64,000 bases of DNA from a virus, in IMG/VR virus record IMGVR_UViG_3300035698_016797, positions 1-64,000 of that record; one strand, written 5' to 3'. The translations under genes were made by a program, and so were the position numbers. Numbering within the stretch: the stretch's first letter is position 1; the number at the start of each line of letters is the position of its first letter. Of this stretch, positions 1 through 64,000 are shown piece after piece. The notes below the pieces were generated by a model. It saw only the letters and a list, made by a program, of their open reading frames with translations. It was not told where the DNA came from and did not search any database.

Positions 1-279
1 ATAGGAGATATTCACGATTGTGGATATGAATACGCAGAACCCACATGGTCTGCTAAACAGATTCAAGATTGGTTTTTTAAGGACAATTTGACAACATGGA
101 TCATTGCCAAGTCAAAATATAAGTGGCTTGCCGCAACAAGACTAAAGAGGGTAGAGAAATACTACAAGCTTCTTAAGTATTGCGGTGGACCAGCATTCTG
201 GGCCAACAAAGGCTTAACACAAGAAGAACTTATAACCCTGTGCCAAAAGACTAAAAAGGAAGCTTCGGTAACTCAGTGA
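1..279 (+). CDS. DUF1353-like protein, 3' part
   Basis: The frame is open from the first base of the window, so the gene begins upstream; about 92 residues are visible. The motif IGDIHDCGYE near the visible start and the later stretch YYKLLKYCGGPAFW resemble the DUF1353 family, small phage and bacterial proteins with a conserved His-Asp followed by an aromatic/GG C-terminal part. The function of that family is not established. The stop codon (277-279) lies inside the following tRNA-Lys gene, so mRNA and tRNA overlap by 18 bases. Family call is tentative. Confidence 0.6.
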   Translation: MGDIHDCGYEYAEPTWSAKQIQDWFFKDNLTTWIIAKSKYKWLAATRLKRVEKYYKLLKYCGGPAFWANKGLTQEELITLCQKTKKEASVTQ

Positions 280-337
280 TTAGAGTGGCGGATTCTTAAT
301 CCGTAAGTCGTGGGTTTGAATCCCGCTCGGAGCACCA
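262..337 (+). tRNA. tRNA-Lys(CTT)
   Basis: Cloverleaf seen by hand: acceptor GCTTCGG pairs with TCGGAGC (one G-U and one T-G step), anticodon stem GCGGA/TCCGT, loop TTCTTAA giving anticodon CTT, T-loop TTTGAAT. CCA is encoded at 335-337. Confidence 0.95.
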
Positions 338-350
338 ACTAAAACAATAT

Positions 351-426
351 ATCCCTGTAACTCAGTAGACAGAGTGACTGCCTCCTAAGCAGTAAGCCGT
401 AGGTGCAACTCCTACCAGGGATACCA
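351..426 (+). tRNA. tRNA-Arg(CCT)
   Basis: Acceptor ATCCCTG/CAGGGAT, anticodon stem ACTGC/GCAGT, loop CTCCTAA giving anticodon CCT, which reads AGG. CCA is encoded at 424-426. Confidence 0.95.
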
Positions 427-431
427 AAATA

Positions 432-464
432 AAAGACCTGCATATGACATGTATACAGGTCTTT
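432..464 (+). terminator. Hairpin after the tRNA pair
   Basis: AAAGACCTG (432-440) pairs with CAGGTCTTT (456-464) around a 15-base loop. There is only a short U tract, so it may act as a weak terminator or a 3' processing hairpin for the tRNA-Lys/tRNA-Arg transcript. Confidence 0.55.
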
Positions 465-505
465 GACTATTATATACAGAACCCTTAACCAAAAGGAGGT
501 ACATA

Positions 506-919
506 ATGGTTCATCATACAACAAACAAGGGTGATCTAGGAGAGTGTAAATGTAGAGTTGATCTTATTCAACGTGGCTACACTGTGCTAATGCCCTTAAC
601 ACAACAGGAGCCATTTGATTTAGTCGCTTATAAAGATGGAAAATTCATCCGAATACAAGTAAAGTACAGATCTGTTAAAAAAGGATCTCTTTGTATTATG
701 ATGAGAAGCACATGGGCTACTAAAGGCGAAATACACAAAAAACCAGTTGATAAAAATGAGATAGATGTATTTTGCGTTTACTGTCCAGAAACAGACGAGT
801 GCTACTACTTCAAGCCGGAAATTTGCGACAAAGCTTTTACTCTCCGGGTGGAGAGGCCGAAAAACAATCAAACAGTTGGAATCAATTTTGCATCAGACTT
901 CCGAGAAATACCCGAGTAA
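506..919 (+). CDS. PD-(D/E)XK family endonuclease
   Basis: 137 residues, starting after a perfect AAAGGAGG ribosome site. The N-terminal NKGDLGECKCRVDLIQRGY, then PFDLVAYKDGKFIRIQVKYRS, matches the layout of small PD-(D/E)XK nucleases of the group I intron-associated type: a Glu in the first helix, Asp in the PFDLV strand, and the IQVK motif with the catalytic Lys. Such proteins resemble homing or Holliday-junction nucleases and cut DNA with a metal ion. No intron is visible beside it, so it is free-standing. The fold is well supported; the biological target is unknown. Confidence 0.8.
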   Translation: MVHHTTNKGDLGECKCRVDLIQRGYTVLMPLTQQEPFDLVAYKDGKFIRIQVKYRSVKKGSLCIMMRSTWATKGEIHKKPVDKNEIDVFCVYCPETDECYYFKPEICDKAFTLRVERPKNNQTVGINFASDFREIPE

Positions 920-937
920 TTTTTTTGGGAGAATGAA

Positions 938-1222
938 ATGGAATGTAACATATGTAAAGTGTATATTTACGGAGATGACAGTTTGACCTGTCCCGAGTGT
1001 GAAGGGATGGTGTGCGCTAACTGTTTTCATCTGCTTACGAGTATGTGTTTTGATTGTTCAGACAAAATAAAGGAAAGATCGAATGCGAAAAAACAACACA
1101 ACCTGGGACGAATATTTCTTTGGATTAGCGATGGTTTGCGCCTCAAGATCAAAAGACCCAAGTACCACAAACGGGGCGGTAATAGTCAACGAAGACGACT
1201 TGCCAGTAGGATTAGGATATAA
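938..1222 (+). CDS. Zinc-finger protein overlapping the deaminase gene
   Basis: The N-terminal half has a clear Cys pattern: CNIC, CPEC, CANC and CFDC within the first 45 residues, fitting two zinc sites of a RING/B-box-like or treble-clef fold. It starts after GGGAG. The frame stays open to 1222, 140 bases into the next gene, but the part after about residue 48 is basic and looks like a shadow of the deaminase frame. Either the protein really has this tail or the gene has lost its own stop. No function is inferred beyond zinc binding. Confidence 0.6.
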   Translation: MECNICKVYIYGDDSLTCPECEGMVCANCFHLLTSMCFDCSDKIKERSNAKKQHNLGRIFLWISDGLRLKIKRPKYHKRGGNSQRRRLASRIRI

Positions 1223-1817
1223 TGGATTTCTAAAAGGACTTGAAGATGTTGAAGAATACTGGAATGATAAGCTTGAAAAGTACAAGAGAGTTTACCACGC
1301 AGAGCGCAATGCTATAGCAAATGCCAATAATTCTGTCAAGGGGTGTAAAATGTACCTCTGGTCTTCTAAGGACTACTTTTCGTGTGAAGAGTGTGCGTCA
1401 TCAATTATCCAACATGGCATTTTAGAAGTTCACTTTATGAAAATTACAGACCAGGATACGAACGACTGGGGATTCGACAGTTCCAAGGAGCTTTTTGAAG
1501 AAGCTGGAGTAAAGATTTTTGTGCACGAAGATATCACAGATGAAGTCATTCTTCGAAAGTTAACCGAACTTAGAGGGAGCTGTAAGGATCTTGTGGAAAT
1601 AAAAAAGTCTATTGGCAAAGAAGTTGAAAATATGAAAATGTCGTTTGCTCAACAGATCATTTGCGATAAACTCATTCCACATATGCAATATGTTCCAGGT
1701 TTTCAGGGACACGGATTTACTCTTCGAGACGGTGACCTGAATCAAATAATGTCTCAAGAAGAAGCTAAGATTGTTAGAGAGTACTTGGAAAAATATTATA
1801 GAATCAGATTGCGTTAA
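1083..1817 (+). CDS. dCMP/cytidine deaminase-like protein with C-terminal extension
   Basis: 244 residues. The zinc-dependent deaminase core is visible: HAERNAIANAN (HAE motif, zinc His and catalytic Glu) near residue 73 and SCEEC (paired Cys ligands) near residue 103. Phage dCMP deaminases make dUMP for dTMP synthesis. The usual domain ends near residue 150; the last 90 residues (GSCKDLVEIKKSIGKEVENMK onward) are an extra helical domain I do not recognise. The start follows AAAGGAAAG. The specificity (dCMP rather than another cytidine substrate) is inferred from phage context. Confidence 0.85.
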   Translation: MRKNNTTWDEYFFGLAMVCASRSKDPSTTNGAVIVNEDDLPVGLGYNGFLKGLEDVEEYWNDKLEKYKRVYHAERNAIANANNSVKGCKMYLWSSKDYFSCEECASSIIQHGILEVHFMKITDQDTNDWGFDSSKELFEEAGVKIFVHEDITDEVILRKLTELRGSCKDLVEIKKSIGKEVENMKMSFAQQIICDKLIPHMQYVPGFQGHGFTLRDGDLNQIMSQEEAKIVREYLEKYYRIRLR

Positions 1818-1818
1818 T

Positions 1819-1847
1819 TTGACAAGTGTCAACTGTTCAGGTATAGT
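1819..1847 (+). promoter_or_regulatory. Sigma70-type promoter
   Basis: TTGACA (1819-1824), exactly 17 bases, then TATAGT (1842-1847). It lies directly after the deaminase stop and fires into a non-coding stretch that ends in a terminator about 140 bases on. Confidence 0.75.
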
Positions 1848-1852
1848 ATCTA

Positions 1853-1994
1853 ATGTGAGGACCGATATAAACTCACACGCTAAAATACGCTGACAAAAAT
1901 AAAGAGGCTCGTTATTTCACTATTGCATTGAAATACAGCTCAAGGTGCCCCAGCTCAGCTCACCTTATCGGGAATAAAACGGGGCACCTTTTTA
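1853..1994 (+). ncRNA. Candidate small RNA between promoter and terminator
   Basis: No plausible reading frame. The stretch begins 5-6 bases after a strong promoter, contains a TGTGAG...CTCACA hairpin and a TTTCA...TGAAA hairpin, and ends at an intrinsic terminator. That is the layout of an independently transcribed small RNA of about 140 nt. The start and function are inferred. Confidence 0.5.
1942..1994 (+). terminator. Intrinsic terminator
   Basis: AAGGTGCCCC (1942-1951) pairs with GGGGCACCTT (1981-1990), followed by TTTATT on the + strand. It sits between convergent units; the release-factor-like gene on the - strand ends inside it. Confidence 0.8.
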
Positions 1995-2327
1995 TTGGGG
2001 AAGATTTGGGTCAAACGTTTCTATCTTAAGGTTGCAAGGGCGCATTGCTTCATCAACACTGGCGTCCAAATGCCCCTCAGAGCGAGATACGGCCATTCTA
2101 AGCCACTTCTGGAACTTTTCCGACTCTACCATGCGCTTAAAGGCAATCTTCTTGTTACGTCCTTGTTTGCGCGTTTCACGACACTCTCCAACCGCCTTAG
2201 AGTCTCTATGCACAATACGCACACCGCTATTGCAGGTGTTCTGATGTTGGCCACCCTTTCCTCCAGAGCGAAATGTCTGAACGTCTAGGTCTTTTTTGGT
2301 TACACTAAGTATAGGTGTTCTTTTCAT
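1992..2327 (-). CDS. Release-factor-like GGQ protein
   Basis: 111 residues, essentially only the catalytic domain of class I release factors. The sequence FRSGGKGGQHQNTCNSGVRI carries the GGQ motif that triggers peptidyl-tRNA hydrolysis in the ribosomal A site. The codon-recognition domain of RF1/RF2 is absent, as in ArfB/RF-H-type rescue factors, and the basic stretch ETRKQGRNKKIAFKRM follows. It probably releases peptides from stalled ribosomes or acts on mitochondrial-ICT1-like substrates. With the tmRNA at 26 kb the phage would encode two rescue routes. The domain is certain; the exact role is inferred. Confidence 0.88.
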   Translation of the reverse strand: MKRTPILSVTKKDLDVQTFRSGGKGGQHQNTCNSGVRIVHRDSKAVGECRETRKQGRNKKIAFKRMVESEKFQKWLRMAVSRSEGHLDASVDEAMRPCNLKIETFDPNLPQ

Positions 2328-2333
2328 AATGTT

Positions 2334-2408
2334 TGGCTGTCCTACTAGGATTCGAACCTAGACTAGCTGGTCCAGAGCCAACCGTGCTTCCAATTACACT
2401 ATAGGACA
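2334..2408 (-). tRNA. tRNA-Gln(CTG)
   Basis: On the - strand: acceptor TGTCCTA/TAGGACA, anticodon stem GTTGG/CCAGC, loop CTCTGGA giving anticodon CTG. CCA is encoded at 2334-2336. Confidence 0.93.
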
Positions 2409-2420
2409 ATCCTTTCTTTG

Positions 2421-2996
2421 TTATCTACGAGATCTTATTGCAGGATCAGGATCAATATGAGGAGTTTGTACGAAATTGGCAGTGTACTCTCTAGTTAGTG
2501 GAGTTCTACCATTCTCTGCTAAAAACTCTTCCCTTTGACGTCTTGCTATTTCCTGATTAATACGCTCTCTTTCTAATGTCATATCAATATTTGGATATGC
2601 CTCTTCAAAACGATTCCAAGTTCCATAGTTGTTTGGATTCTCATTTCTAAAAAAAACTATCATTCCAATTTGATTAAAGTTGTTTTTAAGGACATGAATA
2701 TTTCGTATTGAATGACGACGTCCCCTAAAAGACCTGTGCCCTTGAGCAATATCTCTAATGAGCAAAGATACACAAGGGAATGACAAAGAGTGCATTTGTG
2801 CCGAAAATGACTCATACCTATCATTCGAATGTAGGTGTTGCAAATTTCCAGCTCTATCTAAAACTCCAGCTTCAGCTCTTAGATCAAGAGAAAAAAGACA
2901 AACCCTTTCGTTTCTCATATCAATAATGTCCAGTTCGAATTCGTTTGTTTCCAATATTACTACGTTTCTTGAATTGCCTAGTCTTGAGTTTAACAT
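2421..2996 (-). CDS. Hypothetical protein
   Basis: 192 residues, not recognised. Start taken at MLNSRLGNS after AAAGGATT; upstream extension would run into tRNA-Val. The C-terminal part is a charged helix (EAYPNIDMTLERERINQEI, then RRQREEF) and the protein ends RSRR. It lies between two tRNA genes on the same strand and is probably co-transcribed with them. Confidence 0.7.
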   Translation of the reverse strand: MLNSRLGNSRNVVILETNEFELDIIDMRNERVCLFSLDLRAEAGVLDRAGNLQHLHSNDRYESFSAQMHSLSFPCVSLLIRDIAQGHRSFRGRRHSIRNIHVLKNNFNQIGMIVFFRNENPNNYGTWNRFEEAYPNIDMTLERERINQEIARRQREEFLAENGRTPLTREYTANFVQTPHIDPDPAIRSRR

Positions 2997-3008
2997 TGTA
3001 ATCCTTTC

Positions 3009-3085
3009 TGGTGGGGTGTGCCAGACTTGAACTGGCGACCTCCTGAATGTCACCCAGGCGCTCTAGCCAACTGAGCTAACACCCC
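3009..3085 (-). tRNA. tRNA-Val(GAC)
   Basis: Acceptor GGGGTGT/ACACCCC, D-stem GCTC/GAGC, anticodon stem CCTGG/TCAGG, loop GTGACAT giving anticodon GAC. CCA is encoded. Confidence 0.93.
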
Positions 3086-3260
3086 ATCTAATTTCTTTCC
3101 TTGAAAGCGCCGTTATGACGCCAAGTGGCCAAAAAACAGTATTGACAATCCACACCGTTGGAACTCTCCAATATGACCACCCATAAGCTTTAATCTGTCT
3201 GCTAACAGCATACATACCCCACGAGATGGCAAACGGTGCATTGATATACCAATAGTTCAT
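3063..3260 (-). CDS. Small hydrophobic protein
   Basis: 65 residues, rich in Trp and Tyr, with a hydrophobic stretch VPTVWIVNTVFWPLGVITAL that could span a membrane. The start codon follows the stop of the upstream HNH gene immediately (TAAATG). The stop lies within the tRNA-Val gene, so the last 23 bases overlap a tRNA. Function unknown. Confidence 0.6.
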   Translation of the reverse strand: MNYWYINAPFAISWGMYAVSRQIKAYGWSYWRVPTVWIVNTVFWPLGVITALSRKEIRWGVSSVG

Positions 3261-3914
3261 TTACTTCTCCAATTCTACATTCCAATACATATCGCTAATG
3301 AAGTCTTCCCAAGATTTAGGTACACGCTTGAACGGCTTGTTCTTTGCGCTGTATACTGGCTCTATAGGGTCACTAAGCAAAGTCATACCACAATCTTTGA
3401 GAAGCATACTTCCCTTTAGGTTATTACACCTCTTACACGCAGTGGCAACATTTTTCCATTCTGTAGTTCCACCTCTGCAACGAGGATTAATGTGATCAAT
3501 ACTTAAATCTTTAGGGCTGAATCCTATTCCGCAATACTGACACACATACTGGTCTCTTTGAAAAACTGCTCTGCGTGTCAAAATTGCCTTGGTATACTTA
3601 CGCTTCTGATATTTGTTGAGAACGATGATTTCTGGAACCTTAATAGTTATTCCTGGAGAGCGAACCATTCCATTAGGATTCCTTTCCATCTCTTGAGCCG
3701 CAAGTACTGCATCGGACCAATTTGTGACCCATTCATCCCATGTGTATAGCTCACATGCTGAAAGTTTGCCATCTTCCTTCGTATATTGAAGAATCTTGGC
3801 TTTGTCTTGAAAAACCTTAATGATTGATCTATACGCAGGAATAAATCCCGCATACTCCCAACGGTGTCCTTTTTGGTTTACAACAAGAACCTTGCTATAT
3901 CTCAAAGCTTCCAT
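3261..3914 (-). CDS. HNH endonuclease
   Basis: 217 residues. The C-terminal half has the HNH module: CQYCG, then LSIDHINPRCRGGTTEWKN (the DH of the HNH core and the GG.T..N loop), then CKRCNNLKG, giving a zinc-stabilised beta-beta-alpha-metal nuclease. The N-terminal 110 residues are probably the DNA-recognition part. Free-standing HNH genes between tRNAs are typical homing nucleases in large phages. Start after AAGGAG. Confidence 0.9.
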   Translation of the reverse strand: MEALRYSKVLVVNQKGHRWEYAGFIPAYRSIIKVFQDKAKILQYTKEDGKLSACELYTWDEWVTNWSDAVLAAQEMERNPNGMVRSPGITIKVPEIIVLNKYQKRKYTKAILTRRAVFQRDQYVCQYCGIGFSPKDLSIDHINPRCRGGTTEWKNVATACKRCNNLKGSMLLKDCGMTLLSDPIEPVYSAKNKPFKRVPKSWEDFISDMYWNVELEK

Positions 3915-3933
3915 TTTTATAACTCCTTACGTT

Positions 3934-4011
3934 TGGCGGGAATGACGAGACTCGAACTCGCAACCTCCGACGTGACAGGCCGGTGCTCTGGACCAATTGA
4001 GCTACATCCCC
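3934..4011 (-). tRNA. tRNA-Asp(GTC)
   Basis: Acceptor GGGGATG/CATTCCC, anticodon stem CCGGC/GTCGG, loop CTGTCAC giving anticodon GTC, T-loop TTCGAGT. CCA is encoded. Confidence 0.94.
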
Positions 4012-4017
4012 ATATTG

Positions 4018-4093
4018 TGGTGAGCGTAGCAGGACTCGAACCTGCGGTAACCTCCTTGTAAAAGAGGGGCTTTTGCCACTAAGCTATACGCCC
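4018..4093 (-). tRNA. tRNA-Val(TAC)
   Basis: Acceptor GGGCGTA/TACGCTC, anticodon stem CCTCT/GGAGG, loop TTTACAA giving anticodon TAC (reads GUA). CCA is encoded. The preceding gene's stop codon falls inside its 5' end. Confidence 0.93.
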
Positions 4094-4323
4094 AATATTT
4101 CTTTCAATCCATCATCTTCTGTAGTGTCTGATTGAGTTTCTCTTCCATACCACTGTTCGCGTTGACGTGTTACCGTCTCAAACACTTTTAGGCAGTTACA
4201 CAGATAGTCTCGCAAAATAAAGTCTGGTGTATTACTATTTTTTTCCTTACTGTAGCGATTTATCAAACTAGTTAACTCACTTCTAAAATCTGGAGCATCT
4301 GCTTTTTTACTCATCTTTTTCAT
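4084..4323 (-). CDS. Conserved small phage protein
   Basis: 79 residues. The pattern FRSELTSLINRYSKEKNSN, then TPDFILRDYLCNCLKVFE and REQWYG, is one I know from many phage genomes as a small conserved protein without established function. The last 10 bases, including the TAG stop, overlap tRNA-Val(TAC). Confidence 0.8.
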   Translation of the reverse strand: MKKMSKKADAPDFRSELTSLINRYSKEKNSNTPDFILRDYLCNCLKVFETVTRQREQWYGRETQSDTTEDDGLKEILGV

Positions 4324-4333
4324 CTTTCTATAT

Positions 4334-4408
4334 TGGGGTGGTATACGAGAGTTGAACTCGCTCTAACTGGGCCACAACCAGTCGTGCTACCACTACACTA
4401 ATACCACC
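4334..4408 (-). tRNA. tRNA-His(GTG)
   Basis: Acceptor GTGGTAT/ATACCAC with an extra 5' G (G-1) opposite C73, the hallmark of tRNA-His. Anticodon stem ACTGG/CCAGT, loop TTGTGGC giving anticodon GTG. CCA is encoded. Confidence 0.94.
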
Positions 4409-4410
4409 AC

Positions 4411-4512
4411 CTATTTCTTCTTTTCTTCATCTTTCTTCCTGAAAATTCTATCATATCCTTCGTCCCATTTCTTTTTGTCACAAGGACGTGGTTTGTCACC
4501 TTTGCCTGCCAT
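4411..4512 (-). CDS. 33-residue conserved phage peptide (MAGKGDKPRP type)
   Basis: A short frame beginning MAGKGDKPRPCDKKKWDEGY and ending in RKKDEEKKK. The GKGDKPRP...YDRIF pattern is a recurrent tiny phage protein often found in early or late gene gaps. It follows a GGAG ribosome site and abuts tRNA-His. Function unknown. Confidence 0.75.
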   Translation of the reverse strand: MAGKGDKPRPCDKKKWDEGYDRIFRKKDEEKKK

Positions 4513-4521
4513 GCTAATCTC

Positions 4522-4746
4522 CTACTTCAATACCAATGTTGATATCTTGGAAGCTTCCTCTATTCTTTCTGAATCAGCCTCCATTTCGTCTAGTAAGTCT
4601 GCATGAAACTCTAACGAGAAATCACCAGCTCTAATCAGACCAACCAAAGCCTTGGTGTCACCGTTAAGCCTACTAATACGATCCATGGTACTAATAACCT
4701 CGTTCGTATTTCTGATCAACTCTACAATATCAAATTTGCTTTCCAT
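4522..4746 (-). CDS. Hypothetical helical protein
   Basis: 74 acidic residues predicted largely helical (FHADLLDEMEADSERIEEAS). No family recognised. It starts four bases before the end of the upstream gene region and is probably translated in the same operon. Confidence 0.65.
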   Translation of the reverse strand: MESKFDIVELIRNTNEVISTMDRISRLNGDTKALVGLIRAGDFSLEFHADLLDEMEADSERIEEASKISTLVLK

Positions 4747-4751
4747 GTGTT

Positions 4752-5060
4752 TTACCTTCTTGCTATTTCGACTGCCATTTTAAGAAGTTTCCATTTCGTA
4801 CGAGTAATGTCATCTACATTCTCCGGTTCATATCTAAGGATGTTTTGAGCCGCTTCTAAGAGACCGGGAGAAGAGGATCTTAATCGAGCGTTGACTTTTA
4901 TCTCATCACTGACATCTGGGTCATCTTCTATACACTTTAGACAATCATTGCCCAATTCAACACCGTGAATACAACACCCTGACCCAAAGTGACAAGACCG
5001 AGGAACTAATTGGTTTTCTTTATCTTTTCCTGGACCTAAATCCCATTCTAAATTTTTCAT
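4752..5060 (-). CDS. Hypothetical Cys-containing protein
   Basis: 102 residues with the start chosen at MKNLEWDLG after AGAAAGG; a longer frame would overlap tRNA-Glu. A cluster CHFGSGCCIHGVELGNDCLKC could bind one metal ion. The C-terminal part resembles phage proteins with the pattern LLEAAQNILRY...KWKLLKMAVE. Function unknown. Confidence 0.72.
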   Translation of the reverse strand: MKNLEWDLGPGKDKENQLVPRSCHFGSGCCIHGVELGNDCLKCIEDDPDVSDEIKVNARLRSSSPGLLEAAQNILRYEPENVDDITRTKWKLLKMAVEIARR

Positions 5061-5073
5061 ATCGTAACCTTTC

Positions 5074-5152
5074 TGGTAGCTCCAGGGGGATTTGAACCCT
5101 CCGTCTCTGCCTTGAGAGGGCAGCATCCTAAACCTAACTAGACGATGGAGCC
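5074..5152 (-). tRNA. tRNA-Glu(CTC)
   Basis: Acceptor GGCTCCA/TGGAGCT, anticodon stem CTGCC/GGCAG, loop CTCTCAA giving anticodon CTC. CCA is encoded. The D-region is slightly long. Confidence 0.9.
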
Positions 5153-5168
5153 TCATTCTTTTGATTAT

Positions 5169-5243
5169 TGGCAACCCCACGGGGAATCGAACCCACGCTT
5201 TCTTGGATGAAAACCAAGTGTCCTACCAATAGACGATGGGGTC
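5169..5243 (-). tRNA. tRNA-Glu(TTC)
   Basis: Acceptor GACCCCA/TGGGGTT, anticodon stem CTTGG/CCAAG, loop TTTTCAT giving anticodon TTC. CCA is encoded. Confidence 0.93.
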
Positions 5244-5249
5244 ACATTT

Positions 5250-5327
5250 TGGTGGGCGTAGAAGGATTTGAACCTTCGATTTCCTCCTTATCAGGGAGGC
5301 GTTCTAACCTGGCTAAACTATACGCCC
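5250..5327 (-). tRNA. tRNA-Ile(GAT)
   Basis: Acceptor GGGCGTA/TACGCCC, anticodon stem CCTCC/GGAGG, loop CTGATAA giving anticodon GAT. CCA is encoded. It overlaps the stop of the small gene upstream. Confidence 0.93.
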
Positions 5328-5488
5328 TCATTGACCAAGTCATCCCATTCAGCATCCATTTGCTGTAGGGCAACTGCAATCTGCTTCTTACCTTCTCTTC
5401 TAATCTTCTTTTTGAGAACTCTTTTAATTCTCTGTCTTGCTGGCTGAGACTCTTCTTCTAATGCATAACTTACAATACATTCTTTCAT
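5318..5488 (-). CDS. Small charged protein
   Basis: 56 residues beginning MKECIVSYALEEESQPARQR, with a basic middle (RIKRVLKKKIRREGKK) and acidic C-terminus. It starts after GGAG and its TAG stop lies within tRNA-Ile, repeating the mRNA/tRNA overlap seen at several places in this cluster. Function unknown. Confidence 0.6.
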   Translation of the reverse strand: MKECIVSYALEEESQPARQRIKRVLKKKIRREGKKQIAVALQQMDAEWDDLVNEGV

Positions 5489-5500
5489 TTTCAAACTCCT

Positions 5501-5574
5501 TGGCTACCCTTCTAGGACTCGAACCCAAACTAACTGGACCAAAACCAGTCGTGCTTCCATTACACCAAAGGGTA
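5501..5574 (-). tRNA. tRNA-Gln(TTG)
   Basis: Acceptor TACCCTT/AAGGGTA, anticodon stem ACTGG/CCAGT, loop TTTTGGT giving anticodon TTG. CCA is encoded. Confidence 0.93.
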
Positions 5575-5970
5575 TCATTTAACACATAGAGAACTTACTA
5601 CCTTTTTCAACTTTGTCAACCAATGATTCTTACCTTTCTTGATAAATGGGTCTATTTCACCCTTGTCGAAAAACAATCCTCCGCAAAATGTACACTTGTC
5701 TAGTTTGATACCTTCCTCTATCCAATAGCACATTTCACCTCTCGAACACTTTGGACATAGGTGATCCAATACAACCACCATCTTGCCACGACTCATTCGT
5801 TCCGCCTTCGCTTGTTTAGAAAGCTCTGTTATGTCTTCCTGCCTACCGGTTCTAATTTTTTCCAATTCTCCTTCATCGAGCCATATTGAATTGCAAACTT
5901 CGCACCAGTCAATAAGAACTCCTTCAAGAATTGTCTGTTTGGTTTTAGCATTACATCTTAAACATAACAT
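5575..5970 (-). CDS. Double zinc-ribbon (zf-TFIIB-like) protein
   Basis: 131 residues with two copies of the zf-TFIIB pattern. Copy 1: CLRC...GVLIDWCEVCNSIWLDEGEL. Copy 2: CPKC...GIKLDKCTFCGGLFFDKGEI. Each has two CxxC pairs and the trailing [WF][LF]D.GE motif. Between them is a charged helix. Such proteins are widespread in bacteria and phages; nucleic-acid or protein binding is likely but unproven. Start after GGAGAGAG. Confidence 0.85.
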   Translation of the reverse strand: MLCLRCNAKTKQTILEGVLIDWCEVCNSIWLDEGELEKIRTGRQEDITELSKQAKAERMSRGKMVVVLDHLCPKCSRGEMCYWIEEGIKLDKCTFCGGLFFDKGEIDPFIKKGKNHWLTKLKKVVSSLCVK

Positions 5971-5979
5971 TGCTCTCTC

Positions 5980-6291
5980 CTATTGATAATGTAGCTCTCT
6001 ATGGCAATTTGCACAAATAAGAATGCATTTTGCCACCTCTGCATCTATTCTGCTTTTACTCCACTTATCCTGTGAAGCTCTGTTTAGACCGTCTCCCTTC
6101 TCACTGACGTGATGAAAGTCCAAGGCACCGACACACTTATTGTATCCACATATGGAACAGCCTTTAATCTTAAAGCCGTCTATATATTTCTTAACTTCGG
6201 CCCTTCGTCTTGCCTGCTTGGACAAGTATTCTTCTTTATTCTCTCTGTAATGATTGTGTTTCCACAACTTTTGTTTTTCTGATTGTCTCAT
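5980..6291 (-). CDS. HNH endonuclease (homing-type)
   Basis: 103 residues, start at MRQSEKQKLW; upstream extension enters tRNA-Pro. The HNH core is clear: CSICGYNKC, then LDFHHVSEKG (HH), then CILICANCHRELH. The N-terminal RENKEEYLSKQARRR is a basic helix of the kind seen in the small phage HNH group with a Y..N...Y...Q..RR lead. A related gene lies at 62034-62429 on the same strand. Confidence 0.9.
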   Translation of the reverse strand: MRQSEKQKLWKHNHYRENKEEYLSKQARRRAEVKKYIDGFKIKGCSICGYNKCVGALDFHHVSEKGDGLNRASQDKWSKSRIDAEVAKCILICANCHRELHYQ

Positions 6292-6307
6292 ATGATACCT
6301 ATTAAAT

Positions 6308-6384
6308 TGGTCTGTGCGGCAAGATTTGAACTTGCGATTTCTTGGTCCCAAACCAAGCGTGATACCAGACTTCACTACGCACAG
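6308..6384 (-). tRNA. tRNA-Pro(TGG)
   Basis: Acceptor CTGTGCG/CGCACAG, anticodon stem CTTGG/CCAAG, loop TTTGGGA giving anticodon TGG. CCA is encoded. Confidence 0.93.
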
Positions 6385-6399
6385 TCACACACTTTTACT

Positions 6400-6476
6400 T
6401 GGTGGAGCTACTCGGAATCGAACCGAGGACATCCTGCTTGCAAAGCAGGTGCTCTATCCATCTGAGCTACAGCCCC
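6400..6476 (-). tRNA. tRNA-Ala(TGC)
   Basis: Acceptor GGGGCTG/TAGCTCC with a G-U pair, anticodon stem CCTGC/GCAGG, loop TTTGCAA giving anticodon TGC. CCA is encoded. First tRNA of the - strand cluster. Confidence 0.94.
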
Positions 6477-6483
6477 AAACAAA

Positions 6484-6513
6484 AGCCCCTGAGGATTTCT
6501 CCTGAGGGGCTTC
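6484..6513 (-). terminator. Terminator or processing hairpin upstream of the tRNA cluster
   Basis: On the - strand AAGCCCCTCAGGA pairs with TCCTCAGGGGCTT with one mismatch, followed by TTGTTT. It would end transcripts arriving from the 6.7-12.1 kb operon before the tRNA genes, or allow partial read-through. Confidence 0.65.
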
Positions 6514-6544
6514 ACTCTCTACGATATAACTAGGAAAGTACGTC

Positions 6545-6637
6545 CTAGACACACACGAGACAGCCCCTGCCGCATGGTGCGACCGGAATGGCTTCTTGTA
6601 CATCAAGATGCTGTCTTTGTGTTTTGTATAGTCTCAT
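6545..6637 (-). CDS. Possible 30-residue peptide
   Basis: Short frame MRLYKTQRQHLDVQEAIPVA ending CGRGCLVCV, preceded by GGAAAG at a suitable distance. Nothing else supports it; the surrounding 180 bases otherwise hold only the hairpin before tRNA-Ala. Confidence 0.3.
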   Translation of the reverse strand: MRLYKTQRQHLDVQEAIPVAPCGRGCLVCV

Positions 6638-6693
6638 AATGCTTTCCTTTCCATAAACGAATTGAATGCTTCTTTTTCTACTCTCTACATATA

Positions 6694-7188
6694 CTACTCT
6701 CTTAATTGAGAAATGTCAACACCTTTTGACAAATTTTCTTTTTTTCTGCCTCTTTTTTCAGTTCTTGCTGGAATTGTGAGGGTTTTTAGCAGTCTGCTGA
6801 TATCATTGTATATAGTGGCAATGGATGGACTGGGTCCATACTTCATGCCGTATATACCTTGCACATGGCGAGCAGATGGGGTTCCGTCAAACTCGTCTAT
6901 GATACATCTTACTCTTCCTCTTCTCTGACTTATTCTGTTTTGATTTTCAGTGACGAGGTCGAGCGGCCCCTTTACTCTATATCTAGTTTTACAACCACAC
7001 GAAATGGGACTTTGCAATCTTCCCACTTTAGTAAGACTATACAGGTGCTTCTCGCAAAGGTTTCCACACTCACATCTACAAATGGCCATTGTTCTATACT
7101 GAGAGCTAATCTGACGACGTTCAACGCCAACAATGGTTAGAGCATCAACTACCTTTCCTATATGTTTTCTTCCGGCCAGTCTTTTCAT
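6694..7188 (-). CDS. DNA-binding-like protein with CxCG...SCGC motif
   Basis: About 164 residues. The N-terminal GKVVDALTIVGVE and then CRCECGNLCE...SPISCGC match the recognition module found in phage AP2/HNH homing nucleases and related proteins (the pattern is G..f..L.V......W.C.CdCG...SCGC). No nuclease motif follows. The C-terminal half (RRGRVRCIIDEF...IYNDISRLL) looks like a helix-turn-helix. ATG chosen after AAGGAG with six-base spacing. Confidence 0.65.
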   Translation of the reverse strand: MKRLAGRKHIGKVVDALTIVGVERRQISSQYRTMAICRCECGNLCEKHLYSLTKVGRLQSPISCGCKTRYRVKGPLDLVTENQNRISQRRGRVRCIIDEFDGTPSARHVQGIYGMKYGPSPSIATIYNDISRLLKTLTIPARTEKRGRKKENLSKGVDISQLRE

Positions 7189-7216
7189 AACCAACTCCTT
7201 ATCGTTATCTCTTCCA

Positions 7217-7582
7217 TTAAGAAACTGTTATTGGCTTGTGTGGCTGCGTTTCTGTCGTTCCATTGTCACTCTCCAATATAGCCTCTAGTCTGTCCGTTTT
7301 AATCTTCATCCAAGATCGGACGTCGTCTTGTCCAAAAAACAAAGAGATTTGATCCGCCATCATTCGGACGTCTGCCAACTCTTCAAGCACCGCCTCTTTG
7401 CCCACCCTTCCTCTACTGAAGTGCATCAGGGCGACTACCAGTTCTGCCATCTCTTCTAGGAGTAGTCTCTCTTGAGACTTTATGCCCCACTTTTCAACAG
7501 CCTGTACCATTAGGGATTCGGCCCTGTTGTGATAGGAGATCTCTTCTCCATATTCGTTTGTATATGTGTATTCTGGAATCAT
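7217..7582 (-). CDS. MazG-like nucleotide pyrophosphohydrolase
   Basis: 121 residues. LLLEEMAELVVALMHFSRGR followed by VLEELADVRMMADQISLFFG gives the paired EExxEL...E[ED]xxD metal-binding helices of the all-alpha NTP-PPase superfamily (MazG and dUTPase-like). Such phage enzymes hydrolyse (d)NTPs or alarmones to alter host nucleotide pools. The substrate cannot be read from sequence. Confidence 0.85.
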   Translation of the reverse strand: MIPEYTYTNEYGEEISYHNRAESLMVQAVEKWGIKSQERLLLEEMAELVVALMHFSRGRVGKEAVLEELADVRMMADQISLFFGQDDVRSWMKIKTDRLEAILESDNGTTETQPHKPITVS

Positions 7583-7585
7583 ATA

Positions 7586-7921
7586 TTAGTCCTCTCCTAG
7601 TTTTCTCATTATGATCTTCTTTTTCCTATTCATCCAGTATATCTTAGCTTTATTCATTCCGTTACTCAGACCAAGGTCTGTATAGAAGACAATATAGTCC
7701 GCACATTCTCCCCATGCAAATCCAGCCTCAATACCTAGTTTTCGATCTTCAGGTATTTCATCACAGAGGATTCCTTCCTGAGTATAGAGCAAATGACTAG
7801 CAATAGGAGCTTCACCCCTATGAAGGGCGTCTGCCATACATTTACGGGCGTATGTTACATTCTCTTCTATTCTTCCTGCGTAGGGGCTTTCAATTACAAT
7901 TCTTATCATCTTGTTCTGCAT
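7586..7921 (-). CDS. DUF7768 / deoxyribosyltransferase-like protein
   Basis: 111 residues. The N-terminal MIRIVIESPYAGRIEENVTY and the later APIASHLLYTQ...EDRKLGIEAGFAW...DLGLSNGM match the DUF7768 family, distantly like nucleoside 2-deoxyribosyltransferases with a Rossmann-like fold. It overlaps the upstream gene by 32 bases. With its MazG-like neighbour, a role in nucleotide handling is plausible but inferred. Confidence 0.75.
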   Translation of the reverse strand: MQNKMIRIVIESPYAGRIEENVTYARKCMADALHRGEAPIASHLLYTQEGILCDEIPEDRKLGIEAGFAWGECADYIVFYTDLGLSNGMNKAKIYWMNRKKKIIMRKLGED

Positions 7922-8195
7922 TTTTCAATCCTTTCGCCTTTTCTGCCATCCTTATAAACTTGACAAGCTCAAGCCTTAGCCCTGCTGCCGCTTTTTCTAC
8001 CAACTCTTCTCCGGCAACCATGTCTGCCTGCTCAAGAGATTTGTGTAGCTGTTCCTCGGCTCTGATTAGAGAGCTAAAGTGACTTCGCGACAGACGTTGG
8101 CTAATGAGTGTGTCAATTAGTTCGTCAACAGTAAGGACAATAACCTTATTGCCTTCACGTACTTCAAACTTAGATTTCCATTCATCTTTGTCCAT
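7890..8195 (-). CDS. Hypothetical helical protein
   Basis: 101 residues, mostly charged helix (RSHFSSLIRAEEQLHKSLEQ, then ELVEKAAAGLRLELVKFIRM). No family recognised. Overlaps the start of the DUF7768 gene, implying translational coupling. Confidence 0.7.
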   Translation of the reverse strand: MDKDEWKSKFEVREGNKVIVLTVDELIDTLISQRLSRSHFSSLIRAEEQLHKSLEQADMVAGEELVEKAAAGLRLELVKFIRMAEKAKGLKNAEQDDKNCN

Positions 8196-8200
8196 AATTA

Positions 8201-8395
8201 CTACTCCACTATTAGATCTGGAAATTTACCACAACAATGATCTTCACTTTTCAAGTCAAATTTCAAATCTTTCGAAATTATATCCAACACATGAAAAACG
8301 GTGTGGGCATGACAAGAACATGTCACTTTTTGATCTCCATCAATATAGAGTGCCCATGCTCCGTCACTAAATAACAACTTTACCTTTTTCATCAT
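8201..8395 (-). CDS. Hypothetical small protein
   Basis: 64 residues with CSCHAH and DHCCG near the two ends, which could chelate a metal. Starts after GGGAGAAAG and overlaps the end of the upstream gene. Function unknown. Confidence 0.6.
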   Translation of the reverse strand: MMKKVKLLFSDGAWALYIDGDQKVTCSCHAHTVFHVLDIISKDLKFDLKSEDHCCGKFPDLIVE

Positions 8396-8792
8396 CTTTC
8401 TCCCTGGCCATATCCATAAATGTATTCAAATAGGCTTCTGTGGTTCTTTGTGTTATTTCCGTTTCCCTTTCTGACTCGTCTACCACTTTTTCTATCCTTT
8501 CCTGGATCTCGTTCATAAACTCCATGTAGTCTCCAATACGTCTGCTGAATTCAGTTTCGTTTTCTGAACCTTCGTCCCAAAGCTGATGAAACCTTCCTAC
8601 AATCTCTGAAACGTCTGAAAGAAGTTGAGTGTAAGACTTCATTACATACTGACGGGTTGTAACCGGCCTCAGGTCTGGATTTGTAATCTCGAACGCCCTT
8701 ACAAACTCCTTCTCTGCAAACTCCAGCTTACGGGTCATTGCCGTCTTCAGTAAGAATTCATACCTTTCTCGTTCTGGTGATATATCAACCAT
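8367..8792 (-). CDS. Hypothetical coiled-coil protein
   Basis: 141 residues, almost entirely charged helix. The stretch MEFMNEIQERIEKVVDESER suggests a coiled coil. GGAGG site precedes the start. Function unknown. Confidence 0.7.
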   Translation of the reverse strand: MVDISPERERYEFLLKTAMTRKLEFAEKEFVRAFEITNPDLRPVTTRQYVMKSYTQLLSDVSEIVGRFHQLWDEGSENETEFSRRIGDYMEFMNEIQERIEKVVDESERETEITQRTTEAYLNTFMDMAREKDDEKGKVVI

Positions 8793-8982
8793 TGACTACC
8801 TCCTTATGTTTGTTTTCACAAAGTTCAATTGCATGGTCAAGCTTCCTTGAGAACCTTGGAGTACTGATACAGAGGTCGTCAGGCTTAAGATGCTTAACCT
8901 CCTTCATAACCTCTTTGAGTCTCGATAGAGTGACCAGTTTGTCTTGAATTCTTTCTATCCCTGCATTACGAGCCTTATCCAT
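8785..8982 (-). CDS. Hypothetical small basic protein
   Basis: 65 residues from MDKARNAGIER, chosen because AAGGG lies nine bases upstream; a start three codons earlier is also possible. Overlaps both neighbours by a few bases. Helical, no family recognised. Confidence 0.55.
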   Translation of the reverse strand: MDKARNAGIERIQDKLVTLSRLKEVMKEVKHLKPDDLCISTPRFSRKLDHAIELCENKHKEVVNG

Positions 8983-9346
8983 AAAGTACATCCCTTGTAT
9001 AAACCTTTGCTCCACAAAATGGACAGAATTCAAGTGTATACGTACTGAACCTTGCTCCTGGGTAAAGCATGAGCATTTCCGTCTGTCCGTCTTCAAATTC
9101 AAAGATGTCAAGCTTGAGTCCGTAGAAGGGGTTGTTCAAAACTGACTGTAGGTGTCCACACGGTTCTAGCGTTCCATCTTCTGTTACTTTGCACTTTTCC
9201 ATATCATATACTCCTGTACGTTTTTCGCGCAACGCTATAATCCTTTTATCGCGCCACTCCTTGTTCCATGCCTCATCCTCTTCCATTTGATCAAAGAGAT
9301 CAGACGGCATGTTTTCACTACACCATTGTTTCCATTTTGGGTCCAT
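8975..9346 (-). CDS. Hypothetical protein with C-terminal zinc knuckle
   Basis: 123 residues. The end FCPFCGAKVY is a CxxC half-knuckle; an earlier CGHL could supply the other ligands. The central part YGLKLDIFEFEDGQTEMLML looks like paired strands. Function unknown. Confidence 0.68.
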   Translation of the reverse strand: MDPKWKQWCSENMPSDLFDQMEEDEAWNKEWRDKRIIALREKRTGVYDMEKCKVTEDGTLEPCGHLQSVLNNPFYGLKLDIFEFEDGQTEMLMLYPGARFSTYTLEFCPFCGAKVYTRDVLYG

Positions 9347-9348
9347 AA

Positions 9349-10053
9349 TTACTTCCTTGCGAATATATACCCTTGAGCATTAAACTTGGGCACATAGTCA
9401 CCTTTGCGCCAGTCAATTGGTCCACACTCTTTTTCGAACATGACTTTGAATCCAAGTGAATCCATACATGTCAAAAGGTCCGTATTTCCAATAGCCCATT
9501 GCCAAAATGAAGGTCGGCTAATTATTTCGACGTCTCTTTCCTCTTTGACGTTAGCAAGCTCTTTGAGCAGATTTGAATACACACTATCAACGTTTGGATC
9601 AAACGGTACTGTGTTTTCGAACTCTTCAAGGGACAAATCTGTAAGCCTGACTGTCTTGTCGGCAATATTCATTGGATTGTATACTACGACCACTTTCTTA
9701 CCATCACAGTGAAGCTTTAGGACTTCATCCCACGATGGATCAACCATATGCAGAAGGATGTCAAAAAACACAACAGTATCTACTCTTTTAGTTCTCCTTA
9801 CGACGTCCGAGTGTCCAATGCGTCCCTGAACCATACGAACCCTGTTATCATCGTCAACTTCTTCTGTCAATCCATCGGGACAATACTTATCAACAATTGT
9901 GCCACGAACACCCTTTAGATTGTTAGCCGCCCAGAATGTATATCCTGCCATGACGTCTCCAACTGCACCAAGCTCTGCGAAGTCTCTTGTTCCAAACTCT
10001 TCTGCCGCGATTCTTAAGAGCGAAAGCTTGTTTTCATTAAGATTAGATTTCAT
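9349..10053 (-). CDS. SAM-dependent methyltransferase-like protein
   Basis: 234 residues. FAELGAVGDVMAGYTFWAAN resembles a class I methyltransferase motif I (though G.G is altered), and VDTVVFFDILLHMVDPSWDE is typical of the motif IV region (the D...LlH...P pattern). The C-terminal FWQWAIGNTDLLTCMDSLGF followed by FEKECGPIDW fits a methyltransferase of the small-molecule or sugar type. Substrate unknown. Confidence 0.7.
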   Translation of the reverse strand: MKSNLNENKLSLLRIAAEEFGTRDFAELGAVGDVMAGYTFWAANNLKGVRGTIVDKYCPDGLTEEVDDDNRVRMVQGRIGHSDVVRRTKRVDTVVFFDILLHMVDPSWDEVLKLHCDGKKVVVVYNPMNIADKTVRLTDLSLEEFENTVPFDPNVDSVYSNLLKELANVKEERDVEIISRPSFWQWAIGNTDLLTCMDSLGFKVMFEKECGPIDWRKGDYVPKFNAQGYIFARK

Positions 10054-10062
10054 ACTAACTCC

Positions 10063-10476
10063 TTATACCAAATTTCTCTTTTCACCTGTTCCAAGAAACT
10101 TCTCCGACACATGCTCGCTTGCCTCATATGAAACGAGCGCAACCAACTGAATTTCTCTATACGTCATCTTTTTCCAACTACTTCTCAACCACTTCGGTAT
10201 CATACATCTCCAGTCTGGCAATGGAAGGGCATCTTCTTCTACATCTCTAAACTCTTCTCTGAACAAGTCAAGAGGGTTAAAGATTGTAGATATATGCTTG
10301 TGTAATTCTTCGTTTAATGTATACCCACACTCCGGCTCAAGCAAACCTATTGCTCGAAATAGTGTATCATCCATCGCATTCCAATCTTCTCCAATTGGAT
10401 CATTACCCTTCAAAATCTGGAGATACTGCTGGATGTCCCTCAAAGTCTTTTCTTTAGGCTTCTTCAATGGTCTCAT
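10063..10476 (-). CDS. Hypothetical protein
   Basis: 137 residues from MRPLKKPKEKTLRD, chosen after AAGGAG. Acidic middle, basic C-terminus (RSSWKKMTYREIQL). Not recognised. Its start lies within the end of the upstream gene. Confidence 0.65.
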   Translation of the reverse strand: MRPLKKPKEKTLRDIQQYLQILKGNDPIGEDWNAMDDTLFRAIGLLEPECGYTLNEELHKHISTIFNPLDLFREEFRDVEEDALPLPDWRCMIPKWLRSSWKKMTYREIQLVALVSYEASEHVSEKFLGTGEKRNLV

Positions 10477-10786
10477 TTTTCTTCTCCTTATCGTTCCACT
10501 CAACCACCTCATCTTGCTGCTTTTTATACAAAGCTGCGGCCACACTCAAATTGTTCCACAGCAAATCTCCAAGAGTCAGGTAATCATCAGGTGTGAGATT
10601 CTCATCTGAAGTCTCGCGCAATTTTTCCATTTCTGCCTTTAGATCTACCAAGAAGTGACGAGCTTGAATTGAAGTCTGCAAATAATGCTTATACATCATT
10701 CCTGGAAAGCCCATTATTTCTTCATCGTAATCTCCATTGAGGAATGATTTAATCTCAGATTCAGTCATTGATATATTCTTTACCAT
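10454..10786 (-). CDS. Hypothetical acidic helical protein
   Basis: 110 residues. SIQARHFLVDLKAEMEKLRE is helical, followed by LTPDDYLTLGDLLWNNLSVA. No family recognised. Overlaps the next gene by 23 bases. Confidence 0.68.
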   Translation of the reverse strand: MVKNISMTESEIKSFLNGDYDEEIMGFPGMMYKHYLQTSIQARHFLVDLKAEMEKLRETSDENLTPDDYLTLGDLLWNNLSVAAALYKKQQDEVVEWNDKEKKNETIEEA

Positions 10787-10787
10787 A

Positions 10788-11003
10788 TTACTTCACCCTT
10801 CTAAAACGCCGATACGGCAACATTGTCACTCCACCCAACACGATGAGCACAACTCCACTCATTATAGCTATCTCAAAACCTGTATCGCGAAATAAATTTT
10901 GGAACCCCTCTACTACGACACCTACCTTGGTAGCTGTGAGTCCTACCAGTATCAGCGTTCCGACTGCAATCATTCCTCCGCCTATATTCTGTTTCAAATA
11001 CAT
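10788..11003 (-). CDS. Two-helix membrane protein
   Basis: 71 residues with hydrophobic segments MIAVGTLILVGLTATKVGVV and FEIAIMSGVVLIVLGGVTML, and a basic RRFRRVK tail. First of several tiny membrane proteins in this operon. Function unknown. Confidence 0.7.
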   Translation of the reverse strand: MYLKQNIGGGMIAVGTLILVGLTATKVGVVVEGFQNLFRDTGFEIAIMSGVVLIVLGGVTMLPYRRFRRVK

Positions 11004-11017
11004 CTTAATCTCCTATC

Positions 11018-11266
11018 TTAAAGTCCCAGCTCATCAAGGATTGTCATGGGCTTTACGGTTAGAGTCTCTCTTTTGTTAAGAGTCCTTGAGTTGTCTTCAG
11101 TGCGTGCAAACATTGCACAAAGTGTCCCGATTCCAAATACGATTAAAGCTCCGGTAAACAAGTCGTGATTATAATCTTTCAGTGCAAACATGGAAAAGAC
11201 CAACTGTGCACAATTGACAGAGAGACCTCCAAGCATCAGACCTATACCTGCAATAAATGTTTTCAT
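11018..11266 (-). CDS. Two-helix membrane protein
   Basis: 82 residues. Segments FIAGIGLMLGGLSVNCAQLV and LFTGALIVFGIGTLCAMFA are likely transmembrane, followed by a polar tail. Overlaps the gene upstream by four bases. Function unknown. Confidence 0.7.
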   Translation of the reverse strand: MKTFIAGIGLMLGGLSVNCAQLVFSMFALKDYNHDLFTGALIVFGIGTLCAMFARTEDNSRTLNKRETLTVKPMTILDELGL

Positions 11267-11421
11267 GGTTTAATACCTGCCTGAGCCTTTGCTGAATCAA
11301 AATCATGCTTTGTCATCGGCTCGTTTGCATATTTTTTCAATGCGTAACCTTTACTAATTAGACCTCTCCATAAGCGTTGCCCGAGAGTACTGTTTCCAAC
11401 CGTAATATTTTTAGGTGTCAT
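11263..11421 (-). CDS. Small basic protein
   Basis: 52 residues from MTPKNITVGNSTLGQRLW after GGTGG. Contains KGYALKKYANEPMTKHDFD. Function unknown; ATGA-type overlap with the next gene. Confidence 0.6.
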   Translation of the reverse strand: MTPKNITVGNSTLGQRLWRGLISKGYALKKYANEPMTKHDFDSAKAQAGIKP

Positions 11422-11423
11422 AA

Positions 11424-11594
11424 TTACCACCATCCTAACTTGCTTCCGCAGTACAACAAGACTATTGAATATGCCAATATAACACCGGCACACAAGTTAA
11501 ATACATTTACCACTCGTGCTACCGGCTTCAAGCCTTCTGAAGAACTGATGTGTTCAAACTTTTGCCTGAGCATGAGAATGGTTACTTTATCCAT
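11424..11594 (-). CDS. Small single-span membrane protein
   Basis: 56 residues from MDKVTILMLRQKFEHIS, with a hydrophobic span VFNLCAGVILAYSIVLLYCG near the C-terminus. Preceded by GGAG. Function unknown. Confidence 0.6.
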   Translation of the reverse strand: MDKVTILMLRQKFEHISSSEGLKPVARVVNVFNLCAGVILAYSIVLLYCGSKLGWW

Positions 11595-11606
11595 ATCGTC
11601 AATCTC

Positions 11607-11741
11607 CTATTCTTTCCACTTACACTTCGTACATTTTTCAATTTCACTACTGCCAACGGCTATTGTGGAGCTTCCACATTCGGGACAACATATCCATATA
11701 CCGCTCGTATAGCCCAGTGCACATATTAAAAACCACTTCAT
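11607..11741 (-). CDS. Membrane-anchored zinc ribbon
   Basis: 44 residues from MKWFLICALGYTSGIWICCP. A hydrophobic N-terminus is followed by CPEC...CTKC, a short zinc ribbon. GGAG precedes the chosen ATG; a start four codons earlier is possible. Confidence 0.6.
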   Translation of the reverse strand: MKWFLICALGYTSGIWICCPECGSSTIAVGSSEIEKCTKCKWKE

Positions 11742-11824
11742 TATATACTCCATACTCCGCAAATAACCACGGCCAGATAAACGACATAAAAAGCCCACAT
11801 AATCCAGTCTATGTTTTTAAACAT
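11741..11824 (-). CDS. Tiny membrane peptide
   Basis: 27 residues beginning MFKNIDWIMWAFYVVYLAVV, a single hydrophobic helix. The start overlaps the stop of the upstream gene and the stop overlaps the next start, which supports translation by coupling. Confidence 0.45.
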   Translation of the reverse strand: MFKNIDWIMWAFYVVYLAVVICGVWSI

Positions 11825-12119
11825 CCATCTTTTCAGTGCTTTCATCTTCCACCTCTCTGTAAACGATAGTCATTTCGACCATTGCGCCATTCTCACTGAA
11901 CTCAATACGGTCCAGGATATGTCCTTCAATTGTGTCAATACGAGGAAGGGCCATATTTACAGCCGCCCCAAGCATATAGTTCCTTTGACCCCTTAGCTCT
12001 TTAGCTCTGAAACTTACGTCTGACAAGATTCTCTTCATAGTATTTTCCTTTTGTTTACGAACGGGTGGAGGCAACTTGCCTTCGAGACCTTCGATGAGTG
12101 CCAGCACTTTTTTACTCAT
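11817..12119 (-). CDS. Hypothetical protein, first gene of the - strand operon
   Basis: 100 residues from MSKKVLALIEGLEGKLPPPV after GAAAGGG. Basic N-terminus, acidic C-terminus (YREVEDESTEK). It lies closest to the divergent promoter region. Function unknown. Confidence 0.68.
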   Translation of the reverse strand: MSKKVLALIEGLEGKLPPPVRKQKENTMKRILSDVSFRAKELRGQRNYMLGAAVNMALPRIDTIEGHILDRIEFSENGAMVEMTIVYREVEDESTEKMDV

Positions 12120-12178
12120 ACTTTTCCCTTTCAAGATGGATTTGAGGACGCCTGTCTAATTCCATTGTTTACAGTTAC

Positions 12179-12206
12179 AATATACTGGTGTATTCATTTT
12201 AATCAA
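12179..12206 (-). promoter_or_regulatory. Promoter of the leftward operon
   Basis: On the - strand TTGATT, 16 bases, TATATT, ending about 60 bases before the first start codon. Only the consensus match and position support it. Confidence 0.55.
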
Positions 12207-12534
12207 GCTTTGTCGCTGACTTTTTTTGCGATTCTTCAGCGCCTTTAAGCCTGTAATATCGGTGACTTTTGTAGAATTACAAGTGAAAGTTGAGAATTTG
12301 ACGAATAATAGGCTGAGAGGAGAGTGGTGAGTTCAAGTTAAGAATAGGGGTGAGAATAAGTGCATATACCACCCCCTATGCTCTACATTCAGCTACAAAA
12401 AAAGAATATTTAGAATGCAACTAACACACTTTTATTATATTCTGTAGTATGGCAAGCTATGCCAAACAACAACCTGTGCGTGATGCGGGCGACGCACGAG
12501 GTTCACATTCACAAGCTCGTAGGAGAACGTTACG
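12207..12534. other. Divergent intergenic region
   Basis: Separates leftward from rightward transcription. It holds TAGGGGTG (12345 area) facing CACCCCCTA, and an A/T-rich TTTTATTATATTCT (about 12430) that may be the -10 region of the rightward promoter. Just before the next gene a GTGCG...CGCAC hairpin lies in the presumed leader. No gene seen. Confidence 0.4.
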
Positions 12535-13155
12535 ATGTCAGAGACACTGAACAAGGCACTCATGGAAGCAAGCGACGGAGTCGCTTCGCGTCTCGCACAG
12601 ATGCTCGCTGAGGGGACTTTGTCCCCTTTCATGGCCGTCCTTGTGGGCGGGCATGTGAACTTGGGACTTCGTCCCAAGATGGCACTTACCGGCTCCAAGG
12701 GAGCCAAAACGCTCGTAGTGGCAGAGCCACTTCGGATGAGCCTCTGCGAAGGCACGTTTCTCGCCAGCCCGCAAGCACAGGCACCCGAACTGGCAGAGCC
12801 AGTTCCAGCAGGGACAATTATGTTCACTCATGTGAAGCACCCGGCTTCCGACCGTTCCGGTCGGACCTACGTCTCCTCCTGCCGGACGGATCTGGACGGC
12901 ATGGCTCCCACGTTGCTCGCGGTGCGCAACCGGGTCAACGAAGCGTTGACCGTCGCCTTCCCGGACAAGGTGGCTGTGGCTGGCAAAGCCAGCGGCTCTG
13001 CCGATGTGTTGTCCCAAGTCGCGGCTGATCTCGCAAGCGCGAACATCGCCGTTCGGGAAGTGGCCATTGACCGTGGTTTTGCCCACGGAATGACCCCTGA
13101 CGCTATGAAAGCGATCTTGACACGGCACGGTCACGACGTGAGCACGCTTGGGTAG
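12535..13155 (+). CDS. Ala-rich protein encoded by hairpin-dense, G+C-rich DNA
   Basis: 206 residues starting MSETLNKALMEASDG after AGGAG with nine-base spacing. The protein is Ala/Val/Gly rich; I recognise no family. A short Cys/His content and AVLVGGHVNLGLRP in the first third suggest a folded domain. The DNA is clearly richer in G+C than its surroundings and carries at least nine perfect short inverted repeats with three-base loops (see separate entry). Because the region is G+C-rich, long frames also exist on the - strand, but only this frame has a good ribosome site and runs into a perfect terminator. It appears to be its own transcription unit, possibly acquired. Confidence 0.65.
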   Translation: MSETLNKALMEASDGVASRLAQMLAEGTLSPFMAVLVGGHVNLGLRPKMALTGSKGAKTLVVAEPLRMSLCEGTFLASPQAQAPELAEPVPAGTIMFTHVKHPASDRSGRTYVSSCRTDLDGMAPTLLAVRNRVNEALTVAFPDKVAVAGKASGSADVLSQVAADLASANIAVREVAIDRGFAHGMTPDAMKAILTRHGHDVSTLG

Positions 13156-13165
13156 TCGTCCCAAG
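12571..13165 (+). repeat. Array of perfect triloop hairpins inside a gene
   Basis: Stem/loop/stem positions: 12571-12587 (7 bp, loop GGA), 12611-12627 (7 bp, TTT), 12660-12678 (8 bp, TTC), 12691-12705 (6 bp, AAG; the 3' arm starts at 12700), 12717-12731 (6 bp, AGA), 12787-12805 (8 bp, AGA), 12847-12865 (8 bp, TTC), 12933-12951 (8 bp, AAG), 12979-12993 (6 bp, AAA). Two further hairpins with longer loops lie at 13071-13088 and 13147-13165. Stem sequences differ, so these are not copies of one repeat. Confidence 0.85.
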
Positions 13166-13176
13166 GCGCAAAGAGA

Positions 13177-13213
13177 GTGTGCCACCCCTTCGGGGGTGGT
13201 TACACTTTTTTTT
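13177..13213 (+). terminator. Strong intrinsic terminator
   Basis: GTGT-GCCACCCC, tetraloop TTCG, GGGGTGGT-ACAC, then eight T. Ends the hairpin-rich gene. Confidence 0.92.
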
Positions 13214-13239
13214 GTCTCTGTTGTGGTGTCTGGCATAAT
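13212..13239 (+). promoter_or_regulatory. Possible promoter for the coiled-coil gene
   Basis: TTGTCT, 16 bases, CATAAT. Located just after the terminator and before a 215-base leader. Weak consensus match. The rest of the 13240-13454 gap shows a CCAA...TTGG inverted repeat near 13420 and no gene. Confidence 0.35.
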
Positions 13240-13454
13240 ACCGCTTGATACCGCCACTTCTGTTTACCCCTTGTGTGTAGTAGGAAATTTGACCTCAGCT
13301 ATACCATACAGCGTGGTACGGTTGATGTCAAGCGTCCTGTTGTGTTCGCTTATGATAAAGCGTTCTAATGGGTTGTTTGAAGGGTTAAACTAGTAAATAC
13401 CTAGTTACCCAGTTTCCTCCAAGGTTCTATTCCATTTGGAAGGGCAAAGGAACC

Positions 13455-14327
13455 ATGTACGAATTCATCAACGCAATCCTCAGAGGTGAGGTTTCTCACC
13501 TAAAGACACTCTGTGCCGACCTTAACAGGCGGTTGAGGCAATCCAACACTATCGCTGATGACTACGGTCGTAAACTGGTAGTCGCACACCTTCAGGACGC
13601 ACACAACAAAGGCGTTTTTGACAGGCAGAGAGAATCACTCTCTCGTGCCATGTTCGCCAACATCGAAGCGCAAGAGGACATTGCAGCTCTCAAGATGGCC
13701 GTGAACCACAACGCTTCTGTGGTGGATGAGATCGAGAAATCTCTCACAGCTCAGTACTCTGGCGAAATCGAGAACGCCATACAGTATGCTCACTCACTGG
13801 AGCAGGAATTGGTGAACGTTAAGTCTGAGGCTCTCAGGACACAGACTCAACTGGGGATGCTCGAAGATCGCACCCTCGGTGATGATCCCAGTGATGTGCT
13901 GTTGCTTAACTCTCAAATTATGGCCGAAAGCAACAGATTTCTCCAAGACGAGATTGCGGCACTTCTCGTGGAGAAGGAAACGGCTAAGGAACAGCTCATC
14001 TTCGTCACTGGAGAGAGAGACTCCTTTGCTGAGAGTCTTGCACTATCCAGGGCCAGTGTACAAGAGATCACCCACAGTGCCATTCAGACCATATGGCTCA
14101 TGTCATACAATCGTTATGGAGAAGTGGGCACCGTATGCGTAGAGTGGCACGACCACAGTACTGCTGTGGCTCAAGCCTTCTCAGAGTTCATGAGAGAGAT
14201 GAAGCGGGCCAAGCTCCCTGTGTTCGCCGTCTGTACATTCGTCCATGAGCAGATTTCTCCTCGGTCAACAGGGAAACTGCAAAAGGACAAGCTCTTCGCC
14301 ATGATAAGAGCTATGATGTCCGCCTAG
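13455..14327 (+). CDS. Coiled-coil protein
   Basis: 290 residues. Residues about 20-200 are largely helical with heptad character (DIAALKMAVNHNASVVDEIE; LVNVKSEALRTQTQLGMLED). The C-terminal 80 residues (TVCVEWHDHSTAVAQAFSEF) look globular. AAAGGAACC precedes the ATG. Could be a structural or scaffold-like protein, but nothing diagnostic is present. Confidence 0.75.
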   Translation: MYEFINAILRGEVSHLKTLCADLNRRLRQSNTIADDYGRKLVVAHLQDAHNKGVFDRQRESLSRAMFANIEAQEDIAALKMAVNHNASVVDEIEKSLTAQYSGEIENAIQYAHSLEQELVNVKSEALRTQTQLGMLEDRTLGDDPSDVLLLNSQIMAESNRFLQDEIAALLVEKETAKEQLIFVTGERDSFAESLALSRASVQEITHSAIQTIWLMSYNRYGEVGTVCVEWHDHSTAVAQAFSEFMREMKRAKLPVFAVCTFVHEQISPRSTGKLQKDKLFAMIRAMMSA

Positions 14328-14342
14328 TGTTCTGCCTTGCCA

Positions 14343-14395
14343 CCTGTCCTATTGGGGTCGTACTTCACGATGCGCCCCGATAGGACGGGTTTCTT
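14343..14395 (+). terminator. Intrinsic terminator
   Basis: CCTGTCCTAT-GGGG pairs with CCCC-ATAGGACGGG (one-base bulges), followed by TTTCTT. Confidence 0.85.
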
Positions 14396-14448
14396 ACTGT
14401 ATAGCGTATATACAGTGTATATAGACGTTTTAACACTTTGGAGTCCAA

Positions 14449-14928
14449 ATGTACCGCAAAACACCCTCAAAAACACATATTTGCCCCATTTGTGGGCTAA
14501 AAGGGTGTGTTATGGACAGCGTAACTAGGGAGGGTATGCGTAATAGTACATGTGCGTACTACCCCAATGACTTCATTTCCCGATTCTTTATCCAACTTCT
14601 TTCCCAGCGTAATGATTTCTGTCCCTACATATTGCGTACATTTTGGCTATACACGCTACTGGTAGTGTGTGGCACTGTGTATATGTTGAATAACCGAAAA
14701 GATTCTTCGGAGGAATTACGGGATGTTGTTTCGGAGTATAGGATGGTATATGGTGTATATAGAGATGTATATGCTAGTCACTTATCTTTGGCCATTGATT
14801 TAAGCAGAAAAGGGTTGATTCAGACTCTCTTTTACATCCAAGTGTTGGCCCCCTGCCTTGAAAGGAGTAAGGGGAAAAGCGACCTTCCCGATACAGTTCC
14901 GTCGCTGATAGACCAACACCCGGATTGA
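14449..14928 (+). CDS. Zinc-ribbon and membrane-segment protein
   Basis: 159 residues. N-terminal CPICGLKGCVM supplies a zinc knuckle; residues about 55-78 (ILRTFWLYTLLVVCGTVYML) form a likely membrane span; the rest is soluble and helical. TTGGAG precedes the ATG. Function unknown. Confidence 0.6.
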   Translation: MYRKTPSKTHICPICGLKGCVMDSVTREGMRNSTCAYYPNDFISRFFIQLLSQRNDFCPYILRTFWLYTLLVVCGTVYMLNNRKDSSEELRDVVSEYRMVYGVYRDVYASHLSLAIDLSRKGLIQTLFYIQVLAPCLERSKGKSDLPDTVPSLIDQHPD

Positions 14929-14930
14929 GC

Positions 14931-15122
14931 AACTTACCGCACTGTAAAAATTGAAAGAGATGCCTCCTGTTAGTCTGGTCGTGGACTTTTACGCATGACT
15001 ATCGTGGCTATATGGAGGCATCTTATATCTACCTTATCCTGCTACTAGAGACTATCTGTATATGGTGGTTTCTAGTATAGGGATAATCTTATCCATTGTT
15101 TAAGCAAAACGTACCACACTGT
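14931..15122 (+). ncRNA. Structured intergenic element flanked by short repeats
   Basis: A long helix AGATGCCTCC (14958 area) facing GGAGGCATCT (about 15015) encloses a GTCGTGGAC/ATCGTGGC-containing arm; a second arm CTACTAGA...TCTAGTATAG and a GGATAATCTTATCC hairpin follow. The element is flanked by similar tracts ACCGCACTGTAA and ACCACACTGTAA. No reading frame. Whether it is transcribed separately is unknown. Confidence 0.4.
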
Positions 15123-15130
15123 AAGGTTAC

Positions 15131-15562
15131 ATGATGACGATAGCAAAGAAGCAGAAAATTGAACGCAGGGTATGGAACGGGATATACACTGTTGAGCAAG
15201 TACTCTCTAAGATTAAGCCTGTGAACGCTGTCGATGTGATGGTTGACTTTAATGGAAACCTCATAAAGATGAGTTCTCAGCGGTATTTGCTCTTTTCTCG
15301 CAGTTGCACATGCTGTGTATGTGGTGTTATCGGTATATTCTTCGCCAAGGAGAGACATTCAGGTAGCACAAGGTGGCATTTTAATCTATACGCCATTGAT
15401 GATGATGGCGATGAAGTGTTGATGACAAAAGATCACATTATTCCTCGCAGTAGAGGTGGGGAAAACACCCTCAATAACTATCAGACAATGTGCACTGTGT
15501 GTAACGGTAAGAAAGGTGATAAGGGTGAAAGCTCTTTACATATTCAACCTGATGTATCGTAA
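15131..15562 (+). CDS. HNH endonuclease
   Basis: 143 residues. CTCCVCG then DHIIPRSRGGENTLNNYQTM and CTVCNGKKGDKG form a complete HNH module of the type seen in free-standing phage nucleases. The preceding N-terminal 60 residues are probably a DNA-binding part. Start at the first or second ATG. Confidence 0.9.
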   Translation: MMTIAKKQKIERRVWNGIYTVEQVLSKIKPVNAVDVMVDFNGNLIKMSSQRYLLFSRSCTCCVCGVIGIFFAKERHSGSTRWHFNLYAIDDDGDEVLMTKDHIIPRSRGGENTLNNYQTMCTVCNGKKGDKGESSLHIQPDVS

Positions 15563-15580
15563 AAACGAAAGGACGTTGAA

Positions 15581-15796
15581 ATGCCTGCTCAAAACACAAT
15601 CAACATCAAACCTCTTACATGGGCTATCATTGGCCTTGGCCTTTTGACGGCATTGCTGTTTGAGGAGTGTGCTTTCACATACATCGGCATCTTCGTCGGT
15701 GTGGCAATTCGATACGTCTTTCCTCTTCGCACTTCTACCGGCAATGCTCCCAAAAAGAGATTGTCAACCATATGGCACGACTTCATCAATTCCTAA
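15581..15796 (+). CDS. Small membrane protein
   Basis: 71 residues with two hydrophobic segments (LTWAIIGLGLLTALLFEECA and FTYIGIFVGVAIRYVF) and a basic tail. Follows the HNH gene closely after GAAAGGACG. Function unknown. Confidence 0.65.
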   Translation: MPAQNTINIKPLTWAIIGLGLLTALLFEECAFTYIGIFVGVAIRYVFPLRTSTGNAPKKRLSTIWHDFINS

Positions 15797-15814
15797 TGTA
15801 AAGGGTAATGAATC

Positions 15815-16141
15815 ATGAAAATGATTGCTACGATAGGCTGTTCTCACGAGATCCGTAACATATTGCTCGCACTTGCAGCTACTGAAGTTGAAGTGATAGT
15901 GGTGGTTGGAGAGATGGAGCTTGAAGGCCCATCCATGGTTGCACTGTTGGACTCCAAAGTATTTCCTCCACAAAAAAGCTCTGACGATGGTCAATTGGCC
16001 ATTCGTACTGGTCGATTCCACCTCCTCATCCACCAAATCGAGGTGAAGAACATCGTTATCAATGCACACAGCGTGTGTATCAACCTCTGCAACAAGGACT
16101 ATACAAGACTTCCCATAAGCCACTATAAGGGGAAAAGATAA
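15815..16141 (+). CDS. Hypothetical protein
   Basis: 108 residues. An N-terminal alternating hydrophobic pattern (IRNILLALAATEVEVIVVVG) suggests a small alpha/beta domain. Stop and next start overlap (TAATG). Function unknown. Confidence 0.68.
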   Translation: MKMIATIGCSHEIRNILLALAATEVEVIVVVGEMELEGPSMVALLDSKVFPPQKSSDDGQLAIRTGRFHLLIHQIEVKNIVINAHSVCINLCNKDYTRLPISHYKGKR

Positions 16142-16572
16142 TGGCTAAGTTTGGAAGATCTGGATCTATGGAGATAGTGGACCATGTAAGAGGAAATGCT
16201 GAAAGTGCTCGTCGTACTTCTGGGATCTTTGGTCCACCAGTGTTAGCTGAAAGTCATACATGTAACCCTCCTGGCTTTGAAGGCAAGAGAGTTGTTCACA
16301 CCCTTGAACGTGGTGAAGAAGTGATGAAAGCTATTCTCACTATGATTGCACTGGCCAATGTCTCATGCCATGTTGAAAGTGATTTCAGCACAAGGGAAAA
16401 CGTTGGCCTCATCATGTCTGAACACGAGGAAGTTGCACTGTTCACCTGTCATTCAACACGAAGGAGTGACAATAGGGGCAAACAATCATTCACAGCAAAC
16501 GATGTGGACAGAATTGAACTCCTTGATCAAAGTCACGTTGCAGTGCTCGTCAAAATAAATGCATTTGTGTAA
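16141..16572 (+). CDS. Hypothetical protein, N-terminus shared with the next gene
   Basis: 143 residues starting MAKFGRSGSMEIVDHVR. The first 17 residues and the preceding AAAAGATA leader resemble those of the gene at 16594, suggesting duplication of the 5' end. The middle region (GEEVMKAILTMIALANVSCH) is helical. Not recognised. Confidence 0.68.
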   Translation: MAKFGRSGSMEIVDHVRGNAESARRTSGIFGPPVLAESHTCNPPGFEGKRVVHTLERGEEVMKAILTMIALANVSCHVESDFSTRENVGLIMSEHEEVALFTCHSTRRSDNRGKQSFTANDVDRIELLDQSHVAVLVKINAFV

Positions 16573-16593
16573 TCTAGTTAAGAGGAAAAGATA

Positions 16594-16935
16594 ATGGCTG
16601 GACTCGGAAGACTTGGACCTATGGCTGTTGAACCTGTCAGGTCTTGTCATTTTAACGTGGAACGTCTGCTCATCCATTGTGGTACTTGTTCAATTGAGTG
16701 TTGCATTGATGGATGGGAAGAAGGTTCAGATTACCATTGGAATCTTTGTGGTGTTCCAATATGGAGCAATGTATTGAGAGCCTTTGTGACTACGGAAAAC
16801 AATAGAACTCAAGTGGTGTTCCAGCCTAAAAATGTACAGACCATAAAGATTGCTGGAAGAAGCTGTGTTGTTCAGTTGTGCCGTGGTGTTGTTCCTATCA
16901 AACCTTTTGAAGAAACATATCCAAACGTGGAGTGA
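16594..16935 (+). CDS. Hypothetical Cys-rich protein
   Basis: 113 residues starting MAGLGRLGPMAVEPVR. CGTCSIECC and later WNLCG could form a metal site. It shares its N-terminal segment and ribosome-binding leader with the upstream gene. Function unknown. Confidence 0.68.
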   Translation: MAGLGRLGPMAVEPVRSCHFNVERLLIHCGTCSIECCIDGWEEGSDYHWNLCGVPIWSNVLRAFVTTENNRTQVVFQPKNVQTIKIAGRSCVVQLCRGVVPIKPFEETYPNVE

Positions 16936-17264
16936 TGATGAAAGATTGCATTGTCATGTATGGTGGTTTTGTGATGTTGCCTGCTTTAGTGGGTAGTATC
17001 ATCGTGTTAGCAAGAAAGTTGAGAAAGAAAGGGCAGACAGATGGACAGGTTGGCAGTAGGGCAAGGATCGACGTTCAAGCATTGTACAATGGTAAATCCG
17101 TTCGTGCTATGTGTAGTCGTGAGTGCAATCTTGGAGAAACTGAGTTGGATGAGAGAGAGGGTTGCCAAAGATCGCAAAGATGGAGTGGTGAACGACCACT
17201 TTCCTTGCGACGGAGCCATGCCTCTGTTCATGCGGGATTTTATCCTGCTCGATGGATCATGTAA
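16932..17264 (+). CDS. Membrane-anchored small protein, 3' part overlapping
   Basis: The N-terminal YGGFVMLPALVGSIIVLARK followed by KLRKKGQ looks like a genuine single-span membrane anchor and starts with ATGA coupling to the previous gene. Beyond about residue 38 the frame overlaps the next gene for 224 bases and has a composition unlike a folded protein. Either both frames are translated or the stop has been lost. Confidence 0.4.
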   Translation: MMMKDCIVMYGGFVMLPALVGSIIVLARKLRKKGQTDGQVGSRARIDVQALYNGKSVRAMCSRECNLGETELDEREGCQRSQRWSGERPLSLRRSHASVHAGFYPARWIM

Positions 17265-17613
17265 AGAACACTATCGAGTTGACCCAGATCCCAAAGACAG
17301 AATACACTACTGGCCTGTAGAGCAAAGTGAGAGAGAGTATGAAGACAGACCACATGGTGACAATGAACTGGTATTCAAACCCAATCCAGACGTGATATTC
17401 ATTCAGTTCCGTGCAGCTGATGAGGCTCCCGTCACTGTTGCTGGATTCCAGTTCAAGCCAAGATGGGAAAACAGTCACCAAGAGGCATTTGGCCAAGTTC
17501 TCCGTCATGGTGGAAACCATGATTGGAGCATGTCTGAACTGAAGGCTAATATCTTCTCAATGTGTGACCTCTACTACAGTCGCCACCTTCACCGCTTCAT
17601 TGCTCCTTCCTGA
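17041..17613 (+). CDS. Hypothetical protein
   Basis: 190 residues, starting after AAAGGG. The N-terminal stretch MVNPFVLCVVVSAILEKLSW is hydrophobic. The C-terminal 120 residues (DPDPKDRIHYWPVEQSERE onward) look globular and acidic. No family recognised. Confidence 0.68.
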   Translation: MDRLAVGQGSTFKHCTMVNPFVLCVVVSAILEKLSWMRERVAKDRKDGVVNDHFPCDGAMPLFMRDFILLDGSCKEHYRVDPDPKDRIHYWPVEQSEREYEDRPHGDNELVFKPNPDVIFIQFRAADEAPVTVAGFQFKPRWENSHQEAFGQVLRHGGNHDWSMSELKANIFSMCDLYYSRHLHRFIAPS

Positions 17614-17649
17614 TCCCAAGTAAAACTCAACGTGGTGTGAACACTGAGG

Positions 17650-17937
17650 ATGGGCGTTAATGGTATTGCCCTGCTGTTAGCGTTTGTCTTTAGTGTTCAC
17701 ATCATGTTGAACTCAACGAGGTGTATCATGTTGACCGTGAGAATGGCAAGAACAACAGGAAATTTGATCGTTGAGGATAAATTCCGCAAGAATAGAGCAG
17801 TTATCACGTTAAAGGGACAGATTCTCTTTATAAGTGGGCTGGCTGAAAGTGCGGTAAGATGGGCAGTGAAAGACTACGTTGATAAGTACCCTCGACCAAT
17901 AGGGTGTAAACACACATCCGTTCAGTGTTATGTATAA
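17650..17937 (+). CDS. Hypothetical protein with N-terminal hydrophobic segment
   Basis: 95 residues. GIALLLAFVFSVHIMLN may be a membrane anchor or signal. A basic middle section follows. Function unknown. Confidence 0.55.
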   Translation: MGVNGIALLLAFVFSVHIMLNSTRCIMLTVRMARTTGNLIVEDKFRKNRAVITLKGQILFISGLAESAVRWAVKDYVDKYPRPIGCKHTSVQCYV

Positions 17938-17957
17938 GGGAGAGAATAGAAAATACC

Positions 17958-18425
17958 ATGCAGTACTCTACATCCACATATAGTAGTAACTACTTTTCTA
18001 CGTCTGACCGTTCGTTAGACTATGGTAGTTATAACCTTGATGGGTTGAAGAGTTCTCCAAAGTCTCACATAAAGGTTCGCTTCCTGTCACATGGCAAGGT
18101 TAAAGCAAATGTGAGTGGTATTGTAGTGTCAGAACGTACTGATGATGGTGATTGCTCTATCAAAGAACAGTTTCCTGTCATTGTGTTGGTTGCCAATTTT
18201 GAAGGAGTGAGTAAGATTTACTCCACGGTGAGAAGCAATGGAGTTGTTCAGCATGATGTGTTCACTCTCGACGGCATTATGATGATAGAGCTTTTAGGAC
18301 GCATACCTCTGTATAAGGCACAAACTTATCTGGTTGAAATATGCAAAACTAAAGGCATTAAGACTGGTGGATGGCGTTTTTTGCTTGCCGACTGGCCAAG
18401 TCCACAAGAAGGAGTTGCAGCATGA
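17958..18425 (+). CDS. Hypothetical protein
   Basis: 155 residues from MQYSTSTYSSNYFSTSDRS; a start at 17925 is also open. Ser/Tyr-rich N-terminus, then alternating beta-like segments (SHIKVRFLSHGKVKANVSGI). Ends with ATGA overlap with the next gene. Confidence 0.62.
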   Translation: MQYSTSTYSSNYFSTSDRSLDYGSYNLDGLKSSPKSHIKVRFLSHGKVKANVSGIVVSERTDDGDCSIKEQFPVIVLVANFEGVSKIYSTVRSNGVVQHDVFTLDGIMMIELLGRIPLYKAQTYLVEICKTKGIKTGGWRFLLADWPSPQEGVAA

Positions 18426-18649
18426 GTGGAATAAAGGAAATGACTTGTCAATGTCAAATCTTTACGCTCTCGTATGAAGACTCTGACTGTGGACAAACAA
18501 TAGAGTGTCCTCTTTGTCATAGATATATGACGTTGAAGGACAGAGGATTTCTTAACAGCGAGAGAACGTTTGAGCCTACTCTCTCTGCTCCTGGACATGG
18601 AATTGATTTACAACAGGCTCTGAAAGAATTGAACGAAGCATGGGGTTGA
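18422..18649 (+). CDS. Small zinc-ribbon protein
   Basis: 75 residues from MSGIKEMTCQCQIFTLSYED after AAGGAG; CQC...CGQTIECPLCHRYM gives four cysteines spaced like a zinc ribbon. Function unknown. Confidence 0.68.
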   Translation: MSGIKEMTCQCQIFTLSYEDSDCGQTIECPLCHRYMTLKDRGFLNSERTFEPTLSAPGHGIDLQQALKELNEAWG

Positions 18650-18672
18650 TACCTCTAAAGAAAGGGCAGACA

Positions 18673-19233
18673 ATGGAATTCGGCATCACGGGTACACAAA
18701 TCGGGTTGACTGATTTACAGAGTGCGAAAGTTCATAACGTGCTGGAACGTATTTGTGCCAGAATCAAACCTCGTGTTGAAAAAGGTGAAAGCCTCATTCT
18801 TCACGAAGGGTGTTGTGTTGGTGCTGATGATCAAATTACCACAATGTTCCTGGCAATGGCTTCTTATGCTTTCGTCACCGAACATCCTCCTGCAAACACT
18901 AGCAAGATGGTTCCTCATATCAATGGAAATACTCGACTAGATCCACACCCATATCTGGTTAGAAACCGACACATCGTTGATTCGAGTGAGTTTATTCTTG
19001 CTTGTCCAAAGCAAATGACGGAAAACCAGCGTGGTGGGACATGGTACACCATCAGATATGCCAGAGCACAAAATGTACCAATCGTGATAGTGTGGCCAGA
19101 TGGAAGTGCCACTCACGAAGGAGATTTTGAGTTCATCAATCAGACCGAGAATGTTGCCACCATCAACAAGATGGCAGGAAATGTTGACGATCCTATGTAT
19201 GCACCAATTTCATTTAAAGAGGATGAAGAATGA
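18673..19233 (+). CDS. SLOG-like Rossmann protein with MYAPISF tail
   Basis: 186 residues from MEFGITGTQIGLTDLQ after AAAGGG. The opening GITGT and ILHEGCCVGADDQITTMFLA match the SLOG/DUF2493/DprA-LOG nucleotide-binding pattern (G[ST].G.T, then H.G.C.GaD). Such domains bind nucleotides or their derivatives and appear in phage-defence and nucleotide-signalling systems. The last 20 residues, DDPMYAPISFKEDEE, carry a short motif repeated in the next two large genes. SLOG assignment is fairly good; ligand unknown. Confidence 0.7.
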   Translation: MEFGITGTQIGLTDLQSAKVHNVLERICARIKPRVEKGESLILHEGCCVGADDQITTMFLAMASYAFVTEHPPANTSKMVPHINGNTRLDPHPYLVRNRHIVDSSEFILACPKQMTENQRGGTWYTIRYARAQNVPIVIVWPDGSATHEGDFEFINQTENVATINKMAGNVDDPMYAPISFKEDEE

Positions 19234-19697
19234 AAAAGATTCTTCTTAAAGTAGCAAGGTTGGATGGTGTTACGACAGAGTTGTTTATCAACTTAATGCT
19301 ACGCTTTTCTAACTTTTTGTCGAATTGGGCCGATTACGAAACTAATCGGCTACTCTTCGTAGAAGTACGCATTGGAGCCAAGGCTAGAGCACGGTTTCAG
19401 TTCGTTGGATGGACAGTTGAAGAGGCAAGAGATGAGATGGACAACAACTTGCCTGATGGATACCTTTCAGTGCCGTATGTAAACGGTCTGTTTGCAGAAG
19501 ATAGCGTGGTATTAAGACCACTCGATGTACTTGTGTTTATTCCTCCAACAGCAAAAAGGATATTATTCGTATCATGGCTAAGAAAACAAAAGTCCCAACT
19601 GAGACATTGGACTTTGGTACTGCTGGAAAGATTAAGGTTGTGCTGGTCCAAGGTTCGCTTGTGCCTAATTCTATTCTCCCAGAGACGGTCGAGGTAG
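19230..19697 (+). CDS. Possible MoaD/ThiS-like beta-grasp protein
   Basis: The frame codes 155 residues but the reliable part is about 110. Residues 61-106 read WTVEEARDEM, then VNG at 84-86, then VVLRPLDVLVFIPPTAKR. This is the order seen in MoaD-type ubiquitin-like proteins: a helix after strand 2, a VNG turn and a D.V.FIPP C-terminal strand. There is no terminal GG. The rest overlaps the next gene by 124 bases and looks like read-through of another frame. Assignment is by pattern only. Confidence 0.45.
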   Translation: MKKILLKVARLDGVTTELFINLMLRFSNFLSNWADYETNRLLFVEVRIGAKARARFQFVGWTVEEARDEMDNNLPDGYLSVPYVNGLFAEDSVVLRPLDVLVFIPPTAKRILFVSWLRKQKSQLRHWTLVLLERLRLCWSKVRLCLILFSQRRSR

Positions 19698-19909
19698 AAT
19701 CAGGCTTCGTGTATGGGAGATACCCATTCGACGTTAAAGATTCAAAGTGCTTTCGGTATATTGTCAGTATGACCGGTAACGGTTCACGTTCGGACACTAA
19801 CTATATCAACATAGGAAGACACACTACAAGAGCGTGCTATGTAAGGAATATGAGGAAGACGTGCACTGCCAAATTTAAGGTGGTATCTGGTTCTGTTCGT
19901 GCTGCGTAG
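19574..19909 (+). CDS. Hypothetical basic protein
   Basis: 111 residues starting MAKKTKVPTETLDFGTAG, with alternating beta-like sequence and basic C-terminus (RHTTRACYVRNMRK). Its start lies within the preceding frame, with AAAGG 14 bases upstream. Function unknown. Confidence 0.62.
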   Translation: MAKKTKVPTETLDFGTAGKIKVVLVQGSLVPNSILPETVEVESGFVYGRYPFDVKDSKCFRYIVSMTGNGSRSDTNYINIGRHTTRACYVRNMRKTCTAKFKVVSGSVRAA

Positions 19910-19968
19910 AGTGAAACGTGTCAGTTCGACACGACACTATAAACCCATTCTGCAAAAGGAGCAAGAAA

Positions 19969-20247
19969 ATGGGTAAGGGCAAGGGTTCGATGGTTTCATT
20001 GTTTAGCGTTGGACAAGTGATTGTCTTTCGTGACAATGATGAAAGTGGAAAAGCCATCGACAGAGTAGGTCGCATAACCAAACTTCACAAGTCCTGCACT
20101 TGCGGAGTTGCGGAAATCCATCCTCTTGACGAGAAGGGGAAACAAAAGAAGCTGGCAAGAAAGCTGAGAGGCGTTCACAATGCGAATGCAAAACAGCTTG
20201 AAGAGCTTCGTCAAGCCATGGCAGAGAAGGAACAAAGTCATGAGTAG
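19969..20247 (+). CDS. Hypothetical protein
   Basis: 92 residues from MGKGKGSMVSLFSVGQVIVF after AAGGAG. The first half looks like a small beta-barrel (GQVIVFRDNDESGKAIDRVG), then a charged helix. Its stop overlaps the next start. Confidence 0.65.
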   Translation: MGKGKGSMVSLFSVGQVIVFRDNDESGKAIDRVGRITKLHKSCTCGVAEIHPLDEKGKQKKLARKLRGVHNANAKQLEELRQAMAEKEQSHE

Positions 20248-21181
20248 GAAGATCGTTCAGAAATTGGCTATCACATTTCGTGTAGCCTTCATCTCTAAGC
20301 GTGACGGCAAGTACCTCAAGTACTTTCGTACATATGTTCCATTCCCGGAACACATGGCACTTCCTGGGCAAATATTTGCCGGAAACTCGTATGTTACGGC
20401 TTTCAAAATTGCTCTTGGATACAACAACAAGTTCGAGAATAAGAAAGATTTCTCTGTACGTGAGTATTCGTACAGGAAGTCTCAAGTGACAGAGGAAGGG
20501 AAGAGACGTGTCATTAAAGCCTATGAGAATGGTGACATGGAAGCGTATGCTAAAGAAGGTACGCTAATGGTCTCTCCTCACAGAGCTGTTGCTCGACGCT
20601 ACCAAGTGCTTCCACTCGTCATGGTTTGCTGTGACACGGTCGAAGGAGTTGAGTGGCGTTGGAGACTTGAGTATACCGAGATTGACCTTGAGGCACAATC
20701 CATGAGTGATAGAGATGGTGACAGGGTGATTCCTCTGCTACCAGACTATTCTGCTTATGGAGAAGACGTGTCTCCATCGAAGGATTCTAACGAACCACCT
20801 CCTGTTATGGGACAAGAGGTGATTGAGTACGACGAAACAGATGCGAACAGTGTGCCTAAAATGCTTATTCGTCTCGAAGACGAAGGGTTTGAGATGAAGG
20901 TGCATGAACGTAGAGGAAAGAATGATGGTGAACCTCTCAATCTTGCTCAGAAAAGAACAAAAGCCAAGAAAGATACCGCATTGAGAGAGAGACAAGGGAT
21001 TGTTAACGCTATCACGGCTGAAGTTCCAATCCTCACAACGGTTGAGAGCGATTCCTTGTACGATCCAATTATCATCGGAAGAGAATATGATGATGCTGAG
21101 CCAGTAACGGCAACCAAACCAGAACAGACAATCGCGGCTGAAGACCCAATGTATAAATCAATTAGCTTCGAGGAGAAATGA
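20240..21181 (+). CDS. Large protein with repeated MYxPI-type C-terminal motifs
   Basis: 313 residues from MSRKIVQKLAITFRVAFI. The N-terminal 140 residues look globular; the C-terminal third is acidic and disordered. Near the end are SLYDPIIIGREYDD and DPMYKSISFEEK, versions of the motif also found at the ends of the SLOG-like gene upstream and the zinc-finger gene downstream. No enzyme motif seen. Confidence 0.7.
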   Translation: MSRKIVQKLAITFRVAFISKRDGKYLKYFRTYVPFPEHMALPGQIFAGNSYVTAFKIALGYNNKFENKKDFSVREYSYRKSQVTEEGKRRVIKAYENGDMEAYAKEGTLMVSPHRAVARRYQVLPLVMVCCDTVEGVEWRWRLEYTEIDLEAQSMSDRDGDRVIPLLPDYSAYGEDVSPSKDSNEPPPVMGQEVIEYDETDANSVPKMLIRLEDEGFEMKVHERRGKNDGEPLNLAQKRTKAKKDTALRERQGIVNAITAEVPILTTVESDSLYDPIIIGREYDDAEPVTATKPEQTIAAEDPMYKSISFEEK

Positions 21182-22590
21182 TGAGTAGCAAGAAATTCAC
21201 GGCTTTTGAACTTGGCACCGACGGCAAACCGATTGAAGAGGTATGCCCCAAGGGAACAACAAGTCCTGTTACGTTGCATCGTCTCATTCGTAAGGCTTCC
21301 GGTGATACTGGTGAAAACGGACATCTCAAGCCAATGAGTAGTGTAGATGCAGACAAAAACATCGAAGTCATCTCCGCTTGTGGCACGCTAGAAATCAATG
21401 GCAAGAAGTACGAAGTGCGAACCGTTGGTGACAATTCCGATTTCGGCAACATGGGAAATGAGTTCGGCGGTTTGATGGAGGCGGCGCTTGAGGAAATCTC
21501 AGAATGCCCCGTTTGTCGTGGACACATCGTTCCAGATGCCAACCTGTGGATGTCAGAAGATGGTCTCGAAGGCTTCGTCCATGATGAATGCAAGGATCTG
21601 TTCGGCAAGGCCATTGAAAGAGGAAAAGCAGAAGATCACGAGAACAAGCGTGAACGTTTCCGTCAACGCCGCTACAAAGAACTCCAAGTGTTGATGCATG
21701 ACGCGGAACTTGAGGCGAGAGCAGACAGGCTTGAGTGGGTTGATCCTGAGCCTCCTGAATCCTTCCCAGAAGGTGCTGAAAGATGCTTCCTCTGTTCTGG
21801 CCATGTAACTATCGGAAACAACAATGTTGTTCCTCGTGATGTCCTCCGTGGACAAATTCAAGACACCGGTGAGGCTTGCTACGCACACATCGAATGCCTC
21901 CGCAATGAAGTACTGAAAGATCCAGAGTTACGGATTTTGATGTTCTTCGAGTCTTATGGGTTGAGACTTCACGAAGAAGTCATCAAGTCGTGCGTCAAGC
22001 TCCAAGCCGCTATCAAGTATGGCTTGATTCGCCGGTTGAGAGAAGAGTATGGTGGAAACACGGTTGTTCGTCGTGATGCTGTTGCTCCAGAGCAACTGAT
22101 AACAGAGTCTGCAAGAAGTCTGCGAGCTGGAGATTTCCTCGGACTGGCACATACTGGTCAAGAGGTGCCCGTTGCGGCTATGTCTCACATTACGGATGAG
22201 ATTACTCTTGCAGCACGTCATGCAAGTGACATGCTCAGAGAACGTCTCAATCTTCAACCGGCTCCTGTTGCAGGGATTCGACCGGTAAGAGACGGTGTGA
22301 ACATGATTACTCACGAAGGGGAAATGTACGCTCCCATCATCATCGGTAACGATGAAGACGGTGTAATAGAAACCAATGCCGATGAAACTATTCCGGTCAG
22401 TGGTGGAACTTCCAACGAGAACGAAGTGGTAAAAACCATCATGCTGGATGAAGGATCTGTTGCCAAGGATATGTATGCTCCCATCTCATTCGCAAGTGAA
22501 GAAACACAGTGTGTAGCCTGTGGAGGTACTGAAGTTGCCTCTAGCGGTGAACCGTGTGTTCCATGTCAGCAAAAGAAAGACTCCAAGTAG
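21181..22590 (+). CDS. Multi-zinc-finger protein with MYAPI motifs
   Basis: 469 residues. At least two fingers of the pattern CxxC-(about 20-26)-H/D-xx-C are visible: CPVCRGHI...FVHDEC and CFLCSGHV...AHIEC, plus a terminal CVACGG...CVPC knuckle. Between them is a charged helical region. The C-terminal third contains EMYAPIIIGNDED and KDMYAPISFASEE. The same kind of CxxC...HxxC finger is repeated four times in the protein at 35518. These may be protein- or RNA-binding modules; no enzymatic motif. Confidence 0.72.
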   Translation: MSSKKFTAFELGTDGKPIEEVCPKGTTSPVTLHRLIRKASGDTGENGHLKPMSSVDADKNIEVISACGTLEINGKKYEVRTVGDNSDFGNMGNEFGGLMEAALEEISECPVCRGHIVPDANLWMSEDGLEGFVHDECKDLFGKAIERGKAEDHENKRERFRQRRYKELQVLMHDAELEARADRLEWVDPEPPESFPEGAERCFLCSGHVTIGNNNVVPRDVLRGQIQDTGEACYAHIECLRNEVLKDPELRILMFFESYGLRLHEEVIKSCVKLQAAIKYGLIRRLREEYGGNTVVRRDAVAPEQLITESARSLRAGDFLGLAHTGQEVPVAAMSHITDEITLAARHASDMLRERLNLQPAPVAGIRPVRDGVNMITHEGEMYAPIIIGNDEDGVIETNADETIPVSGGTSNENEVVKTIMLDEGSVAKDMYAPISFASEETQCVACGGTEVASSGEPCVPCQQKKDSK

Positions 22591-22626
22591 GGATTGCGCG
22601 AGTGCGGTGCAGTTCGCAGTGTAAGT

Positions 22627-22672
22627 AGGAGAGGGTGCGTCCATTCGGGGCGCACCCTAACTCCTCTTTTTT
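22627..22672 (+). terminator. Strong intrinsic terminator
   Basis: AGGAG-GGGTGCG pairs with CGCACCC-CTCCT, followed by CTTTTTT. Confidence 0.9.
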
Positions 22673-22699
22673 GTCACCGTATTTCGCATTAGATAGATA
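22671..22699 (+). promoter_or_regulatory. Sigma70-type promoter
   Basis: TTGTCA (22671-22676), 17 bases, TAGATA (22694-22699), immediately after the terminator and 50 bases before the next start codon. Confidence 0.6.
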
Positions 22700-22750
22700 T
22701 GTGTTTACATCGACCTTTCATTTTCCCCAGCCATCTTCTAGGAGTTTATT

Positions 22751-23218
22751 ATGTCTAACTTTGTATTTGGTGCTCTTCAAATAGCTCTTGGACTGACGGC
22801 GTGTTTTGCTGGGATGATTGGATTTGTCATCGTGTGTGCGTTGTCTGTTGGATGTTACATGAAAAGGAAAGAAATAAAAGAATGTAAAGCTACAGAAGAG
22901 GAACAAAGACCAAAAACTCTTCTTGCTACTGATTATATAAAAGACCTTCAAGGTCTTGGAGCTGAAACCAGGCTCAACATAAACAGATTTAAGAGGCAAC
23001 ATAGAAGGTCTCAAGTGGTAGTGATGAGCACAGGACTTCAACACTATGAAAAGGATACTCCACGTTGGTGTTGTGTTAAATGCAACACAGTCTCCTATCA
23101 TCACTTCGCAGTAATTGCTCCCGGTGGCGGTCCAAAAGAAATAGTTCCGTACTGCTGGGAGTGTCACAAACCACTCCAGTATATGCAACCCGTCAGAGGA
23201 ATGGAGACGTTCATTTGA
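22751..23218 (+). CDS. Membrane-anchored zinc-ribbon protein
   Basis: 155 residues. The N-terminal ALQIALGLTACFAGMIGFVI VCALSVG stretch is hydrophobic, and CCVKC...YCWECH in the C-terminal half gives a zinc ribbon. The soluble domain would face one side of the membrane. Function unknown. Confidence 0.65.
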   Translation: MSNFVFGALQIALGLTACFAGMIGFVIVCALSVGCYMKRKEIKECKATEEEQRPKTLLATDYIKDLQGLGAETRLNINRFKRQHRRSQVVVMSTGLQHYEKDTPRWCCVKCNTVSYHHFAVIAPGGGPKEIVPYCWECHKPLQYMQPVRGMETFI

Positions 23219-23246
23219 AGTATGAACGTGAAGTGTTGATGTCCAG

Positions 23247-23396
23247 ATGCATACTATGACTCCCACTGGTCAGCAAATGACAAACAAACCATACAAAATT
23301 GCATTCCATGAACATTATGTTGTGGAAATAAGCCTTGTTTCCAACCTGTACATAGTGCTAAACGAGAGCGCAGTGATAATAAGATTGGGGATGTGA
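23247..23396 (+). CDS. Small hypothetical protein
   Basis: 49 residues beginning MHTMTPTGQQMTNKPYKIAF, with beta-like HYVVEISLVSNLYIVLNESA. No strong ribosome site; the third or a later Met may be the true start. It ends three bases before the next start. Confidence 0.45.
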   Translation: MHTMTPTGQQMTNKPYKIAFHEHYVVEISLVSNLYIVLNESAVIIRLGM

Positions 23397-23398
23397 CA

Positions 23399-23758
23399 AT
23401 GTCTTATGATACAAGCATAAAAAGTCGTACTGAGGTCAGGCTTTCTCTCCTCATTATGGCAATCAGCAAAAGTCCTGTCAAGCTGTACATTGGAGAAAAG
23501 CTCTACTCGGACGGAACGGTTGAGTATCGTACAAACAGCGGCCCAGGTAGTGGCACAGAAATGCACAAAGGAATGGATGACGGAGCATTTGTCATCCGTA
23601 CGAGTACTGTGGTAGCTCTCTTTGAAAAACTCATATTCTTCCAAAAAGCAGACGTTGAGTCAATCGAGGTCATCAGTGGCGACGAAGAAAGTCACATTGA
23701 AATCCACCTAAAAGACAACTCGTACAAGGATTGTACGGTAGAAGAAGGTGAGAGATGA
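23399..23758 (+). CDS. Hypothetical protein
   Basis: 119 residues, alternating beta and helix (KLYIGEKLYSDGTVEYRTNS). Start at ATGTCTTATG; ATGA overlap with the next gene. Not recognised. Confidence 0.65.
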   Translation: MSYDTSIKSRTEVRLSLLIMAISKSPVKLYIGEKLYSDGTVEYRTNSGPGSGTEMHKGMDDGAFVIRTSTVVALFEKLIFFQKADVESIEVISGDEESHIEIHLKDNSYKDCTVEEGER

Positions 23759-23976
23759 GCACACAAATAGATCTGACTCTTTCGATACAAAGCGATTCAA
23801 TTGCCGAACAGGTTGGCAGTGAATTAGACAGCAACGAGTCTGTGTGTGAATTTGTTGATTTGTTGATAGGTTCACATTTTGATACAAGAAGTATAAATGA
23901 CAGTGTAGTTGACCTTTTCATTTCACAGCTACATGAGCAGCTTGATAGAACAAAAGAAGAGATAATCAACGGATAG
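23755..23976 (+). CDS. Small acidic protein
   Basis: 73 residues, acidic and helical (SVCEFVDLLIGSHFDTRSIN). ATGA coupling to the upstream gene. Function unknown. Confidence 0.62.
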   Translation: MSTQIDLTLSIQSDSIAEQVGSELDSNESVCEFVDLLIGSHFDTRSINDSVVDLFISQLHEQLDRTKEEIING

Positions 23977-23997
23977 TGTAAAAAACGAGGTTTTATC

Positions 23998-24180
23998 ATG
24001 AGTAAAGACGCCTTGCAAGAACTACGCAAAAGCCTTGGAATGGGTCCGGGTGAACTTCTTAGGTCTACAAATGGACTGACTGGAGACATTCTGTCCGTTG
24101 AAGGAGACAATGTCACCATTGGTGTTGTTTCAACTGGTGAAATCGTAACGGTCCCAAAAAATCGTTTGATGAAAAAGTGA
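23998..24180 (+). CDS. Small protein with SH3-like pattern
   Basis: 60 residues. GLTGDILSVEGDNVTIGVVS and GEIVTVPKNRLM resemble a KOW/SH3-like beta-barrel. Function unknown. Confidence 0.62.
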   Translation: MSKDALQELRKSLGMGPGELLRSTNGLTGDILSVEGDNVTIGVVSTGEIVTVPKNRLMKK

Positions 24181-24185
24181 ACATG

Positions 24186-24248
24186 TTGGAACAGAGCGGA
24201 TAGTATACAGGTTAATGAATGTTTCTCAAACACTGTCCGTTCTCTTCC
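24186..24248 (+). repeat. Leader element, copy 1 (before tRNA-like gene)
   Basis: TTGGAACAGAGCGGATAGTA (24186 onward) and ACTGTCCGTTCTCTTCC (24232-24248) match, apart from two substitutions and a 24-base loop insertion, the element just before the tmRNA at 25998-26037. The two arms pair GCGGATAGT with ACTGTCCGT. It is likely a promoter or processing leader for stable RNA genes. Confidence 0.7.
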
Positions 24249-24292
24249 TATATGATTTGTGGAGGTTGATCCTTTGGACACCTGCACATCCA

Positions 24293-24387
24293 CGCAGGGT
24301 GGTGGATATGACGCTAAGTTCGTCGCCATGCCGGTGCTGCCATAGTGCCACCGGAGATTGCAGGTGGGAATCCTGCCCCTGCTACCA
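24293..24387 (+). tRNA. Degenerate tRNA-Leu(AAG)-like gene
   Basis: Acceptor CGCAGGG pairs with CCCTGCT (first pair mismatched), followed by A and encoded CCA (24385-24387). Anticodon stem TGACG/CGTCG, loop CTAAGTT giving AAG (24316-24318). A long variable arm CCGGTG...CACCGG fits tRNA-Leu. But only nine bases (TGGTGGATA) lie between acceptor and anticodon stems, so the D-arm is essentially missing, and the T-loop reads TGGGAAT instead of TTCGAAT. Either a decaying tRNA or a tRNA-like RNA with another job. Confidence 0.45.
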
Positions 24388-24410
24388 TTTTAAAAAGGTG
24401 AGAAAGCGTT

Positions 24411-24668
24411 ATGAACTTGACACCCTTAGGATATGTCCTCCTCATTAAAGGAGGGTCTGAAGTACAACACTTTCGTACTGAACACATGTCTGAAGTTGAA
24501 TATCACATCGCAAAAGCTCAAAAAGATGCAGACGTGAAAGGGTCGAAGCTGTTTGTATCTCTACAAGCTAATTGGGCAACGGAGTACAAGGGTAAAAGAA
24601 AAACGGTTGAACCTCAAGCTCCAACCAATGAATCGCCAGAGATATGTGTAACCGTAGAATTACAATGA
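24411..24668 (+). CDS. Hypothetical protein
   Basis: 85 residues beginning MNLTPLGYVLLIKGGSEVQH. Ends in beta-like ICVTVELQ. AAAAAGGTGAG site precedes the ATG. Function unknown. Confidence 0.6.
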   Translation: MNLTPLGYVLLIKGGSEVQHFRTEHMSEVEYHIAKAQKDADVKGSKLFVSLQANWATEYKGKRKTVEPQAPTNESPEICVTVELQ

Positions 24669-24691
24669 AATGACCTTGAGAGGAATGTACG

Positions 24692-25042
24692 ATGTCACGT
24701 AAAGACGATGAAATAAGAATGAAAATGCTCAAGGAAGCTATTAAGCTCTATCAGGCACGCTCTCTTTCTTCTGAAATTTTCAGATATTTAACATTTGCTT
24801 CTTCAGAGCAGGTTGTTGAAATAAGGATTTTAGAGGACAACGTCTCAGACATTGACTTGAGAATGGTCAGAACTTTGATCGTAAAAATAGCAGGACTAAT
24901 CATCACGGGTAAGTCTGAAAGAGATCTCGTAGCAAAACACGATGGCTCATATAGTCCGAAGAGTGAGAAGGCTAAAAGTGACATATTGAAACTCTTCGAA
25001 GTGGGCGAGAAGTTTATGGAAGACTACCCTCTTGCCTCATAA
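24692..25042 (+). CDS. Hypothetical helical protein
   Basis: 116 residues, mostly helical, basic N-terminus (MSRKDDEIRMKMLKEAIKLY). Preceded by GAGAGGAATG. Not recognised. Confidence 0.65.
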   Translation: MSRKDDEIRMKMLKEAIKLYQARSLSSEIFRYLTFASSEQVVEIRILEDNVSDIDLRMVRTLIVKIAGLIITGKSERDLVAKHDGSYSPKSEKAKSDILKLFEVGEKFMEDYPLAS

Positions 25043-25059
25043 ATGGAAGGTAAAGTCGT

Positions 25060-25980
25060 ATGTTTCAGAATAAATACATCTTTCCTCACGACGTCAATAT
25101 AGACAGAGAGCTGTACCTTCGTGTTTTCAAAATGGTCCCAGAACGAATTAAGGATGTTCTTCGGACATTAAGCGATGAAAACCATTATGGAGTACAAAAG
25201 ACACTGGTTACTCATCCAATGATGAGATTACTCAGTTCTTATGTTGGAGAAGATGCTCATAAAATTGATAGTGATGCTTTGCTTTCCAACGAAGTACGTA
25301 CAGTCTATGCTCTTAGTGACGATGATTATATTGTAACATATGTTGCAATGACTCATGCGGCCAAGCTATATAAGCACGACATCGCAAAGAAAAGCCGCTT
25401 TTATCAAACTCTGCTTTCTATCAAAGGCGTTGGTAAGGCTACGGCTACGGCAATATTGACACAATGGAGTGATGCACAGCTGTTTTGCAGAGCGAATAAG
25501 ATGAAAGCATGTGCCCTTCTGACAACTAATATTCTAACCTTCATCAAAAAATCAATACCGGAACATGATTGGCTAGTCTTGTGGCATGATGTTTGGCAAA
25601 AAGAACAAATCTTTTGCGAAGAAGAGCATCTACACGATAAATACTTCAAGTATAACCCATTCACTTCGTTTATGTGGAGAGCGCACAGGAGAGCTTCTCA
25701 ACTTTTGAATCCAAAAAGGATACTCTTCAAAGGATTCAATGAAACAGGAACCCCAAAATATCTCTTCCAGTTCAGCAATTACGACGACTATGGTGATGGA
25801 CTAGATGATCAAGAGTGGAACCTCGAACTGTCAATGAAAAAATGGGAAACTTCGCTTGATGCCAAATTTGGGTATGTCCACATTTCTATTTGTGTTGAAG
25901 ACAAAGAGGACTGTGACAATGTGTGGATTGAAACCATTTGCGAAGCGTATTTGACACATGCTCGAAAATCAAAAAGCTAA
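25060..25980 (+). CDS. Hypothetical 306-residue protein
   Basis: Residues about 113-128 read SIKGVGKATATAILTQW, a helix-hairpin-helix-like G.G..TA motif that often contacts DNA backbone; the C-terminal half is acidic. No nuclease or glycosylase active-site motif was found beside it. Could be a DNA-binding protein, with low certainty. Confidence 0.6.
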   Translation: MFQNKYIFPHDVNIDRELYLRVFKMVPERIKDVLRTLSDENHYGVQKTLVTHPMMRLLSSYVGEDAHKIDSDALLSNEVRTVYALSDDDYIVTYVAMTHAAKLYKHDIAKKSRFYQTLLSIKGVGKATATAILTQWSDAQLFCRANKMKACALLTTNILTFIKKSIPEHDWLVLWHDVWQKEQIFCEEEHLHDKYFKYNPFTSFMWRAHRRASQLLNPKRILFKGFNETGTPKYLFQFSNYDDYGDGLDDQEWNLELSMKKWETSLDAKFGYVHISICVEDKEDCDNVWIETICEAYLTHARKSKS

Positions 25981-25997
25981 AACAATATGTGACCATA

Positions 25998-26037
25998 TTG
26001 GAACAGAGCAGATAGTATATACTGTCTGTTCTCTTCC
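25998..26037 (+). repeat. Leader element, copy 2 (before tmRNA)
   Basis: TTGGAACAGAGCAGATAGTA (25998 onward) and ACTGTCTGTTCTCTTCC (26021-26037) face each other as an inverted repeat centred on the palindrome AGTATATACT. Nearly identical arms precede the tRNA-like gene at 24293. It ends five bases before the tmRNA 5' end. Confidence 0.72.
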
Positions 26038-26042
26038 CATTT

Positions 26043-26468
26043 GGGGGCGACATGGTTTCGACATGATTAGTGTAAGGTGTACTGCAAGCGGTGGTTGGAC
26101 GAATGGCCACCTAAAAAATCGCCCAAACAAGTAACTCGTAAAGAGACTACTTTCACTGGCTTGAGGCCGGTTGCACGTAAGAGCGTTCTCGCTTTTGCAA
26201 TTGCTGCCTAATCGAGCTATCACCTCATAAGGGGTGCGTCTTTGGTGCCGATGCTCGCTGAGCGTCAACGGCGAAAAGTAGCGAGCAAAGCCTCTCTCTG
26301 ATGTTCTAATGAGAGTTGTAGTTTGAGAACTTAGCGAATGCCAACGGGTTGCTCACACTCGTCCTTGTAATATGGCAGAGCGAATAGTGGACAATGCGAG
26401 ACAAGCTTGTAGAGGTATGCCGATGTAGCTTTTTGTGGACGCGGGTTCGATTCCCGCCGCCTCCACCA
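26043..26468 (+). ncRNA. ssrA: tmRNA (ssrA)
   Basis: 426 nt. The 5' GGGGGCGACATGGTTTCGAC and 3' GCGGGTTCGATTCCCGC plus CGCCTCC-ACCA form the tRNA-like half (acceptor GGGGGCG/CGCCTCC, encoded CCA at 26466-26468). Pseudoknot-like helices fill the interior. The tag frame ends GTT CTC GCT TTT GCA ATT GCT GCC TAA (stop 26209-26211), i.e. ...VLAFAIAA. If translation resumes after the AACT at 26133-26136, the tag is 24 codons. tmRNA rescues stalled ribosomes by trans-translation. It lies in the intergenic space of a + strand operon. Confidence 0.95.
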
Positions 26469-26489
26469 CTCAATCTGTAAGAAAGCGAG

Positions 26490-26792
26490 ATGTCAATGAG
26501 GAACGACTACAAAGAGACTGGAACAAGAGAAGAAGATGATTTCCAAGAATTCCCCTTTGGTAGAAATTGTCCTATTTTGGTGATTGGCATATTGAAGGGG
26601 AACAAGGGGATATGGAAAGAGGAAGCTTGTGGCGAGTCTCATCTTGCGAGCCTTTTGAAAGAGGCAAAAGAAAAGTGCAAGCGTGGAAGTATTGAGCTAG
26701 TCGGAGTGTGGCCCGGAAAGTGGTCAACCGACTTGTTTGACCTCAATTTCAAGTATTGCTGGGACAAGATGAAGTCTCAAAACAGAATGTGA
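26490..26792 (+). CDS. Hypothetical protein
   Basis: 100 residues. PILVIGILKGNKGIWKEEAC followed by KRGSIELVGVWPGKWSTDLF suggests a compact alpha/beta fold. Follows the tmRNA by 22 bases. Function unknown. Confidence 0.65.
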   Translation: MSMRNDYKETGTREEDDFQEFPFGRNCPILVIGILKGNKGIWKEEACGESHLASLLKEAKEKCKRGSIELVGVWPGKWSTDLFDLNFKYCWDKMKSQNRM

Positions 26793-26817
26793 TAACACCA
26801 CTTCATAAGGAATCATC

Positions 26818-27180
26818 ATGGAAGCTAACTTTTTCAGCACTAGTTTTGAAGCCCACATTTCTCATGTTCACAAGGGTGTTGCACAACTGGATGGTGACAA
26901 TGAAGAATCATTTACAGTAGAGGCGTCAATGGACGAAGGGTCCATAGACATAGAGTTCATTGACTTTGACTGTAGTTACGCTCCAAATTCTGACAGGGGT
27001 TTGTTGGAACTCCCTAATGGAGGTTCGGTCAGAAATTTCTGCCTTCCGACAAAGGCGATGTTCGGAATGGTTTTGGCAACTGCCGAAATGTTCAAAGATG
27101 CTGATTGTATTGACTATTTTGCAGAAAAGATGAGCGAAGTTAACGCCATAGTTCAGCAAAAGAGGTCTGATAATGATTAG
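26818..27180 (+). CDS. Hypothetical acidic protein
   Basis: 120 residues, Asp/Glu-rich (SMDEGSIDIEFIDFDCSYAP). Overlaps the next start by eight bases. Not recognised. Confidence 0.65.
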   Translation: MEANFFSTSFEAHISHVHKGVAQLDGDNEESFTVEASMDEGSIDIEFIDFDCSYAPNSDRGLLELPNGGSVRNFCLPTKAMFGMVLATAEMFKDADCIDYFAEKMSEVNAIVQQKRSDND

Positions 27181-27451
27181 ATTTCTACTTTTTCTGTTCT
27201 CAAAAGCTACCAACTCACTGCTTTTCATCTGTGCCAAACGTGGACACCGCTGGAAAGACATAAGTTTCAACTCATACTCAATACCTACAGTGCAAGAGTG
27301 CAAGTCTTGTCATGTTACCAGAAAGATTGAATCTAAACCTGCGATGTTCGGAAGCATGAGAACAAGCAACTTCTTCTGGATCTATTCAGACGGCACGGAA
27401 GTCCCGGATGAAAGAGTACTCAAACATGTGGGAGTGACCATTGAAGACTGA
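27173..27451 (+). CDS. DUF1660-like small protein
   Basis: 92 residues. CAKRGHRWKDISFNSYSIPT, then CKSCHVTR match the pattern C..[FR]GH.W.......C.[RS]C of a small phage family (DUF1660). Residues 5-20 are hydrophobic. Function of the family unknown. Confidence 0.65.
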   Translation: MIRFLLFLFSKATNSLLFICAKRGHRWKDISFNSYSIPTVQECKSCHVTRKIESKPAMFGSMRTSNFFWIYSDGTEVPDERVLKHVGVTIED

Positions 27452-27887
27452 ATTCCACGCCGGAGATAGATTGTTATATCTCGGAGGGGGAAGTCCTGCG
27501 TCTTGCAAAAACCATGTTATTGCTCGGGTGTTAAGAAGCAGCTATTGTTACCTCGAATCCAACGGTAGAAGCTTTAGTCAAGCTGTTTTTGCCAAGTTGT
27601 TTTCTGAGCAAAAAGACAACGGTACGTCTTGTGTTGGAAATCATTTTTTAGACTCTGCCAGTTGGAAAGTGGTTCAATCTTCACACTCTTTTGTTTCTGG
27701 TTCTCCTCAGTTCCCAGGAATATACATCATTAAAGATTCCAGATGGGATGGTCATGCCGTAGAGGTGGTTATCAACAATGGAATTACACGGATTTCCAGC
27801 AATCCATGGATAGATTCATGGCTGGTATGTAATGGCCATAAGGCATCGTTCAGATTTATAGGAAGGAGACATGGTGATGAAGATTGA
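27441..27887 (+). CDS. Hypothetical protein (TTG start)
   Basis: 148 residues. A TTG at 27441 lies six bases after GGGAG, which supports it as start. Contains ASCKNHVIARVLRSSYCYLE and many aromatic residues. ATGGTGATGA overlap with the next gene. Not recognised. Confidence 0.58.
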   Translation: MKTEFHAGDRLLYLGGGSPASCKNHVIARVLRSSYCYLESNGRSFSQAVFAKLFSEQKDNGTSCVGNHFLDSASWKVVQSSHSFVSGSPQFPGIYIIKDSRWDGHAVEVVINNGITRISSNPWIDSWLVCNGHKASFRFIGRRHGDED

Positions 27888-28245
27888 TTATGGTAATCTT
27901 ACACGTTCCCAGTTAGGAGCAATCAATCTGAAGTCTTATTTCTTCTCCGATGGAGGAGTGGTTCAGGTTGATAATCGCTTTTATTCTTCCCCTTATGGAA
28001 ACATTAAAGTTGACGATGTAAAATCTGGATACTTGGGAATGGTGATTGTAAGCAATGGCTATCTTGGTAAAATCAAAGGAGTGGACAGATATTCGTTAAC
28101 CCTTAGGTTCAATCCACGTTACAGCGATTCTTGTTCACATCAAGGATCTCTTGAAGTGAGAGGATTTACCCTTCCATCAATTGAGATGATAGACGGAATG
28201 GTTGGTAGGGCAATCGGCAAGTTTGCATCAGAGTTAGTCAACTAG
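27871..28245 (+). CDS. Hypothetical protein
   Basis: 124 residues, Ser/Gly/Tyr-rich beta-like protein after GGAAGGAG. Not recognised. Confidence 0.63.
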   Translation: MVMKIDYGNLTRSQLGAINLKSYFFSDGGVVQVDNRFYSSPYGNIKVDDVKSGYLGMVIVSNGYLGKIKGVDRYSLTLRFNPRYSDSCSHQGSLEVRGFTLPSIEMIDGMVGRAIGKFASELVN

Positions 28246-28262
28246 TACGAGGAAATCACATT

Positions 28263-28805
28263 ATGCAAGAAACGGCAGTTCAAATCGTCACACATCTTAT
28301 TCTACTTGTTTACGTTCCGTACCTTGTGTTGCGCTACATACACAGGTGGTTCGCAAACCGTAATGCCAGCGTAAGGAAAGGGATTCGTTGGTTGTATCCC
28401 AAAGGTAACCGGGAACAGCACGTCGCTTTACAGGCGATGACGAACAGCTCTCCTGACGGCTGGGTGAAATGTAACGTCATATATCCATGTCCTATTGGAA
28501 AAAAGTCGAGAACTTGTAAGAAGAATCCTATGGACTGTTACAATATCGGTCAGTTCAAATGGGATTCTGTTCTTGGAGTTTACATATTCAAACAATTCGT
28601 TGATTCTCCCAACGAAGGATCGTGCCCGGCAAACTCCCCAAACAACGAATGCTCACTTATGATTGCGTTCAACGCGAAACACGTCAATAGCCTTTCGATT
28701 TCCCCCATGAGGTCTCATGATTCGGTAAGTATTGCATTCAGGCAAAAGAAATCCAAAGCGTCATTCGTCCAGCCATCATCTCTAAATGAGGAGGAAATAC
28801 CATAG
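28263..28805 (+). CDS. N-terminally anchored Cys-containing protein
   Basis: 180 residues. Residues 7-25 (QIVTHLILLVYVPYLVLRY) form a likely membrane anchor, followed by a basic segment and a Cys-rich stretch (CPIGKKSRTCKKNPMDC). Function unknown. Confidence 0.6.
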   Translation: MQETAVQIVTHLILLVYVPYLVLRYIHRWFANRNASVRKGIRWLYPKGNREQHVALQAMTNSSPDGWVKCNVIYPCPIGKKSRTCKKNPMDCYNIGQFKWDSVLGVYIFKQFVDSPNEGSCPANSPNNECSLMIAFNAKHVNSLSISPMRSHDSVSIAFRQKKSKASFVQPSSLNEEEIP

Positions 28806-28880
28806 GCCAGTAACAACTTAAAGAGTATCCGAGATCCATGCCTTTCAAAAAGTTCAGTATTCCGACATGAAAGTTCTATT

Positions 28881-29438
28881 ATGAAAACCACAAGCCGCGC
28901 CTTCACATTCATCGAGATACTCACATGTATTGCTATCGTCGCCCTCATCGCCGGAATTTTCCTCTGCGCAATGGACAAGTCGAAGTCCGGTTCGCCCGAC
29001 AATCCTCACGCCACGGTCGTCTTTCAGAGTGAAGAATCCGTGACCGTTGTCGAACTCGACATCGCACCTCCGGCCATCATCGACCGTCTCTGCAACACAT
29101 ACGTTCCGTACGAACCAACCAACATGTTCACCTGCATCGGCGGGAATGTTGACTACGGGCCTTCGTTCAATGCTCAACTCCTCAGTATGGAAGTGACAAA
29201 AACGATTAACGCTGACACGATGCCATATATCGACATACATCGAAGCGGCAACATCGTTACATCGCGGCCAGCGGATTCGAAGGGGATGTTTGCACTCAAC
29301 GATCTCATCGAGGTTCTGATGGTTCAGAACGAGATGAATCAGCTGCAACATGAGAATATGGAAACGGCCACCGCCATACTGATGTGTCCGACGAGTCTTA
29401 ACGACGCCACCGAGAATTATAAAACATACAATTCCTGA
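28881..29438 (+). CDS. Prepilin-like protein in a separate transcription unit
   Basis: 185 residues. The N-terminus MKTTSRAFTFIEILTCIAIV continuing ALIAGIF is a typical type IV prepilin/pseudopilin leader: basic start, F-T-[FL]-I-E-[IL]-L and a long hydrophobic helix, normally cleaved before the first F and methylated. The C-terminal part is globular and not recognised. Its DNA is richer in G+C than its neighbours, and it ends in its own strong terminator, so it may be a late acquisition (moron). It would depend on a host prepilin peptidase. Confidence 0.75.
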   Translation: MKTTSRAFTFIEILTCIAIVALIAGIFLCAMDKSKSGSPDNPHATVVFQSEESVTVVELDIAPPAIIDRLCNTYVPYEPTNMFTCIGGNVDYGPSFNAQLLSMEVTKTINADTMPYIDIHRSGNIVTSRPADSKGMFALNDLIEVLMVQNEMNQLQHENMETATAILMCPTSLNDATENYKTYNS

Positions 29439-29468
29439 TTTCTGCCACGGCAAACGACCTGTTCTCCT

Positions 29469-29507
29469 GGTGGCCCCGGCACCTATGCTGGGGCCACCGC
29501 TTTTTCT
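29469..29507 (+). terminator. Strong intrinsic terminator
   Basis: GGTGGCCCC (29469-29477) pairs with GGGGCCACC (29490-29498), followed by GCTTTTTCTCTTT. Confidence 0.92.
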
Positions 29508-29531
29508 CTTTCACCCGAAAGAAAGGCTATA

Positions 29532-29789
29532 ATGCAATTTGAAACCAGAGCAGATGTTGGCGAAGAAGTCTTTGTTATTCACGAAGGTAAGATTCACAAA
29601 CAAAAAATCAGAAACATCACGGTTTACTTTGATGAAACAGGAAGTGCGAAAGAAAGATACGTCGTTGCTGTAAGAAATAAAGACCAAAAACATGTTGTTA
29701 CAAACATGAACATTAACCGTGAGAATCTAGTCTTTAGCATTGAAGAATTGTCCCAGCATCCATTCTGGACCGACTTTCGCAAGGGGTAA
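29532..29789 (+). CDS. Small protein of the (G)[DE]E[IV]F[VL][IV] family
   Basis: 85 residues. VGEEVFVIHEGKIHKQKIRN and the end LVFSIEELSQHPFW closely parallel the genes at 54101 and 54682 and, more weakly, the broken gene at 61355. All share an N-terminal beta-hairpin with EVFxx and a late V.[FY].[IV]E[GE]L..H..W motif. A phage paralogue family of unknown function. Confidence 0.72.
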   Translation: MQFETRADVGEEVFVIHEGKIHKQKIRNITVYFDETGSAKERYVVAVRNKDQKHVVTNMNINRENLVFSIEELSQHPFWTDFRKG

Positions 29790-29796
29790 GTGAGAC

Positions 29797-30453
29797 ATGG
29801 ACACTGCAAACAAAAATCCAGCCGACACAGACTTTGTCACAGCAGCAATGATGCTCGTGAAGCCACTACCAATTTCTCCTGACGTTGACGACAACTCCAC
29901 AAAGATAGCAGGGAGCGAATACCGCAAAGCTCGTGTTATAGTCACCACAAAGTGCGACAGGACATGTCGTTACTGTTGCAATAGTTATCCTCACATCCTT
30001 CAACAAGCACGCAAAATCCAGAACATCTCAGACATTAAGGGTTATGATGAAATCATAATCACTGGTGGAGAGCCACTGTTGGACGCCAATCGCACTCTTG
30101 ATCTGATAATGGAAGCGAGAGAGTATAACACTGGTGCATCGTTCTACCTCTATACTGCGGTCTTTACGACCGGTGTATGGAGAATCCTTCCGTGGATAGA
30201 GGGACTGCATTACACCATACATTCTGACGCCAGTGCACATGATATCGGCCAGTTCGAGAACATGCAGAGAACTGTTGGTAGAAATAAACACACACACACA
30301 AAGTCACATTTTCTGACCATTGCAAACGATGTTTCCCTTGTGGTGCCTGTCATTCCAGACGTATGGACACAGGTTAGAACTAAACCGTTTAAGAGCGAGT
30401 CTGAATGTCACGTACCGAAAAGTGAAACTCTATTCCTGTTGAAAGAGGTGTGA
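29797..30453 (+). CDS. Short radical SAM protein
   Basis: 218 residues. ARVIVTTKCDRTCRYCCNSY contains the CxxxCxxC motif that binds the 4Fe-4S cluster, and IIITGGEPLLDANRT is the GGEP SAM-binding motif. The enzyme would use SAM to generate a 5'-deoxyadenosyl radical. It is shorter than most family members, and the C-terminal half of the barrel is reduced. The substrate is unknown. It follows the small paralogue gene directly. Confidence 0.85.
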   Translation: MDTANKNPADTDFVTAAMMLVKPLPISPDVDDNSTKIAGSEYRKARVIVTTKCDRTCRYCCNSYPHILQQARKIQNISDIKGYDEIIITGGEPLLDANRTLDLIMEAREYNTGASFYLYTAVFTTGVWRILPWIEGLHYTIHSDASAHDIGQFENMQRTVGRNKHTHTKSHFLTIANDVSLVVPVIPDVWTQVRTKPFKSESECHVPKSETLFLLKEV

Positions 30454-30455
30454 CA

Positions 30456-30812
30456 ATGAGTATCCATTCAATTATAAAAGGCATCGCCTCTCTCGACATG
30501 TATGGGTTGGCCAAGGTTCAAAAGGCCAGAGCAATCAGACTAGAGGAGCTTCAGAGAAAAGTTGTAATGGCCAAACGGAAACGTAATCCGGCAGTCATTG
30601 ACTTCCTTAAACACGAAGAGCAAATTACGAGAGACTCTAACGGAGTGAGAGTTTTGAAGAAGGAGATGCTTTGGTGTATGAAAACCATGGCCGCTAACGA
30701 TGCAATCAATGCATGGAAAAAGCTCCTTTGTTGTGCTTCGTGTGATGAGAATGTTAGTGCTCTTTTTCTGGCACTCGGCAAGTGGCACGCAGAGAGGCTG
30801 AAAGAGGTATAA
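30456..30812 (+). CDS. Hypothetical basic helical protein
   Basis: 118 residues from MSIHSIIKGIASLDMYGLAK. Basic central helix (RLEELQRKVVMAKRKRNPAV). Not recognised. Confidence 0.63.
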   Translation: MSIHSIIKGIASLDMYGLAKVQKARAIRLEELQRKVVMAKRKRNPAVIDFLKHEEQITRDSNGVRVLKKEMLWCMKTMAANDAINAWKKLLCCASCDENVSALFLALGKWHAERLKEV

Positions 30813-30814
30813 TC

Positions 30815-31348
30815 ATGGACAAACCTCACATGCCTTCAATTTGCGTACTTAATCCGACAGCCTTCTCAACAGGCTACCACGGAAGACCACGAGAACGCTG
30901 GCTTACTGACGACATATACGGCAAAGGTTCAACAGTTGGATTTGTTAGTCGTAACAGTGTTATCAATGCAGACTCTGATATGAAAAGGATCATGGTCAGT
31001 GTTCCCGGTTCGGTTCTTTCTCACGAATGGGAGTCTCGAAAGGCACACAAAGCTTTTCCTCAAGTCTCTTTTGGTGGCTATTATCAAGTTGACCGACTTC
31101 TCGTCATGGATGACGTCCACAAGTGGTGTCACCATCACCTTGAGTTTGAAGACATTCGTACAGTGTGGGATATTCATATCGAACTAACATCAGAAGTTCG
31201 TCTTTCTTTGTCCGAAAGTATGACTGGGTGTCAATGTGAAATTGACAAATATGGAGAAACCTTGTGCATTAGCAAGGACGAAGGCGATGTTGTATTCTCC
31301 ATAGAAAACGCAAGAGTACTTCAAGCAACGTTAAATAGGATTCTTTAA
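30815..31348 (+). CDS. Hypothetical protein
   Basis: 177 residues from MDKPHMPSICVLNPTAF after AAAGAGG. Contains HKWCHHHLEFEDIRTVW, a His-rich stretch. Not recognised. Confidence 0.63.
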   Translation: MDKPHMPSICVLNPTAFSTGYHGRPRERWLTDDIYGKGSTVGFVSRNSVINADSDMKRIMVSVPGSVLSHEWESRKAHKAFPQVSFGGYYQVDRLLVMDDVHKWCHHHLEFEDIRTVWDIHIELTSEVRLSLSESMTGCQCEIDKYGETLCISKDEGDVVFSIENARVLQATLNRIL

Positions 31349-31354
31349 CAAGAT

Positions 31355-31431
31355 TCACGGGTAGCTCAGTTGGCAGAGCAGCTTCTGAAACATGGAGTGT
31401 GTCGGTGGTTCGAGTCCATCCCTGTGAACCA
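31355..31431 (+). tRNA. tRNA of uncertain identity
   Basis: Acceptor TCACGGG/CCTGTGA, D-stem GCTC/GAGC, T-stem GGTGG/CCATC with TTCGAGT loop, encoded CCA at 31429-31431. The anticodon arm is irregular: the best stem GCTTC/GGAGT encloses an eight-base loop TGAAACAT. If the loop is read as CTGAAAC the anticodon would be GAA (Phe), but then the stem pairs poorly. It is separated from the main tRNA cluster. Confidence 0.75.
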
Positions 31432-31453
31432 TTTTTTTTAGGGAAAATTTCTC

Positions 31454-32254
31454 ATGAAAAAAAACCCCACCTGGAAAGAATATGTTGACAATTCTATTTG
31501 TCAATACCCAACTCTGTATGCGAAATCAAACTGGGAAGATAGCGAATTTTCAGTTGCACATCAGACGTTTATAGTTCTAGGAAACGGAATGGAATGGGGA
31601 ACTATGAATGGAACAAAATTCGTTCTTGGTGAAGATCAGCATGAAAGAATTAATGGAGAATGGGAAAAAGTAGGTTTTGCCGTTTTAGCAGATGTTGAAC
31701 ATCCTCTACATCGGTTCATAAACAACGTATGGTGGGAGAGGATGGACGAGCATTATCACAACAAAGAAATGTATTTTTCTAAGCCTCCAGAAGCTGGAGA
31801 CGAGGAGTATACATATCTACAACAAAGTGAATTTGAAGGAAAACCTTTCCCAGATTTTTGCGGACCACGCATAGTTCGTCATGATACTCGTGTTTTTAAC
31901 CCCAAAATCAAACGTCCTGAACGGCCATATCCCAACTTTCAGAGAACCTATTCTAAGGCATGGCTGATTGAACCAGAAAAGATTGAACCAGACTGGCTAT
32001 TGGCCATGCTCAAGCACCATGAGCACTGGTTTAACTACTTCACTACAAACGAAAATCCACACTTACATGTGGCAACTGGGCCAGAATATTTAGAGAGATG
32101 GAAAGATTTAACAGTTGCAAAAGTACAAGAAGACTGGAGGGTTCCGGTATGGAATGGTTCCAATATTGATGAGGCAGTTCAATACCTCAGAGATAAGCAG
32201 TTGAAAGAAAACATCACATTTCTAAGAGAAACCGTGGAAAGATTAAGAGTGTAA
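31454..32254 (+). CDS. Hypothetical protein
   Basis: 266 residues, rich in Trp and His. NVWWERMDEHYHNKEMYFSK and MLKHHEHWFNYFTT suggest a metal- or ligand-binding fold. Ends with an ATGA-type overlap with the cupin gene. Not recognised. Confidence 0.68.
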   Translation: MKKNPTWKEYVDNSICQYPTLYAKSNWEDSEFSVAHQTFIVLGNGMEWGTMNGTKFVLGEDQHERINGEWEKVGFAVLADVEHPLHRFINNVWWERMDEHYHNKEMYFSKPPEAGDEEYTYLQQSEFEGKPFPDFCGPRIVRHDTRVFNPKIKRPERPYPNFQRTYSKAWLIEPEKIEPDWLLAMLKHHEHWFNYFTTNENPHLHVATGPEYLERWKDLTVAKVQEDWRVPVWNGSNIDEAVQYLRDKQLKENITFLRETVERLRV

Positions 32255-32715
32255 TGAAACCTTACCGCAAATTCGGTAAATGGTTCCAAATACGATGGAA
32301 AGAAGCGTTGGGCAAGCCAGAATGTCCCTACCTCTATCGTTGGACACTGATTATCTGTGGATTTTCAATACGTCTTCACCATTGGTTGAGAAGTGATGAT
32401 AACCGCTACTTCCACGACCATTCCTGTAATCTCATCTCAATCATCCTAAAGGGACGCTATACAAACGTTATTCCTCTCAATGATACAAGCCCAGATGTTA
32501 CCAACGCTCGCTTTATACAGGCTGGAGCATGGCGTCCTTGGTTTGCTAAGGCAACTGCCAAACACTACCTTTCTATTCCTTCTGAGGGAGCGTGGACGTT
32601 ACTGTTCCAAGGAAGACCTTTCCATAAATGGGGTTTTTACGTGAACGGTAAAAAAGTCCGTCCATTAAAGTACTTTCATCGTTTCGGGATAATTCAAAAT
32701 GAAGACTACCAATAA
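32254..32715 (+). CDS. Cupin-like phage protein
   Basis: 153 residues. RLHHWLRSDDNRYFHDHSCN then LISIILKGRYTN and WTLLFQGRPFHKWGFYVNGK match a phage/bacterial cupin family (SDD...HDH, then a G[RK]Y and a W.L...G...WGF motif). The two His of HDH are probable metal ligands. Its enzymatic activity is unknown. Confidence 0.75.
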   Translation: MKPYRKFGKWFQIRWKEALGKPECPYLYRWTLIICGFSIRLHHWLRSDDNRYFHDHSCNLISIILKGRYTNVIPLNDTSPDVTNARFIQAGAWRPWFAKATAKHYLSIPSEGAWTLLFQGRPFHKWGFYVNGKKVRPLKYFHRFGIIQNEDYQ

Positions 32716-32725
32716 GGTGACAAAC

Positions 32726-33034
32726 ATGAGACTCAAAAGAACACGCAAAAACTTCGGTGGTGGCAGTGGAAGGTGCACCCATGAAGGCGTCAAGTTTAGA
32801 GTCGTAGTTTGGGAGTTGACCAAAGGCACTCAAACGGTCATTGAGAGTAGACTTTTTGGTAGCAGTATGGAACTTCGTTTCGACGGAGAGCACATATTCA
32901 AATCTGATATTGAATGCGCAGGACAACTTACAGGTGGAGAAATCATAAGACTCATCGACGTGGAGAGAAAAGCTGCGTATGAAAGTGGAAGAGATTCCAA
33001 GCTGAAACAGATCAAAACGGCATTGGGATTATAG
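32726..33034 (+). CDS. Hypothetical protein
   Basis: 102 residues from MRLKRTRKNFGGGSGRC after AAGGTG. Beta-like core, helical C-terminus. Not recognised. Confidence 0.62.
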   Translation: MRLKRTRKNFGGGSGRCTHEGVKFRVVVWELTKGTQTVIESRLFGSSMELRFDGEHIFKSDIECAGQLTGGEIIRLIDVERKAAYESGRDSKLKQIKTALGL

Positions 33035-33038
33035 TTTA

Positions 33039-33287
33039 ATGATCAATCATCGCACAATAAAAGGTGCATGTCCACGTTGTTATAAAAATCCATGCACCTG
33101 TGGACACATGGCAGAACAGGAAGCGTGGGAAGCAGCATTCAAGGCGTGCCTACAGAGACCAACGTGGACAGCACGAGAGCGTGAAATACGTGCAAAATCT
33201 TCAGCAAAACTGACAGGAATAGAGCCAATTGAAGGGGCTGATTCGTTAGACGTTTTTGGAGTCCTAATAGAATCATTGAAAGGGTAG
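33039..33287 (+). CDS. Small zinc-knuckle protein
   Basis: 82 residues. CPRCYKNPCTCGH at the N-terminus gives four closely spaced Cys for one zinc; a helical tail follows. Function unknown. Confidence 0.65.
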   Translation: MINHRTIKGACPRCYKNPCTCGHMAEQEAWEAAFKACLQRPTWTAREREIRAKSSAKLTGIEPIEGADSLDVFGVLIESLKG

Positions 33288-33291
33288 AAAG

Positions 33292-33783
33292 ATGAGAAAA
33301 AGAAACTTTACATTGCTGGAACTCGTGGTTTGCTTCTGTTTCCTTGTGATCCTTGGAGCTATTGCCTGCAAAATCCTTTTTGGATGCCAGAAGAAAAACC
33401 ATCCAATCACCGTGAGCGAGCAAACCGTTGAAGTTACTATTAAGCTCGATAGTGACGTAATTGCAGGCTTAACAAACGGCTTAATGGAGTCTTTTAAGAA
33501 AGAAATGACTGCAAGGATTGAATCCGAGGCAAAGGCTGCGTTTATTAAAGCCAAGAAGGACATTAAAGAAGAACGTTGGGACAACACAGTACATCCTAGT
33601 GGTGAGACGGTAAAGGAAGAGGAACCGGAAAAACCGAAACCTCCTCCAACTCCAGAAGGTCCGAAACCTCCTACAGCGCCAGAGGTTAAACCTGAACCTC
33701 AACCAGAATCGGTAGAAAAGTCTACTCTCGTGGAAGTTCCAGCTAAAAAGATCAGAAAATGGGATAATTCTATACATCATTAA
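33292..33783 (+). CDS. Prepilin-like protein with proline-rich tail
   Basis: 163 residues. MRKRNFTLLELVVCFCFLVI followed by LGAIACKIL is a second type IV prepilin-like leader (RN-FTLLEL). The middle is a charged helix; residues about 105-140 are Pro/Glu-rich (EPEKPKPPPTPEGPKPP), consistent with an extended stalk. Unlike 28881 it sits in the local operon. Surface or membrane localisation is likely. Confidence 0.72.
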   Translation: MRKRNFTLLELVVCFCFLVILGAIACKILFGCQKKNHPITVSEQTVEVTIKLDSDVIAGLTNGLMESFKKEMTARIESEAKAAFIKAKKDIKEERWDNTVHPSGETVKEEEPEKPKPPPTPEGPKPPTAPEVKPEPQPESVEKSTLVEVPAKKIRKWDNSIHH

Positions 33784-33850
33784 TGTGTATTTGAGCATTC
33801 CACGGATGAAGAGCCTCCACAAGCTACGGCTGACAGATAAGGGAAATAAG

Positions 33851-34228
33851 ATGATCACAGATTGGGAAGGTAGAATACGTGATATAATCGCGACCTGTGC
33901 GGGAGACTCTCACATTCGATTCAACATCACAACTCACGAATTCTCTTGTCGCATCACCTCTTCTGACAGCGTCGTTCTGTATTATGTAAACTGTGGATCT
34001 GACATACTCCATTGTAATGGCATCCCTGGAGTGTTTAATGGAGAACACATTTTGACCGATGCCAAGAGTGGAAAGTACAATTTAAAAAATGGCGTTAAGA
34101 GATTGATGGATACTGACATCTTTTTTAAGAGCAGTATTCAAGCACGTTCTGCTGCTTTTGCATGGATTCTCAACCATTATAGCAAAAATGCTCAAATACA
34201 CATTAATGAGGCATTTCAATGTATTTAG
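33851..34228 (+). CDS. Possible diverged member of the tandem family
   Basis: 125 residues from MITDWEGRIRDIIATCAG after AAGGGA. The C-terminus SSIQARSAAFAWILNHYSKN resembles the ends of the three following paralogues (A...F..W..N....I). Overlaps the next gene by ten bases. Confidence 0.6.
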   Translation: MITDWEGRIRDIIATCAGDSHIRFNITTHEFSCRITSSDSVVLYYVNCGSDILHCNGIPGVFNGEHILTDAKSGKYNLKNGVKRLMDTDIFFKSSIQARSAAFAWILNHYSKNAQIHINEAFQCI

Positions 34229-34536
34229 ACGTGTTTTACAAAACAAATCTGTCTGAGCAGGCATTTTTGGCTATTGACGAAGTTGCCCAAAGAATGCATA
34301 TTAGAATAGCCGGAAGTAGACGCAACGATGCATATATGTGTTATGGGAATTTTGGTGGGATCAAAAAATATCTGCGCCATCAAGGTGTTTGGAAAGAATA
34401 CTCTGTGGAAGATGGAGATATTGTAACCGGAGAAAATGCCGGTAATGTTTGGGACGCATACTATCCACACAGCAGAGCTGCGTTTTCCGCATTTCTCACA
34501 TGGTGTATGAACAATAAACAGATTCCAAGTCTTTAG
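34219..34536 (+). CDS. Tandem paralogue 1
   Basis: 105 residues. Shares with the next two genes the order: N-terminal helix, [IL][RN]I.GS, then YLR.[QD]G.W[KQ].[FY][ST].[ED]D..I, then W[DN][AG][YF]Y...[RQ]A...FL.WC.N[NH]K. Function unknown. Confidence 0.7.
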   Translation: MYLDVFYKTNLSEQAFLAIDEVAQRMHIRIAGSRRNDAYMCYGNFGGIKKYLRHQGVWKEYSVEDGDIVTGENAGNVWDAYYPHSRAAFSAFLTWCMNNKQIPSL

Positions 34537-34546
34537 GAGTGTTTCA

Positions 34547-34867
34547 ATGAGTAGATATCTGTCACTAAATTTTGAAACAGGCTTTGCTCCTGAAGCACTA
34601 GTCATGATTGATGAACTTGCCAGAGTTATGGATGTAGACATCAATCAAAGCAAAAGAATCAGCGCAAGTATGTGCGGTGGACGTATTGATGGACGCAGAA
34701 AGTCTCTGCGTAATGACGGCACATGGCAAGAATTTACTGATGAGGATCGGAAAATAGTAGTCTCAGAACATAGAGCAATTTGGAATGGCTACTTCCCATC
34801 TTATCGGGCTGTAATGGTTGCGTTTATTATGTGGTGCGTCAACCACAATAAGGTTTCAATCCTTTAA
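34547..34867 (+). CDS. Tandem paralogue 2
   Basis: 106 residues, same architecture as its neighbours (SLRNDGTWQEFTDEDRKIVV; WNGYFPSYRAVMVAFIMWCV). Product of local duplication; function unknown. Confidence 0.7.
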   Translation: MSRYLSLNFETGFAPEALVMIDELARVMDVDINQSKRISASMCGGRIDGRRKSLRNDGTWQEFTDEDRKIVVSEHRAIWNGYFPSYRAVMVAFIMWCVNHNKVSIL

Positions 34868-34878
34868 AGGTCAATATT

Positions 34879-35202
34879 ATGTCAGCATATTTGAGATTAG
34901 ACTTTGACCCTGGAATTTCAGTTGCTGCTGTTCATGCTGCAAGTGAATTTGGAAGATCTATTGATCTGAGAATTCAAGGTTCCGAAGGCTGTCTGTCATG
35001 TTCCAGCTATATCCGTAATGGTAGTAATGGACAGCAATATCTTAGAAAAGATGGGATTTGGAAAGTCTTTACCCCAGAAGACCGCAGAATATGCGATTCA
35101 GGACAAAGGGAAACTTGGGATGGATTTTATGGAAACAATCAAAAAGCTGTTACTGCATTCCTGATATGGTGCATTAACAACAAGAAGATAGGCGCATTAT
35201 GA
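34879..35202 (+). CDS. Tandem paralogue 3
   Basis: 107 residues, same architecture (YLRKDGIWKVFTPEDRRICD; WDGFYGNNQKAVTAFLIWCI). Function unknown. A further relative, apparently frameshifted, is at 60091-60448. Confidence 0.7.
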   Translation: MSAYLRLDFDPGISVAAVHAASEFGRSIDLRIQGSEGCLSCSSYIRNGSNGQQYLRKDGIWKVFTPEDRRICDSGQRETWDGFYGNNQKAVTAFLIWCINNKKIGAL

Positions 35203-35597
35203 ATTTCTTTCCGATAGGATTTCAACCAGAGGGAGAAGATCCATTACATCCTGACGACTATCATTTCCACACGATTAATAGGATGTTCGCATACGCTTTT
35301 TCTTGTCAACTTTGTAGACACTTCCAACCGGTCCCGGAAGATGCACTCTTTATCACGAAAGCTACATTTTACAGTATGCCCGTACTTGAGGCATGTCTCG
35401 TATGTACGGACATCGAAAACGAGGAAACAATGCAATGGGCTTACATAGTTGAGACCATTTTACCAACAACTTGGGATGAAGAGGCAAAGATATGGATACA
35501 AAACGAAGCGGAACAACATGACATTGTCTTCAATTTTAATCATACTAACTCCAATGGGTGTGCTAACGATAGTGTGCATCGCATTGGTTTTAATTGA
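35199..35597 (+). CDS. Hypothetical Cys-containing protein
   Basis: 132 residues. CQLCRHF and CLVC in the middle could form one zinc site. The last 80 bases overlap the start of the next gene if that begins at 35518. Function unknown. Confidence 0.55.
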   Translation: MNFFPIGFQPEGEDPLHPDDYHFHTINRMFAYAFSCQLCRHFQPVPEDALFITKATFYSMPVLEACLVCTDIENEETMQWAYIVETILPTTWDEEAKIWIQNEAEQHDIVFNFNHTNSNGCANDSVHRIGFN

Positions 35598-37194
35598 CAA
35601 AATGGTTGAAAGCATAGAAGAAGAAGGAAATAGATGGTTGAACCATGACATCTATTTGGTCCAATTTGCAGAACTAAAGAGAGGATGTATTTCAATGTCA
35701 GATGGCAAGCAGAACTACAGAGAAACAGACACGCTATTACGCTTTAATGGTGACAAAGACAATTCTGTAAAGACAAAGTTGTGTCGCGTAGCCTTAAGGC
35801 CGGTTAAAAGTTGGAGATCAACCAATCAGGACAAGGACTGTTGGTATTCCATCTTTGCGTGTATTCAAGATGGAAAACAAAAGTGGTTGTTAAAAAGGCA
35901 ATCCATCCATCAAGACACTATAAAATCGTCTGTGAGCGAAACTATCATTCCACACGCGAACGGAATGAACATTCTCAAAAGCCAAAATGAATCAAAAGTC
36001 ACCACCTTCAGACAAGAAGGTTTCAGTGGTTCAAACATTATGGCTGGCTTTTTCAACAACACTCTTACTATGGGGCAGAGTTCGAAGAGAATATTCGACA
36101 TCCTCACCGAATCGTTGGCTACCGAAGCTGATGACTCACCTCTTGTCAACACCCCGGAATATGACCCTGAAGACGATCTTACTACAAGGTATCGCTGCAA
36201 GGGAACAACCACCGGCAGAACAAATGGATTTATGTTGCGCCAAATAGACAGTGAACTCGAATGTATCTATTGCAACACCATGAGATGTGATGTCTTGTTT
36301 GTTACTTCCACAGATAGAGAAGTACCGTGTCATGGAGACTGTCTTGAGGCGGAAGTAGAGATGAATCCAGATGTCGGGATTGCTCTGGTAATACATGAAA
36401 CAGTGTTCGGAGGCATTCCAGAAGGCAGGCTTCCTGCTGGAGTAAATGTGCTTGAAACACCACTATCTAACTCCTCTGTTCCAGAAGACGACAAGTGTTG
36501 TTTCTGTGACAAGAAAAAGTGCACCGCTGACGGATATGTAAAAGGTAAACTAACATCCTTTCACAGACTCTGTGCCCTCAAACAGCTCACCCTTACACCT
36601 TGGGATGCTGAACTTGAATCTTTGATAGGTGACACCGTACTTATTCCAAGTGGAAGAGTTCCTCAAAGTATGGTTCCACACAAGGCTGTATGTTTTATGT
36701 GTGGAGTTTCTGGGGCAGACAGGGTCGCAACAGACTTCGTTAATGGCCAACCACGATTTCTGCATATCAAATGCCTAGAGGATGAGATCAACAAGGATGG
36801 GATGACAGAGGATGACCTCCTTGATCTTGCCACAGAACTTATGAAAGACAGACAGATAGAAGAGTGCTGGTATTGTGGAAACAAAGAAGGCAAACTTATC
36901 TGGTCAGAGGAATATTGTGTATGGGTTCACAAAGAATGCGTTATCAGAGACGTAATGGAAGACTCTGCCGACGCAATCAACCTCAACATTGCCGCAGAAC
37001 TTCTCACCCAAGAAGAATTGAACATCCCGCAAATAATACAAGAAACTGGTAAATGTAAAGAGCTGAACGGTTGTGTCAAGATGGCTCACATTTTCCTGAG
37101 AAGGGTAAATGATATGCTCGAAGGAGAAGAGAATGTCTTCGAACCTGCTCCCAACTGGATTACGAAGTTGGAAGAGGCATTAGACAATGAATGA
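35518..37194 (+). CDS. Four-zinc-finger protein
   Basis: 558 residues if started at 35518, which adds a likely membrane segment (SSILIILTPMGVLTIVCIAL); an alternative start at 35695 (MSDGKQNYRE, after AGAGGA) gives a soluble protein. The C-terminal two-thirds hold four related fingers: CIYCNTMRC...CHGDC, CCFCDKKKC...FHRLC, CFMCGVSG...LHIKC and CWYCGNKEG...VHKEC, each CxxC-(17-20)-[HC]xxC, like the fingers in 21181. Possibly protein- or nucleic-acid-binding. Confidence 0.65.
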   Translation: MTLSSILIILTPMGVLTIVCIALVLIDKMVESIEEEGNRWLNHDIYLVQFAELKRGCISMSDGKQNYRETDTLLRFNGDKDNSVKTKLCRVALRPVKSWRSTNQDKDCWYSIFACIQDGKQKWLLKRQSIHQDTIKSSVSETIIPHANGMNILKSQNESKVTTFRQEGFSGSNIMAGFFNNTLTMGQSSKRIFDILTESLATEADDSPLVNTPEYDPEDDLTTRYRCKGTTTGRTNGFMLRQIDSELECIYCNTMRCDVLFVTSTDREVPCHGDCLEAEVEMNPDVGIALVIHETVFGGIPEGRLPAGVNVLETPLSNSSVPEDDKCCFCDKKKCTADGYVKGKLTSFHRLCALKQLTLTPWDAELESLIGDTVLIPSGRVPQSMVPHKAVCFMCGVSGADRVATDFVNGQPRFLHIKCLEDEINKDGMTEDDLLDLATELMKDRQIEECWYCGNKEGKLIWSEEYCVWVHKECVIRDVMEDSADAINLNIAAELLTQEELNIPQIIQETGKCKELNGCVKMAHIFLRRVNDMLEGEENVFEPAPNWITKLEEALDNE

Positions 37195-38248
37195 TGAGTT
37201 TGTCATCAATTGTTCAAGTGCATGGAATCTATGTCCCACGTTTCCGACCATGATTCCTGAGGGATGTGGCTCTTTACATCCAAGAATGATGAGATCTACT
37301 TGGAAGACTGCAATACATCTGTATGTTGCATGTCATTTTAGAACGCACAAAACACAAGAAATGGTGCGTTCGATTGAACTCCCCTCTGATGCGATTACAT
37401 TTCTACACAACAACGAAGGTTCAATCAGAAGCAAGTGGGAGACTCACAGACTGGAAGCTATTAAGTTTGCGGCAAAAGCGTTTGCAGAACCAAACCAACT
37501 TTCATTGTTACAACTGATGGCAAAATATGAAAGAGTTGTATTTCGTTCAAGAGATACGTTTCTTGGGGTTAACGATTCTGGAGAAGGTGCCAATCAATGG
37601 CTCACATCAATGTGTGACAGCGTGCAGAATTATCACTTCCACAAAATGTTTATCATTGCCAAAGGTTCTGTTTATAACGGGAAAACAACTGGAACTTTAC
37701 TGTATCCTGAATGTAAGTGTGGTGCCAATTTGGGAAGATGCTATTCAATCCCAATGAGCAGAACCTCTTTTACTGTCGCAAAAAGAATGTTGGCAAACTA
37801 TGGATTTTCATTCATCTTAGATCCAAATCATCAAGCGTTGATGGAGGTGGACCAAGAAGAAGATGGTAGAATTGTCATAATTGATGGCACACTTGCAACC
37901 AAGGATGACGACAAGGTAAAATTTCAAACCGTATTGAGGAAGATATACACTTATCTTTTGTCAGCAGATTGTGAATCCCATGAACAGGAAAGACGTAAAA
38001 GTCATCAGCATAGAAGACGAACTGCAAGACGTCCTCATGTGGCAAAACATCGAATGGCATCGACGTTTACAATGTTCGGAACTCCTTTTGTATCTACTTC
38101 TTTTGCAGATGCATTTGATATTAACATTCCGATTGCAGAAGAGGAACCTCCGACTCTTCGAAACCTTGAACATCTAAGACCATCACAAAGAACAACTATG
38201 CAACAAAGAACAGCCTCATTCATTGACAGAAGAAGGAATACACGATGA
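37187..38248 (+). CDS. Hypothetical protein with basic linker
   Basis: 353 residues. The first 260 look globular (MCDSVQNYHFHKMFIIAKGS; CKCGANLGRC). About residue 265-285 is very basic (ERRKSHQHRRRTARRP), and the final 65 residues (MFGTPFVSTSFADAFDINIP) look like a different domain. Within the basic segment another frame begins MNRKDVKVISIEDELQDVLM at 37980, also protein-like, so a recoding or fusion event is possible. Confidence 0.6.
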   Translation: MNDEFVINCSSAWNLCPTFPTMIPEGCGSLHPRMMRSTWKTAIHLYVACHFRTHKTQEMVRSIELPSDAITFLHNNEGSIRSKWETHRLEAIKFAAKAFAEPNQLSLLQLMAKYERVVFRSRDTFLGVNDSGEGANQWLTSMCDSVQNYHFHKMFIIAKGSVYNGKTTGTLLYPECKCGANLGRCYSIPMSRTSFTVAKRMLANYGFSFILDPNHQALMEVDQEEDGRIVIIDGTLATKDDDKVKFQTVLRKIYTYLLSADCESHEQERRKSHQHRRRTARRPHVAKHRMASTFTMFGTPFVSTSFADAFDINIPIAEEEPPTLRNLEHLRPSQRTTMQQRTASFIDRRRNTR

Positions 38249-38478
38249 GTAAAAGAAAAAAGAAAGCTGAATGTTTTTTCTGCAACAAAAAGGCAGACCG
38301 TGGAGACTTGGTCTCAATCTGTTACTCTGGAAAAAAGGATGACGGTACACCGTTCAGGACCGTAGTTAAAGCCTGTCTTGCACATCATGGAGTGCCAGAA
38401 TTGGCTAAAGAATACGAAGACCACGTCAACAGACAACAGGAGGAAACCCCGGATGAAGAAACTACACCGTCGTCATGA
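38245..38478 (+). CDS. Small zinc-finger protein
   Basis: 77 residues. CFFCNKKADRGDLVSICYSG and CLAHHG give a C..C...C..HH arrangement; similar to the fingers in 35518. First gene of the ubiquitin-like region by position. Confidence 0.62.
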   Translation: MSKRKKKAECFFCNKKADRGDLVSICYSGKKDDGTPFRTVVKACLAHHGVPELAKEYEDHVNRQQEETPDEETTPSS

Positions 38479-38644
38479 GCAGAAGAAACGCCCTCTTGGG
38501 GTTGGAGCAATGAACTCCACACTTTTCACTCAAGTGAAGGGTAAGTGCGAGATAGCTGCCGCAGGCAGCTGTAAAGCTTCAAGTCTTGCCAACTGTCTGT
38601 CATGCAGTGTTGGAAAAAGCGTTCTCAACATCAAGCCTGAGTAA
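38453..38644 (+). CDS. Small Cys protein
   Basis: 63 residues from MKKLHRRHEQKKRPLGVG after AGGAGG. CEIAAAGSCKASSLANCLSC contains four Cys. Function unknown. Confidence 0.55.
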   Translation: MKKLHRRHEQKKRPLGVGAMNSTLFTQVKGKCEIAAAGSCKASSLANCLSCSVGKSVLNIKPE

Positions 38645-38678
38645 ACACAGAATTCACAGTCGAAGGAGAAAGGACATC

Positions 38679-39206
38679 ATGATTAACGTACTGAAAGATG
38701 GAGCAGAAAGTACCATTGCAGGTGGTACTCTTCAGGATCTCATCAAGATCTTGAGCATCGGAGATGACTGGCAAATCAAGGTTGGAGGGATGGTTATTCC
38801 AAGCAACTCCGAAATCGAATTTTCAGATGGACACGAAGTCGTCTTCTCTTCGCCAGCATATCTACGCCTCTCTGAGAGCGACGAGAGTGTGGACGATACC
38901 GCTGAGGGTTCCAACGCAACGTCACCGGCAATGGAAGCGGTTGCCGCAGCGGGAATTCTCACAGCCGATACGGAAGCAGCACTTGCCGAACAGTTGGCAT
39001 CGACACCTTCAATTCGCATCATAGTCAGGAGTAAATCAATTGTCCTGCTTAATGATGGAAAGCCAACCCTGCATGACAAACTGCCAACTCCGTCGAAACT
39101 CAAGACGGCGCTTCACGTCATGGATGTTTTCCCTCTGTTGGGAACCTCCATTATTGTATGGAAGAAGAAAATAGAAGATGAGAATTCAGAAACACCTACC
39201 CCGTGA
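38679..39206 (+). CDS. Ubiquitin-like (beta-grasp) domain protein
   Basis: 175 residues from MINVLKDGAESTIAGGTLQD after AAAGGAC. Residues 1-58 follow the beta-grasp order: two strands, helix (TLQDLIKIL), strand W.I.VGG, and SDGHEVVFSSP, like one unit of the triple Ubl at 39785. An Ala/Ser-rich linker leads to a second small domain (SIRIIVRSKSIVLLNDG). No C-terminal GG. It is probably a partner or a diverged modifier in the same locus. Confidence 0.6.
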   Translation: MINVLKDGAESTIAGGTLQDLIKILSIGDDWQIKVGGMVIPSNSEIEFSDGHEVVFSSPAYLRLSESDESVDDTAEGSNATSPAMEAVAAAGILTADTEAALAEQLASTPSIRIIVRSKSIVLLNDGKPTLHDKLPTPSKLKTALHVMDVFPLLGTSIIVWKKKIEDENSETPTP

Positions 39207-39411
39207 TCGTGGCAACTGTGATGGTTGTCTTGAAAGATGTAGATACTCCCTCTCTTCGCCGGAAAGCAAAGGGTGTATGAAAGCAGAAGGAGTAGCACGA
39301 ACAGGGGTAAAAGAACAATCGAACATTCGCAGTGAAGTTGGCAAACTAAATGCCAACCTCGCTTTAACCCTAGGTGTAGAGGAGGATAAAACATGCGCTG
39401 ACGGAAAATGA
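39178..39411 (+). CDS. Small Cys-cluster protein
   Basis: 77 residues. GNCDGCLERCRYSLSSPESK followed by GC supplies four Cys, as in some small iron- or zinc-binding proteins. Overlaps both neighbours by a few bases. Function unknown. Confidence 0.55.
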   Translation: MRIQKHLPRDRGNCDGCLERCRYSLSSPESKGCMKAEGVARTGVKEQSNIRSEVGKLNANLALTLGVEEDKTCADGK

Positions 39412-39761
39412 ACATTCTTCATATCAGCAACTCTAACATCAAGTCGTCACTCTTGTTTTGGAAGCAGATCCATTCTGCGATCCAAACAACTGTCCAATGG
39501 TCACCAGCTTTCAACCTGGAGGAGATTTTAGACCTTGATCTAAGTATGTATGACCTTGTCATCTACGAAGAAAAGGTAGGGCTTACTTCTCTGGCAGTAC
39601 AAATGTCTGAAAACCAACACTTGGCAGAAATCATTAACCATATCAACCATAAGCTCTATGTGGTAACGCGTAGGAGATCTACGCATTCCAATACTGGGGT
39701 AGCAGTTTTTACAAGTCGGAAAGATATTCTTTCTGCACTGCAAGCCCAAAATGCGCGATAA
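39408..39761 (+). CDS. Hypothetical protein
   Basis: 117 residues. An alternating alpha/beta pattern (MNILHISNSNIKSSLLFWKQ; MYDLVIYEEK) resembles a small flavodoxin-like fold, without a clear motif. ATGA coupling to the gene before. Confidence 0.58.
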   Translation: MNILHISNSNIKSSLLFWKQIHSAIQTTVQWSPAFNLEEILDLDLSMYDLVIYEEKVGLTSLAVQMSENQHLAEIINHINHKLYVVTRRRSTHSNTGVAVFTSRKDILSALQAQNAR

Positions 39762-39784
39762 GCGCAAAATTGTGGAGGTGACTC

Positions 39785-40417
39785 ATGTCACAGAACGTAG
39801 CAGTATCATTCGGCGTCAACAAGATGAACCTGGAAATCGCAGGCCAGAGCCTCGCCACCGTCGCGCATCAGCTGAAGAGCCTCTTGGGGCTTGCCGGTGG
39901 CGAAACCCAGAAAGTCAATGGTCGCGAAGCTGCCAATGACTACATCCTCAAGGCTGGCGACAGGCTTGAGTTTGTGAAGGTCAGTGGTCGCAAGGGTGCA
40001 AACGTCTCCGTGACGTTCGGCGTCAACAAGATGAACCTGGAAATCTCAGGCCAGAGTCTGGCAACGGTTGCTCACCAGCTCAAGTCCCTCCTGGGACTTG
40101 CCGGTGGTGAGACCCAGAAGGTCAATGGTCGTACAGTGGCCAATGACTACATCCTCAAGGCTGGTGACAGGCTTGAGTTTGTGAAGGTCAGTGGTCGCAA
40201 GGGTTCGATCGCCGTCAGTGCCGGTGTGAACCGTATGGACCTGGAGCTGGCTGGTAAGACTGTCAGCCAGGTTCGTAAAGAGCTGGCAAGCCTGCTCCAC
40301 ATCGACAATACGTGGAAAGCGGAAGTCAATGGTGCCACCTGTGGTGCCACCAAACGCCTCCGCAACGGTGACAGTCTGGAATTCATCAAGGATTCCGGCA
40401 CCAAGGGTGATGGCTGA
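39785..40417 (+). CDS. Triple-repeat ubiquitin-like protein
   Basis: 210 residues made of three tandem beta-grasp units of 69, 68 and about 73 residues. Each unit has VN[KR]M[ND]LE, a helix (SLATVAHQLKSLLG), VNG, and [LR].[AN]GD.LEF.K, ending SG[RT]KG. The pattern is that of PRTRC system protein C/ThiS-like ubiquitin relatives, which also end in GTKG. Units 1 and 2 are almost identical in protein and share long identical DNA tracts. After unit 3 only DG follows the KG, so a JAMM protease could expose KG ends, as in poly-ubiquitin. Modifier function is inferred. Confidence 0.8.
   Translation: MSQNVAVSFGVNKMNLEIAGQSLATVAHQLKSLLGLAGGETQKVNGREAANDYILKAGDRLEFVKVSGRKGANVSVTFGVNKMNLEISGQSLATVAHQLKSLLGLAGGETQKVNGRTVANDYILKAGDRLEFVKVSGRKGSIAVSAGVNRMDLELAGKTVSQVRKELASLLHIDNTWKAEVNGATCGATKRLRNGDSLEFIKDSGTKGDG
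39811..40410 (+). repeat. Three tandem Ubl coding repeats
   Basis: Units start near 39811, 40018 (207 bases on) and 40222 (204 bases on). Units 1 and 2 share the first 30 bases and the last 70 bases nearly exactly, but differ by synonymous changes in the middle, which suggests gene conversion or selection on the protein. Unit 3 is more diverged. Confidence 0.85.
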
Positions 40418-40448
40418 AACCATCAAATGCTATTGATGTAGCATTAGA

Positions 40449-40488
40449 GTCGGAGGGGGAATGTTCCCCTTCCGACTTTTTCTTTCCA
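40449..40488 (+). terminator. Intrinsic terminator after the triple Ubl
   Basis: GTCGGAGGGGGAA pairs with TTCCCCTTCCGAC (one G-U), followed by TTTTTCTTT. It may lower expression of the downstream E2/E1 genes relative to the Ubl. Confidence 0.88.
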
Positions 40489-40519
40489 AACTGCACTAAA
40501 ACATGGAGGAATAACCAAC

Positions 40520-41251
40520 ATGGCGGCTCCAACCACAGTTCGAACCTACATTCGTATGGAAGGTGAGAGCACTGAACTAGTAGAGGAACGAGTCAAAAAG
40601 AGCTTTGAGACTGAATCTTTTCTTGAAGCACTGAGGCTCGAAGCTGGACTATCGTCCGGTCTCATTCCTCAAGATTGCATCTTCTTCTTCCGTAAACCAC
40701 CAACATCGGCAGAATCCGGTGATGATGCAGTTTACGTGATGGAAAAAGAACCTCGTACGGTCACTATGCACTTTCGCAATTCCGGTGCCAGCGGTAGCGG
40801 AACCGTTCATCCACTCAAAGTGTCTCTTCCGTACTGTCTTTTCTTCATACCCGTTAGAGGTGGAAACATACAGGACATTTGGCCAGTATGTTCAAAGCAG
40901 CGCATCAAAACCATAGATGATCCCATCTTTGTGTTGCCGATACCAAACGTGTACGATTCGGGCCATGGAAGAATTTGTGTTGGAAATCTTCGCATCGACA
41001 ATGAGAGTCCCATCCATGTGAGACTTAACAAGTTGGTGTCGATGGTTTTCACGTCTGAGTTCAACTTGGATTTGACCACGATCTATCCTTCTGTGATGGT
41101 GAAGAAGTCTGGTGAAGATCCATCCATTTTTGGATGGGCACACAAGTCGGAAGGCAATTCGTTGTTTGGATGCTCCGATGAGGTAGAGTACCTGCCTCAT
41201 AATTACGGAACATTCAAAGGTCTAATGGGGAATATAGGATGTCAACTGTAA
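40520..41251 (+). CDS. E2-like protein (PRTRC protein B-type)
   Basis: 243 residues. The middle TVHPLKVSLPYCLFFIPVRG and then VLPIPNVYDSGHGRICVGN follow the PRTRC_B/Prok-E2_D pattern (P...F......W......PL...P..NV...G.[VI]C.G), which is described as an E2/UBC-fold member. Cys153 in RICVG is the conserved residue in the place where PRTRC_B has VCLG; whether it forms a thioester is unknown. Located between the Ubl and the JAMM/E1 genes. Homology is by motif, not by search. Confidence 0.65.
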   Translation: MAAPTTVRTYIRMEGESTELVEERVKKSFETESFLEALRLEAGLSSGLIPQDCIFFFRKPPTSAESGDDAVYVMEKEPRTVTMHFRNSGASGSGTVHPLKVSLPYCLFFIPVRGGNIQDIWPVCSKQRIKTIDDPIFVLPIPNVYDSGHGRICVGNLRIDNESPIHVRLNKLVSMVFTSEFNLDLTTIYPSVMVKKSGEDPSIFGWAHKSEGNSLFGCSDEVEYLPHNYGTFKGLMGNIGCQL

Positions 41252-41595
41252 AGCAGTTTGACAGAATATTGAGTGCAACTGAAAACATTCCAACCGTCAA
41301 TGCTCAACCAATCAGTTCCGTGTTTGGGGTTTTGACAAAAAACAGTGTTCCTCGGTTGCTGACAATTACCGGAAATGCGACAACTATCATGTTGGCGCAG
41401 TTTTTACTGTTCTTGCGCAGACAGTTGAAGCATGTAAAATGTTTGATGGTCCTTGACAACAAAAACAAGGGTCAAGTAGATCGCGCATTCGTTAAGGCTG
41501 AAGTGATTCAGAGAGACAGAGATGCTGCAAAAGCCATTGCGGCCAAGAAAAAAACCAAGGGTAAGACGGTCAAAAAGACCAAGGAGTTGTTCTGA
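41239..41595 (+). CDS. Hypothetical protein of the Ubl locus
   Basis: 118 residues, basic C-terminus (KKKTKGKTVKKTKELF). RLLTITGNATTIMLAQFLLF looks like a buried alpha/beta core. Overlaps both the E2-like and JAMM genes, so it is tightly coupled. Not recognised. Confidence 0.65.
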   Translation: MSTVKQFDRILSATENIPTVNAQPISSVFGVLTKNSVPRLLTITGNATTIMLAQFLLFLRRQLKHVKCLMVLDNKNKGQVDRAFVKAEVIQRDRDAAKAIAAKKKTKGKTVKKTKELF

Positions 41596-42680
41596 TGAAC
41601 AGATTCGTGACGTCCCAAGGCATCCCAATCATTACAATGGAAGATGGAGATGATGTGGAGTCCATTACGGACCCCATCTGTTTCATCGTTTCATCCAAAG
41701 GTTGCTTCGTAAAGAAGACCAATCGGTTCTACACTTCCGTAACCGCAACAGGAAAAGACGGAATCAGCGTGCTTGGAGAAGTCAAGCCGTTCGTATCTTT
41801 CGCAGTAACAAAGCTGCCGCTTCCGACATTCCGTGCCATTCGCCAGTTCTTCACTGATGTCTACAAGAAGATGCAATCTGAAGTGGCCATCATGTTGTAC
41901 TACGATTTCGATGCGAAGTTGTGGTTGTGGGTGGTTCCTGAGCAGAAGGTAACTGCCGCCAGTGTTGACTATGAGGAGACCGACAAATCCATCATCATCA
42001 ACCAGGACAACGAACGTATTGAAGGTCCGGTTCCAGACAGCTTTACGAAGCTCGGAAGTATCCATTCTCATGCAGGAATGGGAGCCTTCCATTCTGGTAC
42101 TGACAACGCTGACGAATTCCACTTCGACGGCCTACACATCACCATCGGCTCGTTCAACAAGGCAAGCAGTGGAGATTGTTCGTACTCTGCACGCTGGATC
42201 ATCGCCGGAGAAGAAGTGAAGACTGAAATCACGGAAGTGGTTGCAGATCTCGATCCTCCTGGAGAATACCCCGAAGATGCTCATGAAGCAGTAAAGAAGG
42301 GTACATCTGCCAGTCGCACTTATGGATCAGGACGTTCCATTGGTGCCGGTACAGGAAAAGGAGGTGCGGGTCAATCGGGAATAACAAACCCTACCCAGGC
42401 GGCGAAAGGCCGCCAGACGACGCAGACGACTCAGAGTGGCAAGCCTGGTACGAAACCTGGGGAAGGTGCGACGGTGGATACAACTGGTAAAGCTCCAGCG
42501 ACTGGTAAAGCTCCAGCGACTGGTAAAGCTCCAGCGACTGGTAAAGCTCCGACAACTGGGAAAGGTCCAGTGAAGGGTTTGACGGCAGGTGACACTCAAG
42601 CAGTGACTCCTCTCGTTCCGGCGAAAGGTTCAGAAGAAAAACCGGGCCAGGAAAAAAAAACCAAGACAGAGTCATCGTAG
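41595..42680 (+). CDS. JAMM/JAB metalloprotease-like protein (PRTRC protein A-type)
   Basis: 361 residues. GSIHSHAGMGAFHSGTDNAD holds the JAMM zinc site H157-x-H159-x7-S-x2-D170; E96 may be the catalytic Glu. These enzymes cleave isopeptide or linear bonds after ubiquitin-like proteins. The last 150 residues are low-complexity, ending in four near-copies of TGKAPA and a charged tail, probably a flexible adaptor. AAGGAG precedes the ATG, which overlaps the previous stop. A natural substrate would be the KG-ended triple Ubl. Confidence 0.82.
   Translation: MNRFVTSQGIPIITMEDGDDVESITDPICFIVSSKGCFVKKTNRFYTSVTATGKDGISVLGEVKPFVSFAVTKLPLPTFRAIRQFFTDVYKKMQSEVAIMLYYDFDAKLWLWVVPEQKVTAASVDYEETDKSIIINQDNERIEGPVPDSFTKLGSIHSHAGMGAFHSGTDNADEFHFDGLHITIGSFNKASSGDCSYSARWIIAGEEVKTEITEVVADLDPPGEYPEDAHEAVKKGTSASRTYGSGRSIGAGTGKGGAGQSGITNPTQAAKGRQTTQTTQSGKPGTKPGEGATVDTTGKAPATGKAPATGKAPATGKAPTTGKGPVKGLTAGDTQAVTPLVPAKGSEEKPGQEKKTKTESS
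42482..42560 (+). repeat. 18-base tandem repeat in the JAMM gene
   Basis: Four copies of ACTGGTAAAGCTCCAGCG (the last diverged) encode TGKAPA. Copy number could vary by slippage. Confidence 0.9.
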
Positions 42681-42747
42681 AGAATCCGGCGAGTGCGGGA
42701 ATACAATTCCTGAAAACGACTCCAGATCAGAGCAGTTCATAGAAAGA

Positions 42748-42834
42748 ATGGTCGAAAGGTTCGGCTCTGAAGTTGGAGACAATCTTCAAGAGGCTGTTGA
42801 GTTGGCACGAGCCAGCCAACAGTCAGAAGGATAG
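42748..42834 (+). CDS. Possible 28-residue peptide
   Basis: MVERFGSEVGDNLQEAVELA...QSEG, ending six bases before the E1-like start. The same frame is open for 60 more bases upstream without a good start. Weakly supported. Confidence 0.35.
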   Translation: MVERFGSEVGDNLQEAVELARASQQSEG

Positions 42835-42840
42835 AACGAT

Positions 42841-43551
42841 ATGTACAAGAATGTCATAGTTATTGGCTGTGGAGGAATTGGATCACATCTTCTTCCTCCG
42901 CTGACACGATTCTTCGCTTCAATGGAGAAAGAGAAGCGTCCCAAGGAAATGAGAATCGTTGATGGAGACAAGTATGAGCAAGGCAATGCCGATCGGCAAG
43001 AGTTTGTTGCTCGTCAAGTCAACCAGAATAAAGCAGAGGCGCAGAAGGAACGCTGTTCAGTCATTCACGAAGGAATGATGGACTACTATGCGTTCCCGGA
43101 ATACCTCGGTAGCGGCAATATTGACAGCATTATTGAAGAGGATTCAATTATCTTCATGTGTGTTGACAATCATGTTTGTCGCAGTATTGTGTCGAAACAC
43201 TGTCAAACGTTGAACAACGTTGCTCTCATCACGGGAGCAAACGAACTCACCGACGGCAACGTACAGATTTACGTCAGAAAAGATGGAAAGGATATGTCTC
43301 CTCCAATAGAAAAGAGACATCCTGAAATCAGCACGGCGAAAGATGGTGACAGATCAATGATGAGCTGTGAGGAGATTGAGAAGTTGCCCGGTGGTGGACA
43401 AATCATTCTGGTGAATGCTACCGCCGCGAATCTTCAATTTCAACTCGCTTGGGAATGGCTCTCTATCGGAAAGCTTCCTTTCGAGGAGGTATATTTCGAC
43501 GTTGAGTCAATCGGAATGCGTGGGGTGCCAAATGACTACTCCAAAAAGTAG
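42841..43551 (+). CDS. E1/ThiF-like adenylating enzyme (PRTRC ThiF type)
   Basis: 236 residues. VIGCGGIGSH (residues 7-16) is the Rossmann ATP loop; VDGDKYEQGNADRQEF (40-55) has the D..D, N49 and R52Q53 of the E1 active site; CVDNHVCR (107-114) follows. Candidate catalytic Cys176 is in MMSCEEIEKLPGGGQI, where E1 enzymes of the PRTRC group have a Cys before a GGQ. It would adenylate the C-terminus of the Ubl. Family assignment is good; substrate specificity is inferred from the neighbours. Confidence 0.85.
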   Translation: MYKNVIVIGCGGIGSHLLPPLTRFFASMEKEKRPKEMRIVDGDKYEQGNADRQEFVARQVNQNKAEAQKERCSVIHEGMMDYYAFPEYLGSGNIDSIIEEDSIIFMCVDNHVCRSIVSKHCQTLNNVALITGANELTDGNVQIYVRKDGKDMSPPIEKRHPEISTAKDGDRSMMSCEEIEKLPGGGQIILVNATAANLQFQLAWEWLSIGKLPFEEVYFDVESIGMRGVPNDYSKK

Positions 43552-44341
43552 CACAGCTCCTCCGGTAAAAAAGTCGGAAGCAAAAGCCAAAACAACCGCC
43601 AAGAAGGACGAGAAAAAAGCCGTAGTAAAGAAGGCTGACAAAGCTTCTGCGGCACCTATTCTGATTCCTGAAGAAATGAGGATTAGGTGTTTGTTTGTTG
43701 ATGGACTGGCTCCAAATCACGTAATAGTTGCCTACGGAGACGACAATGCGTCTTTGCTGAGCACTGGAGTGTGTGTTCGTGATCCAGAAAACAATAAACG
43801 GTTTTATCATATCACACAAATGTTGGTTGGTTTCACCCCAGAAACGGCCGGTCCTTACTTTCAGCCGTTGACTGGTCAAATGTTGCTGGCATCATTGAAG
43901 CATCACAAGGCTAAACTGACATTTCCTTTGACTGTATTTAGAGTTGTTCATCTGTGGGAAGATGGGAACATCATTGGATGGTCAAAAAGAAGTCAAGAGA
44001 AAGCCTTGGAGCGCAGTACTTCGATGTATCTCTGTGCACAGTGTAAAATTTCTGTGACAAATGGAGTTTACGCTCCTGGATGCTCTCCGTATTCAGAGGT
44101 TATAGCTAAAGCTGTAACCATGGCAGAGAGTAAAGTTGCGTTTCACAATCTGTTGGCAACTCGTGTGATTGAAGGCAACCACGATTTATGGTCGTTCTTG
44201 TCGGCCAACGCCTACCTTGATAGTCTGTGTACAAGGTGTCGTCTCTTGGCAATAAAAAGCCTAACTGGAGAAATAGTTACTCAGATTGCGACAACAGGAA
44301 GAATGAAACCGGTGTTTCAAAACGAAAAGGAGGTTGAGTAA
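43532..44341 (+). CDS. Hypothetical protein of the Ubl locus
   Basis: 269 residues. The first 35 residues are a Lys/Ala-rich linker (KKSEAKAKTTAKKDEKKAVV); the rest is globular with possible zinc site (CAQC...GC; LCTRC). Overlaps the E1-like stop. Could correspond to a PRTRC accessory gene but shows no recognisable motif. Confidence 0.68.
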   Translation: MTTPKSSTAPPVKKSEAKAKTTAKKDEKKAVVKKADKASAAPILIPEEMRIRCLFVDGLAPNHVIVAYGDDNASLLSTGVCVRDPENNKRFYHITQMLVGFTPETAGPYFQPLTGQMLLASLKHHKAKLTFPLTVFRVVHLWEDGNIIGWSKRSQEKALERSTSMYLCAQCKISVTNGVYAPGCSPYSEVIAKAVTMAESKVAFHNLLATRVIEGNHDLWSFLSANAYLDSLCTRCRLLAIKSLTGEIVTQIATTGRMKPVFQNEKEVE

Positions 44342-45270
44342 TGGCTCAACAAGTAGTCTCTCATACCGTTTATATGACGGCAGAGACGGATGTAACTTTA
44401 CCACAGCTGGAAGGAGCAAACGAAGCTCTCGTTGAAGAGCTTAGAGTACTTCTTCTTGGCAATAAGAAGGTTGAAGCGGTTCAGAAGTTTCGTCTGGCAA
44501 CAGGCTGTTCTCTGAAGGATGCTGTAGACCGACTGATTATCGGCTGGTGGATGGAGTTTGCACAAAGTCTCATTGATCCGTCAAAATACCCAGAAAAGTG
44601 CTGTTTCAATTGTGTTGGAACGTGCGGCAAACTTGCCAATCTTCAATCTACAAATGGAGCAAAACTTTGGGACATTGACAATCAGATTCCATGTGGAACC
44701 AATTGCAGTGTGTTTATGACCCTTGAAGCCCTCAAGAAGAGTTTGGTGATCAAGGATAGCGCAGTACAGGTAAAACTTACCAACTCTGCCAACAGCAGTG
44801 TGACGAACATCATCGTTGACACTCCTATTGTGAAGACAGAAAGAAGCAATCGTGATGGCAAGGTTCTTGAAACGAAGTTTGTGATCCACTCAAAATCACA
44901 AGTTGTAACAAAAGTTTCAGGTGCAATCTGCAAACTGTTTCTTGCCGGTTTCCAATGGTCCTCAACCAATGGTTTCGAAGGAACTCTGACTGTTGGGACA
45001 TGTGAACCAAAAAGCAAGGAAACGTGGGAAAAATATCTTGAAAGAGCTTCTGAGGAAGTAAGAAAAGCTCGTGAGTGCGTCACCGAAACGTACCAGGCAA
45101 TGGATGAAAAGACTTTGTTCGCGGCTATGGAAAAATTCCTGACAAAGCGTGGACTGAAGAATGTTATTGCCAACTATAACGGTGATATTGAGTCTCTGTG
45201 TGACGACATGTTCCCAGATCAGGAACTGGTGTATGTTGCCATTGAATTCGCAAGGGAAGATTTGTCATGA
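44341..45270 (+). CDS. Hypothetical Cys-rich protein of the Ubl locus
   Basis: 309 residues starting after AAAAGGAGG. CCFNCVGTCGKLANLQSTNG then CGTNCSVF gives six Cys in the middle; otherwise alpha/beta. Not recognised. The TAATG overlap with the preceding gene implies coupling. Confidence 0.68.
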   Translation: MAQQVVSHTVYMTAETDVTLPQLEGANEALVEELRVLLLGNKKVEAVQKFRLATGCSLKDAVDRLIIGWWMEFAQSLIDPSKYPEKCCFNCVGTCGKLANLQSTNGAKLWDIDNQIPCGTNCSVFMTLEALKKSLVIKDSAVQVKLTNSANSSVTNIIVDTPIVKTERSNRDGKVLETKFVIHSKSQVVTKVSGAICKLFLAGFQWSSTNGFEGTLTVGTCEPKSKETWEKYLERASEEVRKARECVTETYQAMDEKTLFAAMEKFLTKRGLKNVIANYNGDIESLCDDMFPDQELVYVAIEFAREDLS

Positions 45271-46169
45271 TTGTTATGATTGACCAATACGTTAAATTGC
45301 CAGACACTTCCGATTTCAAACCCATTGTTCCGAAGAATGCCAATGAAGGAAAAATCATTCTTCAATTCAAAACGACCTTTCGGAATCCTGAGACGCTCAG
45401 TATTATGAAAGATTGTCTGTTGTCCGCCGGTCATGAATGTGAAAGTTCTCGCATTGACCAGAAATGGTTAAATGAAGCCTTCACGCCAATCATGCACGAA
45501 ATGATCAAAGGGTTTGTTATATGGGGACTGCCGACCTTCATGAAGAAGGCAAGAGAGCATTCTCCAAGAGGGTTCGGAAGTGGTAGTAAAAGACGAGTTT
45601 TTATGAGAAGCCTCTTTGATCAGTTTTTGGAAGAGGGTTTTGCCTTAAAGTCGGCAGAAAACTTTGCACTCTCATCATTCTCTTCTATTGGATGGAGAAT
45701 GCCTGAAAGTATTCGTGTTAGAGGACAAGGTTGGACTACTCAAATTGCTCGCTCTTTCGGAAACTTTATTAACAATGTAAACCGTGGCAGAACGTCACAT
45801 TCAATCCTCAACGTGCTAAGAAGTTGTACTCCATACCCGTATGTGACAGAAGAGGGAGATCAGTTCGTACTTCCAAACAGTGACAATAAAAATGTGGTTG
45901 ATGCATGTCATCAGTTCACTAACATTATGAACGGCGTCATGGATAACACGAACGCAATATTCAACGAGATTGAATGGGTCTCTGACACCATGTCAGACAT
46001 GAATCCTTGCGGTAGAGCAGGATGTAACGAAGGAAACATGTGTTCAAGCTGTTACGATAGGCTGTACGATCTTGTTGATGGATGTGCCGGAAAGACTGAC
46101 GCTAACAGGTATTTTGTGACAGCTGTTGAAAATCGAGAAACCTTTGATAGCATAACGCCGTCAGAATAA
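45267..46169 (+). CDS. Hypothetical protein with C-terminal Cys cluster
   Basis: 300 residues. The end NPCGRAGCNEGNMCSSCYDR can bind zinc (C..C....C..C). The N-terminal two-thirds is helical and not recognised. ATGA coupling upstream. Confidence 0.68.
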   Translation: MIVMIDQYVKLPDTSDFKPIVPKNANEGKIILQFKTTFRNPETLSIMKDCLLSAGHECESSRIDQKWLNEAFTPIMHEMIKGFVIWGLPTFMKKAREHSPRGFGSGSKRRVFMRSLFDQFLEEGFALKSAENFALSSFSSIGWRMPESIRVRGQGWTTQIARSFGNFINNVNRGRTSHSILNVLRSCTPYPYVTEEGDQFVLPNSDNKNVVDACHQFTNIMNGVMDNTNAIFNEIEWVSDTMSDMNPCGRAGCNEGNMCSSCYDRLYDLVDGCAGKTDANRYFVTAVENRETFDSITPSE

Positions 46170-46200
46170 CAACATTTAGTATTCAAGAAGGAACAGGAAA

Positions 46201-46962
46201 ATGGAAGAAACACCATCGTTCGTAGCAGAGGCACAGCGCCAACTTGAAGCGCAGAATGCAACACTTCAAGCAGAAGCGGAGGCTATGCTACAACAAACCG
46301 CGCAAAACGAAGAAAACATATCGGAACGTGTTACGGCTCAAGTCCCAGAAATGATGACGGCAGACAATGTTCTGTCTGAAGAACGTGAAAAAATGGCAAT
46401 TCTATATGCCGTAAACACGTATCTTGTCATCACCAATCGTGGATTTGGAGTTATTGACCTACTTAATTCGTGGGTAAGCAGCACTGGGTCAACGATTCCG
46501 GTTATGGATTTCTCGTGGTGTTCCGACAACTTGATCAACACCAACATCTTGAATGGGACAGTAAAACTTGATGACATTGTTGATTGGTTGAAGTCAATTG
46601 ACCCAACTCTCAGCGAAATGTTTCTTTGCTTCCATGGCAAGGTTGACGACACATTTGTCCAATTGGTTGCCAACATGGGCAGAGCAGAAGGTCTTCTGCC
46701 TTTCGCAGTTAAACTTTCACGTTCTTTCGACAAGATACCCGAGGGTACAAGAGGCTTTATCTGGCCACTTCCAAAAGGGGCAGGAAAACTCGAAGGCATG
46801 GAAGGTTTTGTACCTATCTTGCTGGAAAAAGAATTCCCCTTCTGTCACTCGTTTGAGATGGTGACTGGTGAGCCGATAGAAGGAGTCAATAAAAGAGGTT
46901 TCTTCATCTCACTTTCTTGCTTAGAACAGGATAATGGGGTGATGGTTGCCAAAAAGTGTTAA
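46201..46962 (+). CDS. Hypothetical protein, gene before the reverse transcriptase
   Basis: 253 residues. Coiled-coil N-terminus (AQRQLEAQNATLQAEAEAML), then an alpha/beta domain (IPVMDFSWCSDNLINTNILN). Ends ten bases before the RT start; AAGAAGGAACAGG site. Function unknown, but adjacency makes it a candidate RT partner. Confidence 0.65.
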   Translation: MEETPSFVAEAQRQLEAQNATLQAEAEAMLQQTAQNEENISERVTAQVPEMMTADNVLSEEREKMAILYAVNTYLVITNRGFGVIDLLNSWVSSTGSTIPVMDFSWCSDNLINTNILNGTVKLDDIVDWLKSIDPTLSEMFLCFHGKVDDTFVQLVANMGRAEGLLPFAVKLSRSFDKIPEGTRGFIWPLPKGAGKLEGMEGFVPILLEKEFPFCHSFEMVTGEPIEGVNKRGFFISLSCLEQDNGVMVAKKC

Positions 46963-46971
46963 GGAGTACGT

Positions 46972-48249
46972 ATGCTGAATCAATTGTCACGACAGTTTGG
47001 AGAGCTGCCAGTAGAACTTGTTGCTAAAGATCAAAGCGACATTCCGATAGTGTCGTTTATTCAAGCTAGGCATGGGCCGGTATTGCCTGGTCGAAATATA
47101 AACGAGAAGGCATTTGGCCAACTACTTGAACTTCTGCTCGAAGGCAAGATTGTCAGAGTTAGATGTAATATAGATGCTTTTGCTCAAGAGATGGAGCATC
47201 TGAGAAAACTTGCATCTAAAAATGTTCTCATGGTATCTGCTACGGATATTTGGGAACATAATAGAGGTGAAGTTTACAAATTCAGGTTTAACGCATCAAG
47301 CGAATACTATATGGGACTTGATGAATTAGTAAATCCTGTTGATATAATTGCTTCTGTTCTTGGAGTGGAGGGAGAACTCCTTACAAGTCTTATGGCAGAT
47401 ATTTCGTCTCACTACAATCGCTTTCCATTGACAAAAAGGGATGGTTCGCAAAGATGGATTAACGCTCCAGACGATGATCTGAAAGGGGTTCAGAGACGCA
47501 TAATGAACAGAATGCTTTATCGTGGATGGGCAACTCCATGTGCTCACGGATTCATTCATGGAAAAAGTATTAAGACAAACGCAGAACGTCATGTTGGAGC
47601 CAAGGTTGTCGTCAAAATGGACATATCCAAATTCTTTGACAACATAGGAATTGACAAACTTAATACAGCCTTTGTTCCTCTGCTGAAAGCAGAAGAGCTT
47701 TTCACAATCAATTTTATCTCATCGTTGTGTACTCTCAACGGGGTCACCCCACAAGGAGCACCAACGAGTCCCGCACTATCAAATCTCGTGGTAAGAAACA
47801 TGGACTTTGCCCTCATGGGTTTAGCCAGAAAACATCACGCAGTCTACACGAGATATGCTGATGATTTGGTATTTTCCTCGAAAGATAATCGTGCATTACC
47901 ATCAATCATCCCTTTGGTAATGAACGTTGTCAACTCGAATGGGTTCCGAATCAACATGAGAAAAACCGGAGTCTTTCGCGACGGTGGAAGAATGCCGGTA
48001 ACCGGACTGGTAATCAATAAACATACAAACGTTCCTCGTAAGGAGCGTTATAAAGTACGTGCGGAGCTTCATAACATTGCAACTGGAAGAAAACCTGCAA
48101 GCGAAGAGGATCTTCAGCGTCTCGCCGGAAAGGTGGCGTTCATCAATATGGCGAATCCGCAACAGGGAGCACGTTTTGATAGTTTGATGACAGCAGCAAA
48201 GGCTGGTGCCGTACAATCAACGGAAGGTGCGGAAAACAATGACAGTTGA
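46972..48249 (+). CDS. Retron-type reverse transcriptase
   Basis: 425 residues. From residue 145 the RT core shows: RWINAPDDDLKGVQRRI, AHGFIHGKSIKTNAERH (N203-A-x-x-H207), VVKMDISKFFDNI (D217), GVTPQGAPTSPALSNLV, YTRYADDLVFS (YADD 295-298), GFRINMRKTG and PVTGLVIN (VTG 343-345). NAxxH and VTG are the diagnostic retron motifs; QGxxxSP excludes diversity-generating elements. The first 140 residues are an unrecognised N-terminal domain. AAGGAG starts the gene. It would copy msr-msd RNA into a branched RNA-DNA molecule. No ncRNA lies directly upstream; see the four RNAs downstream. Confidence 0.92.
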   Translation: MLNQLSRQFGELPVELVAKDQSDIPIVSFIQARHGPVLPGRNINEKAFGQLLELLLEGKIVRVRCNIDAFAQEMEHLRKLASKNVLMVSATDIWEHNRGEVYKFRFNASSEYYMGLDELVNPVDIIASVLGVEGELLTSLMADISSHYNRFPLTKRDGSQRWINAPDDDLKGVQRRIMNRMLYRGWATPCAHGFIHGKSIKTNAERHVGAKVVVKMDISKFFDNIGIDKLNTAFVPLLKAEELFTINFISSLCTLNGVTPQGAPTSPALSNLVVRNMDFALMGLARKHHAVYTRYADDLVFSSKDNRALPSIIPLVMNVVNSNGFRINMRKTGVFRDGGRMPVTGLVINKHTNVPRKERYKVRAELHNIATGRKPASEEDLQRLAGKVAFINMANPQQGARFDSLMTAAKAGAVQSTEGAENNDS

Positions 48250-48436
48250 CAACATTACAGTAGACAAAATCCCAGACGAAATTGAAGAATGCTTCAACCA
48301 AGCAGGAATCACACTGGAACAATTAGACGAAGCTTCTCTGCTTCTGGAAGAAAAATATGGAATCACGCTAGCACTCACAACCCACTTCGACAGTAAAGAA
48401 GAGGAACATATTGTTCTAGCCAGACCAATTCCGTAA
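48239..48436 (+). CDS. Small acidic protein after the RT
   Basis: 65 residues from MTVDNITVDKIPDEIEEC. The start overlaps the RT stop by eleven bases, so it is coupled to the RT. Acidic, helical. Possible RT partner; function unknown. Confidence 0.62.
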   Translation: MTVDNITVDKIPDEIEECFNQAGITLEQLDEASLLLEEKYGITLALTTHFDSKEEEHIVLARPIP

Positions 48437-48516
48437 ATATAGACTTTCGTTGACTTTGACTGCATAGACGTGCTCTTGACGGTGGGAATGAGGTAAAAAC
48501 CGTCACGGACGAGATC

Positions 48517-48547
48517 AAAAAGGAGTCTTATTTAAAAGACTTTTTCT
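48517..48547 (+). terminator. Intrinsic terminator of the Ubl-RT operon
   Basis: AGTCTT...AAGACT with A-rich 5' flank and TTTTTCTCG after it. Just before it, TTGACGGT (48477 area) pairs with ACCGTCA to form another stem-loop. Confidence 0.8.
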
Positions 48548-48663
48548 CGTTCTTTTATATTAATTCCTCTCATGCATATGCTATCAGCTCTGATGTTTCA
48601 TCTGAGTGTAGTTTACATTCACAGCGTAGAGCGACACGGGGTCGCCTCCTGCTGTTAGAACGA
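48547..48663 (+). other. Structured gap, possible fifth, diverged ncRNA locus
   Basis: TCGTTCT (48547 area) faces AGAACGA (48658 area). Between them lie CAGC followed by a GATG-TTT-CATC hairpin, a TGTA-GTT-TACA hairpin, and ACAGC..GCGAC-ACGGG-GTCGC..GCTGT. The last looks msd-like. But the ATT-GG and AAG-AAT signatures of the four clear loci are missing, so I do not count it with them. Confidence 0.35.
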
Positions 48664-48697
48664 CCGTCTACTGTTGAAAACACGAAAAGGAAAGCAA

Positions 48698-48892
48698 ATG
48701 TCAGATAAAGAACACAAAACGACAGAAAAGGTATTTTTAATACCCGAAGAAGAAGTGGTTATAATGACGTCAGACTCAAGCTCTGAGGTTGTACAAAAAC
48801 CAGAAGGTGTTTCTGTAAAATTGATTTCTCCAGAAGGAGTTACGGTTACAGAGGCAGACGCCAAAGATACGATCCTTCAGATAGAGGGATAA
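48698..48892 (+). CDS. Small acidic protein before ncRNA 1
   Basis: 64 residues from MSDKEHKTTEKVFLIPEE after AAAGGAAAG. Beta-like repeats (SVKLISPEGVTVTEADAKDT). Ends eight bases before the first ncRNA locus. Function unknown. Confidence 0.6.
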   Translation: MSDKEHKTTEKVFLIPEEEVVIMTSDSSSEVVQKPEGVSVKLISPEGVTVTEADAKDTILQIEG

Positions 48893-48900
48893 CATAACGC

Positions 48901-49071
48901 TGTAGATTGGTTTTAGCCAGATGTTTCATCTGGGAGATTATTACGTGGGCATCATAGTGAATACTACAAGTATTCACATTAAAGCCCCAGAGAGAGCCTA
49001 TCACGACTCGGCAGTCGTCCAAAGACGACTTTAGTCGTACCGGCTCACTCTCGGGGCTTAAAGAATCTACA
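48901..49071 (+). ncRNA. Retron-like ncRNA 1 (candidate msr-msd)
   Basis: a1 TGTAGATT (48901-48908) pairs perfectly with a2 AATCTACA (49064-49071). After a1 comes GG, so G48909 is the predicted branch G. msr-like hairpins: CCAGATG-TTT-CATCTGG (48917-48933) and GTGAATAC-TACAA-GTATTCAC (48957-48977). msd-like helix: AAGCCCC.GAGA.GAGCC (48982-48998) with GGCTC.CTCT.GGGGCTT (49042-49059), enclosing two ACGACT/AGTCGT hairpins. Template end AAAG precedes a2, so the predicted DNA begins CTTT. It sits between two genes with no terminator of its own. Confidence 0.72.
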
Positions 49072-49096
49072 AAACAAATAAAAGTGATATATACAT

Positions 49097-49750
49097 ATGG
49101 AACAACAAGAAGGTAACTTGGTGCCAATCTTCTTCTGTGAAAAACTTTCCAAAGCAGAAGTAATAGCTTGGCGAAGAGTTATCAACGTAGCATATTCCTC
49201 TCTATCCAAAGAGGAAAAGAGTGTAATTCCCCCGTTTTATGTGTACTGTACAATGGTGAGTTCTCTGTATCACACCTTTAATGCACATTTACATATGATG
49301 GAAAAGATGATGGATCAGTTCGCACAGGACAAAGTGTGGTCATATGCGTTCTTACAAGATCCTGAAATACGCAATGAGAACATTCCAGAAGAAGAGTTCC
49401 AAAGAATAGTAATAGCCAATCATCGTACACACTTGACTCCAGATCTTTCTCCAGAAATGGTAGTGTTTCACGAAATGTGGCACTTCATACTGTTCAGTCT
49501 TCATAAAATTCCGTACGTAGTAGAGAACAGGAAACAAGTCGAAGGAATGTGTGACAAGAATGCAATTATGTCATACGTTAGAATGTTGATTCGCAATCCT
49601 CAATACTCCTCCAACACAGAAGATGGAGAAGTGAGGTTGCTTGAGAAAAGAGTTAGACTGTGGCGCTCCCAAATGGAAGAAAAAGACATGCCATTAGCGC
49701 AAATCGAAAACAATATGCTCAAAGGAGTAGGAGAACTTCTCAATGACTGA
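49097..49750 (+). CDS. Zinc metallopeptidase-like protein
   Basis: 217 residues. VVFHEMWHFILFS contains H125-E126-x-x-H129, the HExxH zinc site; EGMCDKNAI about 25 residues later could provide the third ligand, as in SprT/IrrE-like gluzincins. The rest is not recognised. It lies directly after ncRNA 1 and before RuvB; its start overlaps none of them. A retron effector role is conceivable, but only from its position. Confidence 0.72.
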   Translation: MEQQEGNLVPIFFCEKLSKAEVIAWRRVINVAYSSLSKEEKSVIPPFYVYCTMVSSLYHTFNAHLHMMEKMMDQFAQDKVWSYAFLQDPEIRNENIPEEEFQRIVIANHRTHLTPDLSPEMVVFHEMWHFILFSLHKIPYVVENRKQVEGMCDKNAIMSYVRMLIRNPQYSSNTEDGEVRLLEKRVRLWRSQMEEKDMPLAQIENNMLKGVGELLND

Positions 49751-50822
49751 ATCAGTGACAATTAGTGAAGAGGGAGCACTTAGACCAACAACTCTCGAAT
49801 CTTTTGTTGGGCAAGAGAGCATTCTCGAACAAATACAAGTGTCATTGATTTCAGCACTTCGAAGAAAGGCTCCATTTCCACACCTATTGCTTGCAGGTCC
49901 ACCTGGACTTGGCAAGACAACGTTGGCAGAAATTGTGGCTCGTGAACGCGGAGTTCCATTTATTTCTGCGATGGCATCATCAATATCATCAGACGAAGAG
50001 TTAGACGCCATTTTTGGCAAGCTTCCAATTGATGGATACGACGTCCGAACTGGAAAGGTGGTAGACGAGGATTCTGTAATACAGGCAGTAGTGTTCGTTG
50101 ACGAAGTTCACAGACTCAAGAGATCTGTAACAGAAACTCTGCACACCGCACTAGAAGACTTTAGAGTTACTCTTAAAAAGAAAAATCCAGTAACCGGACA
50201 AAACAATGCGGAACTTTACTGGCTTCCTCGCTTCACATTTATTGGCGCAACAAACTATCTTGGTACGTTACCAAGACCTTTCGTAGACAGATTCCCTCTA
50301 CAGTTCATTTTCGAAACATACTCCGATGAAGATTTATCATCTGTGATCTCTTTTTCAAGCAAACAACTAGGTTTTAACATTGATTCAGACAGTATCGCTG
50401 TTATTGCAAATAAAAGTAGAGGAACTCCACGAATTGCAAACAGGTTCTTGCTACTTTGCAGAGATGTTGCGATTGCGATGCTCGACGGAAGTGTAGAGTT
50501 TGACAACAGCATTACAATACAACACGTTGAAGAAATGCTTCGCATTCAAGAGATTGATGATCTTGGATTGTCAAGATTAGACAGGAGAGTTCTTCAATAT
50601 CTTGCGACCATGAAACGTCCTGTTGGACTGAAGTCGGTAGCTCAGGGCGTTGACGAAGATGTCAAAACAATTGAATTCTTTGTTGAACCATGGCTTGTGA
50701 AACAGAAGTTGATAGCCAAAACCAGCCGTGGTCGCATCGTTACAACACTTGGTCAAAGACATATTGGAGATCAAGTAGAAGATTTGGATACGTTTGGACT
50801 CAGAAGATTAGTACAATCATAA
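49743..50822 (+). CDS. ruvB: Holliday-junction branch-migration helicase RuvB-like
   Basis: 359 residues. LRPTTLESFVGQESI, Walker A GPPGLGKTT (52-60), Walker B VVFVDEVHRL (about 117-126), and ATNYLGTLPRPFVDRF (sensor 1/arginine-finger region) match RuvB, including the C-terminal winged-helix part (LDRRVLQYLATMKRPVGLKS). RuvB is the AAA+ motor on four-way DNA junctions. Some family motifs are changed, so it is a diverged phage version. It overlaps the peptidase stop. Confidence 0.9.
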   Translation: MTESVTISEEGALRPTTLESFVGQESILEQIQVSLISALRRKAPFPHLLLAGPPGLGKTTLAEIVARERGVPFISAMASSISSDEELDAIFGKLPIDGYDVRTGKVVDEDSVIQAVVFVDEVHRLKRSVTETLHTALEDFRVTLKKKNPVTGQNNAELYWLPRFTFIGATNYLGTLPRPFVDRFPLQFIFETYSDEDLSSVISFSSKQLGFNIDSDSIAVIANKSRGTPRIANRFLLLCRDVAIAMLDGSVEFDNSITIQHVEEMLRIQEIDDLGLSRLDRRVLQYLATMKRPVGLKSVAQGVDEDVKTIEFFVEPWLVKQKLIAKTSRGRIVTTLGQRHIGDQVEDLDTFGLRRLVQS

Positions 50823-50838
50823 ACAGGAGACTGGAAAA

Positions 50839-51267
50839 ATGACAAGTGAAGAAGCGACTGTGCTTATTGATTCTGTCAAAGTGATGACAGGAGTTATGAT
50901 AGAAGCACTGGAAGAAATCAAACAAATCAAAACTCGTATGGAATTCCAGACTGCACTACAGTCTACAATTGCATCCTCATTAAGAGATGAAAATACAACC
51001 GTAGCCGAATTTCTCGCCGACATCAGTGCCAGCTCAGGTCTGACAGCCGAATGTGAAACAGAAATGCGAGATTTTTTCGCAATCTCAGATCCAGAGACTG
51101 CTTTTTCAGGACCAATAGGAACGGATGAAACTCCTCCAGAGAGAGAGGTTGACGAAGAAGTTGAAGTACGTCATTATGGAGATTTGGAAGATCTGACCCA
51201 ATCCATGGACTCAGACGGTCTTCCTGTAGATCCAAAAGAACTCGAAGATGCAGCAGGTATTTACTAA
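50839..51267 (+). CDS. Hypothetical acidic helical protein
   Basis: 142 residues. Helical N-terminus (MIEALEEIKQIKTRMEFQTA), acidic C-terminus. Starts 17 bases after RuvB. It may be a RuvB partner, but no motif supports this. Ends eight bases before ncRNA 2. Confidence 0.6.
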   Translation: MTSEEATVLIDSVKVMTGVMIEALEEIKQIKTRMEFQTALQSTIASSLRDENTTVAEFLADISASSGLTAECETEMRDFFAISDPETAFSGPIGTDETPPEREVDEEVEVRHYGDLEDLTQSMDSDGLPVDPKELEDAAGIY

Positions 51268-51274
51268 TTTTTAA

Positions 51275-51523
51275 TTGATCAATTGGCTTGATTCATCAAG
51301 TGTCACGTTAGTTTTCTAGTTCCATGTGCCGGTTGTTTGCAGGATTCGTAAACAGAATGGCTTTGGTTAGATTACTTGAGTGGTATATTGTGAATCGTTT
51401 GTGATGTATCATCACAATGTGACAATGTGCAAGAGTATATTTTATGTTGACTCACTCTGGCGGCCTGGTAACTTATTGTATAACTTACCAGGCAGCCTAA
51501 GATGGTCAAAAAGAATTGATCAA
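51275..51523 (+). ncRNA. Retron-like ncRNA 2 (candidate msr-msd)
   Basis: a1 TTGATCAATT (51275-51284) pairs with a2 AATTGATCAA (51514-51523); GG follows a1 (predicted branch G51285). Hairpins: CTTGA-TTCA-TCAAG (51287-51300), TTGTGATG-TAT-CATCACAA (51399-51417). msd-like composite helix: TTGAC (51447), GGC, GCCTGGTAA (51463-51471) with TTACCAGGC (51485-51493), GCC, GTCAA (51505-51509). AAAAAG precedes a2. Independent of gene frames; the following gene starts 28 bases later. Confidence 0.7.
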
Positions 51524-51550
51524 CAAGTTTATATTTAGAAGAGGAATAAA

Positions 51551-51895
51551 ATGGACATAATCATAAACTATGTACCAAACGGAATTTGCATTGACGAATT
51601 CAACTTTGAACAGGAGTATGAAAAGTCAATACGTAGGTATGCACGCGCAGTTAAGGATGGGGTTCGAACTCACACCTATAGAATAAGAACGTGTCTTGGA
51701 ATCGAAATGATAAGACTCCTTATTTTTCGTAAAGAATTTCCAGCTGAAGACGTTCAAGTAATCTGGAATAATAACCTAATTACGTTTGACGATACTGCGA
51801 GAACTGATTGGTGGCCAAACGGATTTTGTGACAGAAAAGACAGAATTCTCGAAGAATTTCTAGGATGGAACAAACCATTAGTAACGGAGGAATGA
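51551..51895 (+). CDS. Hypothetical protein
   Basis: 114 residues. Basic middle (SIRRYARAVKDGVRTHTYRI), Trp/Asn-rich end. AAGAGGAATAAA site precedes the ATG. Not recognised. Confidence 0.6.
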   Translation: MDIIINYVPNGICIDEFNFEQEYEKSIRRYARAVKDGVRTHTYRIRTCLGIEMIRLLIFRKEFPAEDVQVIWNNNLITFDDTARTDWWPNGFCDRKDRILEEFLGWNKPLVTEE

Positions 51896-51898
51896 AGG

Positions 51899-52204
51899 AT
51901 GAGCAAGGGTAAGAATAGCAAACAGGCAAACGCGAAACGTGAACGTCAAAAAAGACGCAGAGACGAAAAACGTAATCGCACCAAAGCAGAGCGCAAAGCA
52001 CGCAGAGCAGACATTAAACGAACCTCAAAGGTTGGAGTAAGACGCAACACCTCGAAAGAAGAAGATACCGAGCAATTGCACGCAATCGTTAAAGAAACGC
52101 TGAATCAAGCCGTAGGACATAAGCCTTCGGTAAATGCCGCTCAACTTTTTGACCAACATATGGCACTACAACAGTCAAAAACTGCGGAAGGAAGAGGAAG
52201 ATGA
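51899..52204 (+). CDS. Small highly basic protein
   Basis: 101 residues, first half very rich in Lys/Arg (KRERQKRRRDEKRNRTKAER). Probably nucleic-acid binding or disordered; not recognised. ATGA overlap with the RNA ligase. Confidence 0.62.
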   Translation: MSKGKNSKQANAKRERQKRRRDEKRNRTKAERKARRADIKRTSKVGVRRNTSKEEDTEQLHAIVKETLNQAVGHKPSVNAAQLFDQHMALQQSKTAEGRGR

Positions 52205-53274
52205 GTTCAGTTATAGCACCAGTGGCAACAATCGACAAAATCGAGCCACACCCAAACGCCGACAGACTCAAGCTTGCAACCGTACTAGGTTGGCAGACCG
52301 TCATTCCAATTGACAGTTCATGGAAAGAGGGAGACATCTGCGTCTTCGTTCCTCCAGACTGTCTACTTCCATCCAAGTGGGCAGAGCACTGGGGAGTGAC
52401 AAAATTCTTGGCCAAGAACAACAGAGTACGACGTATCAACCTTAGAGGAGAAGCGTCTTACGGATTTATCCAGCAGATTCCAGACGACATGTCTGTTACC
52501 ATTGGAGACAATCTCTCTGACGAGCTTGGTCTTGGCAAGTACTACCCTCCTCCTCCGAAGTGTAATGGTGGACCGAATCAAGGCAAGGGTGTGAGAACAC
52601 ATCCGTTGGTGCAGAAATACACCAACATCGAGTCCATCAGAAACTTCCCGTTCATTCTGGAGGTTGGAGAAGAGGTGGTAATCACAGAGAAAATTCACGG
52701 CTCCAATGTTAAAATTGGTCTCGTCAATGGTGAAGAGGTTGCATCCTCCATGAAGGTTCAAAGGGCAAAACCTGAGCACGAGGGTGAGTCTCCCGACGAA
52801 CTTGTCAAGGCCAATCGCTACTGGGGACCATGGTTTGCCCCTGGAATCAAGGATCTCATCTACTCCATTTACGAATCCTGCAAACAACCGGCACAGATTC
52901 TCTTGTATGGAGAGGTGTACGGATCTGGCATTCAGAAGGGATTCATGTATGGCCTAGACCAAGACAAGCAAGGGTTCCTGTCATTCGACATTTTGGTACA
53001 AGGACACTACCTTGGCTGGGAAGAGTTCCACGAACTGTGCACAACCTTCGGGGTTGGTACTCCAACCATCCTTTACAGAGGTCCGTTCATAGACCTTGCC
53101 CACATCAAAACCATTTGCGATGGCAACACATCTCTTGGTGGAGATCATGTGAGAGAGGGTGGAGTAATCAGACCCGTTGTGGAACGTCGCGCAGAAAAGG
53201 GTAACAGAGTTTGCTTCAAGTACAGAACCGACAGGTATCTTACTGGTAAGTTTGCAGACTCTCAAGACATATAG
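52201..53274 (+). CDS. RNA ligase (Rnl5/DraRnl-like)
   Basis: 357 residues. EKIHGSNVKIG contains the nucleotidyl-lysine motif K164-x-x-G; YGEVYGSGIQKG, EGGVIRPV and FKYRTDRYL are the later ligase motifs. An OB-fold-like N-terminus (IDKIEPHPNADRLKLATVLG) fits the Deinococcus DRB0094/Rnl5 family, which seals RNA nicks. Probably repairs RNAs cut by host anticodon nucleases, in keeping with the many phage tRNAs. Confidence 0.88.
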   Translation: MSSVIAPVATIDKIEPHPNADRLKLATVLGWQTVIPIDSSWKEGDICVFVPPDCLLPSKWAEHWGVTKFLAKNNRVRRINLRGEASYGFIQQIPDDMSVTIGDNLSDELGLGKYYPPPPKCNGGPNQGKGVRTHPLVQKYTNIESIRNFPFILEVGEEVVITEKIHGSNVKIGLVNGEEVASSMKVQRAKPEHEGESPDELVKANRYWGPWFAPGIKDLIYSIYESCKQPAQILLYGEVYGSGIQKGFMYGLDQDKQGFLSFDILVQGHYLGWEEFHELCTTFGVGTPTILYRGPFIDLAHIKTICDGNTSLGGDHVREGGVIRPVVERRAEKGNRVCFKYRTDRYLTGKFADSQDI

Positions 53275-53284
53275 GGTAAACACT

Positions 53285-53485
53285 ATGGCAAAAGCAGACG
53301 TTGAAAACATAGAGTTGTGTGAGTCTGGCTGTTGTGACGGATGGTCCTCTATGCTCAAAGAGGTGAATGGGGAGTGTCCAGAGTGTGAAACGCCAACAGT
53401 CGATGGAGAAGCTGCATATGGATGCAACTGGTCTCCATTTACCTGTACAACCTGTGGGTATAGAGGATGTGATGATTCTTGTTGA
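53285..53485 (+). CDS. Small Cys-rich zinc protein
   Basis: 66 residues from MAKADVENIELCESGCCDGW. Cys pairs CESGCC, CPEC, CTTC and CDDSC. Zinc binding probable. Function unknown. Confidence 0.62.
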   Translation: MAKADVENIELCESGCCDGWSSMLKEVNGECPECETPTVDGEAAYGCNWSPFTCTTCGYRGCDDSC

Positions 53486-53543
53486 GCCGAATGATGACTG
53501 TAAAATTCTCAAACGAGACTACTCTTAAATATAAAGGAACACT

Positions 53544-54104
53544 ATGAAAGAAATACTTGTCGTAGATATAGAAACCACAGGATTCCTGAAACAAGGTGGA
53601 CTGATTGTCGAAATTGGAATTGTCAGTCTTGATCTGGACACAGGTGGAATTTCCGTACTGTTTGACTCCGTCGTTAAGGAAGGTGGATTTGGCCGTCAAC
53701 ACGCACAATCACCATTCGGATGGATCTTCCAAAATTCAAACTTAACATATGAAGACGTTGTAGCCTCAGAAAACCTCAAATGTCATATGTATCAACTTCA
53801 GACGATCTTTGACAATCATCCACTCGGTGCAACGGCATTCAATAAACAGTTTGACTTCGGGTTCTTGAAAGCACGGGGGTTGCACTTCAGAGAGCTTCCG
53901 TGCATTATGCTTGAAGCCTGTCCTGTTGTTAACCTTCCTCCAAATCGTGGTCGTTCAACACCTAAATGGCCTAAGGTAGAAGAGGCGTGGGAATATCTCT
54001 TTCCAAACAATGATTATGTTGAACAACATCGTGCCATTGATGATGTTGAACATGAGGCGATGATTCTTCACGAACTTTACATGCTTGGAAGGTATACGAT
54101 ATGA
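53544..54104 (+). CDS. DnaQ-like 3'-5' exonuclease
   Basis: 186 residues. VVDIETTGFL (D8, E10) is Exo I; ATAFNKQFDFGFL Exo II; EQHRAIDDVEHEA Exo III with the HxxxxxD order of the DEDDh class. Single-domain exonuclease, DNA or RNA. ATGA coupled to the next gene. Confidence 0.9.
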   Translation: MKEILVVDIETTGFLKQGGLIVEIGIVSLDLDTGGISVLFDSVVKEGGFGRQHAQSPFGWIFQNSNLTYEDVVASENLKCHMYQLQTIFDNHPLGATAFNKQFDFGFLKARGLHFRELPCIMLEACPVVNLPPNRGRSTPKWPKVEEAWEYLFPNNDYVEQHRAIDDVEHEAMILHELYMLGRYTI

Positions 54105-54361
54105 CCATTGACACAAAAGCAAATGTTGGAGATGAAATCTTTGTCATTTTTGACAACGATATACAGAAGTGTAAAATTTTAGATATCAAAATCATTACTG
54201 CTGAAACCTATACCGTTGAGAAGTATTCAGTAATGGTGGAGACAGGTAGTCGTGGAGAGCGAAAATCCTTAACTGTACAAGATACAGACTTAGTCTTCAA
54301 GGTAGAAGGATTGATAAAGCATCCACACTGGTCACGAATTGCCAGAGCTAAGGCTAAATGA
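54101..54361 (+). CDS. Small paralogue of 29532
   Basis: 86 residues. VGDEIFVIFDNDIQKCKILD and LVFKVEGLIKHPHWSR match the family described at 29532. Function unknown. Confidence 0.7.
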   Translation: MTIDTKANVGDEIFVIFDNDIQKCKILDIKIITAETYTVEKYSVMVETGSRGERKSLTVQDTDLVFKVEGLIKHPHWSRIARAKAK

Positions 54362-54370
54362 GGTGACTCC

Positions 54371-54667
54371 ATGTCTATGAATCTTAATGTCACATTTGAT
54401 GGCCTGCCTGGAAGCCTAAGACAAACCTCAAGCCAAATCTCATACATGTGTATTGTTCAACCAGACGGTGCTATTCCCGGTATTCTCACTGGTAAAAAGG
54501 CAAAACATGCTCTTGAAATTTACTTACAGTGGATAAGATACTCTCTTAATGGAGTGTGGGAATCAGAAGAGGAATTACGAAGTGCTAACGCAGGCGTAAA
54601 AGAACACATTGAAAGCGTTAGGGGGATGATTCATTCATCCAAGAAAATTGAAGTATGGGTAATGTAA
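54371..54667 (+). CDS. Hypothetical protein
   Basis: 98 residues, small alpha/beta protein (SQISYMCIVQPDGAIPGILT). Lies between two paralogues of the 29532 family. Not recognised. Confidence 0.62.
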   Translation: MSMNLNVTFDGLPGSLRQTSSQISYMCIVQPDGAIPGILTGKKAKHALEIYLQWIRYSLNGVWESEEELRSANAGVKEHIESVRGMIHSSKKIEVWVM

Positions 54668-54681
54668 AATGAGGTGTTACA

Positions 54682-54966
54682 ATGCACTTTAGCTCAAAAT
54701 ACAACATTGATGATGAAGTCTTCCTTGTCCATCAAAACAGAATCATTAAAGGAAGTATTTTAGACATCAAAGTTGCCGTCAACAGAAAAAGAGGGCTTCC
54801 AACAAGTGCCCCTCCTGCTGCTAAGAGAATCTGTCTCATCTCTTACAATATTACATTCAAACTTCCTGGATCAAGAAAAGTCCACACAATGTGGCTAGAA
54901 GAAGAAGATGTTGTTTTCTACGTAGAAGGTTTGTTTTTCCACAAACGTTGGGGAAGTTCTAAATAA
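54682..54966 (+). CDS. Small paralogue of 29532
   Basis: 94 residues. IDDEVFLVHQNRIIKGSILD and VVFYVEGLFFHKRW show the family motifs; the middle has an insertion (KRGLPTSAPPAAKRI). Confidence 0.7.
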   Translation: MHFSSKYNIDDEVFLVHQNRIIKGSILDIKVAVNRKRGLPTSAPPAAKRICLISYNITFKLPGSRKVHTMWLEEEDVVFYVEGLFFHKRWGSSK

Positions 54967-54974
54967 CTTTCTAA

Positions 54975-55431
54975 TGGAGTGAACGAAGAGTCTACGCTGA
55001 GAGAAGTGTGATGTGCCCTCTTGAAAGGGTATGGTAAAACTTCGCTACGGACGGAGGAATATCTCTTCGGAAGAACATCCTTGGTGGGATGCATACCACT
55101 AAGGAACCGAGTGAAAGTCTCGGCCACCTATTTTGATGTACAGCGTTAGCTCATGATGGCGAGAGCGTCCTGTAATTGGGTATGGCGGAGGTTCGAGTCC
55201 TCTCCTGTACATCTTTATGTTGTCCAAAAGTCCCACTGCTCATGGTGGAGTAAAGGGAACGTGCTTGGTCTTACTAGCTGTGGGACGCCTGTTTATAGGT
55301 AGCGGAAGCTAGGAGGCTGTTTCTCCGGTCTGTTTTGGCAGGTGCAGTCGTCAGATACGTTTGCACTGAGGTGTACTTTAATGTGAAAAATGGGTCACAT
55401 TAATGCCCAACCTGCCCCCTACATTTTTTTT
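54975..55431 (+). ncRNA. Large structured RNA with embedded tRNA-like domain
   Basis: About 450 bases without a frame, ending in a terminator-like 3' domain: GGCAGGT (55337 area) pairs with ACCTGCC (55410 area), followed by CCCCTACATTTTTTTT. A tRNA-like domain is closed by GATGTACAG/CTGTACATC (55135-55213): D-arm GCTC...GAGC and T-arm GGAGG-TTCGAGT-CCTCT, but the acceptor is nine pairs and there is no CCA. Other helices: TCCTTGGTGG...CCACTAAGGA, CCGAG...CTCGG, GTCCCAC...GTGGGAC, TAGC-GGAA-GCTA, TTAATGTG...CACATTAA. Giant phage RNAs such as GOLLD may contain tRNAs; I cannot establish a match. Confidence 0.6.
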
Positions 55432-55456
55432 CCAATCCAAACAAGAAAGGTATATC

Positions 55457-55715
55457 ATGACAACCAGAGTATGGAATATGCGGTAATGCTTGGGGATACG
55501 AACCCTTGACTACAGCAAATGTGCACGAAATAACATGCAGGTCGTGTAAAAAGAATATGGGTTCATACTTAGAGAAGGAGCGCAAGCGAGAAGAGCGTGT
55601 ACTGCGTAACCTACAAAGACAAATACGCAAAATAGCCGCTACTATTCTCGAACTTGAGAATGAAAAGCGGGCCGTGAGCAAAAAGATCAGCGACATGTTA
55701 AACAAAATTCAATAA
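55457..55715 (+). pseudogene. Frameshifted or recoded zinc-ribbon/coiled-coil gene
   Basis: Starts at ATG after AAGAAAGG: MTTRVWN, then the frame stops. In the +1 frame the sequence continues CGNAWGYEPLTTANVHEIT, then CRSCKKNMG and a coiled-coil tail to 55715. Reading AAT-A-TGC with one base skipped gives a continuous protein with CG...CRSC. I do not know if this is programmed +1 frameshifting, a real mutation or an assembly error. A TTG at 55506 would otherwise start a shortened protein. Confidence 0.55.
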
Positions 55716-55731
55716 AGTCAGGAGAAGTATT

Positions 55732-55932
55732 ATGGGACTGAAAGAATTTAGAGATCCAAACGGCGAAGCACGTCGTCCAGAGTGGAATCGTCCAAACAAA
55801 AAAGCAGCAGCAAATCTCAAGAGACGCGTAAAGGGACACAACTCCGTCATTGGTGGTGTACCCTCCAACGTTGTATCTTCTCATACCGGCAACTGTCCCG
55901 GAAGCATGAAAATTCCCGGACGCGGAGCATAA
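55732..55932 (+). CDS. Small basic protein
   Basis: 66 residues (MGLKEFRDPNGEARRPEWNR). Basic, Pro/Gly-rich. AGGAGAAG precedes the ATG. Ends 18 bases before ncRNA 3. Confidence 0.58.
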   Translation: MGLKEFRDPNGEARRPEWNRPNKKAAANLKRRVKGHNSVIGGVPSNVVSSHTGNCPGSMKIPGRGA

Positions 55933-55950
55933 TCAGACAGACCTGACAAT

Positions 55951-56379
55951 TTCTCATTGGCTTGGTCCTCGGACAGCTTGATGAATCATCAAGCCGCTAA
56001 CATATTGAGGTCTCAATTCTCATCAAAGCGAGAATTGATTCCATGAAATATACTTTATTATACTAATTCCGCATTTGAATTCACAGGATGATAACTACTG
56101 AGAACCTGGAATCCGGCGTACATCTCATCTGTTAATGAGATGCTGTGCCGCCACAAGGCGGCACTCTGCCGGACACCTGGACTCAGAGTTCTAATCACAC
56201 CAGGTTCCTCCTCGAAGACTTACTGGGAAACCCAGTAAGAGCCAGCAGTTCCCTGGGGGACGCCCAGGGAAAGGCAGGCTGGACCAGGCTACACCTGGTC
56301 TGGGAATATCTTCGAGCCACCTGGTTCTGCAAATTCACAGGCTCATTAGTATATTAATGATATATTTCAAGAATGGGAA
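55951..56379 (+). ncRNA. Retron-like ncRNA 3, largest (candidate msr-msd)
   Basis: a1 TTCTCATT (55951-55958) pairs with a2 AATGGGAA (56372-56379; one G-U). GG follows a1; AAG precedes a2. msr-like hairpins: GCTTGATG-AAT-CATCAAGC (55976-55994) and TCAATTCTC...GAGAATTGA (56013-56038). msd-like region is about 280 bases of branched helices: TCCGGC/GCCGGA enclosing CATCTCAT...ATGAGATG and GCCGCC-ACAA-GGCGGC; CTCGAAGA (56211) with TCTTCGAG (56308) enclosing CTTACTGGG-AAA-CCCAGTAAG, TTCCCTGGG...CCCAGGGAA and GACCAGG...CCTGGTC. Eight CCWGG sites lie within 56105-56324. Confidence 0.62.
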
Positions 56380-56383
56380 TTCT

Positions 56384-56635
56384 ATGATTCATTGGATTGC
56401 ATACTAGTTGCATGTGTGATGTTTCATCACACTTTAACATTAACATAGAAAATAAGTATCCTTTCTCAGCAAAGAACCCACAGGGTTTTTGCTGCGAGGA
56501 TGCTTATGGCTCCTGGATGGTACTGAATTAAAATGAATTGGCAATTGATTTTAATACAGCACAATCACGCGCTGCACTTTCTGCTGCTCTACGCTCAGCA
56601 GAGTTCAGCTCTCAGGAACCTTAAGAATGAATCGT
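56384..56635 (+). ncRNA. Retron-like ncRNA 4 (candidate msr-msd)
   Basis: a1 ATGATTCATT (56384-56393) pairs over ten bases (one G-U) with a2 AATGAATCGT (56626-56635). GG follows a1; TTAAG precedes a2. Hairpins: GTGTGATG-TTT-CATCACAC (56414-56432); ATAAGTATCC (56452-56461) with GGATGCTTAT (56498-56507) enclosing CAGCAAA..AACCC-ACA-GGGTT..TTGCTG; ATTAAAAT.AATT-GGC-AATT.ATTTTAAT (56527-56555); CTGCTG...CAGCAG. It begins four bases after ncRNA 3 ends, in tandem. Confidence 0.68.
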
Positions 56636-56740
56636 ATTTTAGGAGTATCGTCTAACGAAATAGGATACTGTGGTAGCAATACCCAGAGATGCAGGACTAT
56701 CCCTGTTACTCCAACTTTAGAGTTTGTTGATTTTAGCTCC

Positions 56741-56768
56741 TTGAACCCATGACAAAGTGTGGTATATT
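56741..56768 (+). promoter_or_regulatory. Possible promoter for the ribonucleotide reductase
   Basis: TTGAAC, 16 bases, TATATT, 80 bases before the RNR start. A CCCGGC...GTCGGG hairpin follows in the leader. The 56636-56740 stretch also contains AGTATC...GATACT and CAGG...CCCTG helices but no frame. Confidence 0.45.
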
Positions 56769-56849
56769 CTAGTACTATATAGGAGTCCCGGCCAAAAATG
56801 CTGTCGGGTAGAATTTCTTATCCAGTACAAAGACTCAAGGAGATTTATA

Positions 56850-58724
56850 ATGGTTGATTTTGCAAACGAATTGTCTAAGTTTGTCTTCGTGCGTTCATAT
56901 GCACGTTGGCAACCCGAACTTGGACGCAGAGAGACGTGGGAAGAGGTTGTGGATCGTGTTCTAACTTTCTTGTTGGAGGAGAGAGGTGAACACATTCCAG
57001 AGAAAACTGTACGCAAAATTAGAGAATACATGTTGACTTTCAACGTGATGCCATCCATGAGGTTGGTTTGGACAGCAGGTGCTCCGGCAAGAAAAGACAA
57101 TACGTGCATTTACAACTGTGCGTTTTCCAACATAGATAGTATCGAATCTTTTGCAGAAAACCTATACATCTTAATGTGTGGATCTGGGTTTGGATTCTCC
57201 GTTAGCAGAGAAGCTATCTCTAAACTTCCTATCGTTCCAAACATTGATGTTATGAACGTTGTATATCATACCGTTGACGATTCTCGTGAAGGATGGTCCA
57301 ACTCACTAAAAGTTTTACTTACCGAACTGTACGAAGGGCGATTTGTTCATTTTGATTACAGTGAAGTGAGACCCGAAGGTGCACGTCTTCAAACTATGGG
57401 TGGAAAAGCTTCTGGTCCAGCACCACTTATCAATCTTCATACCTTTGTTACGGAAACACTTTTGGAAGCACAAGGTAGACAACTCACCTCTGTTGAATGT
57501 CACGACATCTGTACTCAAATAGCAGAAGCAGTGGTTGTTGGTGGAGTAAGACGCTCTTCTGAAATCTCATTGTCCGACTTAGACGATATGGATATGAGAC
57601 ATGCTAAAGATTGGCCATTTCCTGCAAAAAGAATGATGGCAAACAACTCTGCAATCTACAGAGAAAAACCGTCTGCAACAGAGTTTCTGGCAGAATGGTC
57701 TGCACTGGCATCTTCTGGCACTGGAGAAAGAGGAATATTCAATCTTGAGGGTGTACGTAATACCGCTCCATCCAGACGTGATGAAAAACTAATCGAAGGG
57801 TGCAATCCTTGTGGAGAAATCTCTCTTCGTAATAAACAGTTTTGCAATCTTACAGAGGTTGTGGTAAAACCAGATGACGATCTCGATACATTGCTTGATA
57901 AAGTTGAAACTGCAACCTGGCTAGGTACAATACAGTCTACATTCACACATTTCCCATTCATCAGTCCAGAGTGGAAGAAGAATTGTGAAGAGGAAAGATT
58001 GCTTGGAGTTTCTCTCACAGGACTATGTGACAACCCGAAGATAATCGAACCGATGGTTCTTAAGGCACTGAAAAATAGAGTGAGGAAAGTTGCCAGACGT
58101 GCCGCCAAATCACTCAACGTTTCATATCCTAAAGCATTAACGTGTATAAAGCCATCAGGTACTGTTTCTCAACTGGTAAACGCTTCATCAGGGTTGCATT
58201 CCAGATATTCACAATTCTATATGAGACGCTTTCGCATCTCTAAAATGGACTCTCTGTTTCACATGATGAGGGATCAAGGTTTTGACTTCGTTCCAGAAGT
58301 AAACCAAGAACCGGAAACTGCATCAACATGGGTTTGTAGCTTCCCCGTAAAGGCTCCATCCGAATCGTTGAAAAGATCAGACTTAGATGCAATAGACCAA
58401 CTGGAAATATACCAAACCATCAAAGAAAACTGGTGCGAACACAACGCTTCATGTACGGTGTACATCAAAGATGATGAGTGGTTTGAAGTTGGTAATTGGG
58501 TTTACAAACATTGGGATATAGTGAATGGATTGAGTTTTCTGCCGTATGATAATGGTAGATACCAATTAGCTCCATTTGAAGAGATTTCAGAAGAACAGTT
58601 TGTGGAGCAAAATGAACAGCAAATACCAATTGACTATTCGCAATTAGGAACTTACGAAAATGATGACAACACCGATGGTGCAAAAACATATGCTTGCTCT
58701 GGTGACAAGTGCGAACTCAAGTAA
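56850..58724 (+). CDS. Class II (adenosylcobalamin) ribonucleotide reductase
   Basis: 624 residues from MVDFANELSKFVFVRSYARW after AAGGAGATTTATA. MPSMRLVWTAGAPARKDNTC with IYNCAF and LMCGSGFGFSV are typical of monomeric B12-dependent RTPR; GCNPCGEISLRNKQFCNLTE contains the catalytic Cys motif; KPSGTVSQLVNASSGLHSRY is a conserved active-site segment; the end ACSGDKCELK carries the C-terminal redox Cys pair. It makes dNTPs from NTPs without a small subunit, and depends on host cobalamin. Length is near that of the L. leichmannii-type enzyme. Confidence 0.93.
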   Translation: MVDFANELSKFVFVRSYARWQPELGRRETWEEVVDRVLTFLLEERGEHIPEKTVRKIREYMLTFNVMPSMRLVWTAGAPARKDNTCIYNCAFSNIDSIESFAENLYILMCGSGFGFSVSREAISKLPIVPNIDVMNVVYHTVDDSREGWSNSLKVLLTELYEGRFVHFDYSEVRPEGARLQTMGGKASGPAPLINLHTFVTETLLEAQGRQLTSVECHDICTQIAEAVVVGGVRRSSEISLSDLDDMDMRHAKDWPFPAKRMMANNSAIYREKPSATEFLAEWSALASSGTGERGIFNLEGVRNTAPSRRDEKLIEGCNPCGEISLRNKQFCNLTEVVVKPDDDLDTLLDKVETATWLGTIQSTFTHFPFISPEWKKNCEEERLLGVSLTGLCDNPKIIEPMVLKALKNRVRKVARRAAKSLNVSYPKALTCIKPSGTVSQLVNASSGLHSRYSQFYMRRFRISKMDSLFHMMRDQGFDFVPEVNQEPETASTWVCSFPVKAPSESLKRSDLDAIDQLEIYQTIKENWCEHNASCTVYIKDDEWFEVGNWVYKHWDIVNGLSFLPYDNGRYQLAPFEEISEEQFVEQNEQQIPIDYSQLGTYENDDNTDGAKTYACSGDKCELK

Positions 58725-58869
58725 GATTGAAGAGCACAGGATTGAAAACCCCATGTTTCCATATGTGATACAGCAAAGAGATCCAATTCTGCATGGAATA
58801 AGGGCTGGATTAAGCCCCACTCGTGATGCAGAAAATGCTCAAATCGCAAAAGGTTGGGCTGGACTATGA
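58690..58869 (+). CDS. Small hypothetical protein
   Basis: 59 residues. Start chosen within the RNR end (MLALVTSANSSKIEEHRIEN); GTG at 58702 is an alternative. ATGA overlap with the lipoprotein gene. Function unknown. Confidence 0.45.
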   Translation: MLALVTSANSSKIEEHRIENPMFPYVIQQRDPILHGIRAGLSPTRDAENAQIAKGWAGL

Positions 58870-59321
58870 AGAAACAACGAACACTCTTTATAGCTCTTCT
58901 TCTGTCCTTGATCATTACATCGTGTAATGTTTTGGGACAGGAAAAGAAGGGACTGTTAGACGGTTTTGGATTGGATTCTCCAACCTCTAAAGAGGAGAAA
59001 AACTTTACATGTGATCCTAAGCCCGCACCAAAACCTCCTGCACAGCACTCTTCGGCAGAGGGGATTCCTCCACTACCTCTTCCGGTGGTCCCTCTAAGAA
59101 GAACGGAAAAGAAGAATCCTCCAAAGCCACCCGTTCTAGTTGTAAAGATAGACACCGGTAAAGATGGTGACTGGAATACGAACCCACAGGATATTGAGAA
59201 TCTTCTCAAATGGATGGCAAAGGATCTAGGTGTACATTTCAGTTCTCAAAATCGCAGATTAGAAGATATTTTAGGAATCAGACAAGAAAGAAGACTGGTA
59301 AAAAAAGAAAGGTCAAGGTAA
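58866..59321 (+). CDS. Lipoprotein with proline-rich region
   Basis: 151 residues from MKKQRTLFIALLLSLIITSC. This is a signal peptide with lipobox ITSC-N. Residues 55-95 are Pro/Lys-rich (PKPAPKPPAQHSSAEG; PPLPLPVVPLRR). Could be an outer-membrane spanin subunit, but no partner is clear. TAATG overlap with the next gene. Confidence 0.7.
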   Translation: MKKQRTLFIALLLSLIITSCNVLGQEKKGLLDGFGLDSPTSKEEKNFTCDPKPAPKPPAQHSSAEGIPPLPLPVVPLRRTEKKNPPKPPVLVVKIDTGKDGDWNTNPQDIENLLKWMAKDLGVHFSSQNRRLEDILGIRQERRLVKKERSR

Positions 59322-59803
59322 TGCAAATTACTCTCAACACGGCGCTGAAACGAAAAAAGCGTGTACTTGGTTGGATGACAAAGGTGTCAACAAAAATCAA
59401 GATACACAATTCAAGACAAATTGTTGAAGGTGACGAAAGTCCAAAAGTAAACATTGACGATTTACTGAAAGAGCACGAAGCTCTCACTGCACACCTTATA
59501 GAGTTGAAGACGGCAATTGCGATTGCCAACGCTCCAATTCAGTCAAGTATTTTCAAACTTTCCGAGTTAAAAAGCGGAGCTACAATGTTAGCTCAAATGG
59601 CAACCAGAGAAGGAAAGTTCCCTTCGCGGTACGGTATGGGAGAGGTGCAAATGTTTGACATCTTCGAAGCTCAAATTAAAGAAGAAGAGGTTGAAGGAAT
59701 GCAGGAGTCTATTGCAGACGCAATCGAATGCACGCAAGAAGCTCTGGAAAAGCATAACGCGACCACAATCATCGAAATCGAAGATTATAAGTATAATCCC
59801 TAA
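59321..59803 (+). CDS. DIP1984/septicolysin-like helical protein, tentative
   Basis: 160 residues. LNTALKRKKRVLGWMTKVST, DDLLKEHEALTAHLIELKTA and LSELKSGATMLAQMATREG follow the order of the DIP1984 family (L.EAL..R..L...I..L......L..EL..L..LI..IN.TN.......L...L..RD). Function of that family is unclear. The match is weak and by eye. Confidence 0.5.
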   Translation: MQITLNTALKRKKRVLGWMTKVSTKIKIHNSRQIVEGDESPKVNIDDLLKEHEALTAHLIELKTAIAIANAPIQSSIFKLSELKSGATMLAQMATREGKFPSRYGMGEVQMFDIFEAQIKEEEVEGMQESIADAIECTQEALEKHNATTIIEIEDYKYNP

Positions 59804-60090
59804 CCAATTTGGGTGGTGTGTAGTGTTGAAAGAAAAGTTGGCCGACAGACACTCTTCGGAATGTTTGAAAGCACAAATTCTGCTTAGGCAGATGCAAATG
59901 GACTGAAAATCCATACTCCTTAATGGGGAATAGAATTGTATTGATAGAGATGAATGAAAACCTTAAACATAGAGCCTAGTGCTTGTCAAGACTCAAATCT
60001 CATGACTTCAATGTTCAAGATTCTTTCGTCATATATCAAAACTTATCAAGACGACTTTCCTCTTAATGCTCACACCACCCTCCTTTTATT
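59804..60090 (+). other. Gap with short frames only
   Basis: Two short frames: 59823-59906 (GTG start, LKEKLADRHSSECLKAQILL) after GGGTGGTG, and 60002-60094 (MTSMFKILSSYIKTYQDDFP), whose TGA overlaps the ATG at 60091. Neither has strong support. No clear hairpin or promoter seen. Confidence 0.3.
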
Positions 60091-60448
60091 ATGATAAAAA
60101 TACGACATACACACGAAATCATTGAAGACGTGTTTTCCTTGTGTTCGGAAAAAAACAAGGATAGACTTAAAAAACTGGGCAGATAACAATAGCCTAAGAA
60201 TCAATCAGGAGCATCCAAAAGGTACAACTCACTACTTTCTTGTTTTTCGTTGTTCGCGCAATACTAACAAGTGGTTGATGGCCGACCACACCTGGACAGC
60301 TCTTACCTCAAAAGACCGTACAATTATAGACAAGTGGATCTATAGTGACGGAGAGCGTTGGGATGCATACTGCACCACGTACGAAGAAGCGGAAGGCAGA
60401 CTTATTGCCTTTCTGGCAAACCACAAACTAACAGCAGGTAGAAAATGA
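60091..60448 (+). pseudogene. Frameshifted relative of the 34-35 kb tandem family
   Basis: ATG at 60091 opens MIKIRHTHEIIEDVFSLCSE and stops at 60186. The second frame (open 60122-60448) reads LKNWADNNSLRI..., then WTALTSKDRTIIDKWIYSDG and ERWDAY...LIAFLANHK, clearly like the tandem paralogues. Joining the two needs a frame change within the A-rich tract GGAAAAAAACAAGG...TTAAAAAACTGG. Could be transcription slippage, a mutation or a sequencing error. Confidence 0.5.
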
Positions 60449-60603
60449 AGAAGAGAAATACAAAAAAGACTTCGAGCAGAGAAGCTGAAAAGCGTAGCGA
60501 CCGTTACGACAGAAGGCAAAAGGAAAAAGATCGAAGCATTACACGACGCAATGCACGCAAGGAAAAGACAAAATACAGCGTGGATGAAGATAATGATGAA
60601 TAA
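60445..60603 (+). CDS. Small, highly charged protein
   Basis: 52 residues (MKKRNTKKTSSREAEKRSDR...). ATGA coupling with both neighbours. Probably disordered, basic. Function unknown. Confidence 0.58.
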   Translation: MKKRNTKKTSSREAEKRSDRYDRRQKEKDRSITRRNARKEKTKYSVDEDNDE

Positions 60604-61240
60604 CTCAGCAAGAATATATGAAGATGCAAAAAAGTGTGAATACAAAGAAGGTCATATTTGCGACCATCCGGCAGAAGCGGCCAAATGGTGCTATGACTGC
60701 GAGATAAGAGATGCGGTAGATGGAGAAAAAGTTCAATATCGCAAACTTTATGCAGATTTTCCAAATCTGTTCAGACAGAATTCTTTACCTTCAACTGAAA
60801 GTTGCATGTCATATAAGGCTGCAATTTCAGAAGGTTGGTTGCCACTTTTGCGAAAAACGTGCGAAAAGCTAAAAGCACAAAACGAAGCAAATGGCACAAA
60901 TATCGAATTTTCACAAATCAAGGAAAAATTCGGCTGTTTGAGAATTTACCTTGACAATTCAGACGAAGAGGCTTATAAAATCACAAGCGAAGCAGAAACC
61001 GAATCTGCAACAATTTGTGAGTCATGTGGGAAACCTGGAAAAAGACGTAAAGGTGGATGGATTCTCACAATGTGTGATTCTTGCAATACGGAAAGAGAAG
61101 AAACAAAGCGTAAGGAGAGAGAATGGCTCGAATCTCGAAAACGCAAATGTTCCAAATGTGAAAATATGACATATGTCAAAGAAGGCGTTCCAGACGAAGA
61201 GTTGGTGTGTTTTCGTTGTACGAGAGATGAAAGCAAATGA
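60593..61240 (+). CDS. Zinc-finger protein with EKFGxLRxY domain
   Basis: 215 residues from MMNNSARIYEDAKKCE. GWLPLLRKTCEKLKAQNEAN, then SQIKEKFGCLRIYLDN and CESCGKPGKRRKGGWILTMC with CSKC...CFRC. The KEKFG.LR.Y segment is a recurring phage/bacterial module next to a zinc ribbon. Function of the module unknown. Confidence 0.7.
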   Translation: MMNNSARIYEDAKKCEYKEGHICDHPAEAAKWCYDCEIRDAVDGEKVQYRKLYADFPNLFRQNSLPSTESCMSYKAAISEGWLPLLRKTCEKLKAQNEANGTNIEFSQIKEKFGCLRIYLDNSDEEAYKITSEAETESATICESCGKPGKRRKGGWILTMCDSCNTEREETKRKEREWLESRKRKCSKCENMTYVKEGVPDEELVCFRCTRDESK

Positions 61241-61365
61241 AATACATCAAAACAATTGCAATAGTTGCTCTGCTTTCAACATTTGTTTCGTGTGCACGGT
61301 CCAGATGCAAAACAGAACCTCCTCTCTACTACGATACAACCATAGATTATCACAATGTCTGCTGA
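61237..61365 (+). CDS. Small lipoprotein
   Basis: 42 residues: MKYIKTIAIVALLSTFVSCA... lipobox FVSC-A after a hydrophobic signal. ATGA coupling to the gene before. Possible partner of the larger lipoprotein at 58866. Confidence 0.65.
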   Translation: MKYIKTIAIVALLSTFVSCARSRCKTEPPLYYDTTIDYHNVC

Positions 61366-61576
61366 TCTTCCGAGGTAAAGACTTTTTACAGACGAATTCT
61401 GTAAAGGAGAAGATGTCTTCGTAATAAGAACAAGACACGGATGGTTTGACGGAAAACTTAAAGCTAGAATTGTAGAAATAAACAAACATTGCTGTACTGT
61501 AAAATGTCTGCAAGGTGAATTCAAAGACTTTATGTTCGAAATTGAGCATCCACGAGACATAAGGAAAAAAATGTAA
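61355..61576 (+). pseudogene. 29532-family gene with in-frame TAA
   Basis: ATG at 61355 gives MSADLPR, then TAA (61376-61378), after which the same frame continues FTDEFCKGEDVFVIRTRHGW...FEIEHP to a stop at 61574-61576. EDVFVI...FDGKLKARIVEI is family-like. No other start lies before GEDVFVI. Either readthrough, a nonsense mutation or an unusual start. TAATG overlap with the next gene. Confidence 0.5.
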
Positions 61577-61974
61577 TGCTAAATAAAACACAGCTGAATA
61601 GAGTAAATTCGAGACTGAATAGTATTGTTGATGCAAAAGTGAAAGCTTTTAAAGCACAACAGGGAATTCAGTCTGCCGAAGATGTAATCAGAGCATATTT
61701 CGAAAATCACAAGGAAGAGTTGGCAGATGCCATTCTTGAGACTAAAGGAGCCTTGATGAGTTCTTACACTCACAGAAATGCTGTTAGTGCCCATCCAATT
61801 GCCATGCAGGCAACCCTTGCCGAACAAACGGCTAGAGATGCTTGTGAAGTTCAGGCAAAGGATTACTCGAAAGCCTTAGAAGAAGAAGTGGCAACCATAA
61901 TGGACGAACTTTACCTTGGTGAAGGCGACGCAAAGAATAGGATTTCAACATTCAGAGCGTTTGAGCCTGAATAA
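61576..61974 (+). CDS. Hypothetical helical protein
   Basis: 132 residues, helical (MLNKTQLNRVNSRLNSIVDA; TARDACEVQAKDYSKALEEE). Overlaps the stop of the broken gene before. Not recognised. Confidence 0.62.
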   Translation: MLNKTQLNRVNSRLNSIVDAKVKAFKAQQGIQSAEDVIRAYFENHKEELADAILETKGALMSSYTHRNAVSAHPIAMQATLAEQTARDACEVQAKDYSKALEEEVATIMDELYLGEGDAKNRISTFRAFEPE

Positions 61975-62033
61975 TACATTTCTGAAATGTGGAATGTTGG
62001 CTTAGAAGCAGCCAGAACGAAAGTTCCGCCAAA

Positions 62034-62429
62034 TCAGTCATTATTAGAGTGTTCAATACGATGACAATTAGCACATAGCAAATTACACTTGTCAAGCTCT
62101 CCTTTAATTCTCTCAAATGATCGAGTATTGCTTCCAATTGCAAGTTCTTTAACATTTGAGTCTACATGGTGAAAGTCAAATACTTCAAGATGGTTTATGT
62201 TATTATATCCACATGATGCACATTTTCCACCTTTGTATAATACGGCCATCCTCTTAATATTACGTCTTCTGACTAAACTGTAAGCTTTGCGACAATCAAT
62301 ACACAGCTGATCGTAATATTTCCAAATTTGACCATTCTTACCATGTTGTTGTTGCTTGTAGAATTCTGAAATTTGTTTTGTGCGCTTGCAAGCTTTGCAA
62401 GTCTTTTCTAAGGCTTCAATTGCTTTCAT
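62034..62429 (-). CDS. HNH homing endonuclease, opposite strand
   Basis: 131 residues. CKACKRTKQISEFYKQ then CIDCRK form one zinc site; CASCGYNN, FDFHHVD and CNLLCANCHRIEH form the HNH core. The opposite orientation to all surrounding genes points to recent insertion as a mobile homing gene. Related to 5980-6291. Confidence 0.9.
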   Translation of the reverse strand: MKAIEALEKTCKACKRTKQISEFYKQQQHGKNGQIWKYYDQLCIDCRKAYSLVRRRNIKRMAVLYKGGKCASCGYNNINHLEVFDFHHVDSNVKELAIGSNTRSFERIKGELDKCNLLCANCHRIEHSNND

Positions 62430-62731
62430 GATATCCTCCTATTGCAATATGACTACTCATTACTATATTACAACTAATAAGTGTAATTTGTCACTTGAAA
62501 ATTCTAATAATGGCTGATTTGGTGCATCTAAGGAGTGGGACAAGTACCCAGCCAAGTGAGACTCGGCTTGGTCACAGAGCCAGAGATGACTTCTGGGACA
62601 AATACAGCTAGTGGAAAAGCACCCCGTAACTGGTAAGGCAAATCCTTCTCTTTGGCGTAATAGCACACCACATTTCCTTTCGTCTGTTCAAGTTAACGAC
62701 AATTCTCAAAATAAAAAACGGAGTAACAGTC
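62430..62731. other. Structured intergenic region
   Basis: Contains CCAAG...CTTGG (62552-62571 area), GTCA...TGAC (62571-62589 area) and GGGAC...GTACCC-like short helices. No ATT-GG/AAG-AAT signature, so not counted with the retron-like RNAs. No gene seen apart from the flanking starts. Confidence 0.35.
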
Positions 62732-63058
62732 ATGATGGATAGCAAAGAAATTATACTCAGAATGCTCGACGTCATTCTTGCCGAAGCATTGATTGAAAGA
62801 GCATCACAAATAAGATTCATCGACATCAGTGATGTCAAATTGTCGGTAGAATTTCTAATTGACGATGAGTGGGAAATTTGTGAAGAGATTCCTATTTATC
62901 TAGCGGACTCTATTCTTGAAGGAATCGTTTCCGTGGACAACACAATCAGAAATACCACCTTGCCTTTTGGAGATCAAAAAGAAACTGCCGTTAAAATCAT
63001 AGTCTCTCAACGTGACAATGTTACAACGGTTAAGCTAGAACCATGTCAACCACAATAG
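62732..63058 (+). CDS. Hypothetical acidic protein
   Basis: 108 residues, acidic and helical (ILRMLDVILAEALIERASQI). Overlaps the next gene by 16 bases. Not recognised. Confidence 0.65.
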   Translation: MMDSKEIILRMLDVILAEALIERASQIRFIDISDVKLSVEFLIDDEWEICEEIPIYLADSILEGIVSVDNTIRNTTLPFGDQKETAVKIIVSQRDNVTTVKLEPCQPQ

Positions 63059-63270
63059 AATGTGAGTTCCCATTCAAATCTTGCGTCCTGATAACAGAAC
63101 TTGGCTTAAGTGGAATAGTAGTAGCCGTCCTTTGGGACAGAGATGGAGTATTATACAAAGTAAGATATTTCCATGAAAAATCTGCAAAGGAAGTCTATTT
63201 CTTCTTTGAGGAATTGACAGCTGTTACCAGCGAGGATGGCACACCGAAAATGATAGGATTTGTGAAGTAA
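63043..63270 (+). CDS. Small beta-rich protein
   Basis: 75 residues (SCVLITELGLSGIVVAVLWD...). May be a distant member of the 29532 family (V.FF.EEL pattern). TAATG overlap with the next gene. Confidence 0.58.
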   Translation: MSTTIECEFPFKSCVLITELGLSGIVVAVLWDRDGVLYKVRYFHEKSAKEVYFFFEELTAVTSEDGTPKMIGFVK

Positions 63271-63635
63271 TGGCAATCTTTATAATTTTAATAGGAATAC
63301 TAACACTAAGGTTTGTGTACTGCAAAACCAGGATGCCACACTACTCTGAGCCTCCTCCAAGAATTGTCTCAAAAGCTACCTCTTATGGATATGGAAATCA
63401 CACCTTTCATGCTAATTCAACCAAAGAGGCTGAACAAATCATGGCTTCCTTCGATAGGGCTGACAAAAGGGATAAAATAGAAGAAGCTTTGAAAAAATTT
63501 AATTGGTGTCACATTTTGGACGCACGCAGGAAGTGTTCATTATGTGGCATTGATAGATATAGTCCAGAGTGGGAAACAAGATGTCCACAATCAAGCTACG
63601 AAATATGTGTAGAACACTACGGATTGAACCCGTGA
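63270..63635 (+). CDS. N-terminally anchored zinc protein
   Basis: 121 residues. MAIFIILIGILTLRFVYCKT is a membrane anchor; CSLCGIDRYSPEWETRCPQS near the C-terminus gives a partial zinc site. Function unknown. Confidence 0.6.
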   Translation: MAIFIILIGILTLRFVYCKTRMPHYSEPPPRIVSKATSYGYGNHTFHANSTKEAEQIMASFDRADKRDKIEEALKKFNWCHILDARRKCSLCGIDRYSPEWETRCPQSSYEICVEHYGLNP

Positions 63636-63684
63636 GTTCATTTTAGAGGAACAAATTCAAATAAAAAATTGGACGAGAACAATC

Positions 63685-64000
63685 ATGAGTAAACAAAAAC
63701 ATAGAAGACAAACCGTGTGGGTTGGTGGAGACTTCCACTTTGATCACTGGCCAATCAATTTCCATTGCAACAGAGGATTCGACAACGTTGACGATATGAA
63801 TGATGCTCTCGTTCACAATTGGAACAGCAGAGTAAATAAAGGTGACCTGATGATTGTAGTTGGTGACCTTGCGTGGAAGCGACACAGAAAGTGGTGCAAC
63901 GTCCTGAACGGGAGTAAGATTCTCGTGCGAGGAAACCACGACAAGATGCCATTGCTGTCACTAGAACAATTCTCAGAGGTACACGACACGTTGTGCCGTA
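63685..64000 (+). CDS. Metallophosphoesterase, 5' part
   Basis: 105 residues before the window ends. VWVGGDFHFDHWPINFHCNR has the D-x-H metal motif, IVVGDLAW the GD(L/V) motif and VRGNHDK the GNHD motif of the calcineurin-like superfamily. The enzyme cleaves phosphoesters; substrate unknown. The gene continues beyond the window. Confidence 0.88.
   Translation, partial: MSKQKHRRQTVWVGGDFHFDHWPINFHCNRGFDNVDDMNDALVHNWNSRVNKGDLMIVVGDLAWKRHRKWCNVLNGSKILVRGNHDKMPLLSLEQFSEVHDTLCR

Follow-up and report, generated by a model that had tools for sequence, protein, structure and literature searches.

Three proteins encoded close together on the plus strand of a viral genome, at 18.6-22.6 kb, carry versions of one short peptide, (M/L)Yx(P/S)I(S/I)(F/I), and the locus raises the question of what such a peptide does in proteins that otherwise differ in their fold. 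The original prediction had proposed a docking, cleavage, or localisation tag. The virus record spans 181,030 bases; its first 64 kb make up the stretch analysed here, referred to as the window, and the remainder of the record was also searched. For the statistics, 226 proteins (~57,000 residues) from a greedy choice of ORFs served as the proteome in place of a curated annotation.

Five copies of one peptide at a single locus

All five peptides named in the original prediction were confirmed in the sequence (Table 1). They fall into two sub-types, PIIIG and xxISF, which follow each other in the identical order in proteins 2 and 3, with a spacing of 31 residues in protein 2 and 49 residues in protein 3. 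In context, the copy in protein 1 reads NVDDP-MYAPISF-KEDEE-stop, those in protein 2 read VESDS-LYDPIIIG-REYDD and AAEDP-MYKSISF-EEK-stop, and those in protein 3 read THEGE-MYAPIIIG-NDEDG and SVAKD-MYAPISF-ASEE; the charge on either side of each copy is net negative (5/5). Two of the copies, in proteins 1 and 2, had been described as ending their proteins. The copies do sit near the C-termini, but none of them forms the extreme C-terminus, and about 30 residues, including a CxxC...CxxC knuckle, follow the last copy of protein 3. Similarly, the three genes form a closely packed and co-oriented cluster but are not strictly successive, as one or two small untagged genes separate proteins 1 and 2. 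The third gene starts at 21178 instead of 21181. The ORFs at 19230-19697 and 19574-19909 (+) overlap by 124 bases, where a frameshift or a mis-called gene is possible. No terminator-like site was found on the plus strand between the tagged genes, and an Rfam search of the region gave no match.

Table 1. Positions of the tag copies, the proteins that carry them, and the ubiquitin-like cassette.
Feature	Position	Strand	Basis or remark
Protein 1 gene (SLOG/DprA-like)	18640/18673-19233	+	upstream start 18640 likewise open
Protein 1 folded domain, residues 1-146	18673..19110	+	homology, AF2 pLDDT, Foldseek
Protein 1 appended acidic tail, THEGDFEFINQTENVATINKMAGNVDDPMYAPISFKEDEE	19111..19230	+	missing in homologues; low pLDDT; charge
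Copy S, DDPMYAPISF, xxISF sub-type, protein 1	19186..19215	+	sequence
Untagged ORF, 155 aa	19230..19697	+	between proteins 1 and 2; overlaps ORF 19574-19909
Untagged ORF, 109 aa	19918..20247	+	between proteins 1 and 2
Protein 2, 313 aa, orphan	20240..21181	+	charge-rich C-terminal half; two tag copies
Copy B1, LYDPIIIG, PIIIG sub-type, protein 2	21056..21079	+	sequence; SLYDPIIIG from 21053
Copy B2, EDPMYKSISF, xxISF sub-type, protein 2	21140..21169	+	3 residues before C-terminus
Protein 3, 470 aa	21178..22590	+	zinc-finger-like units, two-copy tail, terminal knuckle
Copy C1, MYAPIIIG, PIIIG sub-type, protein 3	22324..22347	+	sequence; EMYAPIIIG from 22321
Copy C2, KDMYAPISF, xxISF sub-type, protein 3	22465..22491	+	sequence
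CxxC...CxxC knuckle of protein 3, 3' of last tag	22510..22566	+	sequence; weak sub-threshold zinc-ribbon matches
Ubiquitin-like cassette	39785-43551	+	triple beta-grasp, Prok-E2_D-like, JAB-like, ThiF/E1

The proteome-wide motif search that had been suggested returned these five copies, all in the three proteins of the cluster, and no true copy was found in any other ORF of at least 50 aa in the 181-kb record. For the expression [ML]Y.[PS]I[SI][FI], 0.02 matches are expected in the greedy proteome, compared to the five observed; among 1000 shuffled proteomes, 972 contained no copy, 27 contained one, and a single one contained two. Because this expression was written after the copies had been seen and is fitted to them, leave-one-protein-out profiles, in which two proteins are used to find the third, provide a fairer test of chance. 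They recovered protein 1 (SLOG) with E=3e-6, protein 2 (20240) with E=0.0058, and protein 3 (21178) with E=4e-7, and the left-out protein always outranked every untagged protein, protein 2 being the weakest. A chance origin of the tag is rejected by the shuffles together with these profiles.

The location of the copies also bears on cleavage, the part of the original prediction that fared worst. A cleavage or packaging signal in virions could appeal solely to the general idea that short peptides mark packaged phage proteins. The tagged genes are on the plus strand, however, and the structural-type genes are remote from them, on the minus strand at about 103-165 kb; the ORFs of the structural region hold no copy, and the tags are C-terminal. 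Since the tagged genes stand outside the structural module, cleavage in virions is unlikely, and a virion signal of either kind is the least probable of all the readings considered here.

The tagged tails and their carriers

The folded part of protein 1 shows 30-39% identity to five annotated phage DprA-like proteins and 31-42% identity to its IMG/VR relatives, and the conserved GxTGT..., HxGxCxGxD, HPP, RN..IV, and GTW motifs place it within the SLOG proteins. Its AF2 model, with pLDDT mostly >90 in the core, adopts a Rossmann-like SLOG fold, and a Foldseek search with this model matched LOG, MoCo-binding (molybdenum-cofactor-binding), and DprA structures. The tail starts after WPDGS, is 36-40 residues long, and contains 10 acidic and 2 basic residues. 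The pLDDT falls to about 48-66 from residue 151, and the tail is predicted to be disordered.

A tagged tail is absent in all five annotated isolate-phage homologues of protein 1. Mycobacterium phage Farewell gp78 and Acinetobacter phage ME3 gp244 are like protein 1 in the folded domain but differ from it in having no tagged tail. The tail with its tag is also absent in the usable IMG/VR homologues (about 70 of the 72 translated, a few of which stop inside the matched region and are uninformative on the tail); most of the IMG/VR homologues end within ~20 residues past the matched core, and the longest extension is 30 residues. As judged from these homologues, the tail of protein 1 is an add-on relative to its SLOG homologues.

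Proteins 2 and 3 gave no family match above the cut-off, and no relatives of either were found by tblastn against phages and plasmids or by peptide patterns in IMG/VR; for protein 3, peptide patterns in GTDB genomes likewise found none. A terminase-based search for a relative of the whole phage yielded distant matches only, at about 26% identity. Two zinc-finger-like units of the form CxxC...HxxC are present in protein 3 (residues 110-138 and 203-240). Its AF2 model, computed for the protein alone, is poor (mean pLDDT 34.6), and disorder around the tags in proteins 2 and 3 was judged by composition only. A 581-aa protein at 35449-37194 (+) contains four CxxC...HxxC units and is weakly like protein 3 (pairwise E=7e-5); as it is finger-bearing yet untagged, the presence of this type of finger does not by itself bring the tag. 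In IMG/VR, degenerate DNA patterns for MYAPISF and MYxPIIIG matched 21 stretches, which were mostly short or spurious frames and none of which lay in a comparable acidic tail. Among 84,980 genomes, MYAPISF (TCN codon form) was matched 82 times but never in an acidic C-terminal tail, and the matches in long frames occurred mainly in membrane or enzyme-like contexts.

The three proteins had been regarded as otherwise unrelated, which holds for their folded parts but not for the tails of proteins 1 and 3, which are related over ~30 residues. In an all-against-all comparison these two tails align over 30 residues with 50% identity (E=0.002), the top match among all protein pairs of the proteome that share no recognisable fold, and a shuffle test of tail similarity gave P ~6e-6 for proteins 1 and 3, 9e-4 for proteins 1 and 2, and 0.013 for proteins 2 and 3. 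The tag thus belongs to a shared tail and is not an isolated peptide. As the tails are related, duplication could account for the sharing without common binding: a segment copied between neighbouring genes would persist by descent, and no common partner would be needed. The similarity of proteins 1 and 3 reaches beyond the tag, covering 30 residues in all with 54/90 nucleotides identical, and adjacent genes are natural donors, both of which speak for such an event. On the other hand, the seven-residue core is unchanged amid diverged codons and flanks. Between proteins 1 and 3 all seven core residues are identical, compared to 8/23 flanking residues (15/23 differ; Fisher P=0.006), a test that is suggestive only, as it uses a single sequence pair and a core picked for being conserved. 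Synonymous differences are found in four of the seven core codons, and copy B2 encodes Ser by AGC, not TCA. Moreover, two of the proteins hold internal copies, and protein 2 has almost only the core in common. Among the rivals to docking, a functionless duplication ranks first; it is possible but unlikely in our estimation. The pattern of conservation suggests that the tail is an old shared module with its core under selection, and the retention of the core despite codon and flank divergence favours a docking motif.

The next rival to docking is a proteolysis signal, in which the tails would act as degrons or adaptor-delivery peptides, so that all three proteins share a brief lifetime. A small, hydrophobic, and unstructured peptide near the C-terminus would suit this role. 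However, no copy is located at the C-terminus itself, two copies are set back from it by about 41 and 88 residues, and the knuckle follows the last copy of protein 3. Degrons of the ssrA type have a small hydrophobic end such as LAA, whereas the tagged proteins end in DEE, EEK, and DSK, and this class was rejected. A role in proteolysis is accordingly less credible than duplication and appears quite improbable.

Comparison with known peptide classes

The tag has the general look of a SUMO-interacting motif (SIM), in that a short hydrophobic strand with acidic flanks lies in flexible regions, and acidic residues stand beside the core in all five copies. The SIM consensus is a four-residue core, hXhh or hhXh, where h is I, V, or L (PMC8616421). 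The cores PIII, PISF, and SISF do not fit it, so that a canonical SIM was rejected; the tag differs further in its extra invariant Tyr and in that there is no SUMO. The beta-grasp proteins of the phage are nevertheless a candidate partner. Its ubiquitin-like cassette (Table 1) contains a protein at 39785-40417 with three beta-grasp domains, two of them nearly identical, adjoined by E2-, JAB-, and ThiF-like genes. The Prok-E2_D-like protein is just below the Pfam cut-off, and the best NCBIfam matches of the cassette, PRTRC_ThiF (3e-19) and PRTRC_A (1.5e-6), are all below the curated cut-offs; by these matches the cassette resembles the PRTRC cassette, and it also resembles the described operons with tandem ubiquitin-like domains (PMC1779556).

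That the acidic-flanked strand binds the triple beta-grasp protein in a SIM-like manner would agree with the presence of this cassette in the same phage, but all five cores depart from the published consensus and the cassette lies 17 kb from the tagged genes, making such binding very improbable. The more specific proposal, a phage-specific tag for recruitment to the polyubiquitin-like triple beta-grasp protein that the phage itself encodes, is a long shot. If true, it would constitute a prokaryotic viral counterpart of the SUMO/SIM pair, tying SLOG and zinc-finger-like proteins to the ubiquitin-like cassette of the phage.

Several other genes of the phage deserve mention. A reverse transcriptase at 46972-48249 (+), near the cassette, matches RVT_1 (E=8e-25), and its best PADLOC model is RT_XIII (1.7e-78). 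The ORFs at 28881-29438 and 33292-33783 (+) have prepilin-like N-termini (FTFIEIL.. and FTLLELV..), which are unusual in a phage and may hint at the host group. Three small paralogous proteins are encoded at 29532-29789, 54101-54361, and 54682-54966 (+), and paralogues at 154226-155341 (-) and 171463-172575 (+) of the record carry CxxxCxxC-type motifs like those of radical SAM enzymes.

Beta-clamp binding motifs, with the consensus QxxLxF or QL[SD]LF, are likewise short hydrophobic peptides borne on protein tails, and they bring several proteins together at a common hub. A motif of this type could bring the three proteins to the replisome; xxISF is loosely like QxxLxF, and the record apparently encodes, from its sequence, a DnaE-like polymerase (70144-72516) that would need a clamp. 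The defining Gln is, however, missing at the first position of every copy, on which ground the beta-clamp class was rejected, and the PIIIG sub-type (2/5 copies) has no terminal Phe. No phage clamp was found, as a search of the record for a DNA_pol3_beta domain was negative, and the clamp would have to be that of the host. Recruitment to a clamp therefore has a slimmer chance still than either of the ubiquitin-like proposals.

The C-terminal tip of SSB, an acidic tail ending in IPF that is used by many partners, is similar to the tag in combining an acidic tail with a hydrophobic element. In the tagged proteins the core is followed by more acidic residues, and the logic is reversed, in that many proteins share the peptide. 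An SSB-like tip was rejected because KEDEE, EEK, or an extension of ~30 residues follows the last copies, leaving no hydrophobic C-terminus.

A closer match in sequence is ENPMYRPIIIG, which occurs in an unrelated IMG/VR phage repressor with a Peptidase_S24 domain and is nearly identical to the tag. UmuD and LexA contain similar segments, of the NPxYxPIxI type of S24 peptidases (LexA/cI/UmuD). There the segment is a strand inside the folded protease domain, whereas no Peptidase_S24 domain was found in the three tagged proteins or in the record; for this reason the likeness is treated as convergence. Mimicry of the S24 strand by the tag is possible.

Proposed docking to a common partner

Of the roles originally put forward, docking or localisation gives the best reading, since the peptide is confined to one cluster, borne on tails, repeated, kept in its core, and added on to a known fold. 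We put the probability at roughly 0.55 that the tag is a short linear docking motif for one partner common to the three proteins. As in docking motifs generally, a short conserved core lies in probably disordered regions of differently folded proteins. A short core with acidic flanks, placed in tails, repeated, and common to neighbours, is a usual build for such motifs, and the hydrophobic and aromatic core of the tag, with all of these features in neighbouring proteins, favours recruitment to one partner.

In this mechanism, the hydrophobic core MYxPI(S/I)(F/I), which probably forms a beta-strand, would stand between acidic flanks in the flexible tails of the three proteins, of which the first has a nucleotide-binding SLOG fold, the second is an orphan, and the third is zinc-finger-like. 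A single partner, of the phage or the host, with a groove for the peptide would gather all three in one complex or place. Proteins 2 and 3 would grip it by two sites each, PIIIG and then xxISF. The binding of the tag, the common partner, and the joint action of the three genes are all points that we infer.

Shared short tags of this kind could serve as a cheap predictor of which uncharacterised phage proteins act together. In this phage, for which the searched collections contain no close relative, the tag connects a SLOG-fold protein with two orphans and is a ready bait peptide for a search for their partner.

Follow-up and report, generated by a model that had tools for sequence, protein, structure and literature searches.

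A phage-encoded, PRTRC-like cassette predicted to conjugate a multi-unit ubiquitin-like protein

The window analysed here is a stretch of 64,000 nucleotides (positions 1 to 64,000 of IMG/VR record IMGVR_UViG_3300035698_016797) from a 181-kb tailed phage record. An ORF check found all ORFs of the cassette on the plus strand at the positions of the initial annotation, whose proposal of a ubiquitin-like (Ubl) modification locus in a phage genome is borne out by family matches for all four components. The poly-Ubl gene (39785..40417) matches the Pfam families ThiS (8.1e-10) and TGS (1.2e-8) and encodes three beta-grasp units head to tail (39785-39997, 39998-40204 and 40205-40408), which end in SGRKG, SGRKG and SGTKG, respectively, and are followed by a two-residue tail, DG. 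The Ubl is indeed multiplied, as had been claimed, with our own Ubl profile finding three domains in this gene (1e-16 to 1e-17). The E2-like protein (40520..41251) matches Prok-E2_D of Pfam (2e-5) and carries PxPN143 and Cys153 (codon 40976-40978). Its gene is overlapped by that of a small helical protein (41239..41595), which has a remote relative in the same position of a Planctomycetota locus, L103 (phmmer 0.0098, hhalign E 0.00086). Next lies the JAMM metalloprotease (41595..42680), which matches PRTRC_A across residues 8-189 and, at 0.0016, Prok-JAB; residues E96, H157, H159, S167 and D170 make up an intact E, HxH, S, D motif. The E1/ThiF adenylating enzyme (42841..43551) matches ThiF (3.9e-18) and, across residues 4-228, PRTRC_ThiF; it contains GxGxxG, D41, R52, K64, D109 and Cys176 (codon 43366-43368), and the E1 profile matches structures of the ubiquitin, SUMO and NEDD8 E1 enzymes (best 6e-13).

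A set of nine genes had been proposed. In the window's own subgroup (the window, L069 and the Planctomycetota loci L102 and L103), the genes kept as a conserved core are Ubl-E2-small-JAMM-E1 and not all nine. The flanking genes have no relatives in cassette loci and are unproven members of the cassette. Among them, the three uncharacterised, translationally overlapping genes downstream (43532-44341, 44341-45270 and 45267-46169) showed zero relatives in any cassette-bearing locus in phmmer and hhalign comparisons, and an uncharacterised 117-aa protein (39408..39761), likewise of unproven membership, found no match in family searches or in the comparison with cassette loci. When all of the window's uncharacterised genes were compared with the neighbours of the cassette in Arash, D69, L069 and Planctomycetota, homology was seen only for the small protein at 41239-41595. 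The 175-aa product of 38679..39206, described initially as a two-part Ubl, is at most a putative degenerate Ubl-like protein. Its first ~75 residues score marginally against our Ubl profile (E 0.0014 with 3 targets; 0/500 shuffles reach this score), whereas the second part is unmatched by that profile; the protein has no KG end, family searches gave no match, and its single-sequence fold was uninformative (pLDDT 35).

Loss of the E1 and JAMM catalytic residues in related phages had been put forward as the observation that would speak against such a locus. Scored on 72-78 distinct relatives, mostly from phage, these residues are near-invariant. In E1, GxGxxG, D41, K64, D109, R114 and C176 are essentially unchanged, with the Cys kept in 76/76 distinct sequences and Lys64 in 77/77. 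The five JAMM motif residues are conserved to the same degree; the His-His pair is present in 74 of 76 distinct sequences, and the two exceptions are genes split by a group I intron. The E2 active-site residues N143 and C153 are kept in all 72 distinct sequences. PRTRC_A matches 24/24 JAMMs and Prok-E2_D matches 20/28 E2s. The AlphaFold model of the E2-like protein (pLDDT 86, from a 28-row alignment) had no significant match in a Foldseek search of the PDB, with no E2 among the matches listed, and matched three unnamed Caudovirales proteins among viral models at E <= 0.001; Foldseek thus gave no independent confirmation of a UBC fold for this predicted structure.

The Ubl genes of relatives contain 1, 2, 3 or 5 units, and GxKG is the end of nearly all Ubls among distinct relatives. 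Duplicated units can be identical at 58/58 protein positions despite 27 differing codons, and near-identical pairs within one gene have dN/dS values of about 0.01-0.1; for units 1 and 2 of the window, dN is 0.06 and dS is 0.59. These values indicate that the repeated Ubl units are under purifying selection. Eukaryotic polyubiquitin likewise consists of near-identical head-to-tail units whose protein-level identity is kept while synonymous sites diverge, although the window Ubl has a KG end and lacks recognisable sequence similarity to it beyond beta-grasp family matches.

The likeness to PRTRC sets noted initially holds in part. The PRTRC system (proteins A, B, C, D, E, F, ParB and ThiF) is a plasmid system that shares with the window a JAMM, an E2-D protein, an E1 and a small KG-ended Ubl, in the same order B-A-ThiF. 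Profile scores make the window E1, JAMM and E2 distant homologues of PRTRC ThiF (TIGR03736; 3e-19, 69 bits with the cut-off at 145), protein A (TIGR03735; 1.5e-6, 28 bits with the cut-off at 102) and protein B (TIGR03737; a very weak 0.083), respectively. In contrast to PRTRC, the window cassette resides in a tailed phage, its scores fall far below the NCBIfam cut-offs, and its Ubl has three units, with no match in the window to PRTRC_C, a single small Ubl. The 181-kb record lacks ParB, D and E, all three of which were detected in a Methylomonas plasmid control (9e-123, 1.3e-51 and 1.3e-8, respectively); protein F had no match in the record, nor in that control. On this gene content, the locus does not, strictly speaking, qualify as a PRTRC system.

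Similar in architecture is also operon type 6d, described in bacteria as a Ubl, a helical protein, an E2, a JAB with an N-terminal domain and an E1 (Iyer et al. 2006), which has in common with the window the unfused E1 and JAMM and a Ubl with terminal Gly. Type 6d E2s were described with a conserved His downstream of the Cys (Iyer et al. 2006), whereas no invariant His is found there among the 28 E2s compared, and the phage Ubl genes differ further in having 1-5 units. Type 6e resembles the window in its tandem Ubl repeats (one to three) within a single gene, but its RWD/E2-like domain is inactive and its JAB is usually fused to E1 (Iyer et al. 2006).

Of about 95 fetched loci, nearly all repeat the gene order E2-JAMM-E1, and the locus is therefore not a product of chance. 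In profile scans, smaller phage E1 alignments were productive, while one of nine rows proved too diverse; the window E1 on its own retrieved no relatives, and an Arash/D69 E1 alignment retrieved two loci only. At least three phage lineages contain relatives, among them the cultured phages Arash (Salmonella) and D69 (Vibrio), and the cassette is common to unrelated phages and plasmids. By these comparisons, the window locus exemplifies a feature that is widespread in phages and carried by dozens of unrelated large ones. In the Arash-like clade the cassette is core: JAMM is present in 11/11 MCP-defined genomes, comprising four of four cultured phages, which also have E1, and seven of seven metagenomic contigs over 100 kb. 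The Arash MCP was not found in the window's 181-kb record. Descent of all carriers from one recent phage ancestor is unsupported, the window TerL having been found in 0/21 other carriers. RNA polymerase beta was considered as a shared feature of carriers and rejected, as it is absent from the 181-kb record. Type B cassettes adjoin the gene for RNA polymerase beta-prime.

We consider it likely, with a probability of roughly 0.8, that the locus is a phage-encoded PRTRC-like Ubl conjugation cassette of type 6d (Iyer et al. 2006), whose JAMM-processed polyUbl cascade acts during infection. The JAMM would cut the poly-Ubl precursor after each G-x-K-G to release single tags of ~70 residues. The ThiF-type E1 would then adenylate the terminal glycine of the tag and load it onto Cys176, from which it would pass to Cys153 of the E2-like protein and on to an amine of a target protein, probably a lysine. 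The same JAMM may also remove tags. Support for such a cascade comes from gene order, homology, recurrence in independent phage lineages, the near-invariance of the catalytic residues and of the Ubl end, and purifying selection on the repeated units. Counted against it are the tag's KG end in place of GG, the E2 model without a significant PDB match, the missing invariant downstream His in the E2s, and possible carry-over in the Arash proteomics described below.

Two readings would dispense with conjugation altogether. The Ubl units could serve in the thiolation of tRNA or cofactors, as ThiS/MoaD-like thiocarboxylate donors that ThiF activates, and not in protein tagging; ThiS is their best Pfam name and the window E1 also resembles ThiF/MoeB. 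This appears unlikely, given that a JAMM and an E2-like protein with an invariant Cys accompany the Ubl almost everywhere, that no rhodanese or sulfur gene was seen among the cassettes read, and that multi-unit precursors are unusual for sulfur carriers. Far less probable still, and already disfavoured, is a functionless remnant of a plasmid PRTRC locus: the nearest named relatives are plasmid PRTRC sets, but the active sites are invariant, selection between the repeats is purifying, the viral spread is wide, and PRTRC ParB, D and E are all gone.

Within the conjugation reading, tagging would take place late in infection and act on proteins of the phage or the host. Two versions, each tentative, are about as likely as each other: virion or assembly proteins as targets, or host defence proteins. 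In the former, the JAMM and Ubl would function in particle assembly, with tagging or tag release timing the assembly of structural proteins. Phage lambda likewise pairs a Ubl (the TAPI Ubl of gpI) with a JAMM (gpK), and gpK was reported to cleave the Ubl domain from gpI during tail-tip assembly (conference report PMC12908700); the lambda mechanism, however, needs neither E1 nor E2, and its single Ubl is fused to a structural domain. The Arash E1, JAMM and E2 genes adjoin structural genes, the cassette is core in that clade, and proteomics of purified Arash particles detected Gp246, 247, 248, 249 and 251 (PMC10585845), which cover E1, JAMM and E2 even if the numbering is off by one. Since 116/252 Arash proteins were detected, cytosolic enzymes included (PMC10585845), this may reflect carry-over, and the position of type B cassettes beside the beta-prime gene also argues against a role in assembly. 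In the other version, the phage would tag host defence proteins or incoming rival virions, as Bil in reverse, for counter-defence or superinfection exclusion. Bil (bacterial ISG15-like) and type II CBASS Cap2/Cap3 follow the same logic of Ubl or substrate, E1, E2 and JAB, and act in phage conflict, although they are host defence systems, unlike the phage cassette. Its presence in unrelated phages and plasmids favours this version, whereas core status across hosts (11/11 in the clade) is unusual for a moron-like defence gene. It also counts against this version that only E1 among the cassette proteins has a notable PADLOC match, weakly and over its adenylation part, to E1-E2 models alone.

In bacteria, Ubl systems are familiar as mobile or defence genes; if tailed phages have complete Ubl cascades, poly-Ubl genes included, among their core genes, protein tagging would become part of phage biology. 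The sequence comparisons suggest that in many phages infection involves the chemical tagging of proteins. We give even odds to the broader proposition that several unrelated large-phage lineages run their own complete polyubiquitin-type pathway, that in at least one clade this pathway belongs to the core of the infection cycle, and that it amounts to a previously undescribed viral equivalent of ubiquitin signalling. A literature search, with many subscription papers beyond its reach, found no prior report of PRTRC or Ubl cascades in phages and no functional study of plasmid PRTRC loci. The proposal is directly testable, since the cassette is present in cultured relatives (Arash and the Vibrio D69 group), and the shared machinery opens the plasmid PRTRC loci to study as well.

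The set was also said to be joined to a retron RT. The neighbouring reverse transcriptase (46972..48249, plus strand) is indeed retron-type (PADLOC RT_XIII 1.7e-78; RVT_1 7.7e-25), while its link to the cassette is one of adjacency only. No Rfam match to a retron RNA was seen in the 30-52 kb part of the window, though most retron RNAs are missing from Rfam. The link is not conserved: just one further distinct locus (L020/L021) has a related RT close to its cassette.

The window covers the opening 64 kb of an IMG/VR record of 181,030 bp; the remainder of this record encodes large terminase, portal, DNA polymerase III alpha, DnaB and UvsX, a gene content that identifies it as a tailed phage. ORF translations bear out the cassette genes read there by the initial annotation, including its start of the first gene at 38679, and place the start of the gene directly after E1 at 43532. 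Pfam and NCBIfam back four of the genes, all on the plus strand: the triple Ubl (39785-40417; ThiS, 8.1e-10), the E2-like protein (40520-41251; Prok-E2_D, 2e-5), JAMM (41595-42680; PRTRC_A, 1.5e-6) and E1 (42841-43551; PRTRC_ThiF, 3e-19). The first gene (38679-39206) had been called a two-part Ubl; at most the first of these parts is Ubl-like, marginally so, and the call fails for the second. The JAMM C-terminal tail (42480-42620) carries low-complexity (TGKAPA) repeats.

By tblastn, E1 matched Salmonella phage Arash and three Vibrio phages (D69, D181 and D148), all of them cultured, as well as PRTRC-type plasmids, and inspection of these loci found the cassette set likewise present. Scanning IMG/VR with alignments of JAMM and of E1 added about 80 viral loci, some being one contig twice, and a genome scan yielded Planctomycetota loci. 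HMM annotation places E2, JAMM and E1 adjacently on a single strand in nearly all loci, in three layouts. Layout A, the Arash type, occurs in phages of 168-187 kb and runs Ubl (1-5 units), helical, small, E2, JAMM, E1. The Arash Ubl gene (107-307 of its locus, OQ632216.1), ending in RTGTKG, is missed in GenBank, which shows another reading frame, and the D69 E1 is annotated 5′-truncated. Layout B, the large-E2 type, lies on contigs of up to 277 kb and comprises E2 within an 820-880-aa protein, JAMM, E1, a SAP-Ubl fusion and a second E1-like protein; in the two such loci inspected, L033 (5177-15087) and L034 (1840-11165), the adjoining gene reads as RNA polymerase beta-prime. Layout C, Ubl-E2-small-JAMM-E1, is that of the window, a 184-kb contig (L069) and two Planctomycetota genomes, one cassette of which sits on a 3.26-Mb contig. 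In the E1 tree these four loci form one group (support 99/96) that neighbours type B, and plasmid PRTRC and the Arash-type phages fall on the opposite side, several long branches making the deep order unsure. After the cassette, the Planctomycetota loci (L102, 9571-11842; L103, 9549-13027) encode an acidic protein containing Cys and a DUF6744 protein; L103 also has an AAA ATPase there, which may serve as an unfoldase partner. Four loci (L074, L080, L089 and L100) have at least two E2-like genes per cassette, and L040 (12225-19748; 76-84 kb of its record) holds a cluster resembling, from its sequences, radical-SAM, DegT-type aminotransferase and glycosyltransferase genes.

Loss of E1 and JAMM catalytic residues in related phages, which the initial annotation had named as evidence against its reading, was not found; the residues are near-invariant. 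Among 78 distinct E1, 72 E2 and 76 JAMM sequences, with gapped or partial rows excluded, E1 keeps Lys64 and Asp109 (77/77 each) and Cys176 (76/76), E2 keeps Asn143 and Cys153 (72/72), and JAMM keeps Ser167 and Asp170 (76/76) and His157/His159 (74/76). Both exceptions, L036 and L037, have their JAMM gene split at the His-x-His metal motif by a group I intron (8261-8501; Rfam RF00028, E 3.7e-14 and 2.4e-15). The canonical E2 active site is HPN...C, and the PxPN...C spacing of cassette E2s is similar; a Foldseek search with a confident model of the E2-like protein did not confirm the UBC fold, no E2 structure being among its listed matches.

The Ubl gene holds 1, 2, 3 or 5 units, nearly all ending in GxKG. 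Between duplicated units synonymous sites diverge while the protein is held constant: the L025 pair is identical at 58/58 residues with 27 codons differing (dN 0.02, dS 1.7), the L022 pair at 61/62 (dS 0.8), and window units 1 and 2 at 61/67 (dN 0.06, dS 0.59), dS values close to or above 1 being saturated and rough. The third window unit is more diverged (dN 0.69). Such constancy amid synonymous divergence is the pattern that interchangeable, separately released tags would give. A Cytobacillus plasmid also has a two-unit Ubl, and multiplication is therefore not peculiar to phages.

The proposed likeness to PRTRC holds for the core, with remote homologues of A, B and ThiF, but not for the system: ParB and proteins D and E were not found in the whole 181-kb record, while a plasmid positive control matched. 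The RT reported as joined to the set (46972-48249) is retron-type, yet within 8-kb flanks a related RT (1.7e-26) accompanies just one other distinct locus, a phage represented by L020 and L021 (15398-16666), about 4.7 kb past E1. The three downstream genes (43532-46169), also assigned to the set, have no relatives in cassette loci. Given these absences and the rarity of the RT link, "PRTRC-like conjugation core" is justified as a name and "PRTRC system" is not.

To this observed anatomy, conservation, selection and spread, established Ubl chemistry adds a putative mechanism: JAMM would process the poly-Ubl, E1 would adenylate Ubl and then form a thioester, the E2-like protein would transfer Ubl to lysines, and JAMM would remove the tag. 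Virion or assembly proteins are suggested as targets by the lambda gpI/gpK precedent (PMC12908700) and the Arash proteome, and defence proteins by analogy with host Ubl systems; the two versions have their chemistry in common and are rivals for the target alone. Arash particle proteomics lists Gp246, 247, 248, 249 and 251 (PMC10585845); its numbers may be off by one against GenBank after gp239, with E1, JAMM and E2 covered regardless. This shows expression of the three, not necessarily packaging, because 116 proteins are listed, ligases and reductases among them (PMC10585845).

To assess core status, phages were chosen by the major capsid protein (MCP) of Arash, whose gene is unrelated to the cassette; this selects four cultured phages and seven contigs >100 kb; JAMM is present in 11/11, and E1 in 4/4 of the cultured phages. 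Not all carriers are closely related, since the window TerL was found in 0/21 other carriers and the Arash MCP was not found in the window's 181-kb record; the broad phrog_2 TerL family occurs in 12/15 other carriers tested. The cassette is thus common to phages without a close relationship, via transfer or great age. The operon types found in bacteria, and the Ubl of lambda, were described by Iyer et al. 2006 (PMC1779556), whose passages on these include no phage E1-E2 cascade, and a literature search of incomplete coverage found no paper tying PRTRC or such Ubl cascades to phages.

Elsewhere in the window, a tRNA gene (31355-31431; Rfam tRNA, 2e-6) is given a four-base anticodon (aaac) by ARAGORN and is possibly a frameshift or unusual tRNA, and three paralogues of ~106 aa each lie in tandem at 34219-35202.

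Follow-up and report, generated by a model that had tools for sequence, protein, structure and literature searches.

The window (the whole stretch of DNA analysed, 64,000 nt of a 181,030-bp IMG/VR virus record) carries a retron-class reverse transcriptase (RT) at the end of a run of ubiquitin-like (Ubl) pathway genes, followed by a candidate msr-msd RNA. The best guess for this locus is a Ubl-regulated phage retron: the RT and its downstream msr-msd would be built into a PRTRC-like Ubl operon and act with it as a joint system, a reading given a probability of about 45%. It draws, at the level of sequence, on the retron hallmarks of the RT, the Ubl/E2-like/JAB/E1-like operon, the retron-like RNA and the recurrent linkage of RT genes with E1 or JAB genes.

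Gene content of the Ubl-RT run

The plus-strand run spans 39785-48436, and from 42841 to 48436 neighbouring genes overlap or nearly touch. A tmRNA (26043-26468) and more than a dozen tRNA genes lie elsewhere in the window. The genes and terminator-like elements of the run and its immediate flank are as follows.

39785-40417, plus strand: three tandem ubiquitin-like domains of ThiS/TGS type (Pfam ThiS 8.1e-10, TGS 1.2e-8, Ub-Mut7C 4.7e-7)
40446-40479, plus strand: strong intrinsic terminator in the Ubl-E2 gap (15-bp stem and U-run, -26.6 kcal/mol, z -5.6)
40520-41251, plus strand: E2-like protein, PRTRC_B/Prok-E2_D-like (PF14460 E=2e-5, 24.8 bits against a cut-off of 25)
41239-41595, plus strand: small basic protein of the E2-JAB interval (assigned by position only)
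41595-42680, plus strand: JAB/JAMM isopeptidase, PRTRC_A-like (PRTRC_A E=1.5e-6, Prok-JAB E=0.0016)
42841-43551, plus strand: E1-like adenylyltransferase, PRTRC ThiF-like (PF00899 E=3.9e-18, PRTRC_ThiF E=3e-19)
43415-44341, plus strand: Cys-rich protein without confident family (ORF; start uncertain, may be near 43532)
44341-45270, plus strand: Cys-rich, possibly zinc-binding protein without confident family (11 Cys)
45267-46169, plus strand: Cys-rich protein without confident family (CxxC motif, by sequence reading)
46201-46962, plus strand: acidic protein of 253 aa with a long N-terminal helix, directly 5' of the RT (pI 4.53)
46972-48249, plus strand: retron-class RT, 425 aa (family profiles, motifs, tree, AF2 model and PDB matches)
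48239-48436, plus strand: acidic 65-aa protein overlapping the RT stop (pI 4.16; only weak family matches)
about 48517-48546, plus strand: weak, AT-rich terminator-like hairpin and U-run (-8.9 kcal/mol, z -1.5)

PRTRC_A, PRTRC_B, ThiF-type and Ubl proteins are thus all present, with the PRTRC models scoring below their own cut-offs. A gene similar in size to 41239-41595 occupies the same E2-JAB position in loci L102 and L103. A single-protein scan with the ThiF-like protein returned no close relatives. The earlier note had seen no known effector family near the RT, and family library scans agree, matching none in the products of 46201, 48239, 45267, 44341 and 43415.

The extent of the transcription unit is less simple than had been supposed. 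The earlier note considered the RT and Ubl genes to be probably one transcript, with a terminator following at 48517. The strong terminator at 40446-40479 follows the Ubl gene, and the segment from E2 to RT is therefore the likelier single unit: one transcript for E2-JAB-E1-...-RT is arguable, and its extension to the Ubl gene (39785-40417) is less clear. The hairpin and U-run at about 48517-48546 do exist, but they are weak and absent from the output of a plus-strand terminator scan.

A retron-class reverse transcriptase

The product of 46972-48249 is almost certainly a retron-class RT, in agreement with the earlier assignment. Its ORF is intact, and AAGGAG precedes its ATG. The protein matches Pfam RVT_1 (E=7.7e-25), the retron St85 family NF038233 (E=1.7e-64, 217.9 bits against a curated cut-off of 235) and PADLOC RT_XIII (E=1.7e-78), type XIII giving the top score; no PADLOC model of a type-XIII partner matched among the neighbouring genes scanned. 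The region X motif NAxxH is kept as TNAERH, together with the active site RYADD (YADD) and the region Y motif VTG, as PVTG. The AF2 model of the core is confident (pLDDT mostly above 90), and its best 18 PDB matches are all retron entries, including Eco2, Ec86, Eco7, Ec78 and Ec83. Assignment to group II intron or DGR RTs was rejected on scores and folds that rank below those of retrons.

Residues 1 to about 118 form an N-terminal extension without a confident fold in the AF2 model and without relatives among the loci fetched. In the RT tree, phage contig L026 supplies the sister RT (99/87; UFBoot 99), and both fall within a clade of phage retron RTs. A scan with the single protein found no close relatives, and the record holds no second RT.

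Linkage of RT and Ubl genes across phages

A same-strand retron-like RT lies within about 6.5 kb of ThiF in 16 of 80 viral ThiF loci, against 0 of 37 loci in a bacterial control with the same query (Fisher p=0.0025); this contrast drops to p=0.034 when only loci of at least 15 kb are counted, and the ThiF profile, seeded with three RT-linked ThiFs, favours linked clades. Approached from the RT side, ThiF adjoins the RT in 3 of 80 viral RT loci (L047, L064 and L084), and MT835544.1, found from this side, shows the gene order JAB-ThiF-RT. ORFs neighbouring most linked ThiF genes contain a JAMM motif. Many Ubl-linked RTs lack NAxxH or VTG. Two control scans that used other genes of the window, encoding RNA ligase and RuvB, returned no loci and so gave no general base rate for these counts.

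Of the 18 RTs in ThiF-bearing records, 15 are found on the same strand as ThiF and no more than 6.5 kb from it, where 1.3 would be expected; the records are not independent in this count, because the RTs form clades. When lineages are taken as units, the probability is about 1.5e-6 for five lineages and 0.005 for only two. Ubl-linked RTs occupy five places on the RT tree (5 changes), of which at least two are forced.

Because RT-E1 adjacency recurs in phages, the coupling of the RT to the Ubl operon, as first proposed for this locus, appears to be more than a local accident. The recurrent pairing suggests, without proving it, that RT and Ubl machines work together, and a functional link between the two in phages generally is rather probable. 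The linkage in the window is probably an event of its own, since neither its nearest ThiF relatives nor its sister RT is linked: loci L093-L122, which hold the closest ThiF relatives, show no RT within the fetched flanks (up to 10 kb), and the L026 record contains a ThiF gene far away from its RT. An unrelated distribution of RT and Ubl genes in relatives, named earlier as grounds for abandoning the coupling, is not what the loci show overall, even though these closest relatives are unlinked.

These unlinked relatives favour an alternative in which the two are neighbours only, a working phage retron sharing a block of accessory genes with the Ubl operon and having no joint function with it. 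Large phages often carry both, and ThiF is found anywhere in 16 of 50 RT-bearing virus records, mostly tens of kb from the RT. The excess of adjacent, same-strand RTs in ThiF-bearing records and the presence of the linkage in several RT lineages argue against this alternative, which is considered somewhat unlikely.

A candidate msr-msd RNA downstream of the RT

A structured stretch beginning 652 nt downstream of the RT, beyond the terminator-like hairpin, contains the parts expected of a retron RNA.

48901-49071, plus strand: candidate retron ncRNA (msr-msd; folding z -7.4, shuffle test)
48901-48908, plus strand: a1 arm TGTAGATT, pairing with a2 at 49064-49071
48914-48917, plus strand: TAGC motif with predicted branch guanosine 48916 (sequence)
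48917-48933, plus strand: predicted msr stem-loop CCAGATG-UUU-CATCTGG with a UUU loop
48957-48977, plus strand: predicted second stem-loop GTGAATACT...AGTATTCAC
48982-49059, plus strand: predicted long msd hairpin
49064-49071, plus strand: a2 arm AATCTACA, pairing with a1 at 48901-48908

The z score refers to the folding of 48893-49096, and among 400 shuffled versions of the 660 nt of non-coding sequence after 48436 none yields an a1/a2 candidate of equal quality. TAGC is the usual retron branch-G motif (PMC6868368). An Rfam search around 48901-49071 gave no relevant match. The predicted identity of this stretch as a retron ncRNA is considered likely. The earlier note, whose gene-level picture of the locus holds, missed both this RNA, lying beyond the terminator it had named, and the recurrence of the linkage. 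The region at about 48560-48690, which shares GATGTTTCATCTG, was considered as a further ncRNA but is not claimed, its folding being hardly superior to that of shuffled sequence (z -1.3).

In the standard retron cassette the ncRNA lies upstream of the RT (PMC6868368), whereas the candidate of the window lies downstream. The same finder gives no better candidate upstream of this RT, and it recovers the upstream Ec86-type ncRNA in L075. Downstream a1/a2 RNAs occur elsewhere: that of the sister RT L026 begins inside the RT 3' end, and the Ubl-linked loci L064 (2285-2884) and L084 (6600-7155) each carry two tandem msr-msd-like RNAs directly after an RT that lacks NAxxH and VTG. The four a1/a2 pairs of L064 and L084 differ in sequence and keep their complementarity. 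Several phage retrons thus have their RNA downstream, and the window is no oddity in this respect. A jumbo-phage retron clade has a structured RNA about 600-720 nt downstream of the RT, in which a short-loop stem shows covariation.

It is improbable that the RT serves the Ubl operon without any retron RNA, in a DRT-like manner or from another template, and that 48901-49071 is an unrelated phage RNA. A recognisable msr-msd is indeed missing at most Ubl-linked RTs (L047, L140, L165, L166 and L170-L172 are examples with no clear retron RNA), and strongly structured RNA that has nothing to do with the RT occurs elsewhere in this genome, at 17.6 kb and 56.1 kb. The RT of the window nevertheless keeps NAxxH and VTG, its candidate RNA shows the parts of a retron RNA in the expected order, with TAGC following a1, and RNAs also lie downstream of the sister RT L026 and of the L064/L084 pair.

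Other structured regions were observed in passing. A long hairpin at 17619-17720, with arms near CAACGTGGTGTGAACACT / AGTGTTCACATCATGTTG, is the strongest structure of the window for its GC content. No long ORFs occur in the interval 54104-56757 (about 2.6 kb), which contains some of the strongest RNA structure of the window at 56059-56353. In L127, 36-nt inverted arms (14884-15187) precede a Ubl-linked RT by about 1.2 kb.

Genes flanking the RT and its RNA

The arrangement described in the earlier note, with an RT starting ten bases past one small gene and a stop overlapping another, is borne out by a 9-nt spacing after 46201-46962 and an 11-nt overlap with 48239-48436. The accompanying proposal that these genes encode small partners of the RT fared less well. 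Searches of phages, viral contigs and family libraries revealed no recognisable relatives of either protein, and the other RT-Ubl loci contain neither of them; 46201 gave one trivial 31-residue match and no match in a phage search. Both are orphan genes, and as RT partners they are no more than possible. Structure prediction, suggested earlier as a check, gave for 46201 an uninformative model (pLDDT 43) in which only the N-terminal helix is confident. Farther downstream, the protein encoded at 49097-49750, with no Pfam matches, contains a HEMWH (HExxH) zinc-protease-like motif.

A conventional tripartite retron with 46201, 48239 or the HEMWH-motif protein as effector and an irrelevant Ubl operon is quite improbable, for although 46201, the RT and 48239 are tightly coupled and 49097 begins 25 nt beyond the a2 arm, the flanking orphans lack relatives, match no effector family and do not recur beside other RTs.

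A possible joint device

In a Ubl-regulated phage retron, the RT would copy the msd from branch guanosine 48916 into msDNA and would stay bound to the product. More speculatively, the Ubl enzymes could act on the RT-msDNA particle or on an operon protein bound to it; Ubl would be attached by E1/E2 and taken off again by JAB. The retron and Ubl pair might then form one switchable device during infection, whose target would most likely be host defence or rival phages, and the Ubl machinery would stand in for the usual retron effector. As a tentative generalisation, phages may have repeatedly joined retron-class RTs with Ubl operons into a new kind of system, with mutual regulation between the reverse-transcribed DNA and Ubl tagging and with a retron RNA that is encoded downstream, in some cases as a tandem pair.

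Bacterial defence against phages is the role for which retron RTs are mainly known, and PRTRC-type Ubl operons have, to our knowledge, no known function. A recurrent and phage-specific link, if true, would provide a testable role for each and would indicate Ubl tagging as a regulator of the RT or of msDNA. The downstream and sometimes duplicated ncRNA is relevant to retron finders that search only upstream. The pairing of a retron RT with a Ubl operon was not reported in the literature searched, a search whose scope excluded most subscription papers and preprints.

Comparison with known systems

The RT of the window shares its fold and motifs with those of retrons (St85/Ec67/Ec86-type RTs, with PADLOC type XIII as best score), and the candidate ncRNA shares with theirs the a1/a2 arms, the branch-G motif, short msr stems and a long msd hairpin. 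It differs from retrons in the position of the ncRNA, downstream past a terminator-like hairpin instead of upstream, in the N-terminal extension of about 118 aa, in the lack of a known effector among the genes found and in the location of the RT, which lies within a Ubl operon and is carried by a large phage.

The jumbo-phage RT loci L029, L033, L034, L056, L060 and L072 resemble the window in combining a phage retron RT with a structured RNA 570-720 nt downstream. Unlike the window, they have the order DHH phosphoesterase - RT - RNase H, and where the genome has a ThiF it is not at this locus; family tests for DHH and RNase H cover L029 only, and RNase H was not called in L072. The fuller arrangement DHH phosphoesterase - RT - RNase H - small ORF - structured RNA was observed in L029 (8878-11972) and also in L031, L033, L034, L056 and L060. 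An RNase H (PF00075) was not found in the record of the window.

PRTRC and related prokaryotic Ubl/E2/JAB/E1 operons (Iyer 2006, PMC1779556) provide the closest gene-level parallel, with clustered tandem Ubl repeats, Prok-E2_D-like, JAB (PRTRC_A-like) and ThiF genes as in the window. The run described here scores below the cut-offs of the PRTRC families, ends with an RT and is carried by a phage.

The resemblance to CBASS with Cap2/Cap3 would be one of working principle only, E1/E2 and JAB being found beside a nucleic-acid or nucleotide enzyme. CBASS operons of this kind place E1/E2 and JAB beside a nucleotide enzyme in one operon; in the window an RT replaces the cGAS-like enzyme, and Ubl, E2 and E1 are separate genes.
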